DNA from: Lysobacter sp. cf310
GTDB taxonomy: Bacteria; Pseudomonadota; Gammaproteobacteria; Xanthomonadales; Xanthomonadaceae
Length of the DNA: 64,000 nucleotides
Direction of reading: 5' to 3'
Assembly: GCF_900114355.1 (NCBI RefSeq)
Contig: NZ_FOSS01000004.1
Span: 336,238 to 400,237 of the forward strand
Positions 1 to 64,000 of this stretch are shown here, piece after piece. The position numbers and the translations under genes are program-made. The notes beneath the pieces were generated by a model. That model saw only the letters and a list, made by a program, of their open reading frames with translations. It did no database searches and was not told where the DNA came from. The first letter of the stretch is position 1; the number at the start of each line of letters is the position of its first letter.

Positions 1-58
1 GGATTGAGGGGGATTTGCTCTTGGCGCCGCTTCGTCCTCCACGCGTACGCACCGCCCC

Positions 59-691
59 TCAAATCACCCGCAGCGTAATCGCCTTCAACACCGCCCGCGT
101 GCGATCGCGCGTGTCCAGCTTCTCCAGGATCACCGACACGTAATTCTTGACCGTGCCCTCGGCCAGGAACATCGCGCGCGCGATCTCCTTGTTCGAATAG
201 CCGCCGGCCATCAGCCGCAGCACCGAGACCTCGCGCTCGGTGAACAACGCGCGCGGGGCGTCGTCGGCGTGGTAGCGGTAGCGCGCGCGCACCGGTTCGG
301 TGCTGACCGGCTGCAGCAGGGTGTCGCCGGCGGCGACGCGCACGATCGCGTCGTACAGATCCTCCGGGGCGGCGTCCTTGAGCAGGAAGCCCTGCGCGCC
401 GGCCTCGGTCGCGCGCAACAGCAGATCGCCGTCGTCGAAGGTGGTCAGCAGCAGCACCGGGGTGCGGTCGCCGCGTTCGCGCAGGCGCACCAGCGCCTCG
501 ATGCCGTCCAGACCGGGCATGCGGATGTCGCTGAGCACCACGTCCACCGGCGTGTCGTGCAGGCCGTCCAGCAGGGCCTGGCCGTCGTCGGCCTCGAAGG
601 CGATGCTCACGCCCTGCAGTTCCAGCAAGGCGCGCAGGCCGGCGCGCACCAGCGCCTGGTCGTCGGCCAGGGCGATCTTCGGGCCGCTCAT
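59..691 (-). CDS. NarL/FixJ (LuxR-type) response regulator
   Basis: DNA-binding response regulator of 210 residues. The N-terminal receiver domain (about 5-118) has the acidic pair D10/D11, phospho-acceptor D55 in LSDIRMPG, T83/T84 and K105 in FLLKDAAPE. The C-terminal LuxR-type helix-turn-helix (about 145-205) begins LFTEREVSVLRLMAGGYSNK and has GTVKNYVS in the recognition helix. Its ATG overlaps the stop codon of the upstream histidine kinase by 4 bases (ATGA), so the two are translationally coupled and form a kinase-regulator pair. Cytoplasmic. The target genes cannot be read from the sequence; the divergent membrane-protein gene beyond the kinase is a candidate. The family assignment is very secure. 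Confidence 0.95.
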   Translation of the reverse strand: MSGPKIALADDQALVRAGLRALLELQGVSIAFEADDGQALLDGLHDTPVDVVLSDIRMPGLDGIEALVRLRERGDRTPVLLLTTFDDGDLLLRATEAGAQGFLLKDAAPEDLYDAIVRVAAGDTLLQPVSTEPVRARYRYHADDAPRALFTEREVSVLRLMAGGYSNKEIARAMFLAEGTVKNYVSVILEKLDTRDRTRAVLKAITLRVI

Positions 692-1824
692 GCCGGCAGC
701 TCCGCTTCGATGCGCAGCGCGCCGCGCGCGGTGGTGTGCAGGGCCAGGGTGCCGCCGGCCGCAGTCACGCGTTCGCGCATGCCGGCCAGGCCGTTGCCCT
801 CGTGCAGGGTGCCGCGCACCTGGCCGTCGTCCTCCACGCTGATACGCAGCCTGGCGCCGTCGCGGCCGATCGCGACCCGCACGCGCTCGGCGTCGGCATG
901 GCGGGCGCTGTTGGTCAGCGCTTCCTGGACCAGGCGCAGGATGGTCTCGGCGATCGCCGGGTCGGTGAGGTGGACGTCGTCGGCGATGCTCAGCTCCAGG
1001 CGTGGGCGCGGCATCGGCGCGGCCAGCGCGCGCAGGGCCACGCCCAGGTCCAGCCCGCGGGTGTCGCGCAGGGCCTGGACCACGTTGCGGATGTCGCCCA
1101 GCAATTCGCCCGACAGGCGCTGCGCGATCGCGATTTCGGGGCGCTTGGCGTAGTCCGGATCGGCGGCCAGCGCGCGCAGGTTCAGGGTCATGGCGGTGAG
1201 TTTATGCCCGGCCACGTCGTGCAGTTCGCGCGCCACCCGCAAGCGCTCGGCGTCGCGCGCGCTGTCGGCCAGCAGCGCGCGCGTGGCCAGCAGGTCGGCG
1301 TTGACGCGCGAAAGCTGGTCGCGCGCTTCCTCGGCGCGGCGCGCGTAGTGCGCGATCAGCGACGAGAAGGCCTGGAAGCCGGCGAAGATCAACACCACGA
1401 TCAGGGCCGCGTTGTGGCCCGATGCGCGCAGCACCAGGAACAGGCCCAGGTCGATCAGCAGCATCGCCACCAGGGTGATGCGCGCCGGATAGATCATCGC
1501 CAGCTGCGCCGACAGAATCACCAGCAGCGCCGGCGTGGTGCCGCCGCGCGGCGCCAGCCAGGTCAGCGCGAGCGCGCAGATCGCCTCCGTCGCCAGCAAC
1601 AGCGCGGTCAGCGCGCGCTGGTTGCGCGGCACGAAGTCGCCGATCAGGAAGGCCAGGCCGAAACCGGCCATCGCCAGCCATTGCCAGGCATCGTCGGCGC
1701 GGTTGTCGAAGCGCAGCGACAGGCCCACCGCCAGCCAGGTCAGCAACGCAGGCAGATTCAGGGGTTGGAACACCACGCGCAGGAACGCGTTGTCCAGGAT
1801 CGCTCGCAGCCAGGATGACGTCAT
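688..1824 (-). CDS. DesK-type sensor histidine kinase
   Basis: Membrane histidine kinase of about 378 residues from the ATG at 1824. The open frame runs back to 1971, but the first 49 codons are Arg-rich, read into the divergent gene's start and show no family resemblance, so the inner start (MTSSWLRAIL) is chosen. Four to five hydrophobic segments lie between about 20 and 155, followed by a short coiled coil. The HisKA_3 dimerisation box RELHDVAGHKLTAMTLNLRA places the phospho-accepting His at 202. A HATPase domain follows, with the N-box (ALTNSARHADAERV) and the D and G boxes (VEDDGQVRG, GNGLAGMRERV). No periplasmic sensory domain is visible, so as in DesK the signal is probably sensed within the membrane. 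It is coupled to the response regulator by a 4-base overlap. Confidence 0.9.
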   Translation of the reverse strand: MTSSWLRAILDNAFLRVVFQPLNLPALLTWLAVGLSLRFDNRADDAWQWLAMAGFGLAFLIGDFVPRNQRALTALLLATEAICALALTWLAPRGGTTPALLVILSAQLAMIYPARITLVAMLLIDLGLFLVLRASGHNAALIVVLIFAGFQAFSSLIAHYARRAEEARDQLSRVNADLLATRALLADSARDAERLRVARELHDVAGHKLTAMTLNLRALAADPDYAKRPEIAIAQRLSGELLGDIRNVVQALRDTRGLDLGVALRALAAPMPRPRLELSIADDVHLTDPAIAETILRLVQEALTNSARHADAERVRVAIGRDGARLRISVEDDGQVRGTLHEGNGLAGMRERVTAAGGTLALHTTARGALRIEAELPA

Positions 1825-1969
1825 GCCCGCATGCTGCGGGCGGACGCCGCGACTGGCAATGCCCGTTCGGCGAAAGGTGACTTCCGGCAGGTCGCCTCGG
1901 TGACTGCGGGCACTGCGTCGGCGCGGCGTGCGGCGCGAGGCTGTGCGCAACCGCCAAGGAGCCGCCGTC

Positions 1970-2695
1970 ATGAGCGCTTACTCGATCCTGGTCGCCGTGC
2001 ACGGAAGCATCGGCGTGCTCGCCCTGGGCACGTTCTGGGCCGCCGCCGCGCTGCGCAAGGGCAGCCCGCTGCACCGCCGCTTCGGCCAGGCCTATCTGCT
2101 GGCGATGGTGGGCATCCTGATCACCGCGGTGCCGATGGCGGTGGTGCGTTATCTGCAGGGCCAGCTCTACATTGCGGTGTTCCTGGGCTATCTGGTCGCG
2201 ATCACCGCCAACGGCGTGTGGTCGGCCTGGCGCGCGATCCGCGACAAGCACGATGTCGCGCGCTACACCGGACCGGTCTACGTCGCCTCCGGCCTGCTCG
2301 CGGCGCTGGCCGGCGTGGGCGTGCTCGCGCTGGGCGTGCACGACGGCTCGCCGCTGTTCATCGGCTTCTCCGCGATCGGCTTGTACATCGGCTACGACAC
2401 CTTGAACAAACGCCTGCATCGTGCGCGCCTGGCCGCACGCCCGCGCTGGTGGCTGAGCGAGCACTACAGCGCGATGCTGGGCAACGCCATCGCCACCCAC
2501 GTCGCCTTCCTGGCGATCGGCTTGCCGCGCCTGCTGCCGGCGGTGGACGGCGTGGCCCTGCACTACTTCGCCTGGTTCGGACCGCTGCTGGCGGCGGTGA
2601 TCGCCAAATGGGTGCTGGATCGCAGGTATGCGCCGGCGCGGCGCGCGCCGGTGGCGGTTACCGCGCCGGGCGCCGGAAGTTCGCACGCGCTGTGA
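1970..2695 (+). CDS. multi-pass membrane protein, DUF2306-like
   Basis: Predicted inner-membrane protein of 241 residues with about seven hydrophobic helices and short loops. The start is MSAYSILVAVHG, with AAGGA at 1956-1960 nine bases upstream; an ATG at 1928 in the same frame gives a non-hydrophobic Arg-rich leader and is rejected. The N-terminal pattern HGSIGVLALGTFWAAAALRK followed by GSPLHRRFGQAY resembles DUF2306-type proteins (His in the first helix, RKGS-LHRR loop), whose function is unknown. It is divergent from the DesK-type kinase with about 145 bases between starts, so it may be a target of that system. The basic tail is followed by an Ala/Pro-rich end. Function not assigned. Confidence 0.75.
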   Translation: MSAYSILVAVHGSIGVLALGTFWAAAALRKGSPLHRRFGQAYLLAMVGILITAVPMAVVRYLQGQLYIAVFLGYLVAITANGVWSAWRAIRDKHDVARYTGPVYVASGLLAALAGVGVLALGVHDGSPLFIGFSAIGLYIGYDTLNKRLHRARLAARPRWWLSEHYSAMLGNAIATHVAFLAIGLPRLLPAVDGVALHYFAWFGPLLAAVIAKWVLDRRYAPARRAPVAVTAPGAGSSHAL

Positions 2696-2839
2696 TCGCG
2701 GCCGCGCCGGCGAGATTCCGTTCGGCTATGTGCCTGTGCCATTTCGTTGGGTGAGCGGCCCGCCCAAATAACCCGCGCTTTACCCGCCCGCCGGCGCGAT
2801 CCACTAGAACGGAGCCTCCCCCCACGTGAGGCGATGCGC

Positions 2840-4231
2840 ATGCGGATCACGATCATCGGCGCCGGCTTCAGCGGCAGCGCCCTGGCGAGCGAACTGGCGG
2901 CGCAGGCCGGCCCCGGCGTCGACATCACCCTGGTCGGCGTGGCCGACAGTTACGGCCGCGGCGTGGCCTACGGCGAGGCGCGACCGGAGCATCTGCTCAA
3001 CGTGCGCGCGCGCGACCTGGGCGCGACGCCGGACTATCCGGGCGAGTTCGCCGATTGGCTCAATCTCACCGAGCGCGCGCGCCAGAGCTTCCTGCCGCGG
3101 CTGCTGTACGGCGAATACCTGCACGCACGCCTGCGCGCCGCCGCCGACACCAGCGCCGCCACGTTGCATCTGGTCGAACAGGAGGCGATCGCGGTCGAAC
3201 GCAGCCCTGGCGGTTTTCGCGTGCATCTGGCCGACGGCAGCGATTTTTTCAGCGAACGCGTGGTGCTGACCTTGGGCGCGCTGCCGCCGCAGGCGCTGGC
3301 GGGCGTGGGTCCGCGCCTGGCGGTGCATCCGAGTTATCTGGGCTGGCCCTGGCAGGACGGCGCGATCGACCGCATCGCCCCGGACGCGCGCCTGCTGGTG
3401 GTCGGCACCGGCCTGACCATGGCCGACGTGGTCGCGACCCTGCGCCGGCGCGGCCACACCGGCCCGATCGCCGCACTGTCGCGCCATGGCCTGCTGCCGC
3501 GCCGGCATCTGGACGAGGCCAGCGCGCCGATCGCCTTGCCGCCCACCGTGCTGCAGGCCCTGAACGCGCACGACCTGGGCCAGTTGCTGCGCTCGCTGCG
3601 CATGCTGCTGCCGATCGTGTCCGACTGGCGCAGCCTGATCGACGCGCTGCGCCCGTATCTGCAGGGATTCTGGCGCGACCTGCCGGAGCCGCAGCGCGCG
3701 CGCTTCCTGCGCCATCTGCGTTCGTACTGGGAGAGCGTGCGCCACCGCCTGGCGCCGCCGGTCGCGGCCGAACTGGACGCACTGCAGGTCAGCGGCCAGC
3801 TCACGGTGCGCGCGGGGCGGTTGCTGCGCGCGCGCCGCGGCACCGACGCGGTCGAGGCGCTGATCCGCGAGCGCGGCCAGACCCAGGTGCGCAGCGAGAC
3901 CTACGACGTGCTGATCCGCGCCACCGGCTTCGACACCGACATCGAACGCACCACCCATCCGCTGATCGCGCACCTGCGCGAATCCGGCCTGATCAGCGCC
4001 GATCCGCTGGGCCTGGGCCTCAACGCCTCCGAACGCTACGAAGCCCTGGACGCGAACGGCGCGCCGGTGCGCGGCTTGTACTGCCTGGGGCCGCTGCTGC
4101 GCGGGCGCTGGTGGGAGATCACCGCGGTGCCGGAGCTGCGTGTGGCGGCGCGTGCGCTCGCGCGTCAGCTGTCGGCGGCGGCCGAAGGCGCGCAACGGCC
4201 GGCGCCGTTGGCGCTCGCGGCGCGGGGTTGA
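2840..4231 (+). CDS. FAD/NAD(P)-binding protein, YdhS-like
   Basis: Soluble flavoprotein-like oxidoreductase of 463 residues. The N-terminus MRITIIGAGFSGSALASELA is a classical GxGxxG dinucleotide-binding fold. A second nucleotide site appears as LLVVGTGLTMADVVATLRRR around residues 178-197. YGRGVAYG and HLLNVRARDLG near the N-terminus and IRATGFDTDIERT near the C-terminus match the NAD_binding_9 / E. coli YdhS family, whose reaction is not established. The ATG at 2840 is chosen because GTGAGG (2826-2831) lies eight bases upstream; ATGs at 2834 and 2747 are also in frame. It is convergent with phhA, with a perfect hairpin between the two stop codons. No partner gene is in the same operon. Confidence 0.85.
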   Translation: MRITIIGAGFSGSALASELAAQAGPGVDITLVGVADSYGRGVAYGEARPEHLLNVRARDLGATPDYPGEFADWLNLTERARQSFLPRLLYGEYLHARLRAAADTSAATLHLVEQEAIAVERSPGGFRVHLADGSDFFSERVVLTLGALPPQALAGVGPRLAVHPSYLGWPWQDGAIDRIAPDARLLVVGTGLTMADVVATLRRRGHTGPIAALSRHGLLPRRHLDEASAPIALPPTVLQALNAHDLGQLLRSLRMLLPIVSDWRSLIDALRPYLQGFWRDLPEPQRARFLRHLRSYWESVRHRLAPPVAAELDALQVSGQLTVRAGRLLRARRGTDAVEALIRERGQTQVRSETYDVLIRATGFDTDIERTTHPLIAHLRESGLISADPLGLGLNASERYEALDANGAPVRGLYCLGPLLRGRWWEITAVPELRVAARALARQLSAAAEGAQRPAPLALAARG

Positions 4232-4250
4232 GCGCCGTTCGACTGGAGCA

Positions 4251-4271
4251 GGGCGCGCCGTGAGCGCGCCC
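4251..4271. terminator. hairpin between convergent genes
   Basis: Perfect 8-bp inverted repeat GGGCGCGC / GCGCGCCC with a 5-base loop, lying between the stop codons of the YdhS-like gene (ends 4231) and phhA (stop at 4274-4276). There is no T-run on either strand, so it is a candidate bidirectional transcription barrier or 3'-end stabiliser rather than a textbook terminator. Confidence 0.45.
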
Positions 4272-4273
4272 GC

Positions 4274-5167
4274 TCAGACGTCGCCGTCGTTGAGCCAGCC
4301 TTCGCCGGTGCCGCGGTTGTAGACGGTGTCGCCGGCCAGCACTTCGCCGGCCGGCACCGAGCCCTGCGCGGCGAGCTGCGCGTACAGCGGGGTGAAGTCC
4401 GGCGCGGTCGCTTCCATGAGCTGCTCGAAGCTGTCGATCACGAAGTAGGTCTTCTGGTAGGTGTCGATGCGGTAGCGCGTGCGCATGATCCGCTCCAGAT
4501 CGAAGCCGATGCGGTTGGGCGCGTCCGAGTCCAGGCAGTAGATCGACTCGCCCTTGGACGAGACGATGCCGCTGCCGTAGATGCGCAGGCCGTCGGCCTG
4601 CTTGATCAGGCCGAATTCCACCGTGTACCAGTACAGGCGGGTCAGGTTGACCAGCGCGTCGGGCCCGATCGCGTGCGCTTTCACGCCGCCGCGGCCGTAG
4701 GCCTGCATGTAGTCGGCGAACACCGGATTCATCAGCAGCGGCACGTGACCGAACAGATCGTGGAACAGATCCGGCTCGCTGAGGTAGTCGATCTGCTCGG
4801 GCTTGCGGATCCACCAGGTCACCGGGAAGCGGCGGTTGGCGAGGTGATCGAAGAAGGTCAGTTCCGGCAGCAGGCCCTCGACGCCGACCAACTCCCAACC
4901 GGTGGCGGCGCGCAGCACCGCGTTGAGGTCTTCGAACTTGGGAATGCGATCGGGCGTCATGTGCATGGCGCGCTGCGCGGTCAGGAACTCGTCGCTGGCG
5001 CGACCGACCAGGATCCGCTGCTGGCGCTCGAACAGCTGCGCCCACACCGCATGGTCGCTGGCCGTATAGCTCGACCACGGCTGCTCCACCACGGCGGTCG
5101 TATAGACCGGCACGTAGCCCTTGTCGGTGAGCTGGTGTTCGACGCGCTGCGGCGTGGTGGCGTTCAT
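4274..5167 (-). CDS. phhA: phenylalanine 4-monooxygenase
   Basis: Tetrahydropterin- and iron-dependent hydroxylase that converts phenylalanine to tyrosine, 297 residues, the usual size of bacterial single-domain PAH. The iron ligands are visible as H136 and H141 in LFHDLFGHVP and E184 in WYTVEFGLI, the classic 2-His-1-carboxylate set. PELTFFDHLANRRFPVTWWI and KGYVPVYTTAV are also typical. AGGA sits seven bases before the ATG. It is divergent from an Lrp/AsnC regulator (starts 148 bases apart), which probably controls it, by analogy with aromatic amino-acid regulation by Lrp-family proteins. I see no pterin carbinolamine dehydratase (phhB) next to it, unlike the pseudomonad operon. Cytoplasmic. 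Confidence 0.96.
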   Translation of the reverse strand: MNATTPQRVEHQLTDKGYVPVYTTAVVEQPWSSYTASDHAVWAQLFERQQRILVGRASDEFLTAQRAMHMTPDRIPKFEDLNAVLRAATGWELVGVEGLLPELTFFDHLANRRFPVTWWIRKPEQIDYLSEPDLFHDLFGHVPLLMNPVFADYMQAYGRGGVKAHAIGPDALVNLTRLYWYTVEFGLIKQADGLRIYGSGIVSSKGESIYCLDSDAPNRIGFDLERIMRTRYRIDTYQKTYFVIDSFEQLMEATAPDFTPLYAQLAAQGSVPAGEVLAGDTVYNRGTGEGWLNDGDV

Positions 5168-5234
5168 GGCGGGGTCCTGGTGGATCCGCGATTCGTTGGA
5201 TCGCGGCTCGACTTAGGACTTTAGCCCCGGATTC

Positions 5235-5290
5235 GCGCAATAAGCTTGCGTTGTTGCGCTAGAACTCGGTTACGGCGCATGATTATTGCG
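5235..5290. promoter_or_regulatory. candidate Lrp/AsnC operator between phhA and its divergent regulator
   Basis: Nested inverted repeats occupy the divergent intergenic region. CGCAATAAGCTTGCG (5236-5250) is a 15-bp near-palindrome, the size of Lrp half-site pairs. GCGCAA (5235-5240) pairs with TTGCGC (5254-5259). CGCAATAA (5236-5243) is repeated inverted as TTATTGCG (5283-5290), about 47 bases away. The AT-rich cores contrast with the GC-rich surroundings. Seen directly; assignment to the adjacent Lrp-family protein is inference. Confidence 0.45.
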
Positions 5291-5315
5291 TGTTTAACGA
5301 TTTGATTGCACGAAT

Positions 5316-5792
5316 ATGCCCGCTATCGAGCTGGATCGCACCGACCTGTTGCTGCTGGCCGAACTCCAGCGCCAGGGCCGCCAGACCAATGCCGAGCTGG
5401 CCGAGCGCGTGCATCTGTCGGCCTCGGCCTGCCTGCGCCGGGTCCAGCGCCTGGAGCGCGAGGGCGTGATCGCCGGCTACCGCGCCGAGGTCGACCCCGA
5501 GCGCCTCGGCCTGGGCCTGCAGGCCTTCGTGCGCGTGCAGCTCAACCACCACGACACCGACGCGCTGGAGTTGTTCCGCCGTTTCGTCAACGAATGGGAC
5601 GAGGTGGTCACCTGCCATGCGCTGACCGGCGACATGGACTATCTGCTGCTGGTCGCGGTGCGCGACCTGGAGCACTTCTCGCACTTCCTGCTCGACCGCC
5701 TGCTCAACCAGGCCGGCGTGGCCGACGTGAACTCCAGCTTCGTGCTGCGCACGGTCAAGGCGTTCCGCGGGCTGCCCTTGCCGGCGCGGTGA
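5316..5792 (+). CDS. Lrp/AsnC family transcriptional regulator
   Basis: Regulator of 158 residues. The N-terminal winged helix-turn-helix (about 5-60) reads LDRTDLLLLAELQRQGRQTN then LSASACLRRVQRLEREGVI. The C-terminal RAM/AsnC ligand-binding αβ-sandwich (about 68-150) includes GLQAFVRVQL, TGDMDYLLLVAVRDL and VADVNSSFVLRTVK. The GDxDY motif typical of amino-acid sensing is present as TGDMDY. It is divergent from phhA, so aromatic amino acids are the likely effector (inference). The start at 5316 has no Shine-Dalgarno match just upstream. It is convergent with the racemase gene across a long repeat hairpin. Confidence 0.92.
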   Translation: MPAIELDRTDLLLLAELQRQGRQTNAELAERVHLSASACLRRVQRLEREGVIAGYRAEVDPERLGLGLQAFVRVQLNHHDTDALELFRRFVNEWDEVVTCHALTGDMDYLLLVAVRDLEHFSHFLLDRLLNQAGVADVNSSFVLRTVKAFRGLPLPAR

Positions 5793-5808
5793 TCGTGTCG
5801 ATGGTGGC

Positions 5809-5896
5809 GATGCGGTTCGCTGCGCTCACCACATCCTACGGTCGACCTCGTAGGCATGCGCATTCGTAGGATGCGGTGAGCGCAGCGAACCGCATC
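5809..5896. repeat. large intergenic hairpin, GATGCGGT...ACCGCATC repeat pair
   Basis: Two 32-base arms (5809-5840 and 5865-5896) are inverted copies of one another with a single mismatch and a 24-base spacer. Each arm contains GGTGAGCGCAGCGAACC or its complement. The structure lies between the convergent Lrp-type and racemase genes and could act as a BIME-like repeat and a bidirectional terminator. A single related copy occurs at 7405-7435 and relatives at 34604-34683. Confidence 0.85.
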
Positions 5897-5928
5897 ATCG
5901 CGCCAAGCCGAATGCCCGCGCCGCTCGC

Positions 5929-6621
5929 TTACTCGATCGCCGCCAACGCCGCCGCGCGCGCATGCAGGGCCGCGGTGTCGAACACCGGCACCTCGACATC
6001 GTCCGCTCCGATCAACAAGCCGATCTCGGTGCAACCCAGGATCACGCCCTGCGCGCCGCGCGCGACCAGGCCGGCGATGATCTCGCGATAGACCTGGCGC
6101 GAGGCGTCGCGGATCGTGCCCAGGCACAGCTCGTCGTAGATCACCCGATGCACGCGTTCGCGTTCGTCCGCGTCCGGCACCAGCACCTCCAGGCCGTGGC
6201 GTTCGCTCAGGCGCTGGCGGTAGAAGTCCTGCTCCATGGTGAAACGCGTGCCCAGCAGGGCCACGCGCTGGAGGCCGGCGGCGCGGATCGCCGCGCCGGT
6301 GGGGTCGGCGATGTGCAGCAGCGGCAAGCCCGAGATCGCTTCGACCTGCGCGGCCACCTTGTGCATGGTGTTGGTGCAGATCACCAGCAGCTCGGCGCCG
6401 CCCAGGCGCAGGCCGCGCGCGGCCTCGCCCAGCACGCGCCCGGCCTGCTCCCAGTCGCTGGCGTGCTGCAGGCGTTCGATGTCGGCGAAGTCCACGCTGT
6501 ACAGCAACAGCCGCGCCGAATGCAGGCCGCCCAGGCGTTCCTTCACGGTCTCGTTGATCTGGCGGTAATAGGGAACCGTCGATTCCCAACTCATCCCGCC
6601 CAGCAGGCCCAAGGTCTTCAT
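5929..6621 (-). CDS. aspartate/glutamate racemase family protein
   Basis: PLP-independent amino-acid racemase of 230 residues, the size of E. coli YgeA. The start MKTLGLLGGMSWESTVPYYR has the family's GGMSWEST signature; the frame runs back to 6678 but the extra 19 codons look non-coding. The two catalytic cysteines are C82 in VICTNTMHK and C197 in ILGCTEIGLL. It may interconvert L- and D-aspartate, or another amino acid as YgeA does; the substrate cannot be fixed from sequence. It stands alone on the minus strand, convergent with the Lrp-type regulator. Cytoplasmic. Confidence 0.92.
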   Translation of the reverse strand: MKTLGLLGGMSWESTVPYYRQINETVKERLGGLHSARLLLYSVDFADIERLQHASDWEQAGRVLGEAARGLRLGGAELLVICTNTMHKVAAQVEAISGLPLLHIADPTGAAIRAAGLQRVALLGTRFTMEQDFYRQRLSERHGLEVLVPDADERERVHRVIYDELCLGTIRDASRQVYREIIAGLVARGAQGVILGCTEIGLLIGADDVEVPVFDTAALHARAAALAAIE

Positions 6622-6697
6622 GTGGCGAGTATAGGCAAGCCCGTCGGCGGTACGGCGCGCGGCGGACCGCATCGTCATACCTGGGTCGGCCGCTCGA

Positions 6698-7285
6698 TCA
6701 GATCTCGACGAAGTACGTCGCCAACCCGATCAGCACCATCAGCCATAGCAGCGCGCCGGCCAGCAGCCACAGGTAGTTGGCCCAGGTGAAGTGGCGGTTG
6801 GATTCGCCCTGCGGATCGCCGCTGGCATGATTGGCGGCACGCTGCAGGCTCAGCAGGCTGACGCCGAGCGGAACCAGCAGGACGAGGCTGAGCATGTCCG
6901 TATACGGTGAGCCGATCTCACGCCCCGCGAGCCGGTCGAGCACGCCGCTGGCCAGTTTTGAAATCACGTAGATCGTGGCGGCCGTAGCGGGCGACCAGTC
7001 GCGACGCAGGCCGCGATCGCGCAGGGCCGCATCGAAATGCCCGGCCAGCGCATGAGTGAAGAAAATCGAGAAGATCGCACGCATGACCGGCCAGACCGTC
7101 TCGCCGGTCTGACGGCGGTAGCGGGCCCATTGCATGTAGAACCAGTACAACTGGTACAGGCCCAAAGTGCCGAAGAACAACAGGCCGAACTTGAGCGGGG
7201 ACACCACATAGAAGCTACGCGCGGCTACGGCAGGGCCGGTGTCGAAGACCTCGCTGGCCGGCGGTGCATAAAGGTTGTCTTCCAT
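6698..7285 (-). CDS. conserved membrane protein of unknown function
   Basis: Membrane protein of 195 residues. The start MEDNLYAPPASEVFD is chosen because N-terminal 'YAPPxAxV' leaders are common in small membrane proteins of this kind; upstream codons to 7369 overlap repeat DNA. Hydrophobic segments lie at about 30-50, 80-95, 115-130, 140-155 and 172-192. FYVVSPLKFGLLFFGTLGLY and FYMQWARYRRQTGE are recognisable from uncharacterised proteobacterial membrane proteins, but no function is known. It lies 76 bases upstream of the racemase gene on the same strand, so it could be co-transcribed. Confidence 0.7.
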   Translation of the reverse strand: MEDNLYAPPASEVFDTGPAVAARSFYVVSPLKFGLLFFGTLGLYQLYWFYMQWARYRRQTGETVWPVMRAIFSIFFTHALAGHFDAALRDRGLRRDWSPATAATIYVISKLASGVLDRLAGREIGSPYTDMLSLVLLVPLGVSLLSLQRAANHASGDPQGESNRHFTWANYLWLLAGALLWLMVLIGLATYFVEI

Positions 7286-7404
7286 GGGATCCGAGTGCGC
7301 TTGAACCGGCCTGAAGAATAATGCAGCGACGGGCCCGCTGGCAGGATGTCGTGCGTCCAGTGCGCGCATGGCCTGGCTTGCACATGCCGATCCGATCGGC
7401 CTAT

Positions 7405-7435
7405 GTAGGATGCGGTGAGCAAAGCGAACCGCATC
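7405..7435. repeat. single copy of the GTAGGATGCGGTGAGC repeat
   Basis: A 31-base element beginning GTAGGATGCGGTGAGC and ending CGAACCGCATC. Its ends are complementary (GATGCGGT / ACCGCATC), so it can fold alone. It matches the right arm of the hairpin at 5865-5896 with small changes, and lies between the membrane-protein gene and the peptidase stop codon. Confidence 0.8.
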
Positions 7436-7471
7436 GCGCGTACCGGAAGTGCGTCGAAAGCGGGGTCGCGC

Positions 7472-9133
7472 TCAAGGTTCGTGGGGCTGGTTCTGCTGCG
7501 CACCGAAGCGTTGTCCGAAGAAATCGCCCGCGTTCCAGGCCGGGCGCTGCGGCGCGTCGCCGATCAGCTGGCCCAGGCGCGCGTTGAGCCGCGCCAGGCG
7601 CGCGGCATCGGCGTAGTGGATAGGCTGACGCGTGTCGTCGCTGGGCTGGTGATAGCGCAGGCGCAGATACTCGCGTTGGGCCTTGCGCGGATCGTCGCCC
7701 AGGCCCGCGCCCTCGATGCCGCCGTTGAGGTAGACCGCGGGCACGCCGGCGCGGATGAAGGCGTACTGGTCGCTGCGCACGAACATGCTCAGCTCCGGCG
7801 CCGGGTCCGCCGACAGCTTCACGCCGGCGTCCTGCGCGGCCTGGCGCAGCAGCGGCGCCAGGCTGGAGTGCTCGATCCCGATCGGCACCGCGTCGCGCGT
7901 CGGCGCCAGCAGCAGCGGCATGTCCAGATTGAGATTGGCCACCAGCGGGCCGCTCACGGTCGGGTGTCGGACGAACCATTGCGCGCCGAGCAGGCCTTGT
8001 TCTTCGCCGGTGACCGCGACGAACAGCAGCGAGCGTCGCGGCGCGGCCGGGGCGACCGCCAGCTTGCGCGCGGCCTCCAGCATCACCGCCACGCCCAATG
8101 CGTTGTCGATCGCGCCGTTGTAGATCGCATCGCCGTCCACCGGCGGCCCCAGGCCGACGTGGTCGAGGTGGGCGCTGAACACCACGTGCTCGTCGGCCAC
8201 GGCGCGGTCGCCGCCGGGCAGGCGCGCGACCACGTTGCGCGATTCCAAGGGCGCGATGCGGTTGCGCGCGGCCAGCACGATGCGGCCGGGCAGCGCGTAG
8301 CCGCGCAGGCGGCCGGCGTCGGTGGCCTGGTAGAGCTCGGCCGCGGTATGGCCGCTGCCGGCCAGCAGCACGTCGGCCACCGCCGCGCTGACCCGCGCCA
8401 CCACCTGCAGCTGCGGCGTGCTGTCGATCGCGCGGCCGTCGGCGCCGCGCAGGCGCATGCCCGGTCGCTGCCAGTCCTCGGCCGAGCGCGCCCAGGGATA
8501 GGTCTGTTCGTCGCCGGTCGTCGCCACGAACACCGCGCCGACCGCGCCGCGCTCGGCCAGCGCGCGCAGCTTCTCGTCGGTGCTGGAATAGAACGCGCGC
8601 TGGTCGGGTGCGAAGCGCGCCGGCGCGCCGCCGAACAGCACGGCGATCTTGCCGCGCACGTCCAGGCCGGCGAAATCGTCCTGGCCCAGCTCCGGCGCGT
8701 GCACGGCCTGGGCCACGAACACCGCCGGCGCCTCCACCCGCGCCTGCGGGCGATCGAAGTTGAGCAGCGGCAGGAACTGGTCGCGAAAGCGCAGCGCGGT
8801 GGTCGCGCCGTTGCGTTCGATCACCAGTTCGTTGCCCTCGGGCAGGCGCTGCGCGCGCAGCAGCGGCACGCGCTGGGTGTAGCCGCCGCGGTCGCCGGCC
8901 GGGTGCAGGCCCATCGCGCGCAGGCGCTGGGCCACGTACAGGGCGGCCAGGTCGTGGCCGCGGCTGCCGGTCTCGCGCCCTTCGAGCAGATCGTCGGCGA
9001 GGTAGCGCACATCCGCCTCGATCCGGCGTGCGTCGGCCGCGGCCGACGCGTCGTAGCCCTCGTCGGAAGTTTGGGGCGCGCGCTGGCAGGCCGCCAGGGC
9101 GAGCAGGCACACGGCGGCGGCGGCAAAGCGCAT
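7472..9133 (-). CDS. M28 family metallopeptidase, lipoprotein
   Basis: Zinc aminopeptidase-like protein of 553 residues. The start MRFAAAAVCLLALAACQ gives a lipoprotein signal with lipobox LAAC, so it is probably anchored in the envelope; an upstream in-frame ATG at 9184 would spoil this signal. A PA-like insert (about 130-290) precedes the M28 catalytic domain. Zinc-binding and catalytic motifs are visible: FSAHLDHVG, GAIDNALGVA, TGEEQGLLGA, NLNLDMP and a late His in RYHQPSDD. The acidic pair after GEE and the HxDH set indicate an active enzyme. The substrate is unknown; relatives remove N-terminal residues from peptides. It stands alone. Confidence 0.93.
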   Translation of the reverse strand: MRFAAAAVCLLALAACQRAPQTSDEGYDASAAADARRIEADVRYLADDLLEGRETGSRGHDLAALYVAQRLRAMGLHPAGDRGGYTQRVPLLRAQRLPEGNELVIERNGATTALRFRDQFLPLLNFDRPQARVEAPAVFVAQAVHAPELGQDDFAGLDVRGKIAVLFGGAPARFAPDQRAFYSSTDEKLRALAERGAVGAVFVATTGDEQTYPWARSAEDWQRPGMRLRGADGRAIDSTPQLQVVARVSAAVADVLLAGSGHTAAELYQATDAGRLRGYALPGRIVLAARNRIAPLESRNVVARLPGGDRAVADEHVVFSAHLDHVGLGPPVDGDAIYNGAIDNALGVAVMLEAARKLAVAPAAPRRSLLFVAVTGEEQGLLGAQWFVRHPTVSGPLVANLNLDMPLLLAPTRDAVPIGIEHSSLAPLLRQAAQDAGVKLSADPAPELSMFVRSDQYAFIRAGVPAVYLNGGIEGAGLGDDPRKAQREYLRLRYHQPSDDTRQPIHYADAARLARLNARLGQLIGDAPQRPAWNAGDFFGQRFGAQQNQPHEP

Positions 9134-9184
9134 GCAGGGTTCCGGTCGCAAGGCAGTCGCGACGCTAGCATCGCGGGTGGGCAT

Positions 9185-9497
9185 CGGTGGCGGCCTGCGG
9201 AGGCCGCCGATGTGACGAAGAAGTGAAATCGACGCGCACGATCATAAGCGGACCGCGTCCGTGGCCGCTGACCGGCACGCAAAGTTCAGCCCCATCAAGC
9301 GCTTGCATTAGGCAGCGCGCGCCGCCGCCTTCGCCAATGGCTGAACCTCCGTTAAGACTTGGCGCCAGTCGCGCATACAACGTAGCGAACTAAAGCGCAT
9401 TACGTGTGCGCATTCTGCGCATCACAGCGAATCCTTAACGCGTAGGGGAAATCACCTACTTAACGTCCATCGCCACTCAGGCTTCCAGGGCGGCGAT
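9185..9497. promoter_or_regulatory. divergent promoter region with an 18-bp palindrome
   Basis: 313 bases without a gene separate the divergent M28 peptidase and PEA-transferase-like genes. It is more AT-rich than its surroundings towards 9340-9470. The clearest element is GTAGGGGAAATCACCTAC (9442-9459), an interrupted palindrome with GTAGG/CCTAC arms and an inner GA/TC pair, 38 bases before the ATG at 9498. Its form resembles operators of NarL/RcsB-type regulators, but the regulator is unknown. The rest shows no clear gene. Confidence 0.5.
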
Positions 9498-11240
9498 ATG
9501 AGACTCAGCGCAACGGCGACGGCGTCCGCTCGTGGACCGGGCTGGCCTGCCGCGCTCACGCGTTGGGCGACTCTGATCGCGGTCGCCGGCCTCAGCGCGG
9601 CGCTGATGCTCAGCGACGACTTCCTGCAGCAGCTCACCAGCCCGCACAACCTGGCGCGCCTGCAGTTGCCGTGGGTGCTGGGCTTGTTCTTCATGCACCT
9701 GTGCCTGTGGCTGGGCGGCCGCCGCTGGGCCGCCAACGCGCTGCTGAGCGTGTTCGCCCTGATGCAGCTGCTGCAGCTGTGCCACATCGCGGCGATGGGC
9801 CGACCGCTGACGCCGGTGGACCTGGCGATGATTCCGCGCGAGACCCCGGACATCGCCGAGGCCACGCTGGCGGGTGCGCGCGCGCACTGGCCGACCCTGC
9901 TGACCGGCGCCCTGCCCTATGCGCTGCTGTTCGCGCTCTACAACCTGGGCCTGCCGCGCCTGCCGCTGCCGCGCGCGCCGATCGCGCTGCTGGTGCTGGC
10001 CGTGGCCCTGGCGACCAAGCCGTACAAGGCCAGCCAGCGCGCGATGCCGCAGTACATGCCGGCGCCCGCGCGCAGCTCGCTGCACAACTCGATCAACAGC
10101 TTCAGCTTCTATGCCGTGAATCTGGTCGGCAAATCGGTGCAGTCCTACGATCTGCAGTACCAGCCGTATCGGGTCGCGCGCACGCCCGTCGCCGAGCAGG
10201 ACCTGCCGCAGAACGTGTGGCTGGTGATCTTCGATTCGACCCGCAGCGACCACTGGGGCCTGACCGGCTACGCGCGCGACACCACGCCGACGATGTCGCA
10301 GTGGGTACGCGACGGACAGGCGCGCTGGCACCACGGCATCGCCGGCGCCACCGCGACCTCGGCTTCGCTGGCGCTGCTGATCAATGGCGTGCGCGAGCCC
10401 GGCAACCTGGGCCAGCAGCGTTCCTACCAGACCAACCTGATGCGCTTGGCCAAGCGCGCCGGCTACCGCACCTACTGGCTGTCCACGCAGAGCGGCAACC
10501 TGCTCAACGAGCTCGACGTGGCCAGCATCGACGTGGTGCGCACGCGCGACACCGACACCAAGCGGGTGATCGAGGCGCGCGACGACGCGGTGCTGGAGAT
10601 GGCCAAGCGGATCACTCCGGGCACGCGCAACTTCGTGGTGATGATGTTGCGCTCGGCGCATCTGCCCTACGAGAAGAACTACGCCCAGCACGGCCAGCGT
10701 TACGCGCGCTGGCCGACCGCGGCGACCCTGCCGTTCGCGACCCGCCAACGCAACGCCTACGACAATTCGCTGCTCTACCAGGACGCGCTGACCGCCCAGC
10801 TGTACCGGCACTTCGAACGCCTGCCCGGCAAGGGGTTGTTCGTGGTCACCTCCGACCACGGCCAGATGCTGGGCGAGGGCGGCGTGTGGGGCCACAACGT
10901 GCTCACCCCGCAGGTCGCGCGGGTGCCGGTGCTGGTGCGCAGCCGCGGCCTGGTCGATCGGCTGCCGCCCGGCAACGGCGGCTGGATCAGCCACTACGGC
11001 CTCGGCCACGCCCTGATGGCGCAGCTGGGCTATCGCATCGACAACCCCAACGCCGAGCCCGGCGTCGACTATCTGCAAGGCTCCAATCTGTACACCGACA
11101 ACCCGTTCCGCGGGGTCGGCGTGCGCGACGGCCGGTTGGTGCTCGGCGGCCTGTCCAGCCTGGGCGAGCTCGATCGCAATCGCAGCGTCTACGCGCAGCT
11201 GCGTTCGAACGGATCGCCGGCGGTGCGCGCCAGCGAGTAG
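9498..11240 (+). CDS. phosphoethanolamine transferase-like membrane sulfatase
   Basis: Inner-membrane enzyme of 580 residues in the EptA/alkaline-phosphatase superfamily. Four to five N-terminal helices (about 22-175) are followed by a periplasmic sulfatase-fold domain (about 235-560). The active-site block IFDSTRSDHWGLTGYARDTT aligns with the ETARADH...GYxRDTTP motif of EptA enzymes. On that alignment D246 takes the metal-ligand position and S247 the nucleophile position, where Thr is usual. Metal-binding VTSDHGQMLGE and the late WGHNVLTPQ are also present. The family transfers phosphoethanolamine from phosphatidylethanolamine to lipid A or other glycans; the acceptor here is unknown. A polymyxin-resistance role is possible but not shown. 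It is preceded by an unusual palindrome. Confidence 0.82.
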   Translation: MRLSATATASARGPGWPAALTRWATLIAVAGLSAALMLSDDFLQQLTSPHNLARLQLPWVLGLFFMHLCLWLGGRRWAANALLSVFALMQLLQLCHIAAMGRPLTPVDLAMIPRETPDIAEATLAGARAHWPTLLTGALPYALLFALYNLGLPRLPLPRAPIALLVLAVALATKPYKASQRAMPQYMPAPARSSLHNSINSFSFYAVNLVGKSVQSYDLQYQPYRVARTPVAEQDLPQNVWLVIFDSTRSDHWGLTGYARDTTPTMSQWVRDGQARWHHGIAGATATSASLALLINGVREPGNLGQQRSYQTNLMRLAKRAGYRTYWLSTQSGNLLNELDVASIDVVRTRDTDTKRVIEARDDAVLEMAKRITPGTRNFVVMMLRSAHLPYEKNYAQHGQRYARWPTAATLPFATRQRNAYDNSLLYQDALTAQLYRHFERLPGKGLFVVTSDHGQMLGEGGVWGHNVLTPQVARVPVLVRSRGLVDRLPPGNGGWISHYGLGHALMAQLGYRIDNPNAEPGVDYLQGSNLYTDNPFRGVGVRDGRLVLGGLSSLGELDRNRSVYAQLRSNGSPAVRASE

Positions 11241-11250
11241 CCGGCGGCGC

Positions 11251-11823
11251 TCAGCGCAGCGCAGCGTTGCGGTCGCCGGGGTGCCTGCGTTCGAACTGGA
11301 TCTGCGCGCTGTCGACCGCGCGGATCTCGACGCCGAAGCTGACGATGTCCGACAGGGTGACGTTGTGGTGCTCGCGGATGCGCGCGGCGGTGAGGTGCGG
11401 CTTGTCGTGGGTGGTGTGGGCGTCGGCGGCCAGGGTCACCGGATAGCCGAGCGCGGCGGCGCGGCGGGTGGTGGTGTCGACGCAGAAATCGCTGGCGTAG
11501 CCGCCGATCACCAGGCGATCGACGTCCAGCGACTGCAGCAGGTCTTCCAGCGAGGTGCGCAGGAAGGCGTCGGGGGAGGTCTTGCCGACGATCAGATCGT
11601 CGTCGTGGACGTCGAGCTGGGCCTGGAACGCCCACCCCGGCGTACCCGGCTCCAGCAGGGTGCCGATGCGTTCGTGACGCACGAAGATCACCGGCGCGCC
11701 GGCGTCGCGCGCGCGCGCGATCAGCGCGTTCAGGCGCGCGATCACGGCGTCGGCGTCGTCCGGGCGCGGCTCGCCGTCGAACAGGCCGCTTTGCACGTCG
11801 ATCACCAGCAGGGCGCAGGTCAT
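11251..11823 (-). CDS. isochorismatase-family cysteine hydrolase
   Basis: Cytoplasmic hydrolase of 190 residues. The start MTCALLVIDVQSGLF is the first codon that fits the family; upstream codons overlap the neighbouring gene. The catalytic triad is visible as D9 (VIDVQ), K81 (VGKTSPDAF) and C114 (GGYASDFCVDTT), with the cis-peptide region at GGYAS. Family members hydrolyse amides such as nicotinamide or pyrazinamide, or vinyl ethers; the substrate here is not evident. It is 20 bases downstream of the small secreted-protein gene on the same strand and ends 10 bases from the convergent PEA-transferase-like gene. Confidence 0.9.
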   Translation of the reverse strand: MTCALLVIDVQSGLFDGEPRPDDADAVIARLNALIARARDAGAPVIFVRHERIGTLLEPGTPGWAFQAQLDVHDDDLIVGKTSPDAFLRTSLEDLLQSLDVDRLVIGGYASDFCVDTTTRRAAALGYPVTLAADAHTTHDKPHLTAARIREHHNVTLSDIVSFGVEIRAVDSAQIQFERRHPGDRNAALR

Positions 11824-11843
11824 GGCCGACTCGTTCGTGACAT

Positions 11844-12215
11844 TCAGGGCGAGCGCCAGGTGCCGCCCGCGCTTTCGCAGCTGCGCTGGGTGACGACCAG
11901 GGTCTGCGCGTTGCGGCCGTAGTAGTAGGTGCGGACCTTGCGCCCCATCGGGTTCTCGCAAATGCCCTGCGGGTAGGCCGGACAGGCGCCGCTGACGGTG
12001 GCGGTGGCGCTGCCGCCGACCGACTTGATCGAGGCGGCGTTGGATTCGCACTGCATCTTGTAGGCCCCGTCCGGGCTGGCCGCATCGACTTCGCTGCAGT
12101 CGGTGAACGACATGCCGGACAGCTGGCCCTGGATCAGGCAGGCGCCCTTGGCGGCGGCGAGCGGGCTGGCGAGCAGCAAGGCGCTCAACAGCAGGGCACG
12201 GGAAACGAGGCGCAT
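11844..12215 (-). CDS. small secreted six-cysteine protein
   Basis: Secreted or periplasmic protein of 123 residues. A Sec signal (MRLVSRALLLSALLLASPLA, cleavage likely after AAA) precedes a mature part with six cysteines (ACLIQ, TDCSE, MQCES, GACPA, GICEN, RSCES), enough for three disulfides. Motifs include PQGICENPMGRKV and YYYGRNAQTL. I do not recognise the family. It sits between the rhomboid gene and an isochorismatase-family gene on the same strand, so a short operon is possible. Function unknown. Confidence 0.7.
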   Translation of the reverse strand: MRLVSRALLLSALLLASPLAAAKGACLIQGQLSGMSFTDCSEVDAASPDGAYKMQCESNAASIKSVGGSATATVSGACPAYPQGICENPMGRKVRTYYYGRNAQTLVVTQRSCESAGGTWRSP

Positions 12216-12296
12216 CGGGCGGTTCCTTGTGGCCGGAAAGGCTGCGGTCGAAGCGCCACTCTAGCCTGCCGCCGAGACGGGGTTAAGTCGTGGCGT

Positions 12297-13061
12297 TCAC
12301 GGTTCGCGCCGCGGCGGAAAGCGCAGGACCACGCCCTGCTCCGGATCGGGACGGTTCCACAGCACCGGCACCTCGCGCGGGCTGGGCGGTTCCAGCTCGT
12401 CGTTGGCCGGCACCATGCTGTCCTCCTCGTCTTCCCAGCTGTAGCGCTTGCGCGGCGCCAGCGGATCGCTGCGGCGGAACAGGAAGGCCGCGATCACGCC
12501 GGCGACCGCGCCGCCCAGGTGGGCCTGCCAGGAGATGCCGGGCTCGCGCGGCAGGATGGTCAGCAGCATGCCGCCGTAGAACATGAAGGCGATCATGGCC
12601 GCCGCGATCGAGGGCCGGTCGCGGCGCAGCAGGCCCAGCACGAACACCAGGAACATCAGGCCGTGGGTGAGGCCGCTGGCGCCCAGGTGATGGCTGCCCG
12701 CGCTGCCCAGCAGCCAGGCGCCCAGGCCGGAACCCAGCCAGATCAGCGGCAGGGCGCGCAGGGTCGCGCGCGGGTAGACCCCGCCGGCCAGCAGGCCCAG
12801 CATCAGCAGCGAGATGGCGTTGGTGGCCAGGTGCTCGATCGAGCCGTGCAGCAAGGGCGCGGTCAGCAGGCCGAGCAGGCCCTCCAGCGACCAGGGCTGC
12901 ACCGACCAGGCGCCGACGTCGAACTGGCCCTGCGCGCTGTAGACCGCCGCCAGCACCAGCACGAAGGCCAGGCTGGCGTTGAGGGCGCGCACGAAACGGC
13001 CGCGGTCGGCCGCGCGCTGGGCCGGGGTGTCGGGCGGGGCATCGGGAGTGGGCAGGTGCAT
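12297..13061 (-). CDS. rhomboid family intramembrane serine protease
   Basis: Membrane protein of 254 residues, start MHLPTPDAPPDTP; the frame extends to 13370 antisense to rlmI but that part is not protein-like. Six hydrophobic segments span about 28-192. Catalytic Ser129 lies in HLGASGLTHG (GxSG) and the partner His181 in WQAHLGGAVAG. HGSIEHLATNAISLL carries the conserved HxxxN of helix 2. The C-terminal 55 residues are a charged, Pro-rich cytoplasmic tail (WEDEED, PPSPREVP). Rhomboids cleave transmembrane substrates; the substrate is unknown. It is divergent from rlmI. Confidence 0.92.
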   Translation of the reverse strand: MHLPTPDAPPDTPAQRAADRGRFVRALNASLAFVLVLAAVYSAQGQFDVGAWSVQPWSLEGLLGLLTAPLLHGSIEHLATNAISLLMLGLLAGGVYPRATLRALPLIWLGSGLGAWLLGSAGSHHLGASGLTHGLMFLVFVLGLLRRDRPSIAAAMIAFMFYGGMLLTILPREPGISWQAHLGGAVAGVIAAFLFRRSDPLAPRKRYSWEDEEDSMVPANDELEPPSPREVPVLWNRPDPEQGVVLRFPPRREP

Positions 13062-13187
13062 GTTTGCGAGATTGGCACCGCCGGGCGCGAATACAAGCCG
13101 GGCGAGGCGGGCCAGTTTGTCCCGCCGATGGGACACGGGCGCCGGCGCACGCCGCACGCAAATCCCCGGAGCCGCGCACAACCCGCG

Positions 13188-13193
13188 TAAAAT
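13188..13193 (+). promoter_or_regulatory. -10-like hexamer giving a leaderless rlmI transcript
   Basis: TAAAAT lies six bases before the rlmI ATG (13200). A -10 element here would start transcription at or next to the A of the start codon, and no Shine-Dalgarno sequence is present. The -35 region is not recognisable, so confidence is moderate. Confidence 0.4.
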
Positions 13194-13199
13194 GCGTGG

Positions 13200-14369
13200 A
13201 TGAACAACGATCTGCCTACCGTACGCCTCAAGAACGCCTGGAAATCCACCCATCCCTGGATCTTCCAGCGTCTGGTCGACAAGCCCGCCCAGCGCCCCAA
13301 ACCCGGCTCCATCGTCGACGTGGTCGGCGTCGACGGCGAATGGATCGGCCGCGGCTTCTACAACGGCCACTCGCGCATCGCCCTGCGCATGCTAGACAAC
13401 GACCCCGATGCGACCATCGACGCCGACTGGTTCGCGCGCAAGATCGCCGCCGCGGTCTCGCTGCGCCGCGACGTGCTGCGCCTGGACGAAGTCAGCGACG
13501 CCTGGCGCGTGGTCCACAGCGAAGGCGACGGCCTCAGCGGCCTGGTGGTCGATCGTTACGGCGATCTGCTGGTGGTCGAATACTTCAGCGCCGGCGCCTT
13601 CCGCTACCGCGAATGGATCTACGACGCCCTGCGTGCGCAGTTCCCGGGCTGCCGCTTCTACGCCTTCGCCGACGAGCACGTGCAGAAGCAGGAGAGCTTC
13701 GACTTCCGCGGCACCGAGGCGGTGCCGCCGGCCACGATCACCGAATACGGCATCCGCTTCCGCGCCGACCCGGCCGGCGCGCACAAGACCGGTTTCTTCG
13801 CCGACCAGCGCGAGAACCGCGAATGGCTGTCGCGCCAGGTCGCCGGCAAGCGCGTGCTCGACCTGTGCTGCAACACCGGCGGTTTCGGCGTCTACGCCAA
13901 GGCGCGGGGCGCCGAGGAAGTGATCGGCGTGGACATCGACGCCGACGTGATCAACATCGCCAAGGCCAACGCCAAGCTCAACAACGCCCACGTCAAGTTC
14001 GTCCAGGCCGACATCTTCCCTTACCTGCGCGACATGGGTAATGCGGGCGAGCGCTTCGACGTGGTGATCCTGGACCCGGCCAAGATGACCCGCGACCGCG
14101 AGCAGGTGATCCCGGCGCTGAAGAAGTACCTGGACATGAACAAGCTGGCCCTGGGCGTGGTCAAGCCCGGCGGCCTGTTCGCGACCTTCTCGTGCACCGG
14201 CCTGGTCAGCGAAGAGCAGTTCCTCGACATGATCCGCCGCGCTGCGTTCTACGCCGGCCGCACCGTGCAGGTGCTGAAAGTCTCCGGCGCCGGCGCCGAC
14301 CACCCCTGGCTGGCCCAGGTGCCCGAGTCGCGCTACCTCAAGGCGGTGTTCTGCCGCGTGCTGGACTGA
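13200..14369 (+). CDS. rlmI: 23S rRNA (cytosine) methyltransferase, RlmI family
   Basis: SAM-dependent RNA methyltransferase of 389 residues, the usual length of RlmI/YccW proteins, which make m5C1962 in 23S rRNA. An N-terminal PUA-type domain (about 5-75; LKNAWKSTHPWIFQRLV, GRGFYNGHS) precedes a middle β-domain and a C-terminal Rossmann methyltransferase domain. The SAM site is VLDLCCNTGGFGVYA, followed by VDIDADVINIAKANA. Downstream are ILDPAKMTRDRE (family usually DPPK) and the candidate catalytic cysteine in FATFSCTGLVS. The transcript may be leaderless (see the -10 element). Divergent from the rhomboid gene. Confidence 0.9.
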   Translation: MNNDLPTVRLKNAWKSTHPWIFQRLVDKPAQRPKPGSIVDVVGVDGEWIGRGFYNGHSRIALRMLDNDPDATIDADWFARKIAAAVSLRRDVLRLDEVSDAWRVVHSEGDGLSGLVVDRYGDLLVVEYFSAGAFRYREWIYDALRAQFPGCRFYAFADEHVQKQESFDFRGTEAVPPATITEYGIRFRADPAGAHKTGFFADQRENREWLSRQVAGKRVLDLCCNTGGFGVYAKARGAEEVIGVDIDADVINIAKANAKLNNAHVKFVQADIFPYLRDMGNAGERFDVVILDPAKMTRDREQVIPALKKYLDMNKLALGVVKPGGLFATFSCTGLVSEEQFLDMIRRAAFYAGRTVQVLKVSGAGADHPWLAQVPESRYLKAVFCRVLD

Positions 14370-14420
14370 CCCCCGCGTCGCGCCTGCTGCTATCTGCAGG
14401 CGTGGCGCAGCCCCCGCCTC

Positions 14421-14765
14421 CTGTGGGAGCGGCGTGAGCCGCGATCGAGAAACCCGCACGCCCACGACCACCCTCCCGCCCCTGTAGGAGCGGCGCAAGC
14501 CGCGACCGCGAAACCCGCACGCCGACGACTCGTTCCCGCCTTCGTAGGCGCAACGCAGCCCCCGCTTCCTGTGGGAGCGGCGTGAGCCGCGATCGCGAAA
14601 GCCGCACGTCGACGATCACTCGCCCGCCCCCTGTAGGAGCGGCGTGAGCCGCGACCGCGAAACCCGCACGCCGACGACTCGTTCCCGCCTTCGCAGGCGC
14701 AACGCAGCCCTCGCTTCCTGTGGGAGCGGCGTGAGCCGCGATCGCCCGCCGGCGTCGCTGCGATA
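14421..14765. repeat. 149-bp tandem array of GGAGCGGCGTGAGCCGCGA elements
   Basis: Forward-oriented half of a repeat-rich stretch. The unit CTGTGGGAGCGGCGTGAGCC starts at 14421, 14569 and 14718, and the variant CTGTAGGAGCGG at 14482 and 14631. This gives a composite period of 148-149 bp, with two complete units and a partial third. Each short element can form a hairpin through CGGC...GCCG. Spacers (CCGCACG, CCGACGACTCGTTCCCGCC) are repeated as well. The element type is typical of xanthomonad intergenic DNA. Apparent open frames here are low-complexity by-products. Confidence 0.9.
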
Positions 14766-14829
14766 TCCGCGCGAATCTGCACGCGGTGCACGCGCGATGG
14801 TGAGAGCCGCGGCCGCGCGCCTTGTCGCG

Positions 14830-15024
14830 ATCGCGGCTCACGCCGCTCCCACAGAAGGCACCGCAGGCATCGCGGCTCACGCCACTCCCACAGAAGGCAC
14901 CGCAGGCATCGCGGCTCACGCCGCTCCCACAGCAAGCACCGCAGGCATCGCAGCTCGCGCCGCTCCCACAGCAAGCACCACAGGCATCGCAGCTCACGCC
15001 GCTCCCACAGCAAGCGCCGCAGGC
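14830..15024. repeat. five 39-bp tandem repeats, inverted form of the same element
   Basis: Units start at 14830, 14869, 14908, 14947 and 14986, an exact 39-base period. Each begins ATCGCGGCTCACGCCGCTCC or a close variant and ends with CACCGCAGGC. The core is the reverse complement of the forward elements at 14421-14765, so the two halves face each other about 65 bases apart. The unit length is a multiple of three, so the array creates a 13-residue periodic frame on both strands that I do not regard as coding. Confidence 0.92.
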
Positions 15025-15040
15025 GCGAACGCCTGCGCCG

Positions 15041-15367
15041 CTAGGTCGCCAGCGCGTAACTCGCCACCGCCACCGCCACGCCCGCCACCGCCAACGACAC
15101 CAAACTCAAACGGCGCGCGTGGCGCAGCCGCTGCTCCAGCGTCATCGACGCTTCCTGCAGCGTGGCCAGGGTCTTCTGCATCTCCGCGGCCAGCACCTTG
15201 ATCGATTCGGCGTTCTGCGCGGCCACGTCCTGCAGCTCGGTGATCTGCACCGCGACCACATCGGAAACAGCGGCGTTGGTCTGCTGCGGCGCGCGCGTGA
15301 AATAGGGCCGCGCCAGGCGCAGGATTTCGGGGATCAGCGGGGCGGCGACGGTAAACCAGGCGGCCAT
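15041..15367 (-). CDS. small coiled-coil membrane-anchored protein
   Basis: Protein of 108 residues, MAAWFTVAAPLIPEILRLAR at the start. The middle (about 30-80; NAESIKVLAAEMQKTLATLQ) is heptad-like and predicted coiled coil. The C-terminus (LVSLAVAGVAVAVASYALAT) is one transmembrane helix ending at the last residue, so it is likely tail-anchored. The family is not recognised. It lies alone between the repeat array and the YcaC-like gene. Codon use matches neighbouring genes, which supports it being real. Confidence 0.7.
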   Translation of the reverse strand: MAAWFTVAAPLIPEILRLARPYFTRAPQQTNAAVSDVVAVQITELQDVAAQNAESIKVLAAEMQKTLATLQEASMTLEQRLRHARRLSLVSLAVAGVAVAVASYALAT

Positions 15368-15481
15368 GACAACTCCGGGCGGCGCGCGTGGACGGCGCCG
15401 CGATAGCTAAGGAAGCCGTCACTGTAACGCCGACGGCCGCAACGCCGTGTGGCGATGCGGCCGTCGAGCGCGCGCGGGCGC

Positions 15482-16180
15482 TTACTTGCGCGGCGCGACC
15501 ATGGACTGGTGGTAGTCGATGCCCTGGCCCCAGCCGCCGCCATGTTCCTGGGCGATCTTCTGCACCTGCGCGCCGGTGTTGCCGCGCGCCCAGTCGCCCT
15601 GCCATTCCAGCATTACCGCCATCCACGTCACCGGCACCGCGCCGGCCTGGATCATGCGTTGCACCGCCATCTCGTGCGATTCGCGATTGACGTCGCCGCT
15701 GGCGTCGACCACCACGTACACCTCGTAACCGTCCTTGAGCGCCGCAAGCACCGGCAAGGTCACGCAGCTGTCGGTCCACAGGCCGCTGACCAGCAACTTC
15801 TTGCGCCCCGTGGCCGCGATCGCCGCACGCAGGCGCGGCTCCTGCCAGGCGTCGATCGACGTGCGATCGAACGGCGTCAGCTCCGGACGCGCCTGGGTGA
15901 GTTGGCGGAAGAACGGGCCGCCGAAACTCTGCGCGCTGATGGTGGCGTAGAAGGTCGGCACGTCGAAGGTTTTGGCGGCCTTGCTCAGCCCGACCGCGTT
16001 GTTGATCAGCTCCAGCACCGGGATCGACTGCACCGAGAACACGAACTGCGGTTGGTAGTCGACCATCAGCACCACGCTGTTGTCGCGGGTGAGCGGGTCG
16101 CGCAGGTCGGCGTGGGCGGGCGCGGCGGCGAACAGGGCGAACATCGAGAGCAGGGCGGTACGGACTGGCGACAGACGCAT
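15482..16180 (-). CDS. exported YcaC-like isochorismatase-fold hydrolase
   Basis: Hydrolase of 232 residues with an N-terminal Sec signal (MRLSPVRTALLSMFALFAAA, cleavage after AHA), unusual for a largely cytoplasmic family. The domain matches YcaC: D41 in LMVDYQPQF, candidate nucleophile C139 in SGLWTDSCVTLPVLAAL, and VVVDASGDVNRESHE. The equivalent of the catalytic Lys could not be placed with confidence (R106 in FDRTSIDAW lies in the right area). The substrate is unknown even for YcaC. It follows the EamA transporter gene by 28 bases on the same strand, so the two are probably co-transcribed and under the divergent LysR protein. Confidence 0.85.
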   Translation of the reverse strand: MRLSPVRTALLSMFALFAAAPAHADLRDPLTRDNSVVLMVDYQPQFVFSVQSIPVLELINNAVGLSKAAKTFDVPTFYATISAQSFGGPFFRQLTQARPELTPFDRTSIDAWQEPRLRAAIAATGRKKLLVSGLWTDSCVTLPVLAALKDGYEVYVVVDASGDVNRESHEMAVQRMIQAGAVPVTWMAVMLEWQGDWARGNTGAQVQKIAQEHGGGWGQGIDYHQSMVAPRK

Positions 16181-16208
16181 GACGGGATTCCGAGTGGAGG
16201 GTGGGGAT

Positions 16209-17144
16209 TCAGCGCGCGCCGTTCAGGGCCGGCAGCGCGGGGCTTACGGCGACCGTCGCGTTGGCGGCGACGACGCGACGGTTGGCGAGCACGACGCCGG
16301 CGAACACCAGCGCCAGCGCCGGCACGAAGCTCCAGCCCAGGCGCTCGCCGAACAGCACGGCGCCCCAGACCACGCCGGTCAGCGCGATCACGTAGCCGAT
16401 CTGGCTGTAGGCGACGGAGTCGGCGATGCGTTGCAGGGCGGCGGCGGCGACGTTGGCCGACAGGGTGACCAGCACCATCGCCAGCAGCAGCGGCCAGGAC
16501 GCGGCCAGTTGCTCGACGCTCGCGCGCTGGCCGCTCACCGCGATCAGCGGCAGCACCGCCAGCGCCTGCACCAGCATCGTGCCCGCGCTGGACATCGGCG
16601 CGCTGAGGCCGGTCGGCCAATGACGGCTGCGGTAGACGTTGCCGATCGCCAGCAGCACCGGCACGCCCAGGGCCACGGTCAGCGCCAGGGCCTGCTCGGC
16701 CTCGACCGCTTTCGCGCGCGGCACCAGCACCAGCAGCACGCCGAGCAGGCCCAGGCCGGTGCCCAGCATCGCGGTCGGCGACGGCCAGCGGCGCTCGACC
16801 AGGGCGTTGAACAGCGAGGTGAACATCGGCGACAGGGTCACCACCACGGTGAAGATGCCGGCTGGGATGCGCGCCAGCACCCAGTTGCCGAGCAGGGCCG
16901 AGCCGGCGACCGCGATCAGGGCGGCGATCAGGTAGAAGCGGCGCGAGGCCGGGTCCAGCGGCAGGCGCGCGCCGCGCGCGCGCTGCACCGCCAGCAGCAC
17001 CGCGGCGGCGCCGGCGGTCTGGATCAGGGAAACAATCAGCGGGCTGAGGCCGCGCCCCAGCAGCAGCTTGCTGATCACGAAGATGGCGCCGACCAGGCTG
17101 CCGGCCAGAAGGGTGAGAATCAGGCGCTTCGTGGTGAGGTTCAT
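16209..17144 (-). CDS. EamA/DMT family transporter
   Basis: Inner-membrane permease of 311 residues with ten predicted helices in two EamA repeats. The first repeat runs from about residue 8 to 140 and includes NWVLARIPAGIFTVVVTLSP, the second from about 150 to 290, with IGYVIALTGVVWGAVLFGER. Drug/metabolite-type exporters move amino acids, nucleotides or drugs; the substrate is not predictable here. It starts 94 bases from a divergent LysR regulator, the usual arrangement of a regulator and its exporter target, and is followed closely by the YcaC-like hydrolase gene. Confidence 0.9.
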   Translation of the reverse strand: MNLTTKRLILTLLAGSLVGAIFVISKLLLGRGLSPLIVSLIQTAGAAAVLLAVQRARGARLPLDPASRRFYLIAALIAVAGSALLGNWVLARIPAGIFTVVVTLSPMFTSLFNALVERRWPSPTAMLGTGLGLLGVLLVLVPRAKAVEAEQALALTVALGVPVLLAIGNVYRSRHWPTGLSAPMSSAGTMLVQALAVLPLIAVSGQRASVEQLAASWPLLLAMVLVTLSANVAAAALQRIADSVAYSQIGYVIALTGVVWGAVLFGERLGWSFVPALALVFAGVVLANRRVVAANATVAVSPALPALNGAR

Positions 17145-17194
17145 GGCGTCGTAGCGGGGCCTAAGGGCGGGAACGAGGCCAAATTAAGGATTTA

Positions 17195-17230
17195 GGGCCG
17201 GCGGATAATCGGCCCGTGGGTAGTTAAACT
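17195..17230. promoter_or_regulatory. divergent operator/promoter candidate, EamA and LysR genes
   Basis: GGGCCG (17195-17200) and CGGCCC (17210-17215) form a 21-bp inverted repeat with a 9-base spacer that contains GATAAT. TAAACT (17225-17230) ends eight bases before the LysR ATG and could serve as its -10. The repeat is a candidate LysR-type binding site controlling both directions. Seen in sequence; function inferred. Confidence 0.4.
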
Positions 17231-17238
17231 GTTTCCCT

Positions 17239-18180
17239 ATGTCAACAATCCCGCAGGGGCGTCTGCCCGTCCCCGATCTCGCCGGCCTGCTCGCCTTCCT
17301 GCGCGTGGCCGAACTGGGCAGCTTCGTGCGCGCGGCCGACGCCCTGGGCCTGTCCAAGGCCGCGGTCAGCAAGCAGGTCTCGGCGCTGGAAGGGCGGCTG
17401 GGCACGCGCCTGCTGCACCGGACCACGCGCCGGCTCAGCCTGACCGAGGCCGGCCAGGCCTACCTGCGTCATGCCCAGTCGGCCTTCGCCGAGGCGCGCG
17501 CGGCCGAGGATGCGGTCGCCGGCACCGGCGAACGGGTGCAGGGCCGCTTGCGGGTGTCGGTGCCGATGAGCTTCGGCGTGTTGCATGTCGCCCCGCACGT
17601 GGGCGACTTCCTCACCCAGTACCCGCAGATCGACATGGACCTGCAGCTGGACGACCGCCCGACCGACCTGGTGATGGAAAGCCAGGACTTGGCGATCCGG
17701 CTGGGTCGGCTGGAAGCGTCGAGCCTGGTGGCGCGCACGATCTCCTACAGCCGCGTCTGGCTATGCGCCTCGCCCGAATACCTGCGGCGGCGCGGCCACC
17801 CGCAGCGCCCCGACGAGCTGCCCGCGCACGACTGCCTGCATTTCAGCCTGGCGGCGACCGGCCGCACCTGGGAGCTGCGCCACGGCGACGAGGTCGTGCG
17901 CGTGGCCCTGGGCGCGCGCCTGGACGCGAATTCCAGCCTGGCCCTGAAAGCCGCGGTGCTGTCCGGCGCCGGCATCGCGCGCATCCCCGAGTTCGCCATC
18001 GCCGACGAGATCCGCGACGGCCGCATGCAGCGCGTGCTGCCGCACTGGGAGATCGCCGGCCTGGACGTGCACGCGCTGATGCCGGAGCGGCGTTACGTGC
18101 CGGCCAAGGTGCGCGCGTTCGTGGAGTTTCTGGAGACGCGGTGGAAGCAGAATCCGGGCTGGCTGGGCGCGACCCGCTAG
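17239..18180 (+). CDS. LysR family transcriptional regulator
   Basis: Regulator of 313 residues. The N-terminal winged helix-turn-helix (about 10-70) reads LAGLLAFLRVAELGSFVRAA then LSKAAVSKQVSALEGRLG and LLHRTTRRLSLTEAG. The substrate-binding domain (about 95-300) contains GRLRVSVPMSFGV and DLAIRLGRLEASSLVARTI. This CrgA/AaeR-like subgroup often controls efflux or aromatic metabolism genes. It is divergent from the EamA transporter gene, its likely target, and autoregulation is expected for the family. Its stop codon overlaps the convergent zinc-ribbon gene by four bases. Confidence 0.95.
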   Translation: MSTIPQGRLPVPDLAGLLAFLRVAELGSFVRAADALGLSKAAVSKQVSALEGRLGTRLLHRTTRRLSLTEAGQAYLRHAQSAFAEARAAEDAVAGTGERVQGRLRVSVPMSFGVLHVAPHVGDFLTQYPQIDMDLQLDDRPTDLVMESQDLAIRLGRLEASSLVARTISYSRVWLCASPEYLRRRGHPQRPDELPAHDCLHFSLAATGRTWELRHGDEVVRVALGARLDANSSLALKAAVLSGAGIARIPEFAIADEIRDGRMQRVLPHWEIAGLDVHALMPERRYVPAKVRAFVEFLETRWKQNPGWLGATR

Positions 18181-18539
18181 CGAACGGCGCTGGTCTTGGC
18201 TTCGTCCAGCGACCGCCCGCAGTGCGCGCAGTAGCGGATCTGCGCATTGAGGACGAAGAACGCCCAGCTCGGGCCGTGCGCGCGTGCGAGGCGGAACTTG
18301 CAATGCGGGCAGCGGATGAACAGCACGACCACCAGCTCGATGACGACAAGGGCAAAAACGCCCGACAGCAGCGCCGCCCACCAGTAGTCGAAGCACCAGG
18401 CCACGAACGCCGATTCGCCGCCGGGTTTGCCAAAGAAGACCACCAGGCAGGCCGTCAGGGCCGGCATCATCACGGCCACTTTGATCGCAAGGCCGATGCG
18501 CGCGGTCTGGGTCAGGCGTTGGCGTGTAGTCGAGGTCAT
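18177..18539 (-). CDS. zinc-ribbon membrane protein of unknown function
   Basis: Protein of 120 residues from the ATG at 18539 (MTSTTRQRLTQTARIG). An earlier in-frame ATG at 18617 would overlap the upstream gene and adds nothing family-like. Two transmembrane helices lie at about 18-35 and 50-74. They are followed by a C-terminal ribbon with paired cysteines CPHC and CAHC separated by about 26 residues, a probable zinc site facing the cytoplasm. The family is not recognised. It overlaps the LysR stop by four bases in convergent orientation and lies 41 bases downstream of a secreted-protein gene. Confidence 0.7.
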   Translation of the reverse strand: MTSTTRQRLTQTARIGLAIKVAVMMPALTACLVVFFGKPGGESAFVAWCFDYWWAALLSGVFALVVIELVVVLFIRCPHCKFRLARAHGPSWAFFVLNAQIRYCAHCGRSLDEAKTSAVR

Positions 18540-18580
18540 GGCGTTCCAGCGTAGTGGCGGGGATAGCGTTGCGACAACGA

Positions 18581-19105
18581 TCAGGCGTCCGGTTTCGCGG
18601 CCGGGTCCTTCGTGCATTTCTCGTCGATGATCGGCGCCATGTACTGCTTGAGTCTGCCGGCCGTCTGCTGCTCCAGCAACGTGTCCAGATACGCGATGCG
18701 CGACTGCGGCTGTTTCGTCAGTACGACGCTATAGGCGCGCAGCATGCTTTCGACGCCGGCCAATTGCGGCGCGCCAGGATCCTTATCGTCCGGGTGTTCG
18801 ATCTGATAGGCGCCGTTGCCGAACATCTGCTGCAGCACGTAAATGCCGGCATTCGGAGCGCGGTCGTCCTTAAGCAAGGGGTTGACGACATCGCAGATCA
18901 CGATGGTGTGGTCGGGCGTGCGCATCAGCCAATCCAACACCCAGGCGCGCATGGACTTGTCCGTATCGCCCAGTGGATCCCGCTCCAGGGCCCGGGTCAG
19001 GCGGACCACCTTGGCGCTGGTCGATTCCGTGGCCGGCTCGGCGGCCTGCGCCGCGGTCCCCAGGCATGCGATCAACAGCAGCAGCGCGAGCGACTTGATC
19101 CGCAT
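18581..19105 (-). CDS. secreted protein of unknown function
   Basis: Protein of 174 residues with a Sec signal (MRIKSLALLLLIACLGTAAQ, cleavage after AQA). The mature part is α-helical and charged, with VRLTRALERDPLGDTDKSMR, a DHTIVICDVVNPLL segment and TLLEQQTAGRLKQYM. Short relatives with 'RALE..P' and 'W..' patterns are known as uncharacterised Xanthomonadaceae proteins; I do not recognise a defined family. The same strand continues into the zinc-ribbon gene 41 bases later. Function unknown. Confidence 0.7.
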   Translation of the reverse strand: MRIKSLALLLLIACLGTAAQAAEPATESTSAKVVRLTRALERDPLGDTDKSMRAWVLDWLMRTPDHTIVICDVVNPLLKDDRAPNAGIYVLQQMFGNGAYQIEHPDDKDPGAPQLAGVESMLRAYSVVLTKQPQSRIAYLDTLLEQQTAGRLKQYMAPIIDEKCTKDPAAKPDA

Positions 19106-19213
19106 GCGGGTGTTCGCCTTGGACGACGCGGAGTGCGACGACGATGCGCGGCACTATCTCAGCCCGATCGCCCGCCCCGCAAGCCGCTTCTTAGCCCCTG
19201 AGACCCAGCGGGC

Positions 19214-19219
19214 TACACT
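19214..19219 (+). promoter_or_regulatory. -10-like hexamer giving a leaderless rmuC transcript
   Basis: TACACT ends six bases before the rmuC ATG (19226), with TTAGCC 17 bases further upstream as a weak -35. No ribosome-binding site lies between them, so the message would begin at or beside the start codon, as at rlmI. Confidence 0.4.
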
Positions 19220-19225
19220 GTCGCC

Positions 19226-20581
19226 ATGGCCGAAACCCCGCTGCTGCTGACCCTGTTGTTGATCGCCGTGCTGGTGGCGATCGTGTTGTTGATGGTGCTG
19301 TTGCTGCGCAAGCCCGACGGGCGCCTGGAGCAGTCGCTGCGCGAGGAACAGCGCGAGGGGCGCGGAGAGCTGCGCCAGCAGCTCGACAGCCTGTCGTCGG
19401 CGCAGGAGCAGCGCATCGAGGGCTTCGGCGGCCGCCTTACCGAACTCACCCAGCGCACCGACCAGCGCCTGGATCAGCTGGTGGTCACCCTGACCGACGA
19501 TGCGCGCAAGGGCCGCGGCGAGGCGGCGGAACTGCAGCAGCGCTTCGCCGAAGGCCTGGGCCAGCGCCTCAACGAGCTCACCCAGCGCAACGAGCTGCGC
19601 CTGGGCGAGCTGCGCACCACCTTGGAACAGCGTCTGCGCGAGCTGCAGGCCGACAACACCGCCAAGCTCGAGCAGATGCGCGCGACCGTCGACGAAAAGC
19701 TGCAGACCACGCTGGAAACGCGCCTGGGCGAATCCTTCCGGCTGGTGTCCGAGCGCCTGGAACAGGTCCAGCGCGGCCTGGGCGAGATGCAGCAGCTGGC
19801 CAACGGCGTCGGCGACCTCAAGCGCGTGCTGACCAACGTCAAGACCCGCGGCACCTTCGGCGAAGTGCAGCTGGGCGCGCTGCTGGAGCAGGTGCTCACG
19901 ATCGAGCAGTACGACAGCAACGTCGCCACCGTTCCCGGCAGCGGCGAGCGCGTCGAATACGCGGTGCGTTTGCCCGGCACCACGCCGGAACAGCCGGTAC
20001 GGCTGCCGATCGACGCCAAGTTCCCGCGCGAAGACTACGAGCGCATGCTCGATGCCCAGGACCGCGCCGACCCCGAGGCGCTGGCGATCGCCGCCGCCGG
20101 CCTGGAGCGTCAGGTCAAGGTCGAGGCCAAGCGCATCCGCGACAAGTACCTGGCGCCGCCGCACACCACCGACTTCGCCCTGTTGTTCCTGCCCACCGAA
20201 GGCTTGTACGCCGAGGTGCTGCGCCGGCCGGGTTTGTTCGAAACTCTGCAGCGCGATTTCCGCGTCACATTGGTCGGGCCGACCACCTTGCTGGCCTTGC
20301 TCAACAGTTTGCAAATGGGCTTCCGCACGCTGGCGATCGAGCAACGTTCCAGCGAGGTCTGGCAGCTGCTGGGCGCGGTCAAGAGCGAGTTCGGCAAGTT
20401 CGCCGAAGTGCTGGAGCGCACGCGGACGCAGCTGGACACGGTGCGCAAGAGCATCGACGGCGCGGGCGTGCGCACGCGCGCGATCGAACGCAAGCTCAAG
20501 GGCGTGGAAACGATGCCGGCGGACGAGGCGCGGCGTTTGCTGGGCAATGACGATTTCGTCGAGGGCGACGACGAGGCCTGA
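19226..20581 (+). CDS. rmuC: DNA recombination protein RmuC
   Basis: Protein of 451 residues. A single N-terminal transmembrane helix (about 5-24) is followed by a long coiled coil (about 35-180, rich in LRQQL, EELxQR, RLNELTQRNELRL) and the conserved RmuC domain (about 195-420). Domain landmarks are VKTRGTFGEVQLGALLEQVL, RLPIDAKFPREDYERM, FLPTEGLYAEVLRRPG and LVGPTTLLALLNSLQMGFR. RmuC is a predicted PD-(D/E)xK-fold nuclease-like protein that limits recombination-mediated inversions at repeats; the mechanism is not settled. It stands alone and is possibly read from a leaderless mRNA. A repeat hairpin element follows it. Confidence 0.95.
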   Translation: MAETPLLLTLLLIAVLVAIVLLMVLLLRKPDGRLEQSLREEQREGRGELRQQLDSLSSAQEQRIEGFGGRLTELTQRTDQRLDQLVVTLTDDARKGRGEAAELQQRFAEGLGQRLNELTQRNELRLGELRTTLEQRLRELQADNTAKLEQMRATVDEKLQTTLETRLGESFRLVSERLEQVQRGLGEMQQLANGVGDLKRVLTNVKTRGTFGEVQLGALLEQVLTIEQYDSNVATVPGSGERVEYAVRLPGTTPEQPVRLPIDAKFPREDYERMLDAQDRADPEALAIAAAGLERQVKVEAKRIRDKYLAPPHTTDFALLFLPTEGLYAEVLRRPGLFETLQRDFRVTLVGPTTLLALLNSLQMGFRTLAIEQRSSEVWQLLGAVKSEFGKFAEVLERTRTQLDTVRKSIDGAGVRTRAIERKLKGVETMPADEARRLLGNDDFVEGDDEA

Positions 20582-20614
20582 GGCTGCACCTTCAGCGATA
20601 ACGCCCTAGATCTT

Positions 20615-20801
20615 CCCTTCTCCCGCTTGCGGGAGAAGGTGCCCGCAGGGCGGATGAGGGCGGCGGTTGAGGTTAGGGATAAGCGCCTGCGTCGGCCCTC
20701 ACCCCAACCCACACCCCGGCCCGACCGCTGTGCGTTGGGCGTTCGGCCCAGCGCGAGCCAGTGGCTCGCGCCACGCCTCACCCCGCAAGCGGGAGAGGGG
20801 C
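20615..20801. repeat. intergenic hairpin repeat element, copy 1
   Basis: Bounded by CTCCCGCTTGCGGGAG near 20620 and CCCCGCAAGCGGGAGAGG at the right end. Between them are GGCGGATGAGGGC, GCGCCTGCG and CCTCACCCC. It lies between convergent rmuC and mlaA. Related copies are at 34473-34580 and 51181-51306. This copy is longer because of an extra roughly 75-base middle. Confidence 0.85.
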
Positions 20802-20829
20802 TAAAGCGCAAGAGAGGTTCGTACCGTTA

Positions 20830-22161
20830 TCAGCGGTTGTAGTTCGCATCCGTCGGCATCAACGGCATCGCATCGGCCGGCACGCTGGGGTTGCTGTCGT
20901 CGCGCAGATAGTCCGGCAGGCCCTGGTCTTCGGCGTCCATGCGGTCGCCGAAGATCTGGTAGTCGCGGCGCTGCATCCAGGAATCGCGGACCAGGGTGTA
21001 GTCGTCCTCGGCGCCTTCGCGCAGGGCGTCGGTGGGCATCAGCTGGGCGCGCACGTCGACCAGCTGCAGGCCCTGGATCGGGATGCGGATGCGATCGCGT
21101 TCGACCTGGCGCAGCGGGCTCAGCGGGGCGTCGCCGACCGCGCCGAAGGCGTCGCGCACGGTGCGCGGGCCGAACAGCGGCAGTTCCAGGTAGCGCGAGC
21201 GCTTCCAGCCCCAGATGCCCAGGGTCTGGCCGAAGTCCTCGCTGCGATTGGGCAGCTTGGCGTCGCTGGCCGGATCGAAGATGCCGCCGATGCCGACCGT
21301 GCTGTTGAGCGCGAAGCGGCCCAGCGACTGCGCGGCCTGCTTGGGCTTGCCCTGCAGCAGCGCGTTGACCGCCGACACCGGCTGGCCGAGGTTGTTGAAG
21401 AAGTTGCTCACGCCCAGGCGCACCGGCCGCGGCACCACGCGCACATAGGCGCGCGCGAGCGGCTTGGCGATGATGCGGTCCACCGCGTTGTTGAAGCGGT
21501 GCATCTTGCGGTTGTAGCGCTCCCACGGGTCGTAGATGGCCGGCAGCGAGGCCGGCGCGGGCAGCGTCGGGTCGGCGACCGGATCGTATTCCTGCGACTG
21601 CGCGCCGTAGAGCGCGTCGAAATCGCGCTCGGCGTCCGTGCGCTGATCGGCCGGACTGGCTACGCCGGCTTCCGCTGCGGCGCTAGCGTCGACGGCCGGG
21701 GCCGCGGTCGCGTCCTGGGCCGCCTGCTGCGCGGCTTCCGCCGCTGCCGCCGCGCCGGCGGCGGTCGCGGTGTCGGCCACCGCCGCGATGTCGGCCGGCG
21801 TGGAAGCGTCCGGCGCCGACACGGGCGCGTTGTTGGATGCCTGCGCTGCCGCGGTGGCGGAGGCCCTCGCGTCGGCGGCCGCTGCGGCGGCGCGCTGGGC
21901 GGCGTCGGCGGCTTCCGCCTCGGCCATGCTGGCCGACCGTGCCTGTGCGGCCGCGTCGGCTTCGGCGGGCGTAGCCGCGGGCGGCGGGGTCGCGCCGTCC
22001 TCGATCTTGAGGCGGCAGGCCAGGGCCGCGTCCGCGCTGCCGTCGCCGGCGGCCAGACAGGATTCGAACGCGTTGCGCTGTTGCGCGGACATCTGCTGCG
22101 CGTTGGCCGCCAGCGGCAACAGGACGAGGGCGAGAGCGATTACGGGGGAGGGGGAGCGCAT
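20830..22161 (-). CDS. mlaA: MlaA (VacJ) phospholipid-transport protein with long Ala-rich N-terminus
   Basis: Outer-membrane component of the Mla pathway, which removes phospholipids from the outer leaflet. It has 443 residues against about 250 in E. coli. The MlaA domain is residues about 209-400: YDPWERYNRKMHRFNNAVDR, FFNNLGQPVSAVNALLQGKP, GRFALNSTVGIGGIFDPASD and GIWGWKRSRYLELPLFGPRT. The first 21 residues look like an ordinary Sec signal (cleavage after ANA) and contain no lipobox cysteine, whereas MlaA is normally a lipoprotein. Residues about 57-175 are a low-complexity Ala-rich stretch. Cys35 and Cys49 lie just after the signal. It is the last gene of the mlaFEDCB-A operon, 74 bases after mlaB. 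Confidence 0.93.
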   Translation of the reverse strand: MRSPSPVIALALVLLPLAANAQQMSAQQRNAFESCLAAGDGSADAALACRLKIEDGATPPPAATPAEADAAAQARSASMAEAEAADAAQRAAAAAADARASATAAAQASNNAPVSAPDASTPADIAAVADTATAAGAAAAAEAAQQAAQDATAAPAVDASAAAEAGVASPADQRTDAERDFDALYGAQSQEYDPVADPTLPAPASLPAIYDPWERYNRKMHRFNNAVDRIIAKPLARAYVRVVPRPVRLGVSNFFNNLGQPVSAVNALLQGKPKQAAQSLGRFALNSTVGIGGIFDPASDAKLPNRSEDFGQTLGIWGWKRSRYLELPLFGPRTVRDAFGAVGDAPLSPLRQVERDRIRIPIQGLQLVDVRAQLMPTDALREGAEDDYTLVRDSWMQRRDYQIFGDRMDAEDQGLPDYLRDDSNPSVPADAMPLMPTDANYNR

Positions 22162-22235
22162 GGTCGCAGTCTATTCGCTAAGGGCGGCCCGGCCATGTCC
22201 CTGAGGCGATGGCGACCGCAACGGTGTGTTCGGGA

Positions 22236-22517
22236 TCAGCTGGAAAAGCCCAGTCCCTCGTCGAGTCGGTACGCGGCGCGCAGCTCGGTCAGACCGGGCG
22301 GCGTGCCGATCACGCTAACGCCGGGCGCGCGCGCGGCGAGTTCGGCCAACAGCGCCAGACCGGCGCTGTCGACCTCGCTGACCGCGCTCAGGTCCAGCCG
22401 GCGCAGATCCTTCAGCAGCGGCTGCGTCTGCCGCCACAACGCCGCCACCGCCGCGCGCTCGAGCGCGCCGGCGAACACCAGCGCCTCGCCTTCGCGTCGG
22501 ACCGTGGCCGCGCTCAT
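22236..22517 (-). CDS. mlaB: MlaB, STAS-domain subunit of the Mla transporter
   Basis: Cytoplasmic STAS protein of 93 residues that in known systems binds and stabilises the MlaF ATPase in the MlaFEDB complex. The core LDLSAVSEVDSAGLALLAEL holds the STAS loop, with S51 in DSAG the conserved serine. The start at 22517 is two bases after the mlaC stop codon; the short length is normal for the family. Confidence 0.9.
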   Translation of the reverse strand: MSAATVRREGEALVFAGALERAAVAALWRQTQPLLKDLRRLDLSAVSEVDSAGLALLAELAARAPGVSVIGTPPGLTELRAAYRLDEGLGFSS

Positions 22518-22519
22518 GC

Positions 22520-23176
22520 TCAGTTGCCCTGGGCCTGGGCCTGCAGACGGCCGGCCTGGATGTCGGCGGCGACCTGGGCGATGGTCTTCTGCTTGAGCGG
22601 GGTGTCGAACTGGTTGCGGAAGGTCTGCACGAAGCTCACGCCTTCCACCATCACGTCGAACACCTTCCAGTTCGCGCCGACCTTGCGCATCAGGTAATCC
22701 ACCGGCACCGGCTCGCCGCCCTGGCGCAGGTATTCGCTGGACACCTTGACGATGGCGCCGCCGCGCAGCGGAGTCTCGGACTTGATCCGCACCTGCAGCT
22801 TGGCGTTGAAGTCCAGCAGCGAGGAACCGTAGCGCTGCATCAGGCTGGTGCTGAGCGCGTCGGCGAACAGCTTGACGTCGGCGTCGGAGGCGCCGCGGCC
22901 GTGCGCGCCCAGGACCAGGCGCGCCGCGTAGTCGCGGTCGAACATCTGGTTGAACTCGGTGGCGATGAACTTGCTCAGCGCGCCGCGGTTCTTGGTGAAC
23001 TCGGCGCGGCGCGCTTCCAGCGTGCTCAGGATGCGGGTGCTGTTGCTCAGCACCATCTGGCTGGGCGATCCGGCCGGCGCGGTCGCGGCCGGCTGCGCGG
23101 ACTGCGCGAACACGATCGCCGGCGCGGCGGCGAGCAGCGCCGAGGCGATTACGAGGGAAATGAGGTTGCGCTTCAT
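22520..23176 (-). CDS. mlaC: MlaC, periplasmic phospholipid-binding protein
   Basis: Periplasmic lipid carrier of 218 residues that shuttles phospholipid between the MlaA complex and MlaFEDB. A Sec signal (MKRNLISLVIASALLAAAPA, cleavage after VFA) is followed by the Ttg2D/MlaC domain: FIATEFNQMFDRDYAARLVL, FADALSTSLMQRYGSSLLDF, VPVDYLMRKVGANWKVFDVM and VEGVSFVQTFRNQF. The ATG overlaps the mlaD stop by four bases. Confidence 0.95.
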   Translation of the reverse strand: MKRNLISLVIASALLAAAPAIVFAQSAQPAATAPAGSPSQMVLSNSTRILSTLEARRAEFTKNRGALSKFIATEFNQMFDRDYAARLVLGAHGRGASDADVKLFADALSTSLMQRYGSSLLDFNAKLQVRIKSETPLRGGAIVKVSSEYLRQGGEPVPVDYLMRKVGANWKVFDVMVEGVSFVQTFRNQFDTPLKQKTIAQVAADIQAGRLQAQAQGN

Positions 23177-23751
23177 GGCTTGCTCTCGTCGTGGGTGGGG
23201 GCGGCGTCGCCCTTGGGGGCATCGCCTTGTAAATACGCCGGCACGTCTTCGGCGGCGGGGGTCGCGGCTTCCTTCTTGTCGCCGCCCTGGGCACCGCCAC
23301 CGCTGAACATGTATTTGCCGACCAGCTGGATCAAGTCCACCGCCGGCTGGGTCAGGAAGATCTCGTCGCCGGGCTTGAGCGGCTCCGGATCGCCGCCCGG
23401 GGTCAGGCCGATATAGCTCTCGCCCAGCAGGCCGCTGGTGAAGATGCCGGCCGAGGTGTCGGCGGGCAGGTCCTTGTACTGGCTGTTGATCGCCAGGGTG
23501 ACCTTGGATTCGAAGGTCTTGGGGTCGAGTTCGATGTTGGCGACCTGGCCCACCGCGACGCCGCCGATCTTGACCGGCGCGTTCGGGCGCAGCGCGCCGA
23601 TGGTGGTGAAGCGGGCCTTGAGCGCGTAGCTGTCGCCGCCGAAGCCCCACTTGCCGTTGGTGGAGGCGATCGCCAGCACCAGCAGCGAGGCCAGGGCGAG
23701 CAGCAGGAACGCGCCGACGGCGAATTCGATGCGGGGACTGCGGACGGACAT
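23173..23751 (-). CDS. mlaD: MlaD, membrane-anchored MCE-domain protein
   Basis: Inner-membrane protein of 192 residues. One N-terminal transmembrane helix (about 8-28) precedes the MCE domain (about 38-118; YALKARFTTIGALRPNAPVK, GGVAVGQVANIELDP, SGLLGESYIGLTPGG). MlaD forms the hexameric lipid channel facing the periplasm. The C-terminal tail (about 150-192) is charged and Pro/Ala-rich, with PAYLQGDAPKGD. It overlaps mlaC by four bases and follows mlaE by 37 bases. Confidence 0.95.
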   Translation of the reverse strand: MSVRSPRIEFAVGAFLLLALASLLVLAIASTNGKWGFGGDSYALKARFTTIGALRPNAPVKIGGVAVGQVANIELDPKTFESKVTLAINSQYKDLPADTSAGIFTSGLLGESYIGLTPGGDPEPLKPGDEIFLTQPAVDLIQLVGKYMFSGGGAQGGDKKEAATPAAEDVPAYLQGDAPKGDAAPTHDESKP

Positions 23752-23788
23752 GAGGTAGGTCTCCGAAACTCTATGCGCGGGCGGTGCT

Positions 23789-24541
23789 TTACTTAAACAA
23801 CAACGCGGACATGACGAAGTTGAACATCAGCACCAGCAGGGACGCGTTGACCACCGCCTTGGTGGTCGCGACCGAGGTGCCTTCGATGGTCGGTTCGGCG
23901 TGGTAGCCGACGTAGGCCGCGACCAGCGCCGCGATGGCGCCGAACACGCCCGACTTCAACAGGGCCACGCAGAAGTCGTCGACGAAATCGACGTTGTCCT
24001 TCAGCGCGGGCCAGAAATAGCCCGGGTCCAGGCCGATCACGTGCACCGCTTCCAGATAGCTGGCGGCGATCGCGAAGCTGCAGAAGAACCCGGTCAGCAG
24101 CGGCACGCTCAGCACCGCGGCCCAGAAGCGCGGCGCGACCGCCTTGCCGACCGGATCGATCGCCATCAGGCCCAGCGCGGTGATCTGGTCGGTGGCACGC
24201 ATCAGGCCCAGCTCGGCCGCGATCGAGCTGCCGGCGCGGCCGATGAACAGCAGCGCGGTCAGCACCGGGCCCAGTTCGCGGTACAGCGACAGGCCCAGCA
24301 GGGTGCTCAGCGAGTTGCTGGCGCCGAAGGTGGCGAGCGTGCGGTAGCCCTGCAGGGTCAGCACCAGGCCCACGAACGCGCCGCCAACGGCGATGATCGG
24401 CAGCGAACGTGCGCCGATCTTGTAGATTTCGCGAATCAGCTCGCGGAAGAAGTCCGGGGTCGGCTTGGAGGCCCGGAACACCGACAGGGTGAACAGGCCG
24501 GCGCGGCCGAGCTGGCGGGTGGCGTCGACGAAGGCCATCAC
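23789..24541 (-). CDS. mlaE: MlaE, permease subunit of the Mla ABC transporter
   Basis: Polytopic inner-membrane permease of 250 residues (family MlaE/Ttg2B). Landmarks are the amphipathic N-terminus FVDATRQLGRAGLFTLSVFR, FVGLVLTLQGYRTLATFGAS, LYRELGPVLTALLFIGRAGS and AAELGLMRATDQITALGLMA. It starts with an ATGA overlap on the mlaF stop and is read in the same operon. Confidence 0.95.
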   Translation of the reverse strand: MMAFVDATRQLGRAGLFTLSVFRASKPTPDFFRELIREIYKIGARSLPIIAVGGAFVGLVLTLQGYRTLATFGASNSLSTLLGLSLYRELGPVLTALLFIGRAGSSIAAELGLMRATDQITALGLMAIDPVGKAVAPRFWAAVLSVPLLTGFFCSFAIAASYLEAVHVIGLDPGYFWPALKDNVDFVDDFCVALLKSGVFGAIAALVAAYVGYHAEPTIEGTSVATTKAVVNASLLVLMFNFVMSALLFK

Positions 24542-25341
24542 GCGGCCTCCGCCGTGCGCGGCGCGGCATCGAAGGCGATCGGGCCGTCGGGCTGGCCGCG
24601 CAGGAACTGCTGCACCAGCGGGTCGCTGCTGGCTTCCAGCTCCGCCGGGGTGCCGGAGAAGACGATGCCGCCGTTGGCGATCACGATGGCGTGGTCGGCC
24701 ACCGGCAGGGTTTCGTGCACGTGGTGGGTCACGATGATGCTGGTCAGGCCCAGGGTGTCGTTGAGGCGGCGCACCAGGCTCATGACCACGCCCGAGGCGA
24801 TCGGGTCCAGGCCGGTGAGCGGTTCGTCGTAGATCATCAGCGGCGGGTCCAGCGCCAGCGCGCGCGCCAGCGCGACCCGGCGCGCCATGCCGCCGGACAG
24901 TTCGCGCGGATAGGCGTCGGCGGCCGCGCGCAGGCCGACCGCGTTGAGCTTCATCAGCACCAGGCGGCGGATCAGCGCGTCCGGCAGATCGGTATGGGTG
25001 CGCAGCGGCAGCGCCACGTTCTCGGCCGCGGTCAGGTCGGTGAGCAGGCCGTTGCCTTGCAGCAGCACGCCCAGGCCCTTGCGCAGCTCGAGCAGGGCGC
25101 GCGAGCGCTGCGGCACTTCGCGGCCCAGCACTTCGACGCGGCCCGCGGCCGGCGCGAGTTCGCCGGTCAGCGCCGACAGCAGGGTCGACTTGCCGCTGCC
25201 GGAGGGGCCCAGCACCGCGACGATGCTGCCGCGCGGCACCGACAGGTTGATGTCGCGCAGCACGGCGCGGCCGCCGCGATCCAGTCGCAGGTCGGTCAGG
25301 CGGACGATGGGCGTTTCGGTCGTCATGCTGGGGGGCGTCAT
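24538..25341 (-). CDS. mlaF: MlaF, ATPase subunit of the Mla ABC transporter
   Basis: ABC ATPase of 267 residues that drives retrograde phospholipid transport with MlaE, MlaD and MlaB. Walker A is GPSGSGKST, the signature is [15 protein letters not shown], Walker B with the catalytic Glu is [13 protein letters not shown] and the switch His is in IVTHHVHE. Two starts, 25341 and 25326 ([13 protein letters not shown]), are possible; neither has a clear ribosome-binding site. First gene of the operon mlaF-E-D-C-B-A. Confidence 0.95.
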
Positions 25342-25646
25342 CCGGAAAGGTGCGGCCGCACGCGGCCCGCGCGGGGTCGCAAGTTTCGGCAGCTTGGCGG
25401 GCTGAGGCTGAACGGGGGATGCAGCACGGTCATTGTCGCAGGTTCGGCGGCGACGCTACGCAAGCCGACGTCGTCGTCGTGTCGGCCGATGTTGAGGGGG
25501 CGGGATTAAGACGGTTTTAAGCGCCGTGTTCCAGCCGGTCGCGCCGTCGCGCTCGATCCGTCGCTCCGGCTTTCGCGGGAATGACGAATCGGTGGTGCCC
25601 TTGGGGCATCGCTTTTCCGCAATCCCGATTCCGGCAAGATGTCGCG
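25342..25646. other. divergent intergenic region between mla and rec operons
   Basis: About 305 bases without a convincing gene between the divergent mlaF and recC. It must hold both promoters, but I cannot pick them confidently. TTCGCGGGAATGACG (25570-25584) resembles the common 'GTCATTCCCGCGAA' intergenic repeat of proteobacteria. No terminator or RNA gene is evident. Confidence 0.5.
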
Positions 25647-28600
25647 ATGCCCGGCCGTCCCGACTTCCGCCTCTACCACTCCAATGCGCTGGACGTGCTG
25701 GCCGGATTGTTGGCGCAGGAACTGCGCACGCCCGCGCCCGGGCAGTCGGCGCTGGCGCCGGACGTGGTGCTGATCCCGCAGGTGGCGATGCGGCGCTGGT
25801 TGCAGGCGACCCTGGCCCAGGCCTACGGGATCGCCGCCAACCTGGAATTCCTGACCCCCGGCGAGTTCGTCCAGCGCGCGCTGGACGCCAACGTGCGCGG
25901 GATCGAGGACGACATCGGTGCCGAGGCGCTGCGCTGGCGGCTTTACAAGGAGCTCTCGCATCCGGCCGCGCTGCGCGAACCGGCGCTGGCCGAGCTGCGC
26001 GCCTATCTGTCCGGCGCCGACCCGCTCAAGCCCTGGTCGCTGGCCGGCGAGCTGGCGGGCCTGTTCGAGAAGTACCAGGCCTGGCGCCGCGACTGGCTGC
26101 GCGCCTGGGACGAAGGCCAGGACCGCGACGACGCCCAGGCCGCGCTGTGGCGCCGCGTCGCCGGCGCCAGCCGCTACCGCGCGCGCCGCATCGGCGACTA
26201 CCTGGCGCGCTACGGCGGCGACGGCGCGGACGTGCCCGACGGCCTGCCGCCGCGCTTGTTCGCCTTCGCCACCCTCAACGTCTCGCCCGATGTGCTGCGC
26301 GTGATCGCGACCCAGGCCCGCGCCGGCGTGCTGCATTTCTATCTGCCCACGCCCAGCCGCAAGTACTGGGGCGATCTGGCCAGCTACGGCGAACGCCTGC
26401 GCCTGCTCGATGCCGACGCGTCGGCGCAGGAGGCCGACGAGAACCCGCTGCTGCAGGCCTGGGGCGCGGCCGGCCGCGACTTCATGGCGGTGCTGGGCGG
26501 TTACGAGGTTGTGCACCCCTCGGGCGAGATCGCGGCCTACGCCGATCCCGAAACCGACCCCGCCGACGATCCCGCGCGCGACAGCCTGCTGCGGCGCCTG
26601 CAGCGCGACCTGCTGCATCGGCGCGCGCCGGCGGTGCCGGGCTGGCGCGCGGCGGTCGATAGCGCCGACCCCAGCTTGCAGGTGCACGCCTGCCACACCC
26701 GCCTGCGCGAGGTGCAGGTGCTGCACGATCAACTGCGCGGCCTGCTCGAGGACCCGCGCTTCGATCCGCCGCTGCAGCCACGCGAGATCGCCGTGCTCGC
26801 GCCCGACATCGATCCCTACGCGCCGCACATCGCGGCGGTGTTCGGCGGCCTGGCCGGGCGCCCGGGCTTCATTCCGTATGCGCTGGCCGACGTAAGCCCG
26901 CTCGCGGCCGAGCCGCTGGCCGACGTGTTCCTGCGCCTGCTCGCGCTGCCGGTGTCGCGCTTCGGCCTCAGCGAGATCCTCGACCTGCTGGCCGCGCCAG
27001 CGATCGCCGACGCCGCCGGCCTGGATGCGCCGGCGCTGGAGCGCATGCACACCTGGCTGCACGAGGCCGGCGCGCGTTGGGGCATCGACGATGCCCACCG
27101 CGCGCGTCACGACGCCCCGGCCGACGACGCCTACACCTGGCGCTTCGCCCTGGACCGCCTGCTGATCGGGCACGCCAGCGGCGGCGACGAGGCCATCGCC
27201 GGCGTCGCGCCCTATACCGAACTCGAAGGCAGCGCGCTGGACGCGTTGGACGCGCTGATCCGGCTGTTGCGCGTGCTCGCGCGCAACGAGCGCGCGCTGG
27301 GCGCGGCGATGCCGCCCGCGCAGTGGCGCGACCGCCTGCTGGGACTGCTGCAGGCGCTGCTGCCGCGGCGCCCGCACGACGCCGGCGATCAACGCACCCT
27401 GGAGCGCCTGCGCCTGCTGGTGGAGACCTTCGCGCGCGAGGCCGAACGCGCCGGTTTCGATGCGCCGGTGCCGGCCGAAGTGGTGCGCGCGCATTTCCGC
27501 GCCGCCCTCAGCGAGGCCGACACCCGCGCGCCGCTGCTCACCGGCGGGGTGAGCTTCGGCCGCATGGTGCCTATGCGTCTGATCCCGTTCCGCGCGATCT
27601 GCCTGCTCGGCATGAACGACGGCGACTACCCGCGCCGCGACCCGGTCGGCGGCCTCAACCGCCTGGCCGCCGAACTGGGCACCGCCGCGCGCCGCCACGG
27701 CGACCGCTCGCTGCGCGAGGACGATCGTTTCCTGTTCCTGCAGTTGTTCATGGCCGCCTCCGAGGTGCTGTACCTGAGCTACCTGGGCGCCGATCCGCGC
27801 GACGGCAGCCTGCGCGAGCCCTCGCCGCTGGTGTCGGAACTGCTGGACGTAGCCGCGCGCTATCACCAGGCGCCGGACGCCGCGCGCGCGGCGCTGACCG
27901 TGCGCGAACCCTTGCAGCCGTTCTCGCCGGCCGCGTTCGGCGCCGGCGATCACGGCGAGGCCGCGCCGGAACCGCGCCGCTACAGCTATCGCGGCGAGTG
28001 GCAACCGGCCGCGCAGGCCGGCGGCGAGGCGCGTATCGAACTGGGGCCCTGGATCGACGCGCCGCTGGCGCCGCTGGAAGCGACCACCGCGCCGGCCGTC
28101 GCCCTGGCCGATCTGCGCGCCTTCCTGCGCGATCCGCCCGGCGCCTTCCTGCGCCAGCGCCTCAACCTGCGCCTGCCCGACGCCGGCGCCGCCGTCGACG
28201 ATGTCGAGCCGCTGCTGCTGCCCGGTCGCGGCCTGCAGCGCCAGCAACTGCAATACGCGGTGTACGAGGCCTTGTTGGCCGGACGCGGCCAGGATCTGCA
28301 GGCGCAGCTGCGCGCGCGCGCTTTGCTGCCGTCCGGGCCCTTGGGCCGGCGCCAGCTCGACAGCCTGCTCGCCGAAGTGCGGCCGTACGCCGACGCCTTC
28401 GCGCAGTGGCGCGAACAGCAGGCGCCGCAGTCGCAGCACTTCGAACTCGAGCTCGGTGCCGGCCGCCTGCACGGCCGTGTCGACGATCTCTACGCCGCCG
28501 GGCTGGCGCGTCTGCGCTTCGGCAAACTGCACGGGCCCGCGCAGATCGCCCACGGGCTGGATTGGCTGGTGCTGTCGGCGCTGGGCGATGCGCGCCCCTT

Positions 28601-28982
28601 GGCGCAGTTCGCGGAGGCCGCCGGCGGCGTCGGCCCGCAGCTGCGCGCCGCCGCATCGCCCGCGCGGGCGCGCGCCGCGTTGGACGCGCTGCTGCGCCTG
28701 CGCGCGCACGGCCTGCGCGAGCCGTTGCCGTTTCTGCCGCGCGCCGGTTGGCTGTGGTACGCGGCCGATGCGGAGGGCCGCGACGCCTGGAACCAGGCCG
28801 CGCTGCAATGGCACGGCGGCAGCCACAGTTGGAGCGAAGCCGACGCCAGCGGCGCGCGCCTGGCCCTGCGCGGCCGCGATCCGTTCTCGACCGACATCGA
28901 TCTGGCCGAGGAATTCCGCGCCATCGCGCGCCTGGTGTTCGACGCGGTCGTGCACGCGCGCAGCGAGGACGACGCGCGATGA
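25647..28982 (+). CDS. recC: RecBCD enzyme subunit RecC
   Basis: RecC of 1111 residues, which in RecBCD threads the 3' strand and recognises Chi. Family landmarks are FRLYHSNALDVLAGLLAQEL, LIPQVAMRRWLQATLAQAYG and IAANLEFLTPGEFVQRAL near the N-terminus, then EIAVLAPDIDPYAPHI, GGVSFGRMVPMRLIPFRAIC, LLGMNDGDYPR and DDRFLFLQLFMAASEVLYLS. The start MPGRPDFRLYHSNAL is taken as the first codon with family similarity; the frame continues back to 25581 without it. It is the first gene of recC-recB-recD, and its stop overlaps the recB ATG. The usual enterobacterial ptrA is absent from between the genes. Confidence 0.95.
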   Translation: MPGRPDFRLYHSNALDVLAGLLAQELRTPAPGQSALAPDVVLIPQVAMRRWLQATLAQAYGIAANLEFLTPGEFVQRALDANVRGIEDDIGAEALRWRLYKELSHPAALREPALAELRAYLSGADPLKPWSLAGELAGLFEKYQAWRRDWLRAWDEGQDRDDAQAALWRRVAGASRYRARRIGDYLARYGGDGADVPDGLPPRLFAFATLNVSPDVLRVIATQARAGVLHFYLPTPSRKYWGDLASYGERLRLLDADASAQEADENPLLQAWGAAGRDFMAVLGGYEVVHPSGEIAAYADPETDPADDPARDSLLRRLQRDLLHRRAPAVPGWRAAVDSADPSLQVHACHTRLREVQVLHDQLRGLLEDPRFDPPLQPREIAVLAPDIDPYAPHIAAVFGGLAGRPGFIPYALADVSPLAAEPLADVFLRLLALPVSRFGLSEILDLLAAPAIADAAGLDAPALERMHTWLHEAGARWGIDDAHRARHDAPADDAYTWRFALDRLLIGHASGGDEAIAGVAPYTELEGSALDALDALIRLLRVLARNERALGAAMPPAQWRDRLLGLLQALLPRRPHDAGDQRTLERLRLLVETFAREAERAGFDAPVPAEVVRAHFRAALSEADTRAPLLTGGVSFGRMVPMRLIPFRAICLLGMNDGDYPRRDPVGGLNRLAAELGTAARRHGDRSLREDDRFLFLQLFMAASEVLYLSYLGADPRDGSLREPSPLVSELLDVAARYHQAPDAARAALTVREPLQPFSPAAFGAGDHGEAAPEPRRYSYRGEWQPAAQAGGEARIELGPWIDAPLAPLEATTAPAVALADLRAFLRDPPGAFLRQRLNLRLPDAGAAVDDVEPLLLPGRGLQRQQLQYAVYEALLAGRGQDLQAQLRARALLPSGPLGRRQLDSLLAEVRPYADAFAQWREQQAPQSQHFELELGAGRLHGRVDDLYAAGLARLRFGKLHGPAQIAHGLDWLVLSALGDARPLAQFAEAAGGVGPQLRAAASPARARAALDALLRLRAHGLREPLPFLPRAGWLWYAADAEGRDAWNQAALQWHGGSHSWSEADASGARLALRGRDPFSTDIDLAEEFRAIARLVFDAVVHARSEDDAR

Positions 28983-31900
28983 GCGGGCACACGCGCGATC
29001 TGTTCGAGGAACGGCCACCGCCGCCGGCGTCCGGCGCGGACGACGCCTATCTGCATCTGCCGCTGCACGGCCTGCAGCTGATCGAAGCCAGCGCCGGCAC
29101 CGGCAAGACCTACACCCTGGCCACCCTGGTCACGCGCCTGGTGATCGAGCGCAGCCTGCGCGTCGGCCAGATCCTCGCGGTCACCTTCACCGACGCGGCC
29201 ACCCAGGAACTGCGAGAGCGCCTGCGCAAGCGCCTGCTGCTGGCCGCGCGCATTGCCGCCGACGATCCGGCTCTGCCCATCGGCGAGGACGACGGCGAAC
29301 GCGCGGTCACGCGCGCGCTGATCGCCGCGCGGCGCGACCAGGAAGCCCCCGCCGCCCTGCGCGCGCGCCTGGCCCGCGCCGCGCGCGAGATCGACCTGGC
29401 CGCGGTGGTGACCATCCACGGCTTCTGCGCGCGCGTGCTCAGCGAACACGCCCTGGAAACCGGCCAGGCCTTCCTGGCACCCGAGATGATCGGCAGCGAT
29501 CGCGAACTGCGCGACGAGGTCGCGGTGGACCTGTGGCGTTCGCTGGGTACCGACGCGGTCGCGGCCGAACTGCTGCAGGCGCGCTGGCCGGCCGGCCCCT
29601 CGGCGCTGGCGGCCGACCTGGGGCCGCTGCTGCGCGCCGCGCGCCTCAAGCCCGCGCTGCCCGTGCCCACGCCCGATCCCTGGCCGCTGCTGCAGGCGCG
29701 CGCGGCCGTCCTGCGCGACCGCTATCGCCAGCACGGCGCACAGGCCTTCGACGATATCGAAGCCGCGATGGCGGCCAAGGTGCTCAACGGCCAGACCTGG
29801 CGCGCCGAATTGCCCGCCGCGCTGCGCGAGGCGCTGACGCGCTGGTGCGCGAACGAAGATCCCGCCGCGCGCATCGAGCCGCGCATCGACCGCATGACCC
29901 CGGCCGCGCTCGCCGAGCGCACCAACAAGGGCAAGCAGGCGCAGACCCCGAGTTCGCCGCTGTTCGTCGCCATCGCCGACTATCTCGAAGTCGCGACCGC
30001 GCGCGCGCAATGGCTGGACGCGCAAGGCCTGGCCCTGGTCCACCGCGTGCGCGAGGAAGCCGCCGCGCGCCTGGCCGAGCTCAAGCGCGTGCGCCGCGTG
30101 CAGACCTACGACGATCTCATCGACGGCGTCGCCCAGGCCTTGAGCGGCCCGCATGCGGCCGCGCTGGTGGCGCGTCTGCGCGCGCAATACGCGGTCGCCC
30201 TGGTCGACGAGTTCCAGGACACCGACGCGCGTCAGTGGGCGATCTTCGAACGCGTGTTCGGGCCCGACGGGCGCGAAGGCGGCAGCCTGTTCGTGATCGG
30301 CGATCCCAAGCAGGCGATCTACGGCTTCCGCGGCGGCGACGTGCACACCTATCTGGCGGCCGCGGCGCAGGCCGAGCTGGCGCCGCCGCTGCTGCGCAAT
30401 TTCCGTTCGCGGCCGTCGCTGCTGCGCGCCGTGCAGGCGCTGTACCAGCGCGCCGGCGCGGACGCCTTCGTCGACGCGCGCATCCGTTTCCTCGCGGTCG
30501 AACCCGGCGGGCGCGTGGCGGACGAGGCCCTGCTGCGTCACGGCCGGCGCGCGCCCGCGCTGACCCTGCGCCGCCTGCCCGCGCCCGACAACGGCGCCGC
30601 CGCGAAAAGCCGCACGCAGTGGAGTGCGCCGGAGTCGCGCGAGCTGGCCACGCGCGCCTGCGTGGCCGCGATCCACGCCTGGCTCGCCGATGCGCGCAAG
30701 GACGAGGCCACGCTCGACGGGCGCGCGTTGCAACCGGCCGACATCGCCGTGCTGGTGCGCAGCCACGACGAGGCCGCGCGCATGCAGCGCGCCCTGGTCG
30801 CCGCCGGCATCCCCGCGGTCGCGGCCGGGCGCCAGAGCGTGTTCGCGACCGAGCAGGCGCTGGAACTGCTGGCCCTGTTCGAGGCCCTGCTGCAGCCGGG
30901 CGATCACGGCCGTTTGCGCGGCGCCCTGGCCAGCGTGTTCCTGGGCCTGGACGCGCGCGCGATCGCGCGCATGGACGCCGAAGACGCCTGGCAGCGCGAC
31001 TGGCAGCTGCGCGCGCTGGAATGGCGCGAGCGCTGGCAGCGCCACGGCCCGCTGGCCCTGGTCGCCGACCTGTGCGCGCAACAGGCGCCGCGCCTGCTCG
31101 CCCTGGGCGACGGCGAGCGCCGCCTGACCAACCTGCTGCAACTGGGCGAGGTCCTGCAGGAAGCCGACGCGCAGGCGCTGGGCCTGCACGGCCTGGTCGA
31201 CTGGCTGCGCCTGCGCATCGCCGAGGCCGACGACAACGACGAACAGCAACAGCTGCGCCTGGAGTCCGACGCGCGCCGTGTGCAGATCCTGACCCTGCAC
31301 AAGAGCAAGGGCCTGGAGTTCGGCCTGGTGTTCCTGCCGTTCGCCGCGATCGGCCGCGAGCCGCGCGGCGGGCGCCACTGCGAATACCCCGACGACGACG
31401 GCCGCGTGCTGCAACTGGAAGGCGAGCACGACGACGCCGGCACGCCACCTTGGAGCGAGGCGCGGGTCCGCAGCGCGCGCGAGTCGGCCGCCGAGGACGC
31501 GCGCCTGCTCTACGTCGGCCTGACCCGCGCCCGCCACGCGCTGTGGCTGGCGACCGGGCCGCTGTACCTGAGCGCCACCACGCCGCTGGCGCCCATGCTG
31601 GACGCGCCCGAAACCCTGGACAGCGGCGACGCCGGCGATGTCGAGGTCGACGATCGCGCGCTGGAAACACGCCCGGCACCGCTGCCCCCGATCGCACCCG
31701 CGGCGGTGCCGCCCGCGCGTAGCCTGCGCCGTGGGCTGCCGCGCGATTGGTGGGTGCACAGCTTCACCCAGCTCACCCGCGAGGACGCCGGCAGCAGGGT
31801 CCAGGACGAACGCGGCGCCGAGGATGAACCCGAACCGCTGGCGCTGCCCGCGCCCAGCGAACTGCCGATCGACGTGATGGAACTGCGCTTCTCCGGCAGC

Positions 31901-32635
31901 CGCTTCGGCAATGCCGTGCACACCGCGCTGGAGCGCTGCGACTTCGCGGTCTGGGGCGATTGGCGCCGCCTCCGCCTGGTGCCGGAGGGGCAGGAGCCGC
32001 TGTTGCGCACCGCCCTGCACGAGCAGGGCTACACCGATGCCGATATCGACAGCGGCGGCCTGGACACGCTGGCGCGCCTGGTCGGCGCGACCCTGACCGC
32101 GACCCTGCCCGAAGGCGCGCGCCTGGCCGACCTGCCGCCGGCCGCCTTGCGCGCCGAGATGGAATTCCATTTCGCGCTCAACGATGCCTCGACCACGGCC
32201 CTGCTGGAACTGCTGCACGCGCACGGCTGGCTGCGCGCGCGCCAGGCCTTCGGCCATCGGCGCCGGCTCGACGGTCTGATGACCGGCAAGATCGACTTGG
32301 TCTATGCGCACGAGGGCCGCTATTACCTGCTCGACTACAAGACCAACCGCCTGCCGTCCTACGACGCCGCCGCGATCGAGCGCGCGATGGACGACAGCGA
32401 ATACACCCTGCAGTCGCTGATCTACACCCTGGCCCTGCACCGCTGGCTGCGCTTCCGGCTCGGCGCCGACTACGACTACGCGCGCGATTTCGGCGGCACC
32501 CGTTATCTGTTCTGCCGCGGTCTGGATCCGATGCGATCCGATGAAGAAGGCGCGGGCATCCACGCCGAGGTGCCGCCGCGCGCGCTGGTCGAGGCCTTGG
32601 ACGCGCTGTTCGGCGGCGCCGGAGGCGCGTCATGA
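28979..32635 (+). CDS. recB: RecBCD enzyme subunit RecB (helicase-nuclease)
   Basis: Superfamily-1 3'-5' helicase with C-terminal nuclease, 1218 residues. Motif I (Walker A) is IEASAGTGKTYTLATL, motif Ia VTFTDAATQELRERL, motif II LVDEFQDTDARQW, motif III GDPKQAIYGFRGGDVHTY, motif V LTLHKSKGLEF and motif VI LLYVGLTRARHALW. The nuclease active site is GKIDLVYAHEGRYYLLDYKT, with the two Asp and the Lys of the E. coli D1067/D1080/K1082 triad. The ATG overlaps the recC stop by 4 bases and the gene's own stop overlaps recD by 4 bases. DNA double-strand-break repair and degradation of foreign DNA. Confidence 0.96.
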   Translation: MSGHTRDLFEERPPPPASGADDAYLHLPLHGLQLIEASAGTGKTYTLATLVTRLVIERSLRVGQILAVTFTDAATQELRERLRKRLLLAARIAADDPALPIGEDDGERAVTRALIAARRDQEAPAALRARLARAAREIDLAAVVTIHGFCARVLSEHALETGQAFLAPEMIGSDRELRDEVAVDLWRSLGTDAVAAELLQARWPAGPSALAADLGPLLRAARLKPALPVPTPDPWPLLQARAAVLRDRYRQHGAQAFDDIEAAMAAKVLNGQTWRAELPAALREALTRWCANEDPAARIEPRIDRMTPAALAERTNKGKQAQTPSSPLFVAIADYLEVATARAQWLDAQGLALVHRVREEAAARLAELKRVRRVQTYDDLIDGVAQALSGPHAAALVARLRAQYAVALVDEFQDTDARQWAIFERVFGPDGREGGSLFVIGDPKQAIYGFRGGDVHTYLAAAAQAELAPPLLRNFRSRPSLLRAVQALYQRAGADAFVDARIRFLAVEPGGRVADEALLRHGRRAPALTLRRLPAPDNGAAAKSRTQWSAPESRELATRACVAAIHAWLADARKDEATLDGRALQPADIAVLVRSHDEAARMQRALVAAGIPAVAAGRQSVFATEQALELLALFEALLQPGDHGRLRGALASVFLGLDARAIARMDAEDAWQRDWQLRALEWRERWQRHGPLALVADLCAQQAPRLLALGDGERRLTNLLQLGEVLQEADAQALGLHGLVDWLRLRIAEADDNDEQQQLRLESDARRVQILTLHKSKGLEFGLVFLPFAAIGREPRGGRHCEYPDDDGRVLQLEGEHDDAGTPPWSEARVRSARESAAEDARLLYVGLTRARHALWLATGPLYLSATTPLAPMLDAPETLDSGDAGDVEVDDRALETRPAPLPPIAPAAVPPARSLRRGLPRDWWVHSFTQLTREDAGSRVQDERGAEDEPEPLALPAPSELPIDVMELRFSGSRFGNAVHTALERCDFAVWGDWRRLRLVPEGQEPLLRTALHEQGYTDADIDSGGLDTLARLVGATLTATLPEGARLADLPPAALRAEMEFHFALNDASTTALLELLHAHGWLRARQAFGHRRRLDGLMTGKIDLVYAHEGRYYLLDYKTNRLPSYDAAAIERAMDDSEYTLQSLIYTLALHRWLRFRLGADYDYARDFGGTRYLFCRGLDPMRSDEEGAGIHAEVPPRALVEALDALFGGAGGAS

Positions 32636-34449
32636 GCCTGCTCGACGCCCTGCTGCGGCGCGGCCTGGTGCGCAGCGTCGATCACGCGCTGGCGCAGTCG
32701 CTGCGCCGGCTGGATCCGGCCACGCCCGAACTGGTGCAGGCCGGCGTCGCCCTGGCCGCGCGCGCGATCGCCGACGGTCACGCGGCGTTCGATGTCGCCC
32801 GCCCCGACGAAGCGCTGGCGGCGGCGGTGCTGGTCGAACCCGCGCAATGGCTGACGGCCTTGCGCGGCTCGCCCTGGATCGCCGAGCCCGCCGACGACGG
32901 CGTCGCCGATCCCGGCGCACCGTTGGTGCTGGAGCGCGGTTTGCTTTACCTGCGCCGCTACCGCGAATACGAACGCCGCCTGGCCGCGCGCCTGCGCGCG
33001 CTGGCCGCGCAGGCGCCGCCGCCGGCCGACACCGCCGCGCTTGCGCCCTTGTTCGCGGCGCTGTTCCCGCACGCCCGCGACGGCGACCGCCAGGCGCGCG
33101 CCGCCGCCCTGGCCCTGGCGCGTTCGCTGCTGCTGGTCACCGGCGGTCCCGGCACCGGCAAAACCACCACGGTCGCGCGTCTGTTGCTGCTGTTGATCGC
33201 GCAGGCCCAGCGCGCGGGCGCAGCGCCGCCGCGGATCGCGCTGGCGGCGCCGACCGGTCGCGCCGCCGAACGCATGGCCGAGAGCCTGCGCGCCGCTTCG
33301 GCGACGCTGCGTCGGCTGCCCGGCGTCGACCCGGCCTGGTGCGATGCATTGCCGACCGAGGCGCGCACCTTGCACCGCTTGCTCGGCAGCCTGCCCGACA
33401 GCCCGCGCTTCCGCCACGACGCGCGCGACCCGCTGGCCTACGACGCGGTGGTGATCGACGAAGCCTCGATGGTCGATCTGCCGCTGATGTGCAAACTGGT
33501 CGAGGCCGTGCCCGACGGCGCGCGCCTGATCCTGCTCGGCGACCGCGACCAGCTGCCGTCGGTGGAAGCCGGCGACGTGCTGGCCGCGATCGTCGACGCG
33601 GCCGGCGAAGACGAGGCGTTGCCGGCGCCGATCGAACGCCTGCTGCAACCGCTGCTCGGCGAGGGGTCGATCGCGGAAACCGCCGGCGCGCCGCTGGCCG
33701 GTCACCGCGTGCATCTGCAACGCGGTTACCGCCAGGCCGACAGCCTGGACCTGGCGCCGCTGGCCGAAGCCACGCGCGCCGGCGATGCCGACGCCGCGCT
33801 GGCCCTGCTGCGCGACGGCGCGCTGCGCGGCGTGAGTTTCCACGAGGACGCGATCGATCCGCTGTCCGGCACCGGCCGCGAGCGCCTGCTCGGCGAATGG
33901 CGCGCGCTGGCCGCGGTCGACGATCCCCTGCAGGCTTTGGCGCTGGCCGGCCGCGTGCGCTTGCTGACCGCGCTGCGCGACGGCGCGCAGGGCGCCGCGC
34001 CCTTGAATGCGCGCATCGAAGAGGCGCTGGCCGGCAGCCATCGCGCGGCCTACTTCCATGGCCGCCTGCTGCTGATCACCGAGAACAGCTACCGCCACGG
34101 TCTGTTCAACGGCGACATCGGCGTCTGCCTGCGTCCGGCCGACGGCGAGGGCAGCGTGGTCTGGTTCGCCGGCGGCAGCGAAGGCGTGCGCGGCTATTAC
34201 CCGGCGGCCTTGCCCGCGCACACCGGCGCGTTCGCGATGACCGTGCACAAGGCCCAGGGCTCGGAGTTCGACCGGGTGTGGCTGCAACTGCCGCGCGCCG
34301 ACGCGCGCAGCCTGTCGCGCGAATTGCTCTACACCGGCATGACCCGCGCGCGCCGCGAGCTGCATCTGTGCGCGAGCGAGGCGGTGCTGCGCGCGGCGCT
34401 ATCGCGCCACGCGATGCGGGTGTCGGGCTTGGCGGAGCGCTTGCGCTAG
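32632..34449 (+). CDS. recD: RecBCD enzyme subunit RecD
   Basis: Superfamily-1 5'-3' helicase of 605 residues. Walker A is VTGGPGTGKTTTVARLL, motif Ia LAAPTGRAAERMAESL, Walker B AVVIDEASMVDLPLMCKLVE, motif III LLGDRDQLPSVEAGDVLAAI, a late motif FAMTVHKAQGSEFDRVWLQL and motif VI LLYTGMTRARRELHL. The N-terminal domain (about 1-130) is less conserved. It overlaps recB by ATGA, so all three subunits are coupled in translation. A hairpin repeat element follows the stop. Confidence 0.95.
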   Translation: MSLLDALLRRGLVRSVDHALAQSLRRLDPATPELVQAGVALAARAIADGHAAFDVARPDEALAAAVLVEPAQWLTALRGSPWIAEPADDGVADPGAPLVLERGLLYLRRYREYERRLAARLRALAAQAPPPADTAALAPLFAALFPHARDGDRQARAAALALARSLLLVTGGPGTGKTTTVARLLLLLIAQAQRAGAAPPRIALAAPTGRAAERMAESLRAASATLRRLPGVDPAWCDALPTEARTLHRLLGSLPDSPRFRHDARDPLAYDAVVIDEASMVDLPLMCKLVEAVPDGARLILLGDRDQLPSVEAGDVLAAIVDAAGEDEALPAPIERLLQPLLGEGSIAETAGAPLAGHRVHLQRGYRQADSLDLAPLAEATRAGDADAALALLRDGALRGVSFHEDAIDPLSGTGRERLLGEWRALAAVDDPLQALALAGRVRLLTALRDGAQGAAPLNARIEEALAGSHRAAYFHGRLLLITENSYRHGLFNGDIGVCLRPADGEGSVVWFAGGSEGVRGYYPAALPAHTGAFAMTVHKAQGSEFDRVWLQLPRADARSLSRELLYTGMTRARRELHLCASEAVLRAALSRHAMRVSGLAERLR

Positions 34450-34472
34450 CCCCGCTCCCGCCGGTTATCAGT

Positions 34473-34580
34473 CCCTTCTCCCGCTGGCGGGAGAAGGTGC
34501 CCGAAGGGCGGATGAGGGCAGCGCATGAGGTTGAAGCCAAGCGCCTGCACCGACCCTCACCCCGCCAGCGGGAGAGGGGC
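34473..34580. repeat. intergenic hairpin repeat element, copy 2
   Basis: About 108 bases bounded by CTCCCGCTGGCGGGAG on the left and CCCCGCCAGCGGGAGAGG on the right. GGCGGATGAGGGC and GCGCCTGCACCGACCC lie between, as in the copy at 20615-20801. It lies just after recD, where the terminal hairpin may help end transcription. Confidence 0.85.
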
Positions 34581-34603
34581 TAAAGGAAGAGCACATCGGA
34601 CTC

Positions 34604-34683
34604 GTAGGGTGCGGTGATAACCGCACCGGCGCGCCCGGCCGGGTATGGCATTGGCGCGGTTCGCTACGCTCACCGCACCCTAC
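34604..34683. repeat. inverted repeat pair GTAGGGTGCGGTG
   Basis: GTAGGGTGCGGTG (34604-34616) and its exact inverse CACCGCACCCTAC (34671-34683) flank about 54 bases, with CGGTTCGCTACGCTCACC inside the right arm. This is a diverged relative of the hairpin at 5809-5896, again between convergent genes (recD and the LysR gene). Confidence 0.8.
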
Positions 34684-34708
34684 GGCCGCAGTCGCATTCG
34701 AAGCCGGC

Positions 34709-35794
34709 TCAGGCCAGCTCCGCATCCTCGCTGTCGAGCCGGGCATTGGCCACGATCGCATCGACCTCCACTTCCGGCGACGCCTTGCTTGGCCGCTGCT
34801 TGGCGACCTTGGCCAGCTCGGCCGCGATCGCCGCCGAAGCGTCCTCGGAGGCCTTGCGGAAGCGCTGGCGGTCCGGGCACAGCACCTGCATGTAGTCGGC
34901 GTCGAAGTTCAAACGCTCGACCAGGAAGTCGACGAAGGCGCGCACCTTGGGCGACTGCACCTGGCCGCGCGGGAACACCGCGTTGAAGTCCATCTCCGGG
35001 CCGGTCCAGCCGGCCAGCACGCGCTGCACGTAGCCTTGCTCGGCGTAGGCCTTGACGGTGACGTCGCTGGCCAGCATCAGGCCCTCGCCGCACAGCAGCG
35101 CGCCCTTGAGCGCGCCCGGGTCGTTGGCCACCAGCACTGGATCGACGCGGTAGTCGATGCTGCGATCGCCGTCGCTGAGCGTCCACACGTAGGCGCCGTT
35201 GCGCCGCGATTTCTGCATCGCCAGGGTGCGGTGATGCTGCAGGTCGTCCGGGTGCAGCGGCTCGCCGTGGCGGGCCAGGTAGTTCGGGCTGGCGTAGACC
35301 TGGGTGCGGAACACCGCCAGGCGGCGCGCGATCAGGTTGGAATCGGGCAGCTCGCCCACGCGCAGGGCGACGTCGATTTCCTTGTCGATGATGTCCAAGG
35401 GCTCGTTGGTCAGCAGCATCTCCAGGCGCACCTCGGGATGGCGCGCATGGAATTCGCCCAGCAGCGGCGCGATCCAGGTGATGCCGACCGAGTAGGGCGC
35501 GGTGAAGCGCAACCAGCCGCGCGGGCCGCCCTGGAGCTGGCCGACCGCGCTTTCGGCCTCGTCCAGCTCGCGCGCGATGCGCTGGCAGTGTTCGAAGTAG
35601 ATGTTGCCGGCCTCGGTCAGGCCGAGCTTGCGGGTCGTGCGATGCAGCAGCTGCGCACCCAGGCGCGTCTCCAGGTCCTGCACCTTGCGGCTGACCGTGG
35701 TCTTGGGGAGCCGCAGCGCGCGCGCCGCGGAGATGAAGCTGCCGTGCTCGACCACCTTGACGAAGATCAGGGTGTCGTTGAGATCGCGGGCCAT
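34709..35794 (-). CDS. LysR family regulator, probable controller of the RND operon
   Basis: Regulator of 361 residues, start MARDLNDTLIFVKVVEHGSF with GGAG upstream. The winged helix-turn-helix is about 5-62 (LPKTTVSRKVQDLETRLG, LLHRTTRKLGLTEAG). The effector domain is about 88-295 (LRFTAPYSVGITWIAPLLGE, DVALRVGELPDSNLIARRLA). The C-terminus carries an extra 55-60 residue Lys/Ala/Glu-rich helical tail beyond the usual LysR length (about 300), whose role is unknown. It is divergent from the six-gene RND efflux operon, the arrangement of MexT-type activators with mexEF-like pumps, so it probably regulates that operon (inference). Confidence 0.93.
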   Translation of the reverse strand: MARDLNDTLIFVKVVEHGSFISAARALRLPKTTVSRKVQDLETRLGAQLLHRTTRKLGLTEAGNIYFEHCQRIARELDEAESAVGQLQGGPRGWLRFTAPYSVGITWIAPLLGEFHARHPEVRLEMLLTNEPLDIIDKEIDVALRVGELPDSNLIARRLAVFRTQVYASPNYLARHGEPLHPDDLQHHRTLAMQKSRRNGAYVWTLSDGDRSIDYRVDPVLVANDPGALKGALLCGEGLMLASDVTVKAYAEQGYVQRVLAGWTGPEMDFNAVFPRGQVQSPKVRAFVDFLVERLNFDADYMQVLCPDRQRFRKASEDASAAIAAELAKVAKQRPSKASPEVEVDAIVANARLDSEDAELA

Positions 35795-35860
35795 GGGGGA
35801 CTCCGGATGTGGGATGACGGGAGGGGCCGTCTCGGGACTGGCTAGGGGGCCGAGCCGGGC

Positions 35861-35905
35861 ATTAGCCCGATGTCGGGACAATTATTCCCTGAATCAACGG
35901 CTAAT
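35861..35905. promoter_or_regulatory. operator region between LysR gene and RND operon
   Basis: ATTAGCC (35861-35867) is repeated inverted as GGCTAAT (35899-35905), spanning 45 bp. Between them are CCCGA-TG-TCGGG (35866-35877) and GGGA...TCCC (35875-35889). A symmetric region of 45-60 bp is typical of LysR tetramer binding. The AT-rich centre ACAATTATT could be part of a promoter. Assignment is inference. Confidence 0.45.
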
Positions 35906-35962
35906 CAAGTGCCGTTTGGACGCCTAATCTTTGCCGCACACCCGAAACCCCCTCCCGCCCCC

Positions 35963-36232
35963 ATGTTGACCGCCCGCCAAGCCCGCCTCGCCTTCCTGCC
36001 GCTGATGATGATAGCGATGTCAGCCTTGATCGTGCTGGCCGCCATCGTATTCCGCCAAGGCCTGTCCGAAGGCACCGAAGAAGCCTGGATGCTGGCCTGG
36101 GTGCTGGCTTTCACGGTCGCCCTGCCGACCGCGATGCTGGTGCTGCCGGCGATCAACGCCCTGCTGTCCCACCACACCCGTCGTGAAATCGTCCCGCTGA
36201 TGGGAGAAAAAATCCCGGGAGCGGGACAATGA
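35963..36232 (+). CDS. small membrane protein, DUF2798 family
   Basis: Two-helix membrane protein of 89 residues (helices about 12-30 and 43-65), MLTARQARLAFLPLMMIAMS at the start. The pattern matches DUF2798 proteins, whose function is unknown and which are often found next to efflux genes. It is the first gene of the RND operon, and its stop overlaps the next start by four bases. Confidence 0.75.
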   Translation: MLTARQARLAFLPLMMIAMSALIVLAAIVFRQGLSEGTEEAWMLAWVLAFTVALPTAMLVLPAINALLSHHTRREIVPLMGEKIPGAGQ

Positions 36233-37170
36233 AATCCCCCCTGGTGATCCTGGGCGCCACCGGCGGCGTCGGCCGCGGCGTGGTCCGGGCCGCGGTCAAG
36301 GCCGGTTGGCCGGTGATCGCGGTGGCCCGCGGCGGTCGCGAGCTCAAGCTGTTGCAGGCGGCCTACCCCGAGGCCGACCTGACCGTGCTCAGCGGCTCGG
36401 TCGCCAGCGACGCCGACGGCGCCAAGCTCGCGCGCGCCCTGCGCAAGCTCGGGCGCCCGCTGGCCGGCGTGGTCGCCGCGGTCTGCGGCAGCAACGAGCG
36501 CGGCCGCCTACTCGATCACCCGGCCGCGTTCCTGCGCCGCAAGCTCGACGAAGACCTGCTGCCGCACCTGGCCGCCGCCCGCCACCTGCTGCCGCTGCTC
36601 GCCGAGGGCGACCGCGGCGGCAGCTACGTGCTGATCGGCGGCCCCGGCAGCGAACACCCCTGGGCCGGTTACGGTCATCGCTCGATCGGCGCGGCCGCCC
36701 TGCGCATGCTCGCGCGCGTGCTGCACGACGAGGCCCGGCAGATGTCGGTGCGCGTGCAGCTGCTCGCGGTCGACATGCCGGTGCGCACCGAGCTCAACGA
36801 CTGCCATGCCTGCCCGGAATGGCCCAGCGCCCTGTCGATCGGCCAGCGTGCGCTGGCGCTGATCGAACAGGCCGAACAACGCAGCGAACCGGCGCGCGCG
36901 ATCGTCACCTACGCGCGCACGCTCGGCCCCGGCACGCTGCCTTCCTATGCGGTCGATCTGTCCGACGACATCGACCTCGAACCCGCACCGCCCGCGGCCC
37001 AGACCGCGCGCTTGCAGCCAGCCGCCGCCGAATCGACGACGCCAGCGACCGCTACGCAAGATCCGGATAGCCCCGTCGACTCCAAAACGCAACGCTGTCT
37101 GCAAGACGCACGCGCGCTGCTGAAAGCGATCACCACTTCGAAAACCAACCAGGAACCCTCCCCACAATGA
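36229..37170 (+). CDS. short-chain dehydrogenase-like protein in the efflux operon
   Basis: Rossmann-fold protein of 313 residues. The N-terminus MKSPLVILGATGGVGRGVVR is an SDR-type nucleotide-binding motif (GATGGVG). The catalytic motif is altered: where SDRs have YxxxK, the sequence reads GYGHRSIGAAALRML, so the usual Tyr/Lys pair is not evident and catalysis is doubtful. The last 70 residues are a Pro/Ala/Thr-rich tail. It overlaps the upstream DUF2798 gene and the downstream adaptor gene by ATGA, so it belongs to the operon. It may modify a pump substrate or be a regulatory nucleotide sensor; both are speculation. Confidence 0.8.
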   Translation: MKSPLVILGATGGVGRGVVRAAVKAGWPVIAVARGGRELKLLQAAYPEADLTVLSGSVASDADGAKLARALRKLGRPLAGVVAAVCGSNERGRLLDHPAAFLRRKLDEDLLPHLAAARHLLPLLAEGDRGGSYVLIGGPGSEHPWAGYGHRSIGAAALRMLARVLHDEARQMSVRVQLLAVDMPVRTELNDCHACPEWPSALSIGQRALALIEQAEQRSEPARAIVTYARTLGPGTLPSYAVDLSDDIDLEPAPPAAQTARLQPAAAESTTPATATQDPDSPVDSKTQRCLQDARALLKAITTSKTNQEPSPQ

Positions 37171-38393
37171 GCCCTCGCAAAGTCCTCGCCCGCTCCGGCC
37201 GCGCCGGCCCCGGGCTCCCCGTACTCGCGCTGGCCGCGAGCGTCGTCATTGCGCTGGCGATGGCCGGCTGCGGCAGCCAGGCCGCCGAATCCGAAGGCGG
37301 CGGCATGCCGCCGCCGGCGGAAGTCAGCGTCGCCCAGGTGCTGAGCAAGCAGGTCCGCCAGTGGGACGAATTCACCGGCCGCGTCGCGGCGGTGGAATCG
37401 GTCGAACTGCGCCCGCGCGTCAGCGGCTACGTCGAGCGCGTCGCCTATAAGGAAGGCCAGGAGGTCAAGAAGGGCGATCTGCTGTTCGTGATCGACCAGC
37501 GCCGCTACCGCGCCGAGCTCAACCGCGCCCAGGCCCAACTGGAACGCGCGCGCGCCGAAGCGCGTCTGGCCCAGACCCAGGACCAGCGCGCCCAGACCCT
37601 GGTCGAGGCCAAGGCGATCTCGCGCGAAGAGTTCGAGACCCGCCGCGCCGCGACCACCCAGGGCAACGCCGGCGTGCGCGCCGCCGAAGCCGCGGTGGCC
37701 TCGGCCCAGCTGGACCTGACCTTCACCGAAGTGCGCGCGCCGATCAGCGGCCGCGCGGGCCGTGCGCTGATCACCGTCGGCAACCTGGCCCAGGCCGATC
37801 AGACCCTGCTGACCACCCTGGTCTCGCAGGATCCGATGTACATCTACTTCGAAAGCGACGAGCAGACCTACTCGCGTTACAACGACCTGGCCCGCAAGGG
37901 CGAGCGCGCCGAGAACAAGAACCCGGTCCGCGTCGGCTTGGCCAGCGAAGCCGGCTATCCGCACGAAGGCGCGGTCGACTTCACCGACAACCAGGTCGAT
38001 CCGACCACCGGCACCATCCGCGCCCGCGCGGTGGTGGCCAATCCGGACCGGATGTTCACGCCCGGCATGTTCGCGCGCGTGCAGCTGGAAGGCAGCGGCG
38101 ACTTCAAGGCCATGCTGATCGACGACAAGGCCGTGCTCACCGACCAGGACCGCAAGTACGTCTACGTGCTCGGCGCCAAGAGCGAAGCGGTCCGCAAGGA
38201 CGTGGTGCTCGGTCGCATGATCGACGGTCTGCGCGTGGTCCAGTCGGGCCTGGCGCCGACCGACAAGGTGATCGTGCACGGCGTGCAGAAGATCTTCTTC
38301 CCCGGCGCGCCGGTGGCCCCGAAGACCATCGTCATGGGCGCGTCCGCGCCGGTGCCGGGTCAGCCGGTCGCCAGCACCGCCGGCGCCAAGTGA
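37167..38393 (+). CDS. RND efflux periplasmic adaptor (MexE/AcrA type), lipoprotein
   Basis: Membrane-fusion protein of 408 residues. Lipoprotein signal ending ALAMAGC puts the acylated Cys at 35. The barrel-sandwich/lipoyl region (about 70-105; GRVAAVESVELRPRVSGYVE and KEGQEVKKGDLLFVIDQRRY), an α-helical hairpin (about 110-185) and the β-barrel region with FTEVRAPISGRAGRALITVG are typical. It links the inner-membrane pump to the outer-membrane channel. Overlap of four bases with the SDR gene; 172 bases separate it from the pump gene. Confidence 0.95.
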   Translation: MSPRKVLARSGRAGPGLPVLALAASVVIALAMAGCGSQAAESEGGGMPPPAEVSVAQVLSKQVRQWDEFTGRVAAVESVELRPRVSGYVERVAYKEGQEVKKGDLLFVIDQRRYRAELNRAQAQLERARAEARLAQTQDQRAQTLVEAKAISREEFETRRAATTQGNAGVRAAEAAVASAQLDLTFTEVRAPISGRAGRALITVGNLAQADQTLLTTLVSQDPMYIYFESDEQTYSRYNDLARKGERAENKNPVRVGLASEAGYPHEGAVDFTDNQVDPTTGTIRARAVVANPDRMFTPGMFARVQLEGSGDFKAMLIDDKAVLTDQDRKYVYVLGAKSEAVRKDVVLGRMIDGLRVVQSGLAPTDKVIVHGVQKIFFPGAPVAPKTIVMGASAPVPGQPVASTAGAK

Positions 38394-38565
38394 CGCACGA
38401 CCGTATGACTGCGGACCGCTAGCCGAACACTAAGCACAGGCAGGCCGCCGACGTCCCGCACGCGCGGGCGTCGGCCGCCTTCCGGCCAGGTTTCCGCAAT
38501 CAAGGCCGACGCCGCGGCGTCGGCCGGGGACTCATGCGGCTACATGCCGCACCAAGGAATCCGTT

Positions 38566-41500
38566 ATGGACTTTTCCAAATTTTTCATCGATCGGCCGAT
38601 CTTCGCTGCCGTGCTGTCGATCGTGATCTTCGCTGCCGGCCTGATCGCGATACCGATCCTGCCGATCAGCGAATATCCCGAAGTGGTACCGCCCTCGGTG
38701 ATGGTGCGCACGGTGTACCCGGGCGCCAACCCGAAGGTCATCGCCGAAACCGTCGCCACGCCGTTGGAGGAAGCGATCAACGGCGTCGAGGACATGATGT
38801 ACATCAAGTCGGTCGCCGGTTCCGACGGCGTGCTGGCCATCACCGTCACCTTCCGCCCGGGCACCGATCCGGACGACGCGGCGGTGCGCGTGCAGAACCG
38901 GGTCAGCCAGGCGCTGGCGCGACTGCCCGAGGACGTGCGCCGGCAAGGCGTGACGACCCAGAAGCAGGCGCCGGTGTTCCTGATGGTGGTGCACCTGACC
39001 TCGCCCAACGGCAAGTACGACACCCTGTACCTGCGCAACTACGCCCGTCTGCACGTCAAGGATTCCCTGGCGCGCCTGTCCGGCGTGGGCGACGCGCAGA
39101 TCTTCGGTGGCGGCGACTACGCCATGCGCGTGTGGCTGGACCCGGACAAGATCGCCTCGCGCGGTCTGACCGCCAGCGACGTGCTGCGCGCCATGCGCGA
39201 GCAGAACGTGCAGGTCTCGGCCGGCCAGCTCGGCGCCGAGCCCATGCCCAACAGCGACTTCCTGACCCTGATCAACGCCAAGGGCCGTCTGCAGAGCGAG
39301 GAAGAGTTCGGCAACATCGTGGTCAAGAGCGGCAACGATGGCGAGATCGTGCGCCTGTCCGACGTCGCCCGTCTGGAACTGGGCGCCGGCGATTACAGCC
39401 TGCGTTCGCAGCTGGACGGCAAGAACGCGGTCGGCATCGGTATCTTCCAGTCGCCGGGCGCCAACGCCCTGGAGATCCAGGAGCAGGTGATCGCCAACAT
39501 GGATCGCCTGTCCAAGAGCTTCCCGGAAGGCATCAAGTACGAAGCCGTCTACGACACCACCATCTTCGTGCGCGATTCGATCAAGGCCGTGGTGACCACG
39601 CTGCTGGAGGCGATCGCGCTGGTGGTGCTGGTGGTGATCCTGTTCCTGCAGACCTGGCGCGCCTCGATCATCCCGCTGCTGGCCGTGCCGGTCTCGGTGG
39701 TCGGCACCTTCGCCGCCCTGTACCTGCTGGGCTTCTCGATCAACACCCTGACCCTGTTCGGTCTGGTGCTGGCGATCGGCATCGTCGTCGACGACGCGAT
39801 CGTGGTGGTGGAGAACGTCGAACGCAACATCGAGGAAGGCCTGACCCCGCTGGCCGCGGCGCATCAGGCGATGAAGGAAGTGTCCGGCCCGATCGTCGCG
39901 ATCGCGCTGGTGCTGTGCGCGGTGTTCGTGCCGATGGCGTTCCTGTCGGGCGTGACCGGTCAGTTCTACAAGCAGTTCGCGGTGACCATCGCCATATCGA
40001 CGGTGATCTCGGCGATCAACTCGCTGACCCTGTCGCCGGCCCTGGCCGCGCGCCTGCTGCGTCCGCACGGCGCCGAGAAGGACGCCCCGTCGCGCCTGAT
40101 CGATCGTCTGTTCGGCTGGATCTTCCGTCCGTTCAACCGCTTCTTCGCGTCCAGCTCGCAGAAGTACCAGGGCGCCGTCTCGCGCGCGCTGGGCAAGCGC
40201 GGCGCGGTGTTCGTGGTGTACGCGGTGCTGCTGGTCGCGACCGGCTTCATGTTCAAGCTGGTGCCGGCCGGCTTCATCCCGCTGCAGGACAAGCTGTACC
40301 TGATCGCGGCGGTGAAGTTGCCGGAAGGTTCCTCGATCGCGCGCACCGACGCCCTGCTCAAGAAGGTCACCGACATCGCCGGCAAGATCGACGGCGTGCA
40401 GAACACCATGGCCTTCCCGGGCTTGAACGCGGTGCAGTTCACCAACACGCCCAACACCGGCGTGGCGTTCCTGCCGCTCAAGCCCTTCAGCGAGCGCAGC
40501 CGTAGCGCGGTGGAGATCACCGCCGAGCTCAACCAGAAGATCGGCGGCTTCCAGGAAGGCTTCACCTTCGCCCTGATGCCGCCGCCGATCCTCGGCCTGG
40601 GCAACGGCGCGGGCTACCAGATGTTCATCGAGGACCGCAGCAACCTGGGTTACGGCGCGCTTCAGAACGCGGTCAGCGCGTTCCAGGGCACGGTCATGCA
40701 GACCCCGGGCATGGGCTATGCCAACAGCACCTACCAGGCCAACGTGCCGCAGCTCGACGCCGAAGTCGACCGCGTCAAGGCCAAGGCGCAAGGCGTGCCG
40801 CTGACCGAGTTGTTCGACACCCTGCAGACCTACCTGGGCTCGGCCTACGTCAACGACTTCAACCAGTTCGGCCGCACCTGGCAGGTCATCGCCCAGGCCG
40901 ACGGTTCGTTCCGCGACAGCGTCGAGGACATCGCCAACCTGCGTACCCGCAACGACCGCGGCGAGATGGTGCCGATCGGTTCCATGGTCAGCGTCAAGCA
41001 GACCTACGGCCCCGACCCGGTGCTGCGCTACAACGGCTACCCGGCCGCCGACATCGCCGGCGACGTCGATCCGCGCGTGATGTCCTCGGCCCAGGCCATG
41101 GACGTGGTCAAGGACGTGGCCGCCAAGGTGCTGCCGCACGGCATGGAAATCGAATGGACCGACCTGAGCTACCAGCAGGCCAGCCAGGGCAATGCCGCGC
41201 TGATCGTGTTCCCGTTGGCCATCCTGCTCGCGTTCCTGGTGCTGGCGGCGCTGTACGAAAGCTGGACCCTGCCGCTGGCGGTGATCCTGATCGTGCCGAT
41301 GTGCATGCTGTCCGCGCTGCTCGGCGTGTGGCTGACCGGCGGCGACAACAACGTGTTCGTGCAGGTCGGTCTGGTCGTGCTGATGGGCCTGGCGTGTAAG
41401 AACGCCATCCTGATCGTCGAGTTCGCCCGCGAACTGGAACTGCAGGGCAAGGGCATCGTCGAAGCCGCGCTGGAAGCCTGCCGCCTGCGTCTGCGTCCGA

Positions 41501-41733
41501 TCGTGATGACCTCGATCGCCTTCATCGCAGGCACCGTACCGCTGGTGCTGTCGCATGGCGCCGGTGCGGAAATCCGCTCGGTCACCGGCATCACCGTGTT
41601 CGCCGGCATGTTGGGCGTGACCCTGTTCGGTCTGTTCCTGACCCCGGTGTTCTACGTCGCCCTGCGCAAGCTGGCCGGCAGCAAGCCGCTGGTCAACCAC
41701 TCCGCCGATCACGTCGCCTCCGCGCATGCCTGA
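38566..41733 (+). CDS. RND multidrug efflux permease (HAE1, MexF-like)
   Basis: Inner-membrane proton/drug antiporter of 1055 residues, full length for HAE1. It starts MDFSKFFIDRPIFAAVLSIV. The proton-relay residues are D409 and D410 in IGIVVDDAIVVVENV, and a Lys in helix 10 (GLACKNAILIVEFA). LLAVPVSVVGTFAALY and the duplicated 12-helix layout with two large periplasmic loops are clear. Over the first 240 residues it reads closest to MexF/BpeF rather than AcrB, which suggests small or neutral drugs such as chloramphenicol and quinolones, but specificity cannot be read from sequence. Central gene of a tripartite pump operon. Confidence 0.97.
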   Translation: MDFSKFFIDRPIFAAVLSIVIFAAGLIAIPILPISEYPEVVPPSVMVRTVYPGANPKVIAETVATPLEEAINGVEDMMYIKSVAGSDGVLAITVTFRPGTDPDDAAVRVQNRVSQALARLPEDVRRQGVTTQKQAPVFLMVVHLTSPNGKYDTLYLRNYARLHVKDSLARLSGVGDAQIFGGGDYAMRVWLDPDKIASRGLTASDVLRAMREQNVQVSAGQLGAEPMPNSDFLTLINAKGRLQSEEEFGNIVVKSGNDGEIVRLSDVARLELGAGDYSLRSQLDGKNAVGIGIFQSPGANALEIQEQVIANMDRLSKSFPEGIKYEAVYDTTIFVRDSIKAVVTTLLEAIALVVLVVILFLQTWRASIIPLLAVPVSVVGTFAALYLLGFSINTLTLFGLVLAIGIVVDDAIVVVENVERNIEEGLTPLAAAHQAMKEVSGPIVAIALVLCAVFVPMAFLSGVTGQFYKQFAVTIAISTVISAINSLTLSPALAARLLRPHGAEKDAPSRLIDRLFGWIFRPFNRFFASSSQKYQGAVSRALGKRGAVFVVYAVLLVATGFMFKLVPAGFIPLQDKLYLIAAVKLPEGSSIARTDALLKKVTDIAGKIDGVQNTMAFPGLNAVQFTNTPNTGVAFLPLKPFSERSRSAVEITAELNQKIGGFQEGFTFALMPPPILGLGNGAGYQMFIEDRSNLGYGALQNAVSAFQGTVMQTPGMGYANSTYQANVPQLDAEVDRVKAKAQGVPLTELFDTLQTYLGSAYVNDFNQFGRTWQVIAQADGSFRDSVEDIANLRTRNDRGEMVPIGSMVSVKQTYGPDPVLRYNGYPAADIAGDVDPRVMSSAQAMDVVKDVAAKVLPHGMEIEWTDLSYQQASQGNAALIVFPLAILLAFLVLAALYESWTLPLAVILIVPMCMLSALLGVWLTGGDNNVFVQVGLVVLMGLACKNAILIVEFARELELQGKGIVEAALEACRLRLRPIVMTSIAFIAGTVPLVLSHGAGAEIRSVTGITVFAGMLGVTLFGLFLTPVFYVALRKLAGSKPLVNHSADHVASAHA

Positions 41734-41833
41734 TCGGCGCACGCCCACGATGCAAGGTCTGGCGGTGGATTCCTCCACCGCCGGGCCCTCGGACCGGATC
41801 CGGTCCGTCCCCCACGAATCAAGGAATTCCCCC

Positions 41834-42571
41834 ATGGCTAACCCACACGCTTCCAAGATCGCGCTGGTCACCGGCGCCACCCGCGGCATCGGCCTGGAGA
41901 CCGTGCGCCAGCTCGCCAGCGAAGGCGTGCACGTGCTGCTGGCCGGCCGCGATCGCGGCAAGGCGGTCGAGGCCGCGCTGCAGCTGCAGGCCGAGGGCCT
42001 GCCGGTCGAGGCGATCGCGCTGGACGTCACCAGCGACAGCAGCATCGCCGCCGCCGCCGAAGAGGTCGCCGCCAAGCACGGCCGCCTCGACATCCTGGTC
42101 AACAACGCCGGCGTGTTTCGCGACGACGGCCAGCTCAAGCCCTCGCAGCAGAGCCTGGACATCTGGCTGGAAACCTTCAACACCAACCTGTTCGGTCTGA
42201 TCGCGACCACCCAGGCCTTCCTGCCGCTGCTGCACAAGGCGCCGGCCGCGCGCATCGTCAACGTGTCCAGCATCCTGGGCTCGATCGCGTTGCACCAGGA
42301 CCCGGCCTCGCCGATCTATCACTACAAGGTGCCGGCCTACAACGTGTCCAAGACCGCGGTGAACGCCTGGACCGCGCACCTGGCCTACGAGCTGCGCGAC
42401 ACCCCGCACAAGGTCAACACCCTGCACCCCGGCTCGGTGAAGACCGACATGAACGCCAACGGCGACATGAGCATTCCCGACGGCGCGCGCACCAGCGTGC
42501 GTCTGGCTCTGATCGATGCGGCCGGCCCCAACGGCGGCTACTACCACCTCGAGGAATCCCTGCCATGGTGA
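41834..42571 (+). CDS. SDR family oxidoreductase within the efflux operon
   Basis: Classical short-chain dehydrogenase of 245 residues. The start MANPHASKIALVTGATRGIG has AAGGA eight bases upstream; an ATG at 41726 lies in a non-protein-like extension. Cofactor motif TGATRGIG, NNAG in LDILVNNAGVF, catalytic Ser in VNVSSILGS and YNVSK for Tyr/Lys are all present, so it is probably active. The long form resembles carbonyl reductases that act on xenobiotics. It lies between the pump gene and the outer-membrane channel gene and overlaps the latter by seven bases. Confidence 0.93.
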   Translation: MANPHASKIALVTGATRGIGLETVRQLASEGVHVLLAGRDRGKAVEAALQLQAEGLPVEAIALDVTSDSSIAAAAEEVAAKHGRLDILVNNAGVFRDDGQLKPSQQSLDIWLETFNTNLFGLIATTQAFLPLLHKAPAARIVNVSSILGSIALHQDPASPIYHYKVPAYNVSKTAVNAWTAHLAYELRDTPHKVNTLHPGSVKTDMNANGDMSIPDGARTSVRLALIDAAGPNGGYYHLEESLPW

Positions 42572-44028
42572 TCCGTACCCTGGCGCTCGGCGTCGCCGCG
42601 GCGCTGCTGAGCGCGTGCGCGGTCGGCCCCGACTACGTGCGCCCGACCCTGGCCACGCCGGACAACTTCGCCCACGCCGGCGAAACCGCCGTGGTCGCCG
42701 CCACCGCGGCGTCCACCACCGCCAGCCCGGAAGCCGACATCGAGTTCTGGCGCGGCTTCAACGACCCGATGCTGACCCAGCTGGTCGACGACGCGCTGTC
42801 GGCCAACCACGATCTGCGCATTGCGCTGTCGCGCTACGACCGCGCCAACGCGTTGTTGCGCGGCGCCAAGTTCGATCGCTTCCCGACCTTGACCGCCAGC
42901 GCCAACGGCCAGGACGCGCGTTCCAGCAGCGACCAGATGCCGGGCGTGCCCGCCGCCGGCCGCGACAACGAAAGCTACAGCGCCGGCGTCAACGCCAGCT
43001 GGGAACTCGACCTGTGGGGCCGCGTGCGCCGCAACGTCGAGGCCCAGCGCGCCGACACCTGGGCCACCGCGGCCGACCTGCAGGCGCTGCAGGTCACCAT
43101 CGTGGGCGAGGTCGCCAGCGGCTACGTCGAATTGCGCGGCCTGCAGGAACGCCTGCGGGTGGCGCGCGAGAACGCCGACAACCAGCGCGAGACCCTGCGC
43201 CTGGTCGACGCGCGCTTCAGCGCCGGCCGCGGCACCGAGTTCGACACCTCGCGCGCGCGCGCGCAGCTCGAAGCCACGCTGTCGCGCGTGCCGGCGCTGG
43301 AAGCCCAGGTCGCCGTCGCCATGCACCGCCTGGCCGTGCTGACCGGGCGCACGCCCGACGCCCTGATCGCCCAACTGGAACCGCAGCAGCCGCTGCCGGC
43401 CCTGCCGGCGCTGCTGGACGCGGGTACCCCGGGCGATCTGCTGCGCCGCCGTCCCGACGTCGCCGCCGCCGAGCACCGCCTGCACGCGTCCACCGCGCGC
43501 ATCGGTGTGGCCACCGCCGACCTGTTCCCGCGCTTCACCCTGGGCGGGCTGATCGGCAGCCAGGCGATCGACAGCAGCGCGCTGTTCGAGCGCGCCAGCG
43601 AAACCCGTCTGGTCGCGCTGGGCATCGATTGGTCGTTCCTGGACATCGGTCGCGTGCGCGCGCGCATCGCCGCCAGCGATGCCGACGCCGCCGGCGAACT
43701 CGCGCGCTATCAGCAGACCGTGCTGCTGGCGCTGGAAGACACCGAGAACGCGTTGGTGCGCTATGGCCGCGCGCGCGTCGAGGACGGCCATCTGGAACGC
43801 GCCGCGATCGACAGCGCCAAGGCCGCGCAGCTCGCGCGCGTGCGCTACGAGGCCGGCGCGGCCGACCTGTTCGAAGTGCTGGACGCCGAGCGCACCCAGC
43901 TGCAGGCGCAGGACGCCTTCGCCGACGGCCGCACCCGCAGCGTCACCGGCGCGGTCGCGCTGTACAAGGCGCTGGCCGGCGGTTGGTCCTCGCGCACGCC
44001 CCTGCGCGAAGACGTGGCCTCGCGTTGA
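42565..44028 (+). CDS. outer-membrane efflux channel (OprM/NodT type), lipoprotein
   Basis: TolC-superfamily channel of 487 residues. The signal MVIRTLALGVAAALLSAC places the acylated Cys at 18, followed by AVGPDYVRP as in NodT-type factors. Two OEP repeats are visible, with WELDLWGRVRRNVEAQRADT and LGIDWSFLDIGRVRARIAAS marking the equivalent segments. RRRPDVAAAEHRLHASTARI is a family hallmark. It completes the tripartite pump with the adaptor and permease. Its start overlaps the SDR stop by seven bases and a strong hairpin terminator follows. Confidence 0.95.
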   Translation: MVIRTLALGVAAALLSACAVGPDYVRPTLATPDNFAHAGETAVVAATAASTTASPEADIEFWRGFNDPMLTQLVDDALSANHDLRIALSRYDRANALLRGAKFDRFPTLTASANGQDARSSSDQMPGVPAAGRDNESYSAGVNASWELDLWGRVRRNVEAQRADTWATAADLQALQVTIVGEVASGYVELRGLQERLRVARENADNQRETLRLVDARFSAGRGTEFDTSRARAQLEATLSRVPALEAQVAVAMHRLAVLTGRTPDALIAQLEPQQPLPALPALLDAGTPGDLLRRRPDVAAAEHRLHASTARIGVATADLFPRFTLGGLIGSQAIDSSALFERASETRLVALGIDWSFLDIGRVRARIAASDADAAGELARYQQTVLLALEDTENALVRYGRARVEDGHLERAAIDSAKAAQLARVRYEAGAADLFEVLDAERTQLQAQDAFADGRTRSVTGAVALYKALAGGWSSRTPLREDVASR

Positions 44029-44065
44029 GTTGACGGTTTTGCGGCGGTCGGCCCGGCCGTCGCAC

Positions 44066-44095
44066 GGCCCGCCTCCTGGTGGCGGGCCGGTTTTT
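44066..44095 (+). terminator. rho-independent terminator of the RND operon
   Basis: Perfect 8-bp stem GGCCCGCC / GGCGGGCC with a 7-base loop, followed by GGTTTTT. It starts 38 bases after the stop of the outer-membrane channel gene and is the clearest intrinsic terminator in the window. Confidence 0.88.
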
Positions 44096-44382
44096 CGCGG
44101 CTTGCGACGTTTCGGTCGATCGGACGTCGCGCGATGTTGGACCGATGGAACGACCGGCGGTCGGCGATGGCGCGACCCGTCAGTTCGATGCGGCGCCGCG
44201 CCGTCGTTCCGTCTTTTTTACCGATGAGCCGACGGATGGCGTCAGTCCCTCCCCCTCGAATGCGTCGCCGCCGGCTCATCGGTCTTCTTTTCCGCCACCG
44301 TCGTCGCGCAATGCCCAGCGAACGCCCTGAAAGCGGGCTCAACGGCTAGAATCTCCACCGCGATCGCAGTGGGAACCCGGGC
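44096..44382. other. gene-free leader before the receptor cluster
   Basis: About 290 bases with no convincing gene. It contains GC-rich sequence with many CG-rich inverted words, CCGATGAGCCGACGGATGG (about 44220-44239) and a TAGAAT hexamer at 44347-44352 that precedes the first receptor gene by 30 bases. Confidence 0.5.
44347..44352 (+). promoter_or_regulatory. TAGAAT -10-like box before receptor paralogue 1
   Basis: TAGAAT ends 30 bases before the ATG at 44383. Equivalent TAGACT boxes stand 33, 30 and 27 bases before paralogues 2, 3 and 4, suggesting that each has its own promoter. The -35 sequences are not conserved. Confidence 0.4.
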
Positions 44383-45546
44383 ATGCGTGGACATTGGACC
44401 TCGGCTTGGATCGCATGCCTGATTGCGCTGGCCGCAGCCTGCGCGCCGCCCGCTGCGGCGCAAGCTCTGACAGTGGAGTTGCTGAAGGTCGAGCGCATGC
44501 AGCGCGAGCGCCCGCTAGATGCCGCCGTCGTCGCGCGTTGGACCGCCGCAGTGCCGGCCGATGTGATCCGCATCGAAGTTCCGCGCAGGGCGGCCGGGCA
44601 TTGGCTGCGCCTGAGCGTCGATCGCGACATCGGCGCCGACGAACAGCGCTCGTTGTCGATCGAGGGCGCGCGCGTGTTCGGCATGCTGCGCTATTACGCG
44701 CCCGGTACCGACCGCTTGATCGAGATCAGTCCGGTGGCGTCGGGGCAGGCGACCTTGCTGCGAATGGGCTGGGAGTTGCCCCTGCCGCAGGGATGGAAGC
44801 GCGGCGACCCGGTCTACGTGCAGATGCAGGGCCGGATCTCCAGCGCGTTCGCGATCAGCCTCTCGACGCGCGCCGAGCTGGCGCGTCGCTACGAGAGCGA
44901 CCGGCGCTTCGCCGTAGTCACTTACTCCATTCTGCTGCTGATGACCCTGTTCGTCGCCGCATTGTGGGTGGCCACGCGCGAGACTGTGTATCTGCTCTAT
45001 AGCGCCTACATGGTCTGCATGTCGGCGTACATGCTGTTGCTGTCGAGACTGATCGACATCCAGTGGGACCCGATGATCGTGCGCGACGGCGTCGGATGGG
45101 CGGCGGCGACGTTGGCGACGGTGTTCCAGCTCGCCTTCAGTCTGCGCTTCCTGGACCTGCCGCGCTGGGCTCCGCGCATCTCGATGGTCTTGCGCGCGAT
45201 CGTCTGGATCAATGTGGCGTGGCTGCTGGTGCTGGCGCTGGCGTTCCGCCAGGTCTATTTCTACTGGTACATCGTTGGCAACGCCCTGCTGCTGCTGGCG
45301 ATACCGCTGCTGCTCTATGCCGCCTTCAAGGCTTGGCGTCGCGGCGCCGAGTTCGCGGGCTACTACCTGCTGGGTTGGACCCCGTTGATGGTCTTCGCCT
45401 GCTTGAGCGCGCTAAAGGCCTTCGGCGTGGGTAGCGCCGAGTGGGCCGAGCGCGGCCTGGTGCTGGCGGTGGTGCTGGAATCGGGCGTGCTGATGATGGC
45501 GCTGACCCAGCGCGCGGCCGCGCGTCATCGGCGCGCGGCGCCCTGA
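44383..45546 (+). CDS. 7TM-DISM-like membrane receptor, paralogue 1 (no output domain)
   Basis: Membrane protein of 387 residues. A Sec signal (cleavage likely after AAAQA, residue 28) precedes a β-rich extracytoplasmic domain (about 29-175; ending ELARRYESDRRF), probably 7TMR-DISMED2-like. Seven transmembrane helices follow (about 176-378). Conserved signatures shared with the next genes are FSLRFLDLP, AWRRGAEFAGYYLLGWTPLM and LESGVLMMALTQRAAARHRR. The protein stops right after the last helix with a short basic tail, so it lacks the GGDEF, kinase or other output usual for such receptors. It may signal through a partner. First of four intact tandem paralogues. Confidence 0.8.
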   Translation: MRGHWTSAWIACLIALAAACAPPAAAQALTVELLKVERMQRERPLDAAVVARWTAAVPADVIRIEVPRRAAGHWLRLSVDRDIGADEQRSLSIEGARVFGMLRYYAPGTDRLIEISPVASGQATLLRMGWELPLPQGWKRGDPVYVQMQGRISSAFAISLSTRAELARRYESDRRFAVVTYSILLLMTLFVAALWVATRETVYLLYSAYMVCMSAYMLLLSRLIDIQWDPMIVRDGVGWAAATLATVFQLAFSLRFLDLPRWAPRISMVLRAIVWINVAWLLVLALAFRQVYFYWYIVGNALLLLAIPLLLYAAFKAWRRGAEFAGYYLLGWTPLMVFACLSALKAFGVGSAEWAERGLVLAVVLESGVLMMALTQRAAARHRRAAP

Positions 45547-45729
45547 TGGCTTGGGCTCTGCCGAGACGGTAGAGGCGTAAGAGCTCGGCGGTGCGAGGCC
45601 ACGAGCGCGCCGGGTGGATCGCGATGGCCCTGCCGGCGCGCACGACACGCGTGCAAAGGGCGGCCGCGGTGACCACGGGGACTACTCCGAGCGCCTGGCG
45701 ACGCGCGCGGCAAGAATCCTTGCTCCTGT

Positions 45730-46200
45730 CCCGGTGGGGCGTCGATCCGGCCCGATCACTGCAAGCGCGACGGCTACGCCTGCATCCGCATGCAGGGCGA
45801 ATGCCCGACCTTCAGCGTGCGTTTCCTCGATCCGACGCGGCCGCTGTCGCGCGCGGCACGCGCGTTGCACCTCCTCCTGCAAGTGAATTTGTTGTGGCCT
45901 CTACCTCGTTTTATGGCACGCAACATCACCAAGCATCGCGAGCGCCTGAGCGGAAACGCCGTGCCGCTATCGGCCTTCCCGACCGTGATCCACGCCGCGT
46001 CGCGGCCGCATGGCGCGGCGCCGAATACGCCGGCGGCTACCGGGTCGGCCGGATGCCGCTGATGATCTTCGCCGGTCTGATCCCGGCCAAGACCTTCGAC
46101 GTCGACACCCTCCGGTTGCGACGAGCATGGCCTGGTATGGCGGAGTCGGGCGCGCCGATGAGGGCCGCGAATCAGCGCGCGGCACGTTGTCGGCGCATGT
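45730..46200 (+). pseudogene. decayed fifth copy of the 7TM receptor gene
   Basis: Sequence between paralogues 1 and 2 carries damaged pieces of the same gene, in order. In one frame (about 45754-45990) it reads KRDGYACIRMQ then TFSVRFLDPTRPLSRAARAL and LSGNAVPLSAFPTVIHAA, matching RDG..., FTVRFLDLPKLLPRVATLL and LGGNALFLLAIPVVIYAA of the intact copies. Near 45990 the frame changes and continues VAAAWRGAEYAGGYRVGRMP, LMIFAGLIPAKTF and AESGAPMRAANQRAARCRR, matching AWRRGAEYAGYYLLGWTPLI and ESGILMMALTQRAAARHRR. The N-terminal half is missing. So it is a frameshifted remnant of the C-terminal 7TM half. The boundary positions are approximate. Confidence 0.72.
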
Positions 46201-46231
46201 CGCAACGGCGGCCGGCACGGCCGTGAATGGT

Positions 46232-46237
46232 TAGACT
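46232..46237 (+). promoter_or_regulatory. TAGACT -10-like box before receptor paralogue 2
   Basis: TAGACT ends 33 bases before the ATG at 46271. It belongs to the set of equivalent boxes before all four intact paralogues. Confidence 0.4.
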
Positions 46238-46270
46238 CGGCCCTGCGCAGCGTGGGAGTCGAAGTGGGCC

Positions 46271-47455
46271 ATGAGAAGGATCTTGGCGACAGTGTGGCTG
46301 GGGGTGTGGCTCGCGCTGGGGGGCGGGCCCGCGGCGGCGCAAACCGTGACGGTCGAGCGTCTGCAGGTCAAAAGCGCGCAACTAAAGCCCCCGGCCGCCG
46401 ACACGCCGGTGCTGCAGCGCTGGACCGCGATCGCGCCCGCCACCCGCACCCGCGTCGAACTGCCGCGCCGACGCGGGGGGCATTGGCTGCGCCTCACCGT
46501 GGATCGCGATGTCGCCGCCAGCGAGCAGCGGGTGGTCGTCATGCAGGGCGCACGCGCTTACGGCATGGTCGGCTACTTCCCGCCAGGCTCCGAGCGGCTG
46601 CTCCTGCTGGGTTACACCCGCGAGGACGGACCGATGATGCTGCGGCGCGGTTGGGCGCTGCCGCTGCCGGAGGGTTGGAAACGCGGCGATGCAGCCTATG
46701 TGCTCACCAAGGGGCGTGTGCCCAGCGTGCTGAACGTGGGGTTCCTTACCCGCGCCGAGCTGGCGCAGCAGCGCGAAACCGACCGGCGTTACGCGATCGC
46801 CGCGTACGGCGCGATGCTGTTGATGACCCTGGTTGTGGCGGGGTTGTGGTTGTCGTTGCGCGAGGCGGTGTACCTGCATTACTGCGGCTATCTGATCAGC
46901 GTCTCGATCTACACGCTGATGATGTCCGGCTGGATGAAGGTACCGCTGAGTTGGGGAGGATTGGCGGTGCAGTACAACGCCGCGCCCTGGGTGGCCGCGA
47001 CCATGGCCACGATGTTCCAACTCGCCTTCACCGTGCGCTTCCTGGATCTGCCGAAGCTGTTGCCGCGCGTGGCCACGCTGCTGCGCGTGATCGTGTGCGC
47101 CAATCTGGCGTGGCTGGCGATGCTCTTCATCGCTTTCGATCACCTTTACCAGACCTGGTATCTGGGCGGAAACGCTTTGTTTCTGCTGGCCATCCCGGTG
47201 GTGATCTATGCGGCGATCGCCGCATGGCGGCGCGGCGCTGAATATGCGGGCTACTACCTCCTGGGCTGGACCCCGTTGATCCTTTTCGCCGGCATGATCG
47301 CGGCCAAGACCTTCGGCATCGGCAACACCGATTGGGCCGAACGCGGGCTGCTGCTGGCGATCGTGCTGGAGTCGGGCATTTTGATGATGGCGTTGACCCA
47401 ACGCGCGGCGGCCCGTCACAGACGGGCACTGAAAGTGAGGCCAGCGCCGCCCTGA
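46271..47455 (+). CDS. 7TM-DISM-like membrane receptor, paralogue 2 (no output domain)
   Basis: Protein of 394 residues built like paralogue 1: signal peptide (MRRILATVWLGVWLALGGGP, cleavage near AAAQT), β-rich extracytoplasmic domain (about 25-175; RRGGHWLRLTVDRDVAASEQ, RRGWALPLPEGWKRGDAAYV) and seven helices (about 178-380). LAFTVRFLDLPKLLPRVATL, AWRRGAEYAGYYLLGWTPLI and LESGILMMALTQRAAARHRR are shared with the other copies. No cytoplasmic output domain. It is the copy most like the decayed fragment upstream. 41 bases separate its stop from the start of paralogue 3. Confidence 0.8.
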   Translation: MRRILATVWLGVWLALGGGPAAAQTVTVERLQVKSAQLKPPAADTPVLQRWTAIAPATRTRVELPRRRGGHWLRLTVDRDVAASEQRVVVMQGARAYGMVGYFPPGSERLLLLGYTREDGPMMLRRGWALPLPEGWKRGDAAYVLTKGRVPSVLNVGFLTRAELAQQRETDRRYAIAAYGAMLLMTLVVAGLWLSLREAVYLHYCGYLISVSIYTLMMSGWMKVPLSWGGLAVQYNAAPWVAATMATMFQLAFTVRFLDLPKLLPRVATLLRVIVCANLAWLAMLFIAFDHLYQTWYLGGNALFLLAIPVVIYAAIAAWRRGAEYAGYYLLGWTPLILFAGMIAAKTFGIGNTDWAERGLLLAIVLESGILMMALTQRAAARHRRALKVRPAPP

Positions 47456-47460
47456 GTCGT

Positions 47461-47466
47461 TAGACT
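47461..47466 (+). promoter_or_regulatory. TAGACT -10-like box before receptor paralogue 3
   Basis: TAGACT ends 30 bases before the ATG at 47497, five bases after the previous stop codon, so this copy may have its own promoter although it directly follows paralogue 2. Confidence 0.4.
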
Positions 47467-47496
47467 GCCGCCAGGAACAGGCGGCACGAGACCGGC

Positions 47497-48693
47497 ATGC
47501 GAAGGGACGTGAAGGCAGCATGGATCGCGATTTTGGCCGTGCTGTTAGGCCTGTTCGCGACGGCGGCCGGCGCCCAGACGCTGACGATCGAACGTCTGCA
47601 GGCCGACGGCGGCGGTTGGGCGCGTCCCGACGCCGGTCGGGCCGTCCAGCGCTGGACCGCCGCGGGCCCCGACGTCCCGTTGCGCATCGAGCTGTCGCGC
47701 AACCGCAAAGGCTACTGGCTGCGCTTGTCGGTCGATCGCGACATCGCGGCCGCCAGCCGGCGCGTGGTGGTGCTGCGCAGTCCGCGCGCCTACGGCATGG
47801 CCGCCTACTACCCGCCCGGATCGGAGCGTCTGTCGCTGATCGGTTACGTGCGCGACGACGGCCCGCAACTGCTGCGGCGCGGCTGGGCGCTGCCATTGCA
47901 GGAGGGTTGGAACGCCGACAACGTGGCCTACGTCCATGTGTCCACGCGCAACGCCACCACGCTCGACATCAGTCTGGCCAATCGCGACGACCTGGCGCGC
48001 GAACTGGAGAGCGACCGGCGGTTCGCCATCGTCGTCTACGCCCTGATGCTGACGATGACCCTGGTGGTCGCCGGCTTCTGGGTGGTTTCGCGCGATTCGG
48101 TGTACCTGTACTACTGCGGCTACATGATCTGCCTGTCGATCTATCTGCTGTTGATGACGGCCTGGATCAAGATACCGGCCGAATGGTTCGGTTCGGCGGT
48201 GCAGCGCGACGGCGCGGGCTGGTTCGTCGCCACCTTGACCACGATGTTCCAGCTTTGCTTCACGGTGCGTTTCCTCGAACTGCCCCGTCTGCTGCCGCGC
48301 GCGGCGAGCGCCTTGCACGCGATCGTGTGGGCCAACGCGATCGCGCTGGCGGCGCTGGTGCTGATGTTCGATTTCGTCTATCAGTACTGGTTCGTGGTCG
48401 GCAACGGCCTGCTGCTGCTGGTGATTCCGATCATCGTCTACGCCGCGATCGTGGCCTGGCGGCGCGGCTCCGCGTACGCGGGCTATTACCTGATCGGCTG
48501 GACGCCGCTGATGCTGTTCGCCGGGCTGGTCGCCGCCAAGACCTTCGGCCTCGGCAATTCCTACCTGATCGAGCGCGGCCTGCTGCTGGCGGTGGTGATG
48601 GAAACCGGCGTGCTGATGATCGCGCTGACCCAGCGCGCGGCCGAGCGGCACCGCCGCGCACAACGGCAGACCAGCGAGGGCGGTCGCCGCTGA
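47497..48693 (+). CDS. 7TM-DISM-like membrane receptor, paralogue 3 (no output domain)
   Basis: Protein of 398 residues with signal peptide (MRRDVKAAWIAILAVLLGLF, cleavage after AGA), extracytoplasmic domain (about 27-177; RKGYWLRLSVDRDIAAASRR, RRGWALPLQEGWNADNVAYV) and seven helices (about 180-382). Shared signatures: LCFTVRFLELPRLLPRAASA, AWRRGSAYAGYYLIGWTPLM and METGVLMIALTQRAAERHRR. It ends with a short polar tail (AQRQTSEGGRR). No output domain. The extracytoplasmic halves of the paralogues differ more than the 7TM halves, as expected if they sense different ligands. Confidence 0.8.
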   Translation: MRRDVKAAWIAILAVLLGLFATAAGAQTLTIERLQADGGGWARPDAGRAVQRWTAAGPDVPLRIELSRNRKGYWLRLSVDRDIAAASRRVVVLRSPRAYGMAAYYPPGSERLSLIGYVRDDGPQLLRRGWALPLQEGWNADNVAYVHVSTRNATTLDISLANRDDLARELESDRRFAIVVYALMLTMTLVVAGFWVVSRDSVYLYYCGYMICLSIYLLLMTAWIKIPAEWFGSAVQRDGAGWFVATLTTMFQLCFTVRFLELPRLLPRAASALHAIVWANAIALAALVLMFDFVYQYWFVVGNGLLLLVIPIIVYAAIVAWRRGSAYAGYYLIGWTPLMLFAGLVAAKTFGLGNSYLIERGLLLAVVMETGVLMIALTQRAAERHRRAQRQTSEGGRR

Positions 48694-48776
48694 GGCCGCC
48701 GGTGCGCGCGTCGGCCGCGGCGAGCCCCGATCGCGCACTGCCGCCCGCCGATGCGGCCGAGCGCGTCTGCAGACGC

Positions 48777-48782
48777 TAGACT
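48777..48782 (+). promoter_or_regulatory. TAGACT -10-like box before receptor paralogue 4
   Basis: TAGACT ends 27 bases before the chosen ATG at 48810 and only six before an alternative ATG at 48789. The distance to 48810 agrees with the 30-33 bases seen in the other copies, which helps to decide the start. Confidence 0.4.
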
Positions 48783-48809
48783 CCATCCATGCCGCAGGGG
48801 AATCGACGG

Positions 48810-50495
48810 ATGCGCAGGATCTGGGGGAGCGTCATGCTCGCGCTGACGTTGGCGTTCGCCTGCATGCCGGCCATGGCGCAATCGCTGAAGGCCGAGTTGC
48901 TGCTGACCGAAGGCGAACTGGACGGACCGCCGGCCTCGGCGCCGGTGACCGCACGCTCCATCGCCGAGACGCCCGGCGACCTGGTCTACCTGACCATGCC
49001 GCGCCGCGAGGCCGGCTACTGGATCCGCCTGACCACCGATCGCGATATCGCCGCCAGCGAAAGCCAGCTGCTGGTGCTGCGCGGCGCGCGTGCGCGCGGG
49101 CCGGTCACCTATTACCCGCCCGGCGCGCCGCCGCGCATCGTCAACGACGCCGAGAACGGCGGCCCGGTGCTGCTGCGGCGCGGTTGGGTGCTGCCGCTGC
49201 CCAATGGCTGGACCCGCGGTGACGTCGCTTATCTGCGCGTGGGCGGCAACACCGCCGAGGCGCTGAGCCTGCGCCTGGCGACCGTGCCCGAGCTGGCGCG
49301 CCAGGAACGCGGCGACTCGCGCTTCATGGTCGCCGCCTTCACCGCGATGATGCTGATGGCGGTGGCGATGATCGCGATCTGGTACGCCTTCCGCGACCTG
49401 GTCTACATGGCCTACGGCGCCTACCTGGCCTGCGCGGCGATCTATCTGCTGCTGGTGTCCGGCGACGCGGCCGAGATGTGGGGCCTGGCCGGGCTGGCCA
49501 GCGGGCGCCTGACCGTGACCTGGACCCTGGCCACCTTGGCCACGATCTTCCAGCTCGGTTTCAGCCTGCGCTTCCTGGAGCTGCCGCGCCTGCTGCCGCG
49601 CCTGGCGGTGCTGGTGCGCACGGTGCAGTGGGCCAACATCCTGTGGCTGGCGGTACTGCTGGCGCTGCGCGAGCGCGTGCACGACTTCTGGTACATCGGC
49701 GGCAACGCCCTGCTGCTGGTCGGCATTCCGCTGATGTTCGCCGCCGCGATCATGGCCTGGCGCCGCGGTGCGCCCTATGCGGGCTACTACCTGCTGGGCT
49801 GGACGCCGCTGCTGCTGTTCGTCGGCGTGCTCGCGGCCTATCCCTTCGGCGTCGGCCGCGCCGAGTGGGCCGACCGCGGCCTGGCGCTGGCGGCGGTGCT
49901 GGAATCGGGCGTGCTCGCGCTGGCCCTGAGCCAGCACGCGGCCAACCGCCACCGCCTGTCCCTGCTCGCGCGCCAGTCCGGCGACCGCGACCCGCTCACC
50001 GGCACCCTCAACGCCTCGGCGCTGCGCCTGCTGCTGGAGACCTGGTCGGCGCCGGGCAGCCTGGGCCTCAAGCATCACGGCCTGCTGCTGCTGGACCTGG
50101 ACGGCTTCGGCGAGATCAACGCCCGCTACGGCCGCGCGATCGGCGACGCCCTGCTGCAGCAGGCGCTGGCGCGCATCCGCGGGGTGCTGCGTCCGGACGA
50201 CACCATCGCGCGCATGGGCGGCGACAGCTTCGCGGTGGTGGCCGAGTGCGAGCGCGTGGATTGCGAGCTGCTGGGCCGGCGCCTGGCCGACGCCTTCGGC
50301 CAGCGGCCGTTCCGCATCGACGGCCACGAGATCGCGGTCAGCGCCAGCGTCGGCCTGGCCATGGCCCAGCGCGGCGAGCCCGTGCAGAGCCTGCTCGACC
50401 GCGCCGAGCACGCCCTGCTCAGCGCCCGCAACGCCGGCCGCAACACGGTCGGCATCGCGCCCGCGGCGGCGCTGCCGGCGCTGGAAGCGGGCTGA
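48810..50495 (+). CDS. 7TM-DISM receptor fused to a degenerate GGDEF domain, paralogue 4
   Basis: Protein of 561 residues. The ATG at 48810 has AGGGGA eight bases upstream; 48789 is also in frame. Signal peptide (cleavage after AMA), extracytoplasmic domain (about 25-172) and seven helices (about 175-375) match paralogues 1-3 (GFSLRFLELPRLLPRLAVLV, AWRRGAPYAGYYLLGWTPLL, LESGVLALALSQHAANRHR). A C-terminal GGDEF domain (about 392-555) follows. Metal-site Asp is kept (LLDLDGFGEI, D429), and so is the RxxD inhibitory-site motif (RPDD, five residues before GGDSF). However the signature is G470-G-D-S-F, with Ser for the conserved Glu, and the FKxxND motif is FGEIN. It is probably an inactive cyclase, perhaps a c-di-GMP receptor. 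Confidence 0.85.
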   Translation: MRRIWGSVMLALTLAFACMPAMAQSLKAELLLTEGELDGPPASAPVTARSIAETPGDLVYLTMPRREAGYWIRLTTDRDIAASESQLLVLRGARARGPVTYYPPGAPPRIVNDAENGGPVLLRRGWVLPLPNGWTRGDVAYLRVGGNTAEALSLRLATVPELARQERGDSRFMVAAFTAMMLMAVAMIAIWYAFRDLVYMAYGAYLACAAIYLLLVSGDAAEMWGLAGLASGRLTVTWTLATLATIFQLGFSLRFLELPRLLPRLAVLVRTVQWANILWLAVLLALRERVHDFWYIGGNALLLVGIPLMFAAAIMAWRRGAPYAGYYLLGWTPLLLFVGVLAAYPFGVGRAEWADRGLALAAVLESGVLALALSQHAANRHRLSLLARQSGDRDPLTGTLNASALRLLLETWSAPGSLGLKHHGLLLLDLDGFGEINARYGRAIGDALLQQALARIRGVLRPDDTIARMGGDSFAVVAECERVDCELLGRRLADAFGQRPFRIDGHEIAVSASVGLAMAQRGEPVQSLLDRAEHALLSARNAGRNTVGIAPAAALPALEAG

Positions 50496-50581
50496 GCCGG
50501 CACGGGCACGGAACACAGTGTGTTTCCGATGCTTGAGCGCAGTGGAGTAGGATGCCCATCCCCCATTGCTGAGGCCGCGTC

Positions 50582-51175
50582 ATGGCCGACGACAAGAACA
50601 AGCCGTCCCGCGATCAGGCCGAGGCGGCCGTGCGCACGCTGTTGGCCTGGGCCGGCGAAGACCCCGCCCGCGAGGGCCTGCTCGACACGCCCAAGCGCGT
50701 GGTCGAGGCCTACGGCGACTGGTTCAGCGGCTACGACGACGACCCGCGCGAGTACCTGGCGCGCACCTTCGAGGAAGTCGCCGGCTACGACGAGCTGATC
50801 GTGCTGCGCGACATCGAGTTCGAAAGCCATTGCGAGCACCACATGGCGCCGATCATCGGCAAGGCCCACGTCGGCTATCTGCCCAACGGCAAGGTCGTGG
50901 GCATCAGCAAGCTCGCGCGCGTGGTCGAGACCTATGCGCGCCGCTTCCAGGTCCAGGAAAAGATGACCGCGCAGATCGCGCAGTCGATCCAGGACGTGCT
51001 GCAGCCGCTGGGCGTGGGCGTGGTCATCGAAGGCGCGCACGAGTGCATGACCACGCGCGGCGTGCACAAGCGCGGCGTGAGCATGATCACCTCCAAGATG
51101 CTCGGCACCTTCCGCGAAGACGCGCGCACGCGCGCGGAGTTCCTGCGGTTTATCGATGTGGGGCCAGGGCGGTAA
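50582..51175 (+). CDS. folE: GTP cyclohydrolase I
   Basis: Enzyme of 197 residues that converts GTP to dihydroneopterin triphosphate, the first step of folate and pterin synthesis. Zinc ligands C84 and H87 ([10 protein letters not shown]) and C155 ([10 protein letters not shown]) are present, with [19 protein letters not shown] and [12 protein letters not shown] typical of type I enzymes. The start has TGAGG eight bases or so upstream. Pterin made by this route could also feed the phenylalanine hydroxylase elsewhere in the window. It stands alone, 86 bases after the receptor gene, and is followed by a hairpin repeat. Confidence 0.97.
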
Positions 51176-51180
51176 AGGCT

Positions 51181-51306
51181 GCCCTCATCCGCCCTCCGGG
51201 CAGCTTCTCCCGCAGGCGGGAGAAGGGACAGCAAGGCTTCGTGCTTCAGTCTTTTCCGCTCTGAAGCCCCTCTCCCGCTAGCGGGAGAGGGGTTGGGGTG
51301 AGGGCG
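51181..51306. repeat. intergenic hairpin repeat element, copy 3
   Basis: About 126 bases between convergent folE and gltD. GCCCTCATCCGCCCTCCGGG and CTCCCGCAGGCGGGAGAAGG on the left, CTCTCCCGCTAGCGGGAGAG and GGTTGGGGTGAGGGC on the right. This is the same family as 20615-20801 and 34473-34580, in inverted order. Each short hairpin can also act as a terminator. Confidence 0.85.
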
Positions 51307-51335
51307 CGCGGGGCAGCAAACTCACCTTGAGACTC

Positions 51336-53114
<1,779 letters not shown>

Positions 53115-53136
53115 CTTGCTGCGAAGACGATCGAAT

Positions 53137-57594
<4,458 letters not shown>

Positions 57595-57740
57595 CGCTGC
57601 TCCGGAAGGCTCTCGGGGAACACGCCCGCGCGCTCGGCGCGGGCCTGTAAGAACACGGATGGATCGCTTGCTAGCTGCACGCGCGGGCAGACCTGCCAAG
57701 GGCGCGGGACAAGTCCCGTACCAGCGTGTCGTGACCGAGC

Positions 57741-57766
57741 GTGATTCGAATAAATCACAATTTGTG
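57741..57766. promoter_or_regulatory. candidate operator upstream of gltB
   Basis: GTGATT-CGAATA-AATCAC (57741-57758) is an 18-bp interrupted palindrome, overlapped by CACAA-T-TTGTG (57756-57766). This is an AT-rich island in the 404-base gltB / MFS intergenic region (57595-57998), about 150 bases before gltB. The half-site spacing does not fit CRP, and the regulator is unknown. Confidence 0.4.
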
Positions 57767-57961
57767 CGATGCGGCAATTCGTTCCGGTATGCGTTTGCGC
57801 GCGCTGGCCGCGAGGGCCTGGCAAGCGCGCGTGCCGGCCTCCGCGGTGCAGGCGCAAGTGCCTGATCGCAATCGTGAAATCCGTCGCGACGCGGGCAATT
57901 AGTAACGTCGGAAACCATCCCCGCGCGGGCTTCGGCACGGGTCGTGCGCGGCCGCGCGCGC

Positions 57962-57967
57962 TAGACT
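57962..57967 (+). promoter_or_regulatory. TAGACT -10-like box before the MFS gene
   Basis: TAGACT ends 31 bases before the GTG at 57999. It has the same hexamer and nearly the same distance as the boxes before the 7TM receptors, so it may simply be the local σ70-type -10. No clear -35. Confidence 0.35.
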
Positions 57968-57998
57968 GCGCCATCGCTTCCGCTTCGACGCCCCCCAC

Positions 57999-59255
57999 GT
58001 GACCGCATCCGTTCCCGGCGCGCGCCGCGCCGCGCTCGTTTTCATTTTCATTACCGTGCTGATCGACGTGCTGTCGTTCGGCCTGATCATTCCGGTGCTG
58101 CCGCGCCTGATCAAGGAATTCGCCGGTGGCGACACCGAACACGCGGCCTATTGGATCGCGGTGTTCGGCACCTTGTTCGCGGCGATCCAGTTCGTGTGCG
58201 CGCCGATCCAGGGTTCGCTGTCGGACCGCTACGGTCGCCGTCCGGTGATCCTGCTGTCCTGCCTGGGCCTGGGCCTGGACTTCATCTTCATGGCCCTGGC
58301 CAACACCCTGCCGTGGTTGCTGGTGGGCCGCGTGATCTCGGGCATCACCTCGGCCAGCTTCAGCACCGCCAACGCCTACATCGCCGACGTCACTGCGCCG
58401 GAAGAGCGCGCCAAGAGCTACGGCATGATCGGCGCCGCGTTCGGCCTGGGTTTCATCGTCGGGCCGGTGATCGGCGGCCAGCTCGGTCACTTCGACGTGC
58501 GCCTGCCGTTCTGGTTCGCGGCCGGTCTGGCGCTGTTGAACTTCTGCTATGGCTTGTTCGTGCTGCCCGAATCGCTGCCGCCGGACAAGCGCAGCGCCAA
58601 GTTCGACTGGTCGCACGCCAATCCGGTCGGCTCGCTGGTGCTGCTCAAGCGCTATCCGCAGGTGTTCGGCCTGGCCGCGGTGGTGTTCATCGCCAATCTC
58701 GCCCACTACGTCTATCCCAGCGTGTTCGTGCTGTTCGCCGATTACCGCTACGGCTGGGAGGAGCGCGAGGTGGGCTACGTGCTGGGCGTGGTCGGCGTAC
58801 TCAGCGTGATCGTCAACGTGGTCTTGATCGGGCGCGCGGTGAAGGCGTTCGGCGAGCGCCGTACGCTGTTGCTGGGCCTGGGCTGCGGCGCGATCGGTTT
58901 CATGGTCTACGGCTTCGCCGATGTCGGCTGGCTGTTCCTGGTCGGCCTGCCGATCAGCGCGCTGTGGGCGATGGCCGCGCCTGCGACCCAGGCCTTGATC
59001 ACGCGCCAGGTCGGCGCGGACGTGCAGGGCCGCGTCCAGGGCGCCTTGATGAGCCTGATCAGCCTGGCCGGCATCGTCGGCCCGACCCTGTTCGCGGGTA
59101 GCTTCGGCTACTTCGTCGGCAAGTCCTCGCCGGTGCACCTGCCGGGCGTGCCCTGGTTCATCGCCTCGAGCCTGCTGGTGCTGGGCGTGCTGATCGCCTG
59201 GCGCTATGCGCGCACCCAACCCGTCCCGGCCCACGTGGTCGCCGAGACCGCCTGA
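57999..59255 (+). CDS. MFS transporter, TetA-like drug:H+ antiporter family
   Basis: Inner-membrane permease of 418 residues with twelve helices. It begins at a GTG (TASVPGARRAALVFIFITVL). Motif A is GSLSDRYGRRPVILLS, helix 4 is PWLLVGRVISGITSASFSTA and helix 5 GAAFGLGFIVGPVIGGQLG. The first-helix LIDVLSFGLIIPVLPRLIKE fits the TetA/TCR 12-helix branch. A tetracycline or other drug export role is possible, but such chromosomal homologues often have other substrates. It is divergent from gltB and followed by a hairpin and a small lipoprotein gene. Confidence 0.92.
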   Translation: MTASVPGARRAALVFIFITVLIDVLSFGLIIPVLPRLIKEFAGGDTEHAAYWIAVFGTLFAAIQFVCAPIQGSLSDRYGRRPVILLSCLGLGLDFIFMALANTLPWLLVGRVISGITSASFSTANAYIADVTAPEERAKSYGMIGAAFGLGFIVGPVIGGQLGHFDVRLPFWFAAGLALLNFCYGLFVLPESLPPDKRSAKFDWSHANPVGSLVLLKRYPQVFGLAAVVFIANLAHYVYPSVFVLFADYRYGWEEREVGYVLGVVGVLSVIVNVVLIGRAVKAFGERRTLLLGLGCGAIGFMVYGFADVGWLFLVGLPISALWAMAAPATQALITRQVGADVQGRVQGALMSLISLAGIVGPTLFAGSFGYFVGKSSPVHLPGVPWFIASSLLVLGVLIAWRYARTQPVPAHVVAETA

Positions 59256-59257
59256 CC

Positions 59258-59302
59258 GACGGGCCTTGCCGTCGCGCCACGCGCTGCGGCAAGGTCGGGT
59301 TT
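59258..59302 (+). terminator. candidate terminator after the MFS gene
   Basis: CCTTGCCG (59264-59271) pairs with CGGCAAGG (59287-59294), with a 15-base loop, followed by TCGGGTTTCCCC. The T-run is weak, so this may be only partial. Confidence 0.5.
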
Positions 59303-59323
59303 CCCCTCGTCACGGAGCCGTCC

Positions 59324-59572
59324 ATGTCCCCGTTGCCCGCCCGCCTGTCACTGCTCGCGCCGCTGCTGTTGCTGGGCGCCTGCGCCAGCTCGCCCGACTA
59401 TCTGGACACCAATGCCGCGGTCGACGCGCGTCCGGAATGCACCAGCCAGCCCGACCGCCCCGGCGAACCGGTGCCCAGCTGGTGCGAGCGCAAGCAGGAA
59501 GTGCGTTGGAGCGACAAGGAAGACAAGATCGATCTGAAGGGCAAGGACGACAAGGGCGACGATCGCCGTTGA
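59324..59572 (+). CDS. small lipoprotein of unknown function
   Basis: Protein of 82 residues. Signal peptide with lipobox LGAC (Cys20), then a short region with two further cysteines (PECTSQ, SWCERK) and a very charged Lys/Asp tail (DKEDKIDLKGKDDKGDD). The family is not recognised. It follows the MFS gene by 68 bases across a hairpin. The signal and lipobox are convincing, but the small size limits confidence. Confidence 0.65.
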   Translation: MSPLPARLSLLAPLLLLGACASSPDYLDTNAAVDARPECTSQPDRPGEPVPSWCERKQEVRWSDKEDKIDLKGKDDKGDDRR

Positions 59573-59766
59573 GGTCTTCGCGCGTTCGATGCGCGCGGCG
59601 CGGTTCGATGCAGGGCATCGGTGCGGTGCGCCTGCGGCTTACCGCAGCCTGCGGCATCCACTGGCCGACTCATCTTCCTAGGGTGCGGCGCTGACCGCAC
59701 CCTCGCGCAACCCGCCATCGCGGCGAAGGTGGCGTGGCGCGCAGCGTTCGCGCGCCCTGCGCGCCA

Positions 59767-60201
59767 TCACCCCATCGCATCCAAGCGTTCGCTGGGCAGC
59801 GGAAACAACGCCCAGAACGGTTTGCGCGCCTCGGCCCATTGCGCCGAAGCCTCGTTGAGGATGTCGAGCAGGACCGCGGCGTCCTCGCCGGCCTGCGCCT
59901 GCCAATCCTGGGCGCGCTCCAGCAGCAGCAGATAGCCGCCGGCTGGCAACCAGGACAGGTCTTCCAGGCTGTCGGCGAGCGCGTCCCAGTTATGCCCGAA
60001 CCAATCCGGGAAATTCAGCGCCGCCGCCATGCGCCGCAGCAGTTCGCGCTTGTCGCCGCAGCCGTCCAGGTCGATGCGCGCGACCGCGAACTCCAGGAAC
60101 GCGCCGGCCTCGGCCAAGGCCTCGGTGTCGGCCGCATCGACGAAGTAGGCGCCGGCCTGGGCCGGATCGGCGAGCAGCTCGCGCAGCTCCTGTGTCTTCA
60201 T
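59767..60201 (-). CDS. barstar-family ribonuclease inhibitor
   Basis: Cytoplasmic inhibitor of 144 residues in the barstar family. The typical core FPDWFGHNWDALADSLEDLS (helix with W and D) and the N-terminal RIDLDGCGDKRELLRRMAAA are present. Its ATG overlaps the stop of the RNase gene by four bases (ATGA), so it is made with the toxin it presumably neutralises. In known pairs barstar binds the active site of barnase-type RNases with very high affinity. Confidence 0.92.
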   Translation of the reverse strand: MKTQELRELLADPAQAGAYFVDAADTEALAEAGAFLEFAVARIDLDGCGDKRELLRRMAAALNFPDWFGHNWDALADSLEDLSWLPAGGYLLLLERAQDWQAQAGEDAAVLLDILNEASAQWAEARKPFWALFPLPSERLDAMG

Positions 60202-60632
60202 GGCGACGCCCCGCTGGGATCGAAGCGGCGGAAGCTGCGGTAGTGATCGTCGGTGTAGTAGTACTCGCTGGGCGGGTCGCCGCCGGTGACGATGCGGCGC
60301 GCGCCGCGATCGCTCTCGCCCGGGGTTTCGACCGTGTACTCGCGGTAATAGCCGCGCGGTTGCGGCGGCAGGCGACGTTCGCGGTTCTGGAAGGTGCCGC
60401 CGTCCTGGCGATGCTGGTAGGGCCCGCCGCGCGCGATGCGCGCCAGCACCTCGTGAGCTTCGGCCGGCAGGAAGTCGGTGGCGGCGTTACCCGCCGCGGC
60501 CGGCGCCGGCGCGGGCGCCGAACGCGTGGCGGCGCTCGGCGCGCTCGGCGCGGGCAGGGGCGTCGGGCGCTGCCACCACAGCCACAGGCCGAGCAGGACG
60601 AGGGCGGCGATCAGCCAGGGCGCGCGACGCAT
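60198..60632 (-). CDS. RNase Sa/barnase-like guanyl-specific ribonuclease, membrane-anchored or exported
   Basis: Protein of 144 residues. An N-terminal hydrophobic segment (about 6-20, APWLIAALVLLGLWLWW) and a Pro/Ala-rich linker (about 22-50) precede a domain (54-137) that reads like Streptomyces RNase Sa: LPAEAHEVLARIARGGPY, DGGTFQNRERRLP and GYYREYTVETPGESDRGARR. Expected catalytic residues are E98 (YREYTV), R113 and H130 (TDDHYRSF). There are no cysteines. No signal-peptidase site is clear, so it may be anchored or exported. Overlapping stop/start with the barstar gene. Role could be nutrient RNA use or competition; not determined. Confidence 0.88.
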   Translation of the reverse strand: MRRAPWLIAALVLLGLWLWWQRPTPLPAPSAPSAATRSAPAPAPAAAGNAATDFLPAEAHEVLARIARGGPYQHRQDGGTFQNRERRLPPQPRGYYREYTVETPGESDRGARRIVTGGDPPSEYYYTDDHYRSFRRFDPSGASP

Positions 60633-60692
60633 GCGGAACTCCGAGCGGGGTCGCCGCCGAGTCTAGCGCGCGTCGGCGCCCGTGCGCGGGCC

Positions 60693-61013
60693 TCAGCCGC
60701 AGCGCAGATGGGTGATGACGTTGTTCTCGTCGACGTCGATGTTGAGGCGGCCTTCCTGGTACTCCATGGTCACCATCTGGCCCGGCTTGAGCACGCGCGC
60801 ATTGCGCGCGCCGGCATCGGTGCGCGCGCGCTCGACCACGTCGGCGCTTGCGGTTTTGCCCAGCGCGGCGGCCTTGGCGGCGTCCGCGTTGCAGGTCAGC
60901 TCTTCCGGCGGCAGGGGGCGCGACATTTGCGGCGGATTGGCCTGGCTGGCGCAAGCGCCGAGGGCGACCACGGCGAGGGCGCCGACGGCGAGTGCGATAC
61001 GGATAGAGGGCAT
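60693..61013 (-). CDS. I78-family peptidase inhibitor-like lipoprotein 1
   Basis: Lipoprotein of 106 residues with lipobox LGAC (Cys20). The mature domain has the I78 inhibitor pattern: CNADAAKAAALGKTAS, ARNARVLKPGQMVTMEYQEG, RLNIDVDENNVITHLRCG. The two cysteines (CNA and terminal CG) probably form one disulfide. I78 proteins inhibit serine peptidases. It is one of two such genes in tandem; 97 bases separate them. Confidence 0.85.
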   Translation of the reverse strand: MPSIRIALAVGALAVVALGACASQANPPQMSRPLPPEELTCNADAAKAAALGKTASADVVERARTDAGARNARVLKPGQMVTMEYQEGRLNIDVDENNVITHLRCG

Positions 61014-61110
61014 GGCGGGGCTCCGGTTCGTGGGGCGCGCTCAGGGGTGCGCGCCCGTGGCTGTGCCGAAGATTAACCCGCCGCCGTGCGTTCTCGTTTC
61101 GAACTACCGC

Positions 61111-61407
61111 TCAACCGCAGCGCAGGCCGGTGATCGCGCCGCGGTCGTTGAGGTCGATGTTGATGCGGTCCTGGCGGTAGTCCATGGTCGCGCCCATGCC
61201 GGGCTTGAGCACACGCGCGTCGCGGCTGCCGGTGTCGCGCAGGATGCGGTTGGTGGTGTCGTCGTCGATGCCGCGGCCGATCGCCCAGCGCGCGCCTTCG
61301 GCATTGCATAGTCCGCTGGGCGGGACCGCGGCGCCCGGCGGCGGCGGGGCGGTGGCGCAGGCGGTCATCGACAACAGCAGCACGGCGGGCAGGACGAGGC
61401 GCGACAT
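61111..61407 (-). CDS. I78-family peptidase inhibitor-like lipoprotein 2
   Basis: Lipoprotein of 98 residues starting MSRLVLPAVLLLSMTAC (Cys17). An earlier ATG at 61467 is rejected because it breaks the signal. The domain follows the same I78 pattern as the neighbour: LCNAEGARWAIGRG, SRDARVLKPGMGATMDYRQD, RINIDLNDRGAITGLRCG. The two are probably a tandem duplication whose sequences have diverged. They may protect the cell from its own secreted proteases, which are abundant in this bacterial group (inference). Confidence 0.85.
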   Translation of the reverse strand: MSRLVLPAVLLLSMTACATAPPPPGAAVPPSGLCNAEGARWAIGRGIDDDTTNRILRDTGSRDARVLKPGMGATMDYRQDRINIDLNDRGAITGLRCG

Positions 61408-61479
61408 GGCACGGCTCCGCGAGGATGAGGTGGGCGCAGCCTGCGGCGACCGGCGTGTGCGCGGCATGAAGGCGCCGCC

Positions 61480-62361
61480 TCAGTGCGGCGTCGCGGCTTC
61501 GGCCTCGACCAGGCGCTGCAGCAGCCGCGCCAGGGTCACCACGTCCTGGTGGTTGTGGGCGACCACGCGCCGCAACAGGCCGGCGCCGCCGCCGCGCAGG
61601 TAGTGCAACCACGCGGCCGGCGCCTGCGAGCCGGGCAGGTCGTCCTCGCGCACGATCCGCAGCAGCTCGCGCTCGACCGTGGCCAGGCGGCAGTTCTCCC
61701 ACGTGCCGCGGTAGCGGCGCCGGGTCGGGAACAGCAGGTCGACGTGGTCCAGCGCCTGCAGCGGATCCTCGAGGCGGGCCAGGCGATAGCGCGTCTTCAG
61801 CAGCGGCGCGTCGTAGCAGCGGCCGTTGTAGCTGGACAGCACGGTGTCCGGGCGCAGCCACTGGGCGAAGGCCTGCAGCATCGCCGGCTCGGCCGCCAGC
61901 GAGGCGATCAGCAACTGGCGCACGCGCAGGCCGTCGCCGTGCAGCGGATCGCGGTGCCAGTCGGCGGCGCCGATCATGAAGGCGCGGGTGCCGGTGCCGC
62001 CGGCCAGGCCGGTGGTCTCGGTGTCGAAGAACAGCAGCCGGCGCGGATCGACGCGGTCCTCGGCGCGCTTGGCGAAGGCCAGCGACAACGCCTGCGTGGG
62101 CAGCTCGCAGGGCAGATGCTGCTGGATCAGGCGCAGGCCGGGCGCGATCTCCTCGCCGGGCAGCTCGCGGTCCAGCGGCGCGCGCGGGGCGGCCCACGCG
62201 TTCGGCGCGCGCTCGCGCACGCCGAGCAGGCGGCGCAGCTGTTCCAGGCTGTGTTGCGTGTCGGGCGCTGCGGCCGGCGCGGGCGTGGGCGCCGGCATCG
62301 CTGCCGGCGCTCCGCGCGCCTGCCGTTGCAGCATCCGCAGCTTCTCGGCGCTGACGCTCAT
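61480..62361 (-). CDS. mrfB: YprB/MrfB-like 3'-5' exonuclease (RNase H-fold)
   Basis: Protein of 293 residues. A Pro/Ala-rich N-terminus (about 1-60) precedes a DEDD-type exonuclease domain: D113 and E115 in LLFFDTETTGLAGGTGTRAF, SSYNGRCYDAPLLKTRYRLA and the last Asp in HNHQDVVTLARLLQRL. In Bacillus subtilis, MrfB acts with the MrfA helicase in repair of mitomycin C damage. Its ATG overlaps the stop of the helicase gene by four bases, so the pair is translationally coupled here as well. Confidence 0.88.
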   Translation of the reverse strand: MSVSAEKLRMLQRQARGAPAAMPAPTPAPAAAPDTQHSLEQLRRLLGVRERAPNAWAAPRAPLDRELPGEEIAPGLRLIQQHLPCELPTQALSLAFAKRAEDRVDPRRLLFFDTETTGLAGGTGTRAFMIGAADWHRDPLHGDGLRVRQLLIASLAAEPAMLQAFAQWLRPDTVLSSYNGRCYDAPLLKTRYRLARLEDPLQALDHVDLLFPTRRRYRGTWENCRLATVERELLRIVREDDLPGSQAPAAWLHYLRGGGAGLLRRVVAHNHQDVVTLARLLQRLVEAEAATPH

Positions 62362-64000
62362 GCCGCCGGGTCCGCGCGCAGCAGGCTCAGCACCTGGCGC
62401 GCCAGCGCCTTGGGCGTGGCCGCGCCGTCGCGCTCGTCGGCGGCCAGGGCCGGGCCGACGCAGGCCGGGCAACCGGCGCGGCAGTCGCAGCGTTCGACCA
62501 GCTCGGCCGCGCGCGCCAGCAGTTCGGCCTGGCGCGTCCACAGCGGTTCGCTGAGGCCGACGCCGCCGGGAAAGTTGTCGTACAGATAGACCGTGGGCAC
62601 GAACTGCTGGACTTCCGCCAAGGCGACCTCGCCGCCCTCGACACCGCGCAGCTGACCGCGGCCGTTGCGGTCGGCGGCGGCGAACCAGGCGCCGTCGCCG
62701 TTGCCGACCGCTTTCTGCAGGTCGCGGGCGTCGGCCATCACCGCCACCGTCGCGACCACGTGCAGGGCGTGGCCGGCGCCGAGGAACCCGTCCAGCGCGT
62801 CCTGGCGCGAAGCGAAGGCCGAGCGCAGCACCGCCGCCGGCAGCTGCCACCACACCGCGGTGGTGTGCAGCTCCTGGTCGGGCAGGTTGACCGGACCGTA
62901 GCCGATGTTCTCGTGGGTGTAGTAGCGGATCTTTTTGTAGCCGGCCACGCGCCGGACCACGTGCACCTCGCCGTGGTGGCTGTCGCCGAGGCCGGCCTCG
63001 CCACCGTCGAAGCGCTCCAGCACCTTGAGCTTGGTGTAGTCGATCGAGTCGGTGTAGTAGTCGACGTGGGTGCGGGTGACGTAGGCCTTGCGCCCTTCCC
63101 AGTCCAGCTTCTCCACTTGGTACGGCGTGGACTGGATCATGTGGATCGCGCCTTCGTACAAGGTCAGCGCCGCGGCCGAGTAATCGACCTCGGCGATGAT
63201 GGTCTGGCGGCCGTCGCTGCGGTCGACCACGACGAAGTTGCCGTCGGCGACCGAGCGCAGGCTGACCGCATTGGCCGGGTAGCTGTCGGCGATCCATTCC
63301 CAGCGCTCGCCCTCGCGGTGCAGCACCTCGGTTTCCGCCAGCGCCTCCAGATACACCTGCGGATCGATCGGGCCGTAGGCCTCGCCGACCTGGAACGGCA
63401 GCTCGAAGGAGGCGCAGCGGATGTGATCGAACAGGATCAGCGGCTGGTCGGGCGCGATGCGCGCGTGCTCGGGCGGGCTGTCGGCGAAGAACTCCGGGTG
63501 CCGCACCACGTACTGGTCCAGCGGCTGCGAGCTCGCCACCAGCACGCCCAGGGCCGGACGCTGGCGGCGGCCGGCGCGGCCGAAGCGCTGCCAGGTCGCG
63601 GCGACCGAGCCCGGATAACCGTTGAGCACCACCGCATCCAGGCTGCCGATGTCCACGCCCAGCTCCAGCGCCGAGGTCGAAACGATGCCGTCGACGCGGC
63701 CGTCGCGCATCGCCCGCTCGGCCTCGCGGCGCTCGCCGGGCAGGTAGCCGCCGCGGTAGGCGCGGATCCGCGCCGGCTTGCGCGGGTCGTGGTCGAACAC
63801 GTCCTTGAGGTACTTGGTCAGCACCTCGACCATCAGCCGGCTCTGCGCGAACACCAGGGTCTTGAGCCCGGACTTGATCGCGATGCGGGCGATGCGGTTG
63901 CTCTGCGAGCGCGCCGAGGCGCGCAGGCCGAGGTCGGCGTTGACCACCGGCGGGTTCCACAGCAGCACGTGCTTGTCGCCGCTGGGCGCGCCGGAGTCGA
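62358..64000 (-). CDS. mrfA: YprA/MrfA-like DEAD/DEAH-box helicase (partial, C-terminal part)
   Basis: Incomplete: the frame runs off the right edge, so the start and helicase motifs I-III are outside the window. What remains is the second RecA domain (TLVFAQSRLMVEVLTKYLKD, IVSTSALELGVDIGSLDAVV, GYPGSVAATWQRFGRAGRRQ) and the C-terminal region with the four-cysteine cluster CDCRAGCPACVG, plus YLYDNFPGGVGLSEPLW, typical of the DUF1998/MrfA zinc-binding domain. It should unwind DNA for the coupled MrfB-like nuclease. The likely role is repair of crosslink-type damage, from the B. subtilis homologues. Confidence 0.9.
   Translation of the reverse strand, partial: DSGAPSGDKHVLLWNPPVVNADLGLRASARSQSNRIARIAIKSGLKTLVFAQSRLMVEVLTKYLKDVFDHDPRKPARIRAYRGGYLPGERREAERAMRDGRVDGIVSTSALELGVDIGSLDAVVLNGYPGSVAATWQRFGRAGRRQRPALGVLVASSQPLDQYVVRHPEFFADSPPEHARIAPDQPLILFDHIRCASFELPFQVGEAYGPIDPQVYLEALAETEVLHREGERWEWIADSYPANAVSLRSVADGNFVVVDRSDGRQTIIAEVDYSAAALTLYEGAIHMIQSTPYQVEKLDWEGRKAYVTRTHVDYYTDSIDYTKLKVLERFDGGEAGLGDSHHGEVHVVRRVAGYKKIRYYTHENIGYGPVNLPDQELHTTAVWWQLPAAVLRSAFASRQDALDGFLGAGHALHVVATVAVMADARDLQKAVGNGDGAWFAAADRNGRGQLRGVEGGEVALAEVQQFVPTVYLYDNFPGGVGLSEPLWTRQAELLARAAELVERCDCRAGCPACVGPALAADERDGAATPKALARQVLSLLRADPAA

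Follow-up and report, generated by a model that had tools for sequence, protein, structure and literature searches.

Why would a bacterium keep a row of membrane receptors without an output domain next to a relative that has one? 7TMR-DISM proteins take their name from their intracellular modules, and the question is raised by a locus within the window analysed here, a 64,000-nucleotide stretch of DNA from the soil bacterium Lysobacter sp. cf310. The sequence-only reading had described four intact paralogues in a row, all with a conserved 7TM half, three lacking an output domain and one continuing into a GGDEF domain. These genes (R1 to R4) and the features around them are listed in Table 1.

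Table 1. Features of the receptor array (positions are those of the window)
Feature	Position	Strand	Remarks
Terminator-like hairpin	44065-44089	+	between efflux operon and R1
TAGAAT box	44347-44352	+	36 bases 5′ of R1 start
R1, output-less 7TMR-DISM receptor	44383-45546	+	387 aa; alpha lineage; ORF, Pfam, trees
Remnant of a fifth output-less copy	~45809-46223	+	C-terminal 7TM half, frameshifted; between R1 and R2
TAGACT box	46232-46237	+	39 bases 5′ of R2 start
R2, output-less 7TMR-DISM receptor	46271-47455	+	394 aa; ORF, Pfam, trees
TAGACT box	47461-47466	+	36 bases 5′ of R3 start
R3, output-less 7TMR-DISM receptor	47497-48693	+	398 aa; beta lineage; ORF, Pfam, trees, model
TAGACT box	48777-48782	+	33 bases 5′ of likely R4 start
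R4, 7TMR-DISM receptor with degenerate GGDEF	48789-50495	+	568 aa from the listed start; 48810 more likely
GGDEF domain of R4	49986-50444	+	residues 400-552; Pfam
RPDD, RxxD inhibitory-site motif	50190-50201	+	in R4 GGDEF domain
GGDSF, degenerate signature	50217-50231	+	R4; Ser in place of Glu

All four reading frames were open as claimed. Each 7TM half scored above the Pfam cut-off of 29 bits for 7TMR-DISM_7TM (PF07695; R1 89.5, R2 91.7, R3 77.9, R4 67.3), and Pfam and the trees together identified these halves as true relatives; overall identity to R1 was 54% for R2, 52% for R3 and 47% for R4. Among the four, a GGDEF match was obtained with R4 alone (90.2 bits). R1, R2 and R3 stopped 4, 10 and 12 residues past a conserved RHR, bearing out the description of proteins that end soon after the last helix. 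The eight output-less copies from other genomes, counted by hand, ended 3-13 residues past the equivalent point (RQR or HHR instead of RHR in three cases), and all 11 copies thus stop 3-13 residues beyond one common point. No GGDEF remnant was detected 3′ of any of the 11 at E 0.01. By Pfam and this downstream search, an intracellular signalling module follows the 7TM part in R4 and is absent from R1-R3, indicating that the latter are 7TMR-DISM proteins by their 7TM domain, minus the module for which the family is named. An NCBIfam search with R1-R3 returned no family, and the best hit of a PDB sequence-profile search (E 0.06) was not meaningful. R4 itself likely starts at 48810 (MRRIWGS...) rather than at the listed position, judging from the alignment and the TAGACT box upstream.

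A simple hydropathy scan, made without a dedicated signal-peptide predictor, found a hydrophobic N-terminal segment in R1-R4, followed by seven further hydrophobic segments in R1, R3 and R4 and only five in R2. The ectodomain was β-rich in the predicted structure, with ten strands. None of the R1-R4 ectodomains matched Pfam above the cut-off; the sole DISMED match was a weak one of R3 to 7TMR-DISMED2 (E 0.031, below cut-off). The fold searches were dominated by the helical half; RetS and LadS sensor structures were absent from the matches listed, which carries no weight in either direction.

Each of R1-R4 is preceded by one TAGA(C/A)T box. A scan for the sigma-70 consensus found none. The region has 7 terminator-like hairpins against 2.7 expected. 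The remnant between R1 and R2 matched no Pfam family in its frame; its best DNA match was the first output-less copy of genome G012 (73.9% over 268 bases), and this decayed copy indicates that the array once held five.

The sequence-only reading had asked whether output-less copies always lie next to a GGDEF copy. In favour of that reading, this was the case in all five genomes that have them (5 of 20 in the genus), where they directly adjoin R4 and, with it, sit between the efflux operon and folE. Four of these genomes have two output-less copies, and the present one has three plus the remnant. R4 without such copies was found in the other 15 genus genomes and in 15 further genomes of the family sample. 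Scattered singletons were rejected for the genomes searched: among the matches listed for the class, phylum and family samples (143, 150 and 198 genomes, all from one phylum), none was recognized as an intact output-less copy lying elsewhere than in the array. Seven frames shorter than 500 aa exceeded the Pfam cut-off in the class sample outside the window genome. Five of these were read. By eye, three are followed by a GGDEF-type domain: G241:C1:382112, G314 (a weak call) and G305, which lies at a contig start. Two end within the 7TM part (G217, G241:C1:2009810). The other two (G241:C1:2678095 and 2678271; sequences not read) both derive from a single disrupted gene. Outside the window genome, the short frames above the cut-off in the phylum sample were G314 again and a fragment in G362 (not read). 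Among the short frames listed outside the array in the family sample, G184 is a frameshifted gene whose GGDEF part continues in the neighbouring frame, and G188:C154 (sequence not read) runs off its contig end. A literature search for tandem diguanylate cyclase paralogs in Lysobacter found none.

R4 is the old gene of the family, and the output-less copies linked to it descend from it. They form one clade, with support of 100/100 in the whole-protein and 7TM trees and 100/99 in the ectodomain tree. This clade joins the R4 of the same branch (96/87 whole, 96/88 ectodomain, 87/76 7TM), a placement that also depends on rooting outside the genus and involves a long clade stem. The near-identical genomes G001, G004, G011 and G018 were omitted from two alignments and kept in the trees. 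By the whole and 7TM trees, the alpha and beta lineages are kept in all five genomes, and R2 belongs to neither. The ancestral form, still seen in R4, would comprise a periplasmic β-rich sensor, seven helices and GGDEF. In one Lysobacter branch R4 may have been duplicated and a copy may have lost its GGDEF-coding part once; further tandem copying of the output-less form, with gains as well as losses, would then have left two kept lineages and, in this genome, an extra copy and a remnant.

What R4 itself does bears on any role for its neighbours. None of the 35 orthologues has an intact GGDEF signature (GGDSF, EGDCF, ESDMF and others occur instead), the Glu at the fourth place of the GG(D/E)EF motif of active cyclases being replaced by S, C, M, L or R in every one. 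The RxxD site five residues before the signature is retained in 30 of 35 (RPDD here; absent in G009, G015, G039, G083 and G086). As a control, GGEEF is intact in two further 7TMR-DISM proteins encoded by this genome and a third carries GGDEI (by eye), indicating that the motif is readable. R4 was thus rejected as an ordinary cyclase, and because the signature is degenerate throughout the orthologues, R4 is most likely no longer a maker of c-di-GMP. That R4 is nonetheless an active diguanylate cyclase, with the output-less copies as dominant-negative partners, would agree with its Pfam GGDEF match well above cut-off and with a layout shared with the active cyclase NicD (as given in excerpts of its description); set against a signature Glu missing from every orthologue and readable elsewhere in the genome, we consider this very improbable. 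The domain has a median dN/dS of 0.17 in the tandem branch and 0.21 in the single-copy branch, like the neighbouring gltD (0.17 and 0.22), and is kept under selection, probably as a module for c-di-GMP or GTP binding or for protein docking.

Selection on the output-less copies was assessed by pairwise dN/dS, giving values that are not independent and carry no likelihood test. Receptor pairs were kept only with dS of 0.1-1.0, which left 97, 101 and 103 of 105 pairs in the single-copy R4 sets and 9 of 10 in the beta ectodomain set. Median dN/dS was 0.34-0.59 for the output-less copies and 0.17-0.18 for R4 of the same genomes; the former evolve several times faster, with reading frames that stay open and are mostly constrained. 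Their ectodomains had medians of 0.54-0.59, and they retained 28 of the 43 7TM-half columns that are conserved across 31 R4 rows, and 13 of the 27 such columns of the ectodomain. Across 12 output-less pairs, the bootstrap upper limit was below 1 for 23 of 24 ectodomain and 7TM values, one ectodomain reaching 1.03.

These rates raise the possibility of near-neutral birth and death, in which tandem duplicates lacking GGDEF are gradually disappearing without a fixed role. The relaxed dN/dS, the frameshifted copy within the array and a copy number that varies from two in four genomes to three plus a remnant here all favour it. However, all 11 surviving copies are open, the alpha and beta lineages persist in five of five genomes, and dN/dS is mostly below 1, falling to 0.10 in the beta 7TM half. 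On balance we regard such turnover as unlikely, yet a serious contender.

The R4 ectodomain had a dN/dS of 0.18 in the tandem branch and 0.37 in the single-copy branch, as though under special constraint in genomes with output-less copies. This idea was weakened by the control genes, which lean alike: the RND pump (0.085 against 0.159, a lean as strong as that of the R4 ectodomain), folE (0.056 against 0.089) and gltD (0.167 against 0.216), the outer-membrane channel alone lacking the lean (0.157 against 0.149). Since the controls lean the same way, this constraint was not counted in favour of a division of labour. Control pairs were dropped at dS ≤0.05 or below 100 shared codons, leaving 104 of 105 single-copy-branch pairs for folE and gltD and 9 each for the pump and channel, a region available from few genomes.

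Tentatively, and short of calling it probable, we favour a reading in which the output-less receptors have diversified, are short-lived and serve as co-receptors or modulators of R4, itself non-enzymatic. Through the common membrane half they would form mixed complexes with R4, contributing periplasmic sensors that change quickly, and would bias its non-enzymatic output; we infer the mixed complexes, the different ligands and the direction of effect. The sequence-only reading had the receptors share or compete for one signalling partner, or assemble as hetero-oligomeric co-receptors. It is supported in part: competition for a single GGDEF output fits poorly with the signature degenerate in all 35 orthologues and with R4 standing alone in 15 of 20 genus genomes. 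Those 15 also show R4 managing without partners, which speaks against co-receptors, as does the box of each copy, since dosage need not follow R4. Mere turnover would likewise account for the relaxed selection, the dead copy and the changes in copy number.

A further explanation is that the output-less copies act independently in the manner of RgsP, the dead GGDEF domain having been dispensable for their job and so dropped. According to excerpts of PMC6107284, the N-terminal part of RgsP is essential and its EAL domain removable; R4's GGDEF domain is degenerate as in RgsP, and every copy has a TAGA(C/A)T box of its own. In the same excerpts, however, RgsP without its GGDEF domain had impaired stability or function, and the N-terminal part of RgsP contains PAS, a domain that R1-R3 lack by Pfam. 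Adjacency to R4 in five of five genomes is neutral here because tandem origin alone explains it. We place independent action on the unlikely side, though it is a serious contender.

More broadly, the locus might represent a hub-and-spoke family, in which a conserved non-enzymatic R4 pairs through its membrane half with lineage-specific, fast-diversifying output-less sensors, new ligand specificities arising from tandem copies of sensor and membrane half with no new outputs; we find this generalization doubtful. An array kept beside a signature-less receptor would show that a sensor and membrane half can be useful alone, and with two to three copies per genome and the single-copy state in sister genomes it offers a small testable set for mixed 7TM complexes.

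Among known systems, RgsP of Sinorhizobium meliloti resembles R4 as a 7TMR-DISM protein with a degenerate signature (GGDQF) and RxxD, and its main job is N-terminal; unlike R4, it is alphaproteobacterial and carries PAS and active EAL domains, and the excerpted account mentions no array (PMC6107284). In that account RgsP has RxxD yet did not bind c-di-GMP in vitro. Inactive GGDEF-type domains of the PelD and Filp type serve as c-di-GMP receptors (cited in PMC5932348); in excerpts of that source they are not described as 7TMR-DISM, unlike R4, which would resemble them in its degenerate GGDEF and its RxxD site, a motif expected of such receptors. NicD of Pseudomonas aeruginosa (7TMR-DISMED2, 7TM, GGDEF) has the same order of parts as R4 but is an active cyclase, and the excerpts of PMC8544897 mention no output-less copies such as those beside R4; they report its interaction with the periplasmic-sensor protein SagS. 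RetS and LadS of pseudomonads are 7TMR-DISMED2 receptors that work by touching the receptor GacS directly (excerpts of PMC7695008); they have kinase domains, through which RetS makes its contact, whereas R1-R3 have no cytoplasmic domain. As these excerpts describe them, the pairs NicD-SagS and RetS/LadS-GacS provide precedents for receptors of the 7TMR-DISM class acting via another receptor.

R1 (387 aa), R2 (394 aa), R3 (398 aa) and R4 (568 aa), the products of four consecutive plus-strand open frames, are 7TMR-DISM receptor paralogues of which R1-R3 end after the last helix (output-less copies) and R4 carries a GGDEF domain. All four exceeded the Pfam cut-off for 7TMR-DISM_7TM (PF07695), and R4 alone did so for GGDEF. 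In a simple hydropathy scan each had a hydrophobic N-terminal segment, followed by seven further segments in R1, R3 and R4 and by five in R2. AlphaFold models of R3 (mean pLDDT 85.7, pTM 0.78) and R4 (81.2, 0.67) predict a β-rich part (the ectodomain), then a helical membrane part (the 7TM half); the last helix of R3 (residues 355-395 of 398) ends close to the C-terminus and that of R4 continues into the GGDEF domain. The seven-helix half of the R3 model (residues 168-398) was similar to GPCR bundles (top GPR156, Z 15.0, 224 residues, rmsd 4.8), and the top Foldseek match at whole length was human TMEM87A (E 1.4e-05, TM-score 0.37); these predicted likenesses lie near the level attained by helical bundles through common arrangement. 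Between R1 and R2, two separate searches located a fifth copy, represented by its C-terminal half and split over two frames (R2 residues 253-315 align in frame 1 and 317-394 in frame 3; E 4e-17).

Features placed in and around the receptor array
Feature	Positions	Strand	Location
Short-chain dehydrogenase-like gene (named by eye)	41726-42571		between RND pump and outer-membrane channel gene
Terminator-like hairpin	44065-44089		between upstream efflux operon and R1
GCTAGACT	57960-57967	+	about 37 bases ahead of ORF starting at 57999

An R4-type gene with GGDEF was present in all 20 genomes sampled from the genus, and in 15 of them nothing beyond R4 matched at E 1e-20. Output-less copies occurred in the remaining five, numbering three in the window's own genome and two each in G010, G012, G013 and G014. 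These five tandem genomes share one gene order, efflux operon, output-less copies, R4 and folE. Among five of the 15 single-copy neighbourhoods (G015, G008, G006, G003, G019), R4 lay within 1 kb of folE in every case, and efflux genes adjoining R4 were matched in G008 only. All five tandem genomes have the short-chain dehydrogenase-like gene between pump and channel; in G008 (L043) the pump adjoins the channel, and no such gene was matched there. Pfam returned 105 7TMR-DISM matches over the 20 genomes, and the 11 frames below 500 aa were identical to the output-less copies of the array. In a family sample of 198 genomes (E 1e-30, with up to nine candidates per genome scored), 24 had a match, 9 inside the genus and 15 outside; among the candidates scored, each of the latter had a single matching frame (569-618 aa), always with GGDEF. 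Output-less tandem copies were not found described in the portions covered of PMC6107284, PMC8846402, PMC7695008, PMC8544897, PMC5932348, PMC1592074 and a table of PMC3945109; this is no proof of absence.

Trees were built on 46 copies (whole, 7TM and ectodomain; 200 bootstrap trees each). A single branch, recovered in 100% of the bootstrap trees of every set, separates all 11 output-less copies from the rest (support 100/100 for whole and 7TM, 100/99 for ectodomain). With a root outside the genus, this clade grouped with R4 from the five tandem genomes (whole 96/87, ectodomain 96/88, 7TM 87/76). The simplest history would therefore be that R4 was duplicated once in the tandem branch, that the GGDEF part was lost once and that the resulting form was then copied in tandem. 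This placement is not fully certain, because the stem of the clade is long (0.49-0.86) and the ectodomain tree was flagged for long branches. In the whole and 7TM trees an alpha lineage (first in the row, containing R1) and a beta lineage (adjoining R4, containing R3) were each found in all five tandem genomes, with R2 outside both; in the ectodomain tree alpha and beta were intermixed. Each output-less copy ends 3-13 residues past a triplet resembling RHR, and a search of the sequence downstream found no GGDEF remnant for any of the 11.

Between the window genome and G013, R4 is 98.9% identical (ectodomain plus 7TM), R3 88.5% and R1 67.6%; for the genes on either side (efflux, folE, gltD) identity is 98.4-99.6%. 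Median dN/dS (Nei-Gojobori pairwise values, mutually dependent and purely descriptive) was 0.54 for alpha, 0.59 for beta, 0.18 for same-genome R4 and 0.37 for single-copy-branch R4 in the ectodomain, and 0.52, 0.34, 0.17 and 0.13, respectively, in the 7TM half. Near-neutral turnover of the output-less copies is rather unlikely and stands close behind the co-receptor reading discussed below; for the 12 output-less pairs, the bootstrap upper limit was below 1 in 23 of 24 values, the other being the G010/G014 alpha ectodomain (1.03). The lower R4 ectodomain value in the tandem branch looks like division of labour, with the 7TM half not lower, but it was not counted as evidence because several controls are also lower there (tandem versus single-copy: RND pump 0.085 vs 0.159, folE 0.056 vs 0.089, gltD 0.167 vs 0.216; unlike the channel, 0.157 vs 0.149). 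Median dS was higher among output-less counterparts (0.40-0.77) than among same-genome R4 (0.25-0.28), a difference that may be due to codon bias, to exchange between the copies or to misassigned orthology.

The fourth-place Glu of the GGDEF signature is required for catalysis. None of 35 R4 orthologues has it (GGDSF, DGDSF, EGDCF, DGDCF, AGDCF, ESDMF, ESDLF, EADSF, GRDMF, GGARF and EGARF were read); the inhibitory RxxD site is present in 30. The window genome has four other 7TMR-DISM proteins (G000:C2:379159, C2:437260, C10:196358, C6:1465327), with GGEEF in two, GGDEI in one and one histidine-kinase-like (by eye). Given these motifs, the signature loss is specific to R4. Median dN/dS of the R4 GGDEF domain was 0.17 in the tandem and 0.21 in the single-copy branch, against 0.17 and 0.22 for gltD and 0.06 and 0.09 for folE; the domain is thus constrained despite its degenerate signature.

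Of the 46 copies, 44 have a TAGACT box ahead of the start, including every output-less one, with the variant TAGAAT in R1 and in the R4 of G166. Its distance to the start, which we picked as the ATG (once GTG) closest to the expected signal-peptide length, is mostly 25-46 bases (12 in the R4 of G012, 60 in G166). TAGAMT occurs seven times on both strands of the window, against 6.0 expected, and four of these are the R1-R4 boxes. Judged from sequence, the box looks like the -10 element of separate promoters, one per gene; a scan for the sigma-70 consensus found none. Since GCTAGACT also precedes a further ORF, this genome may use the box more generally as a promoter element.

Output-less copies retain 28 of 43 R4-conserved columns in the 7TM half versus 13 of 27 in the ectodomain, so that the membrane half is their best-kept part. 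Because members of this class reportedly act jointly with another receptor, and can also act without their c-di-GMP modules, we tentatively favour R1-R3 as co-receptors or modulators of R4, a reading that is possible rather than probable. Independent action of the output-less copies in the manner of RgsP is close behind and somewhat less likely. According to PMC6107284, RgsP (GGDQF), a receptor of this class, produced no c-di-GMP, its N-terminal part was essential and its EAL dispensable, and absence of GGDEF impaired stability or function. For the co-receptor reading, PMC8544897 describes enhanced biofilm formation dependent on the NicD-SagS interaction, for which its authors state that direct evidence of a change in NicD activity is lacking, and PMC7695008 describes RetS and LadS acting on GacS.
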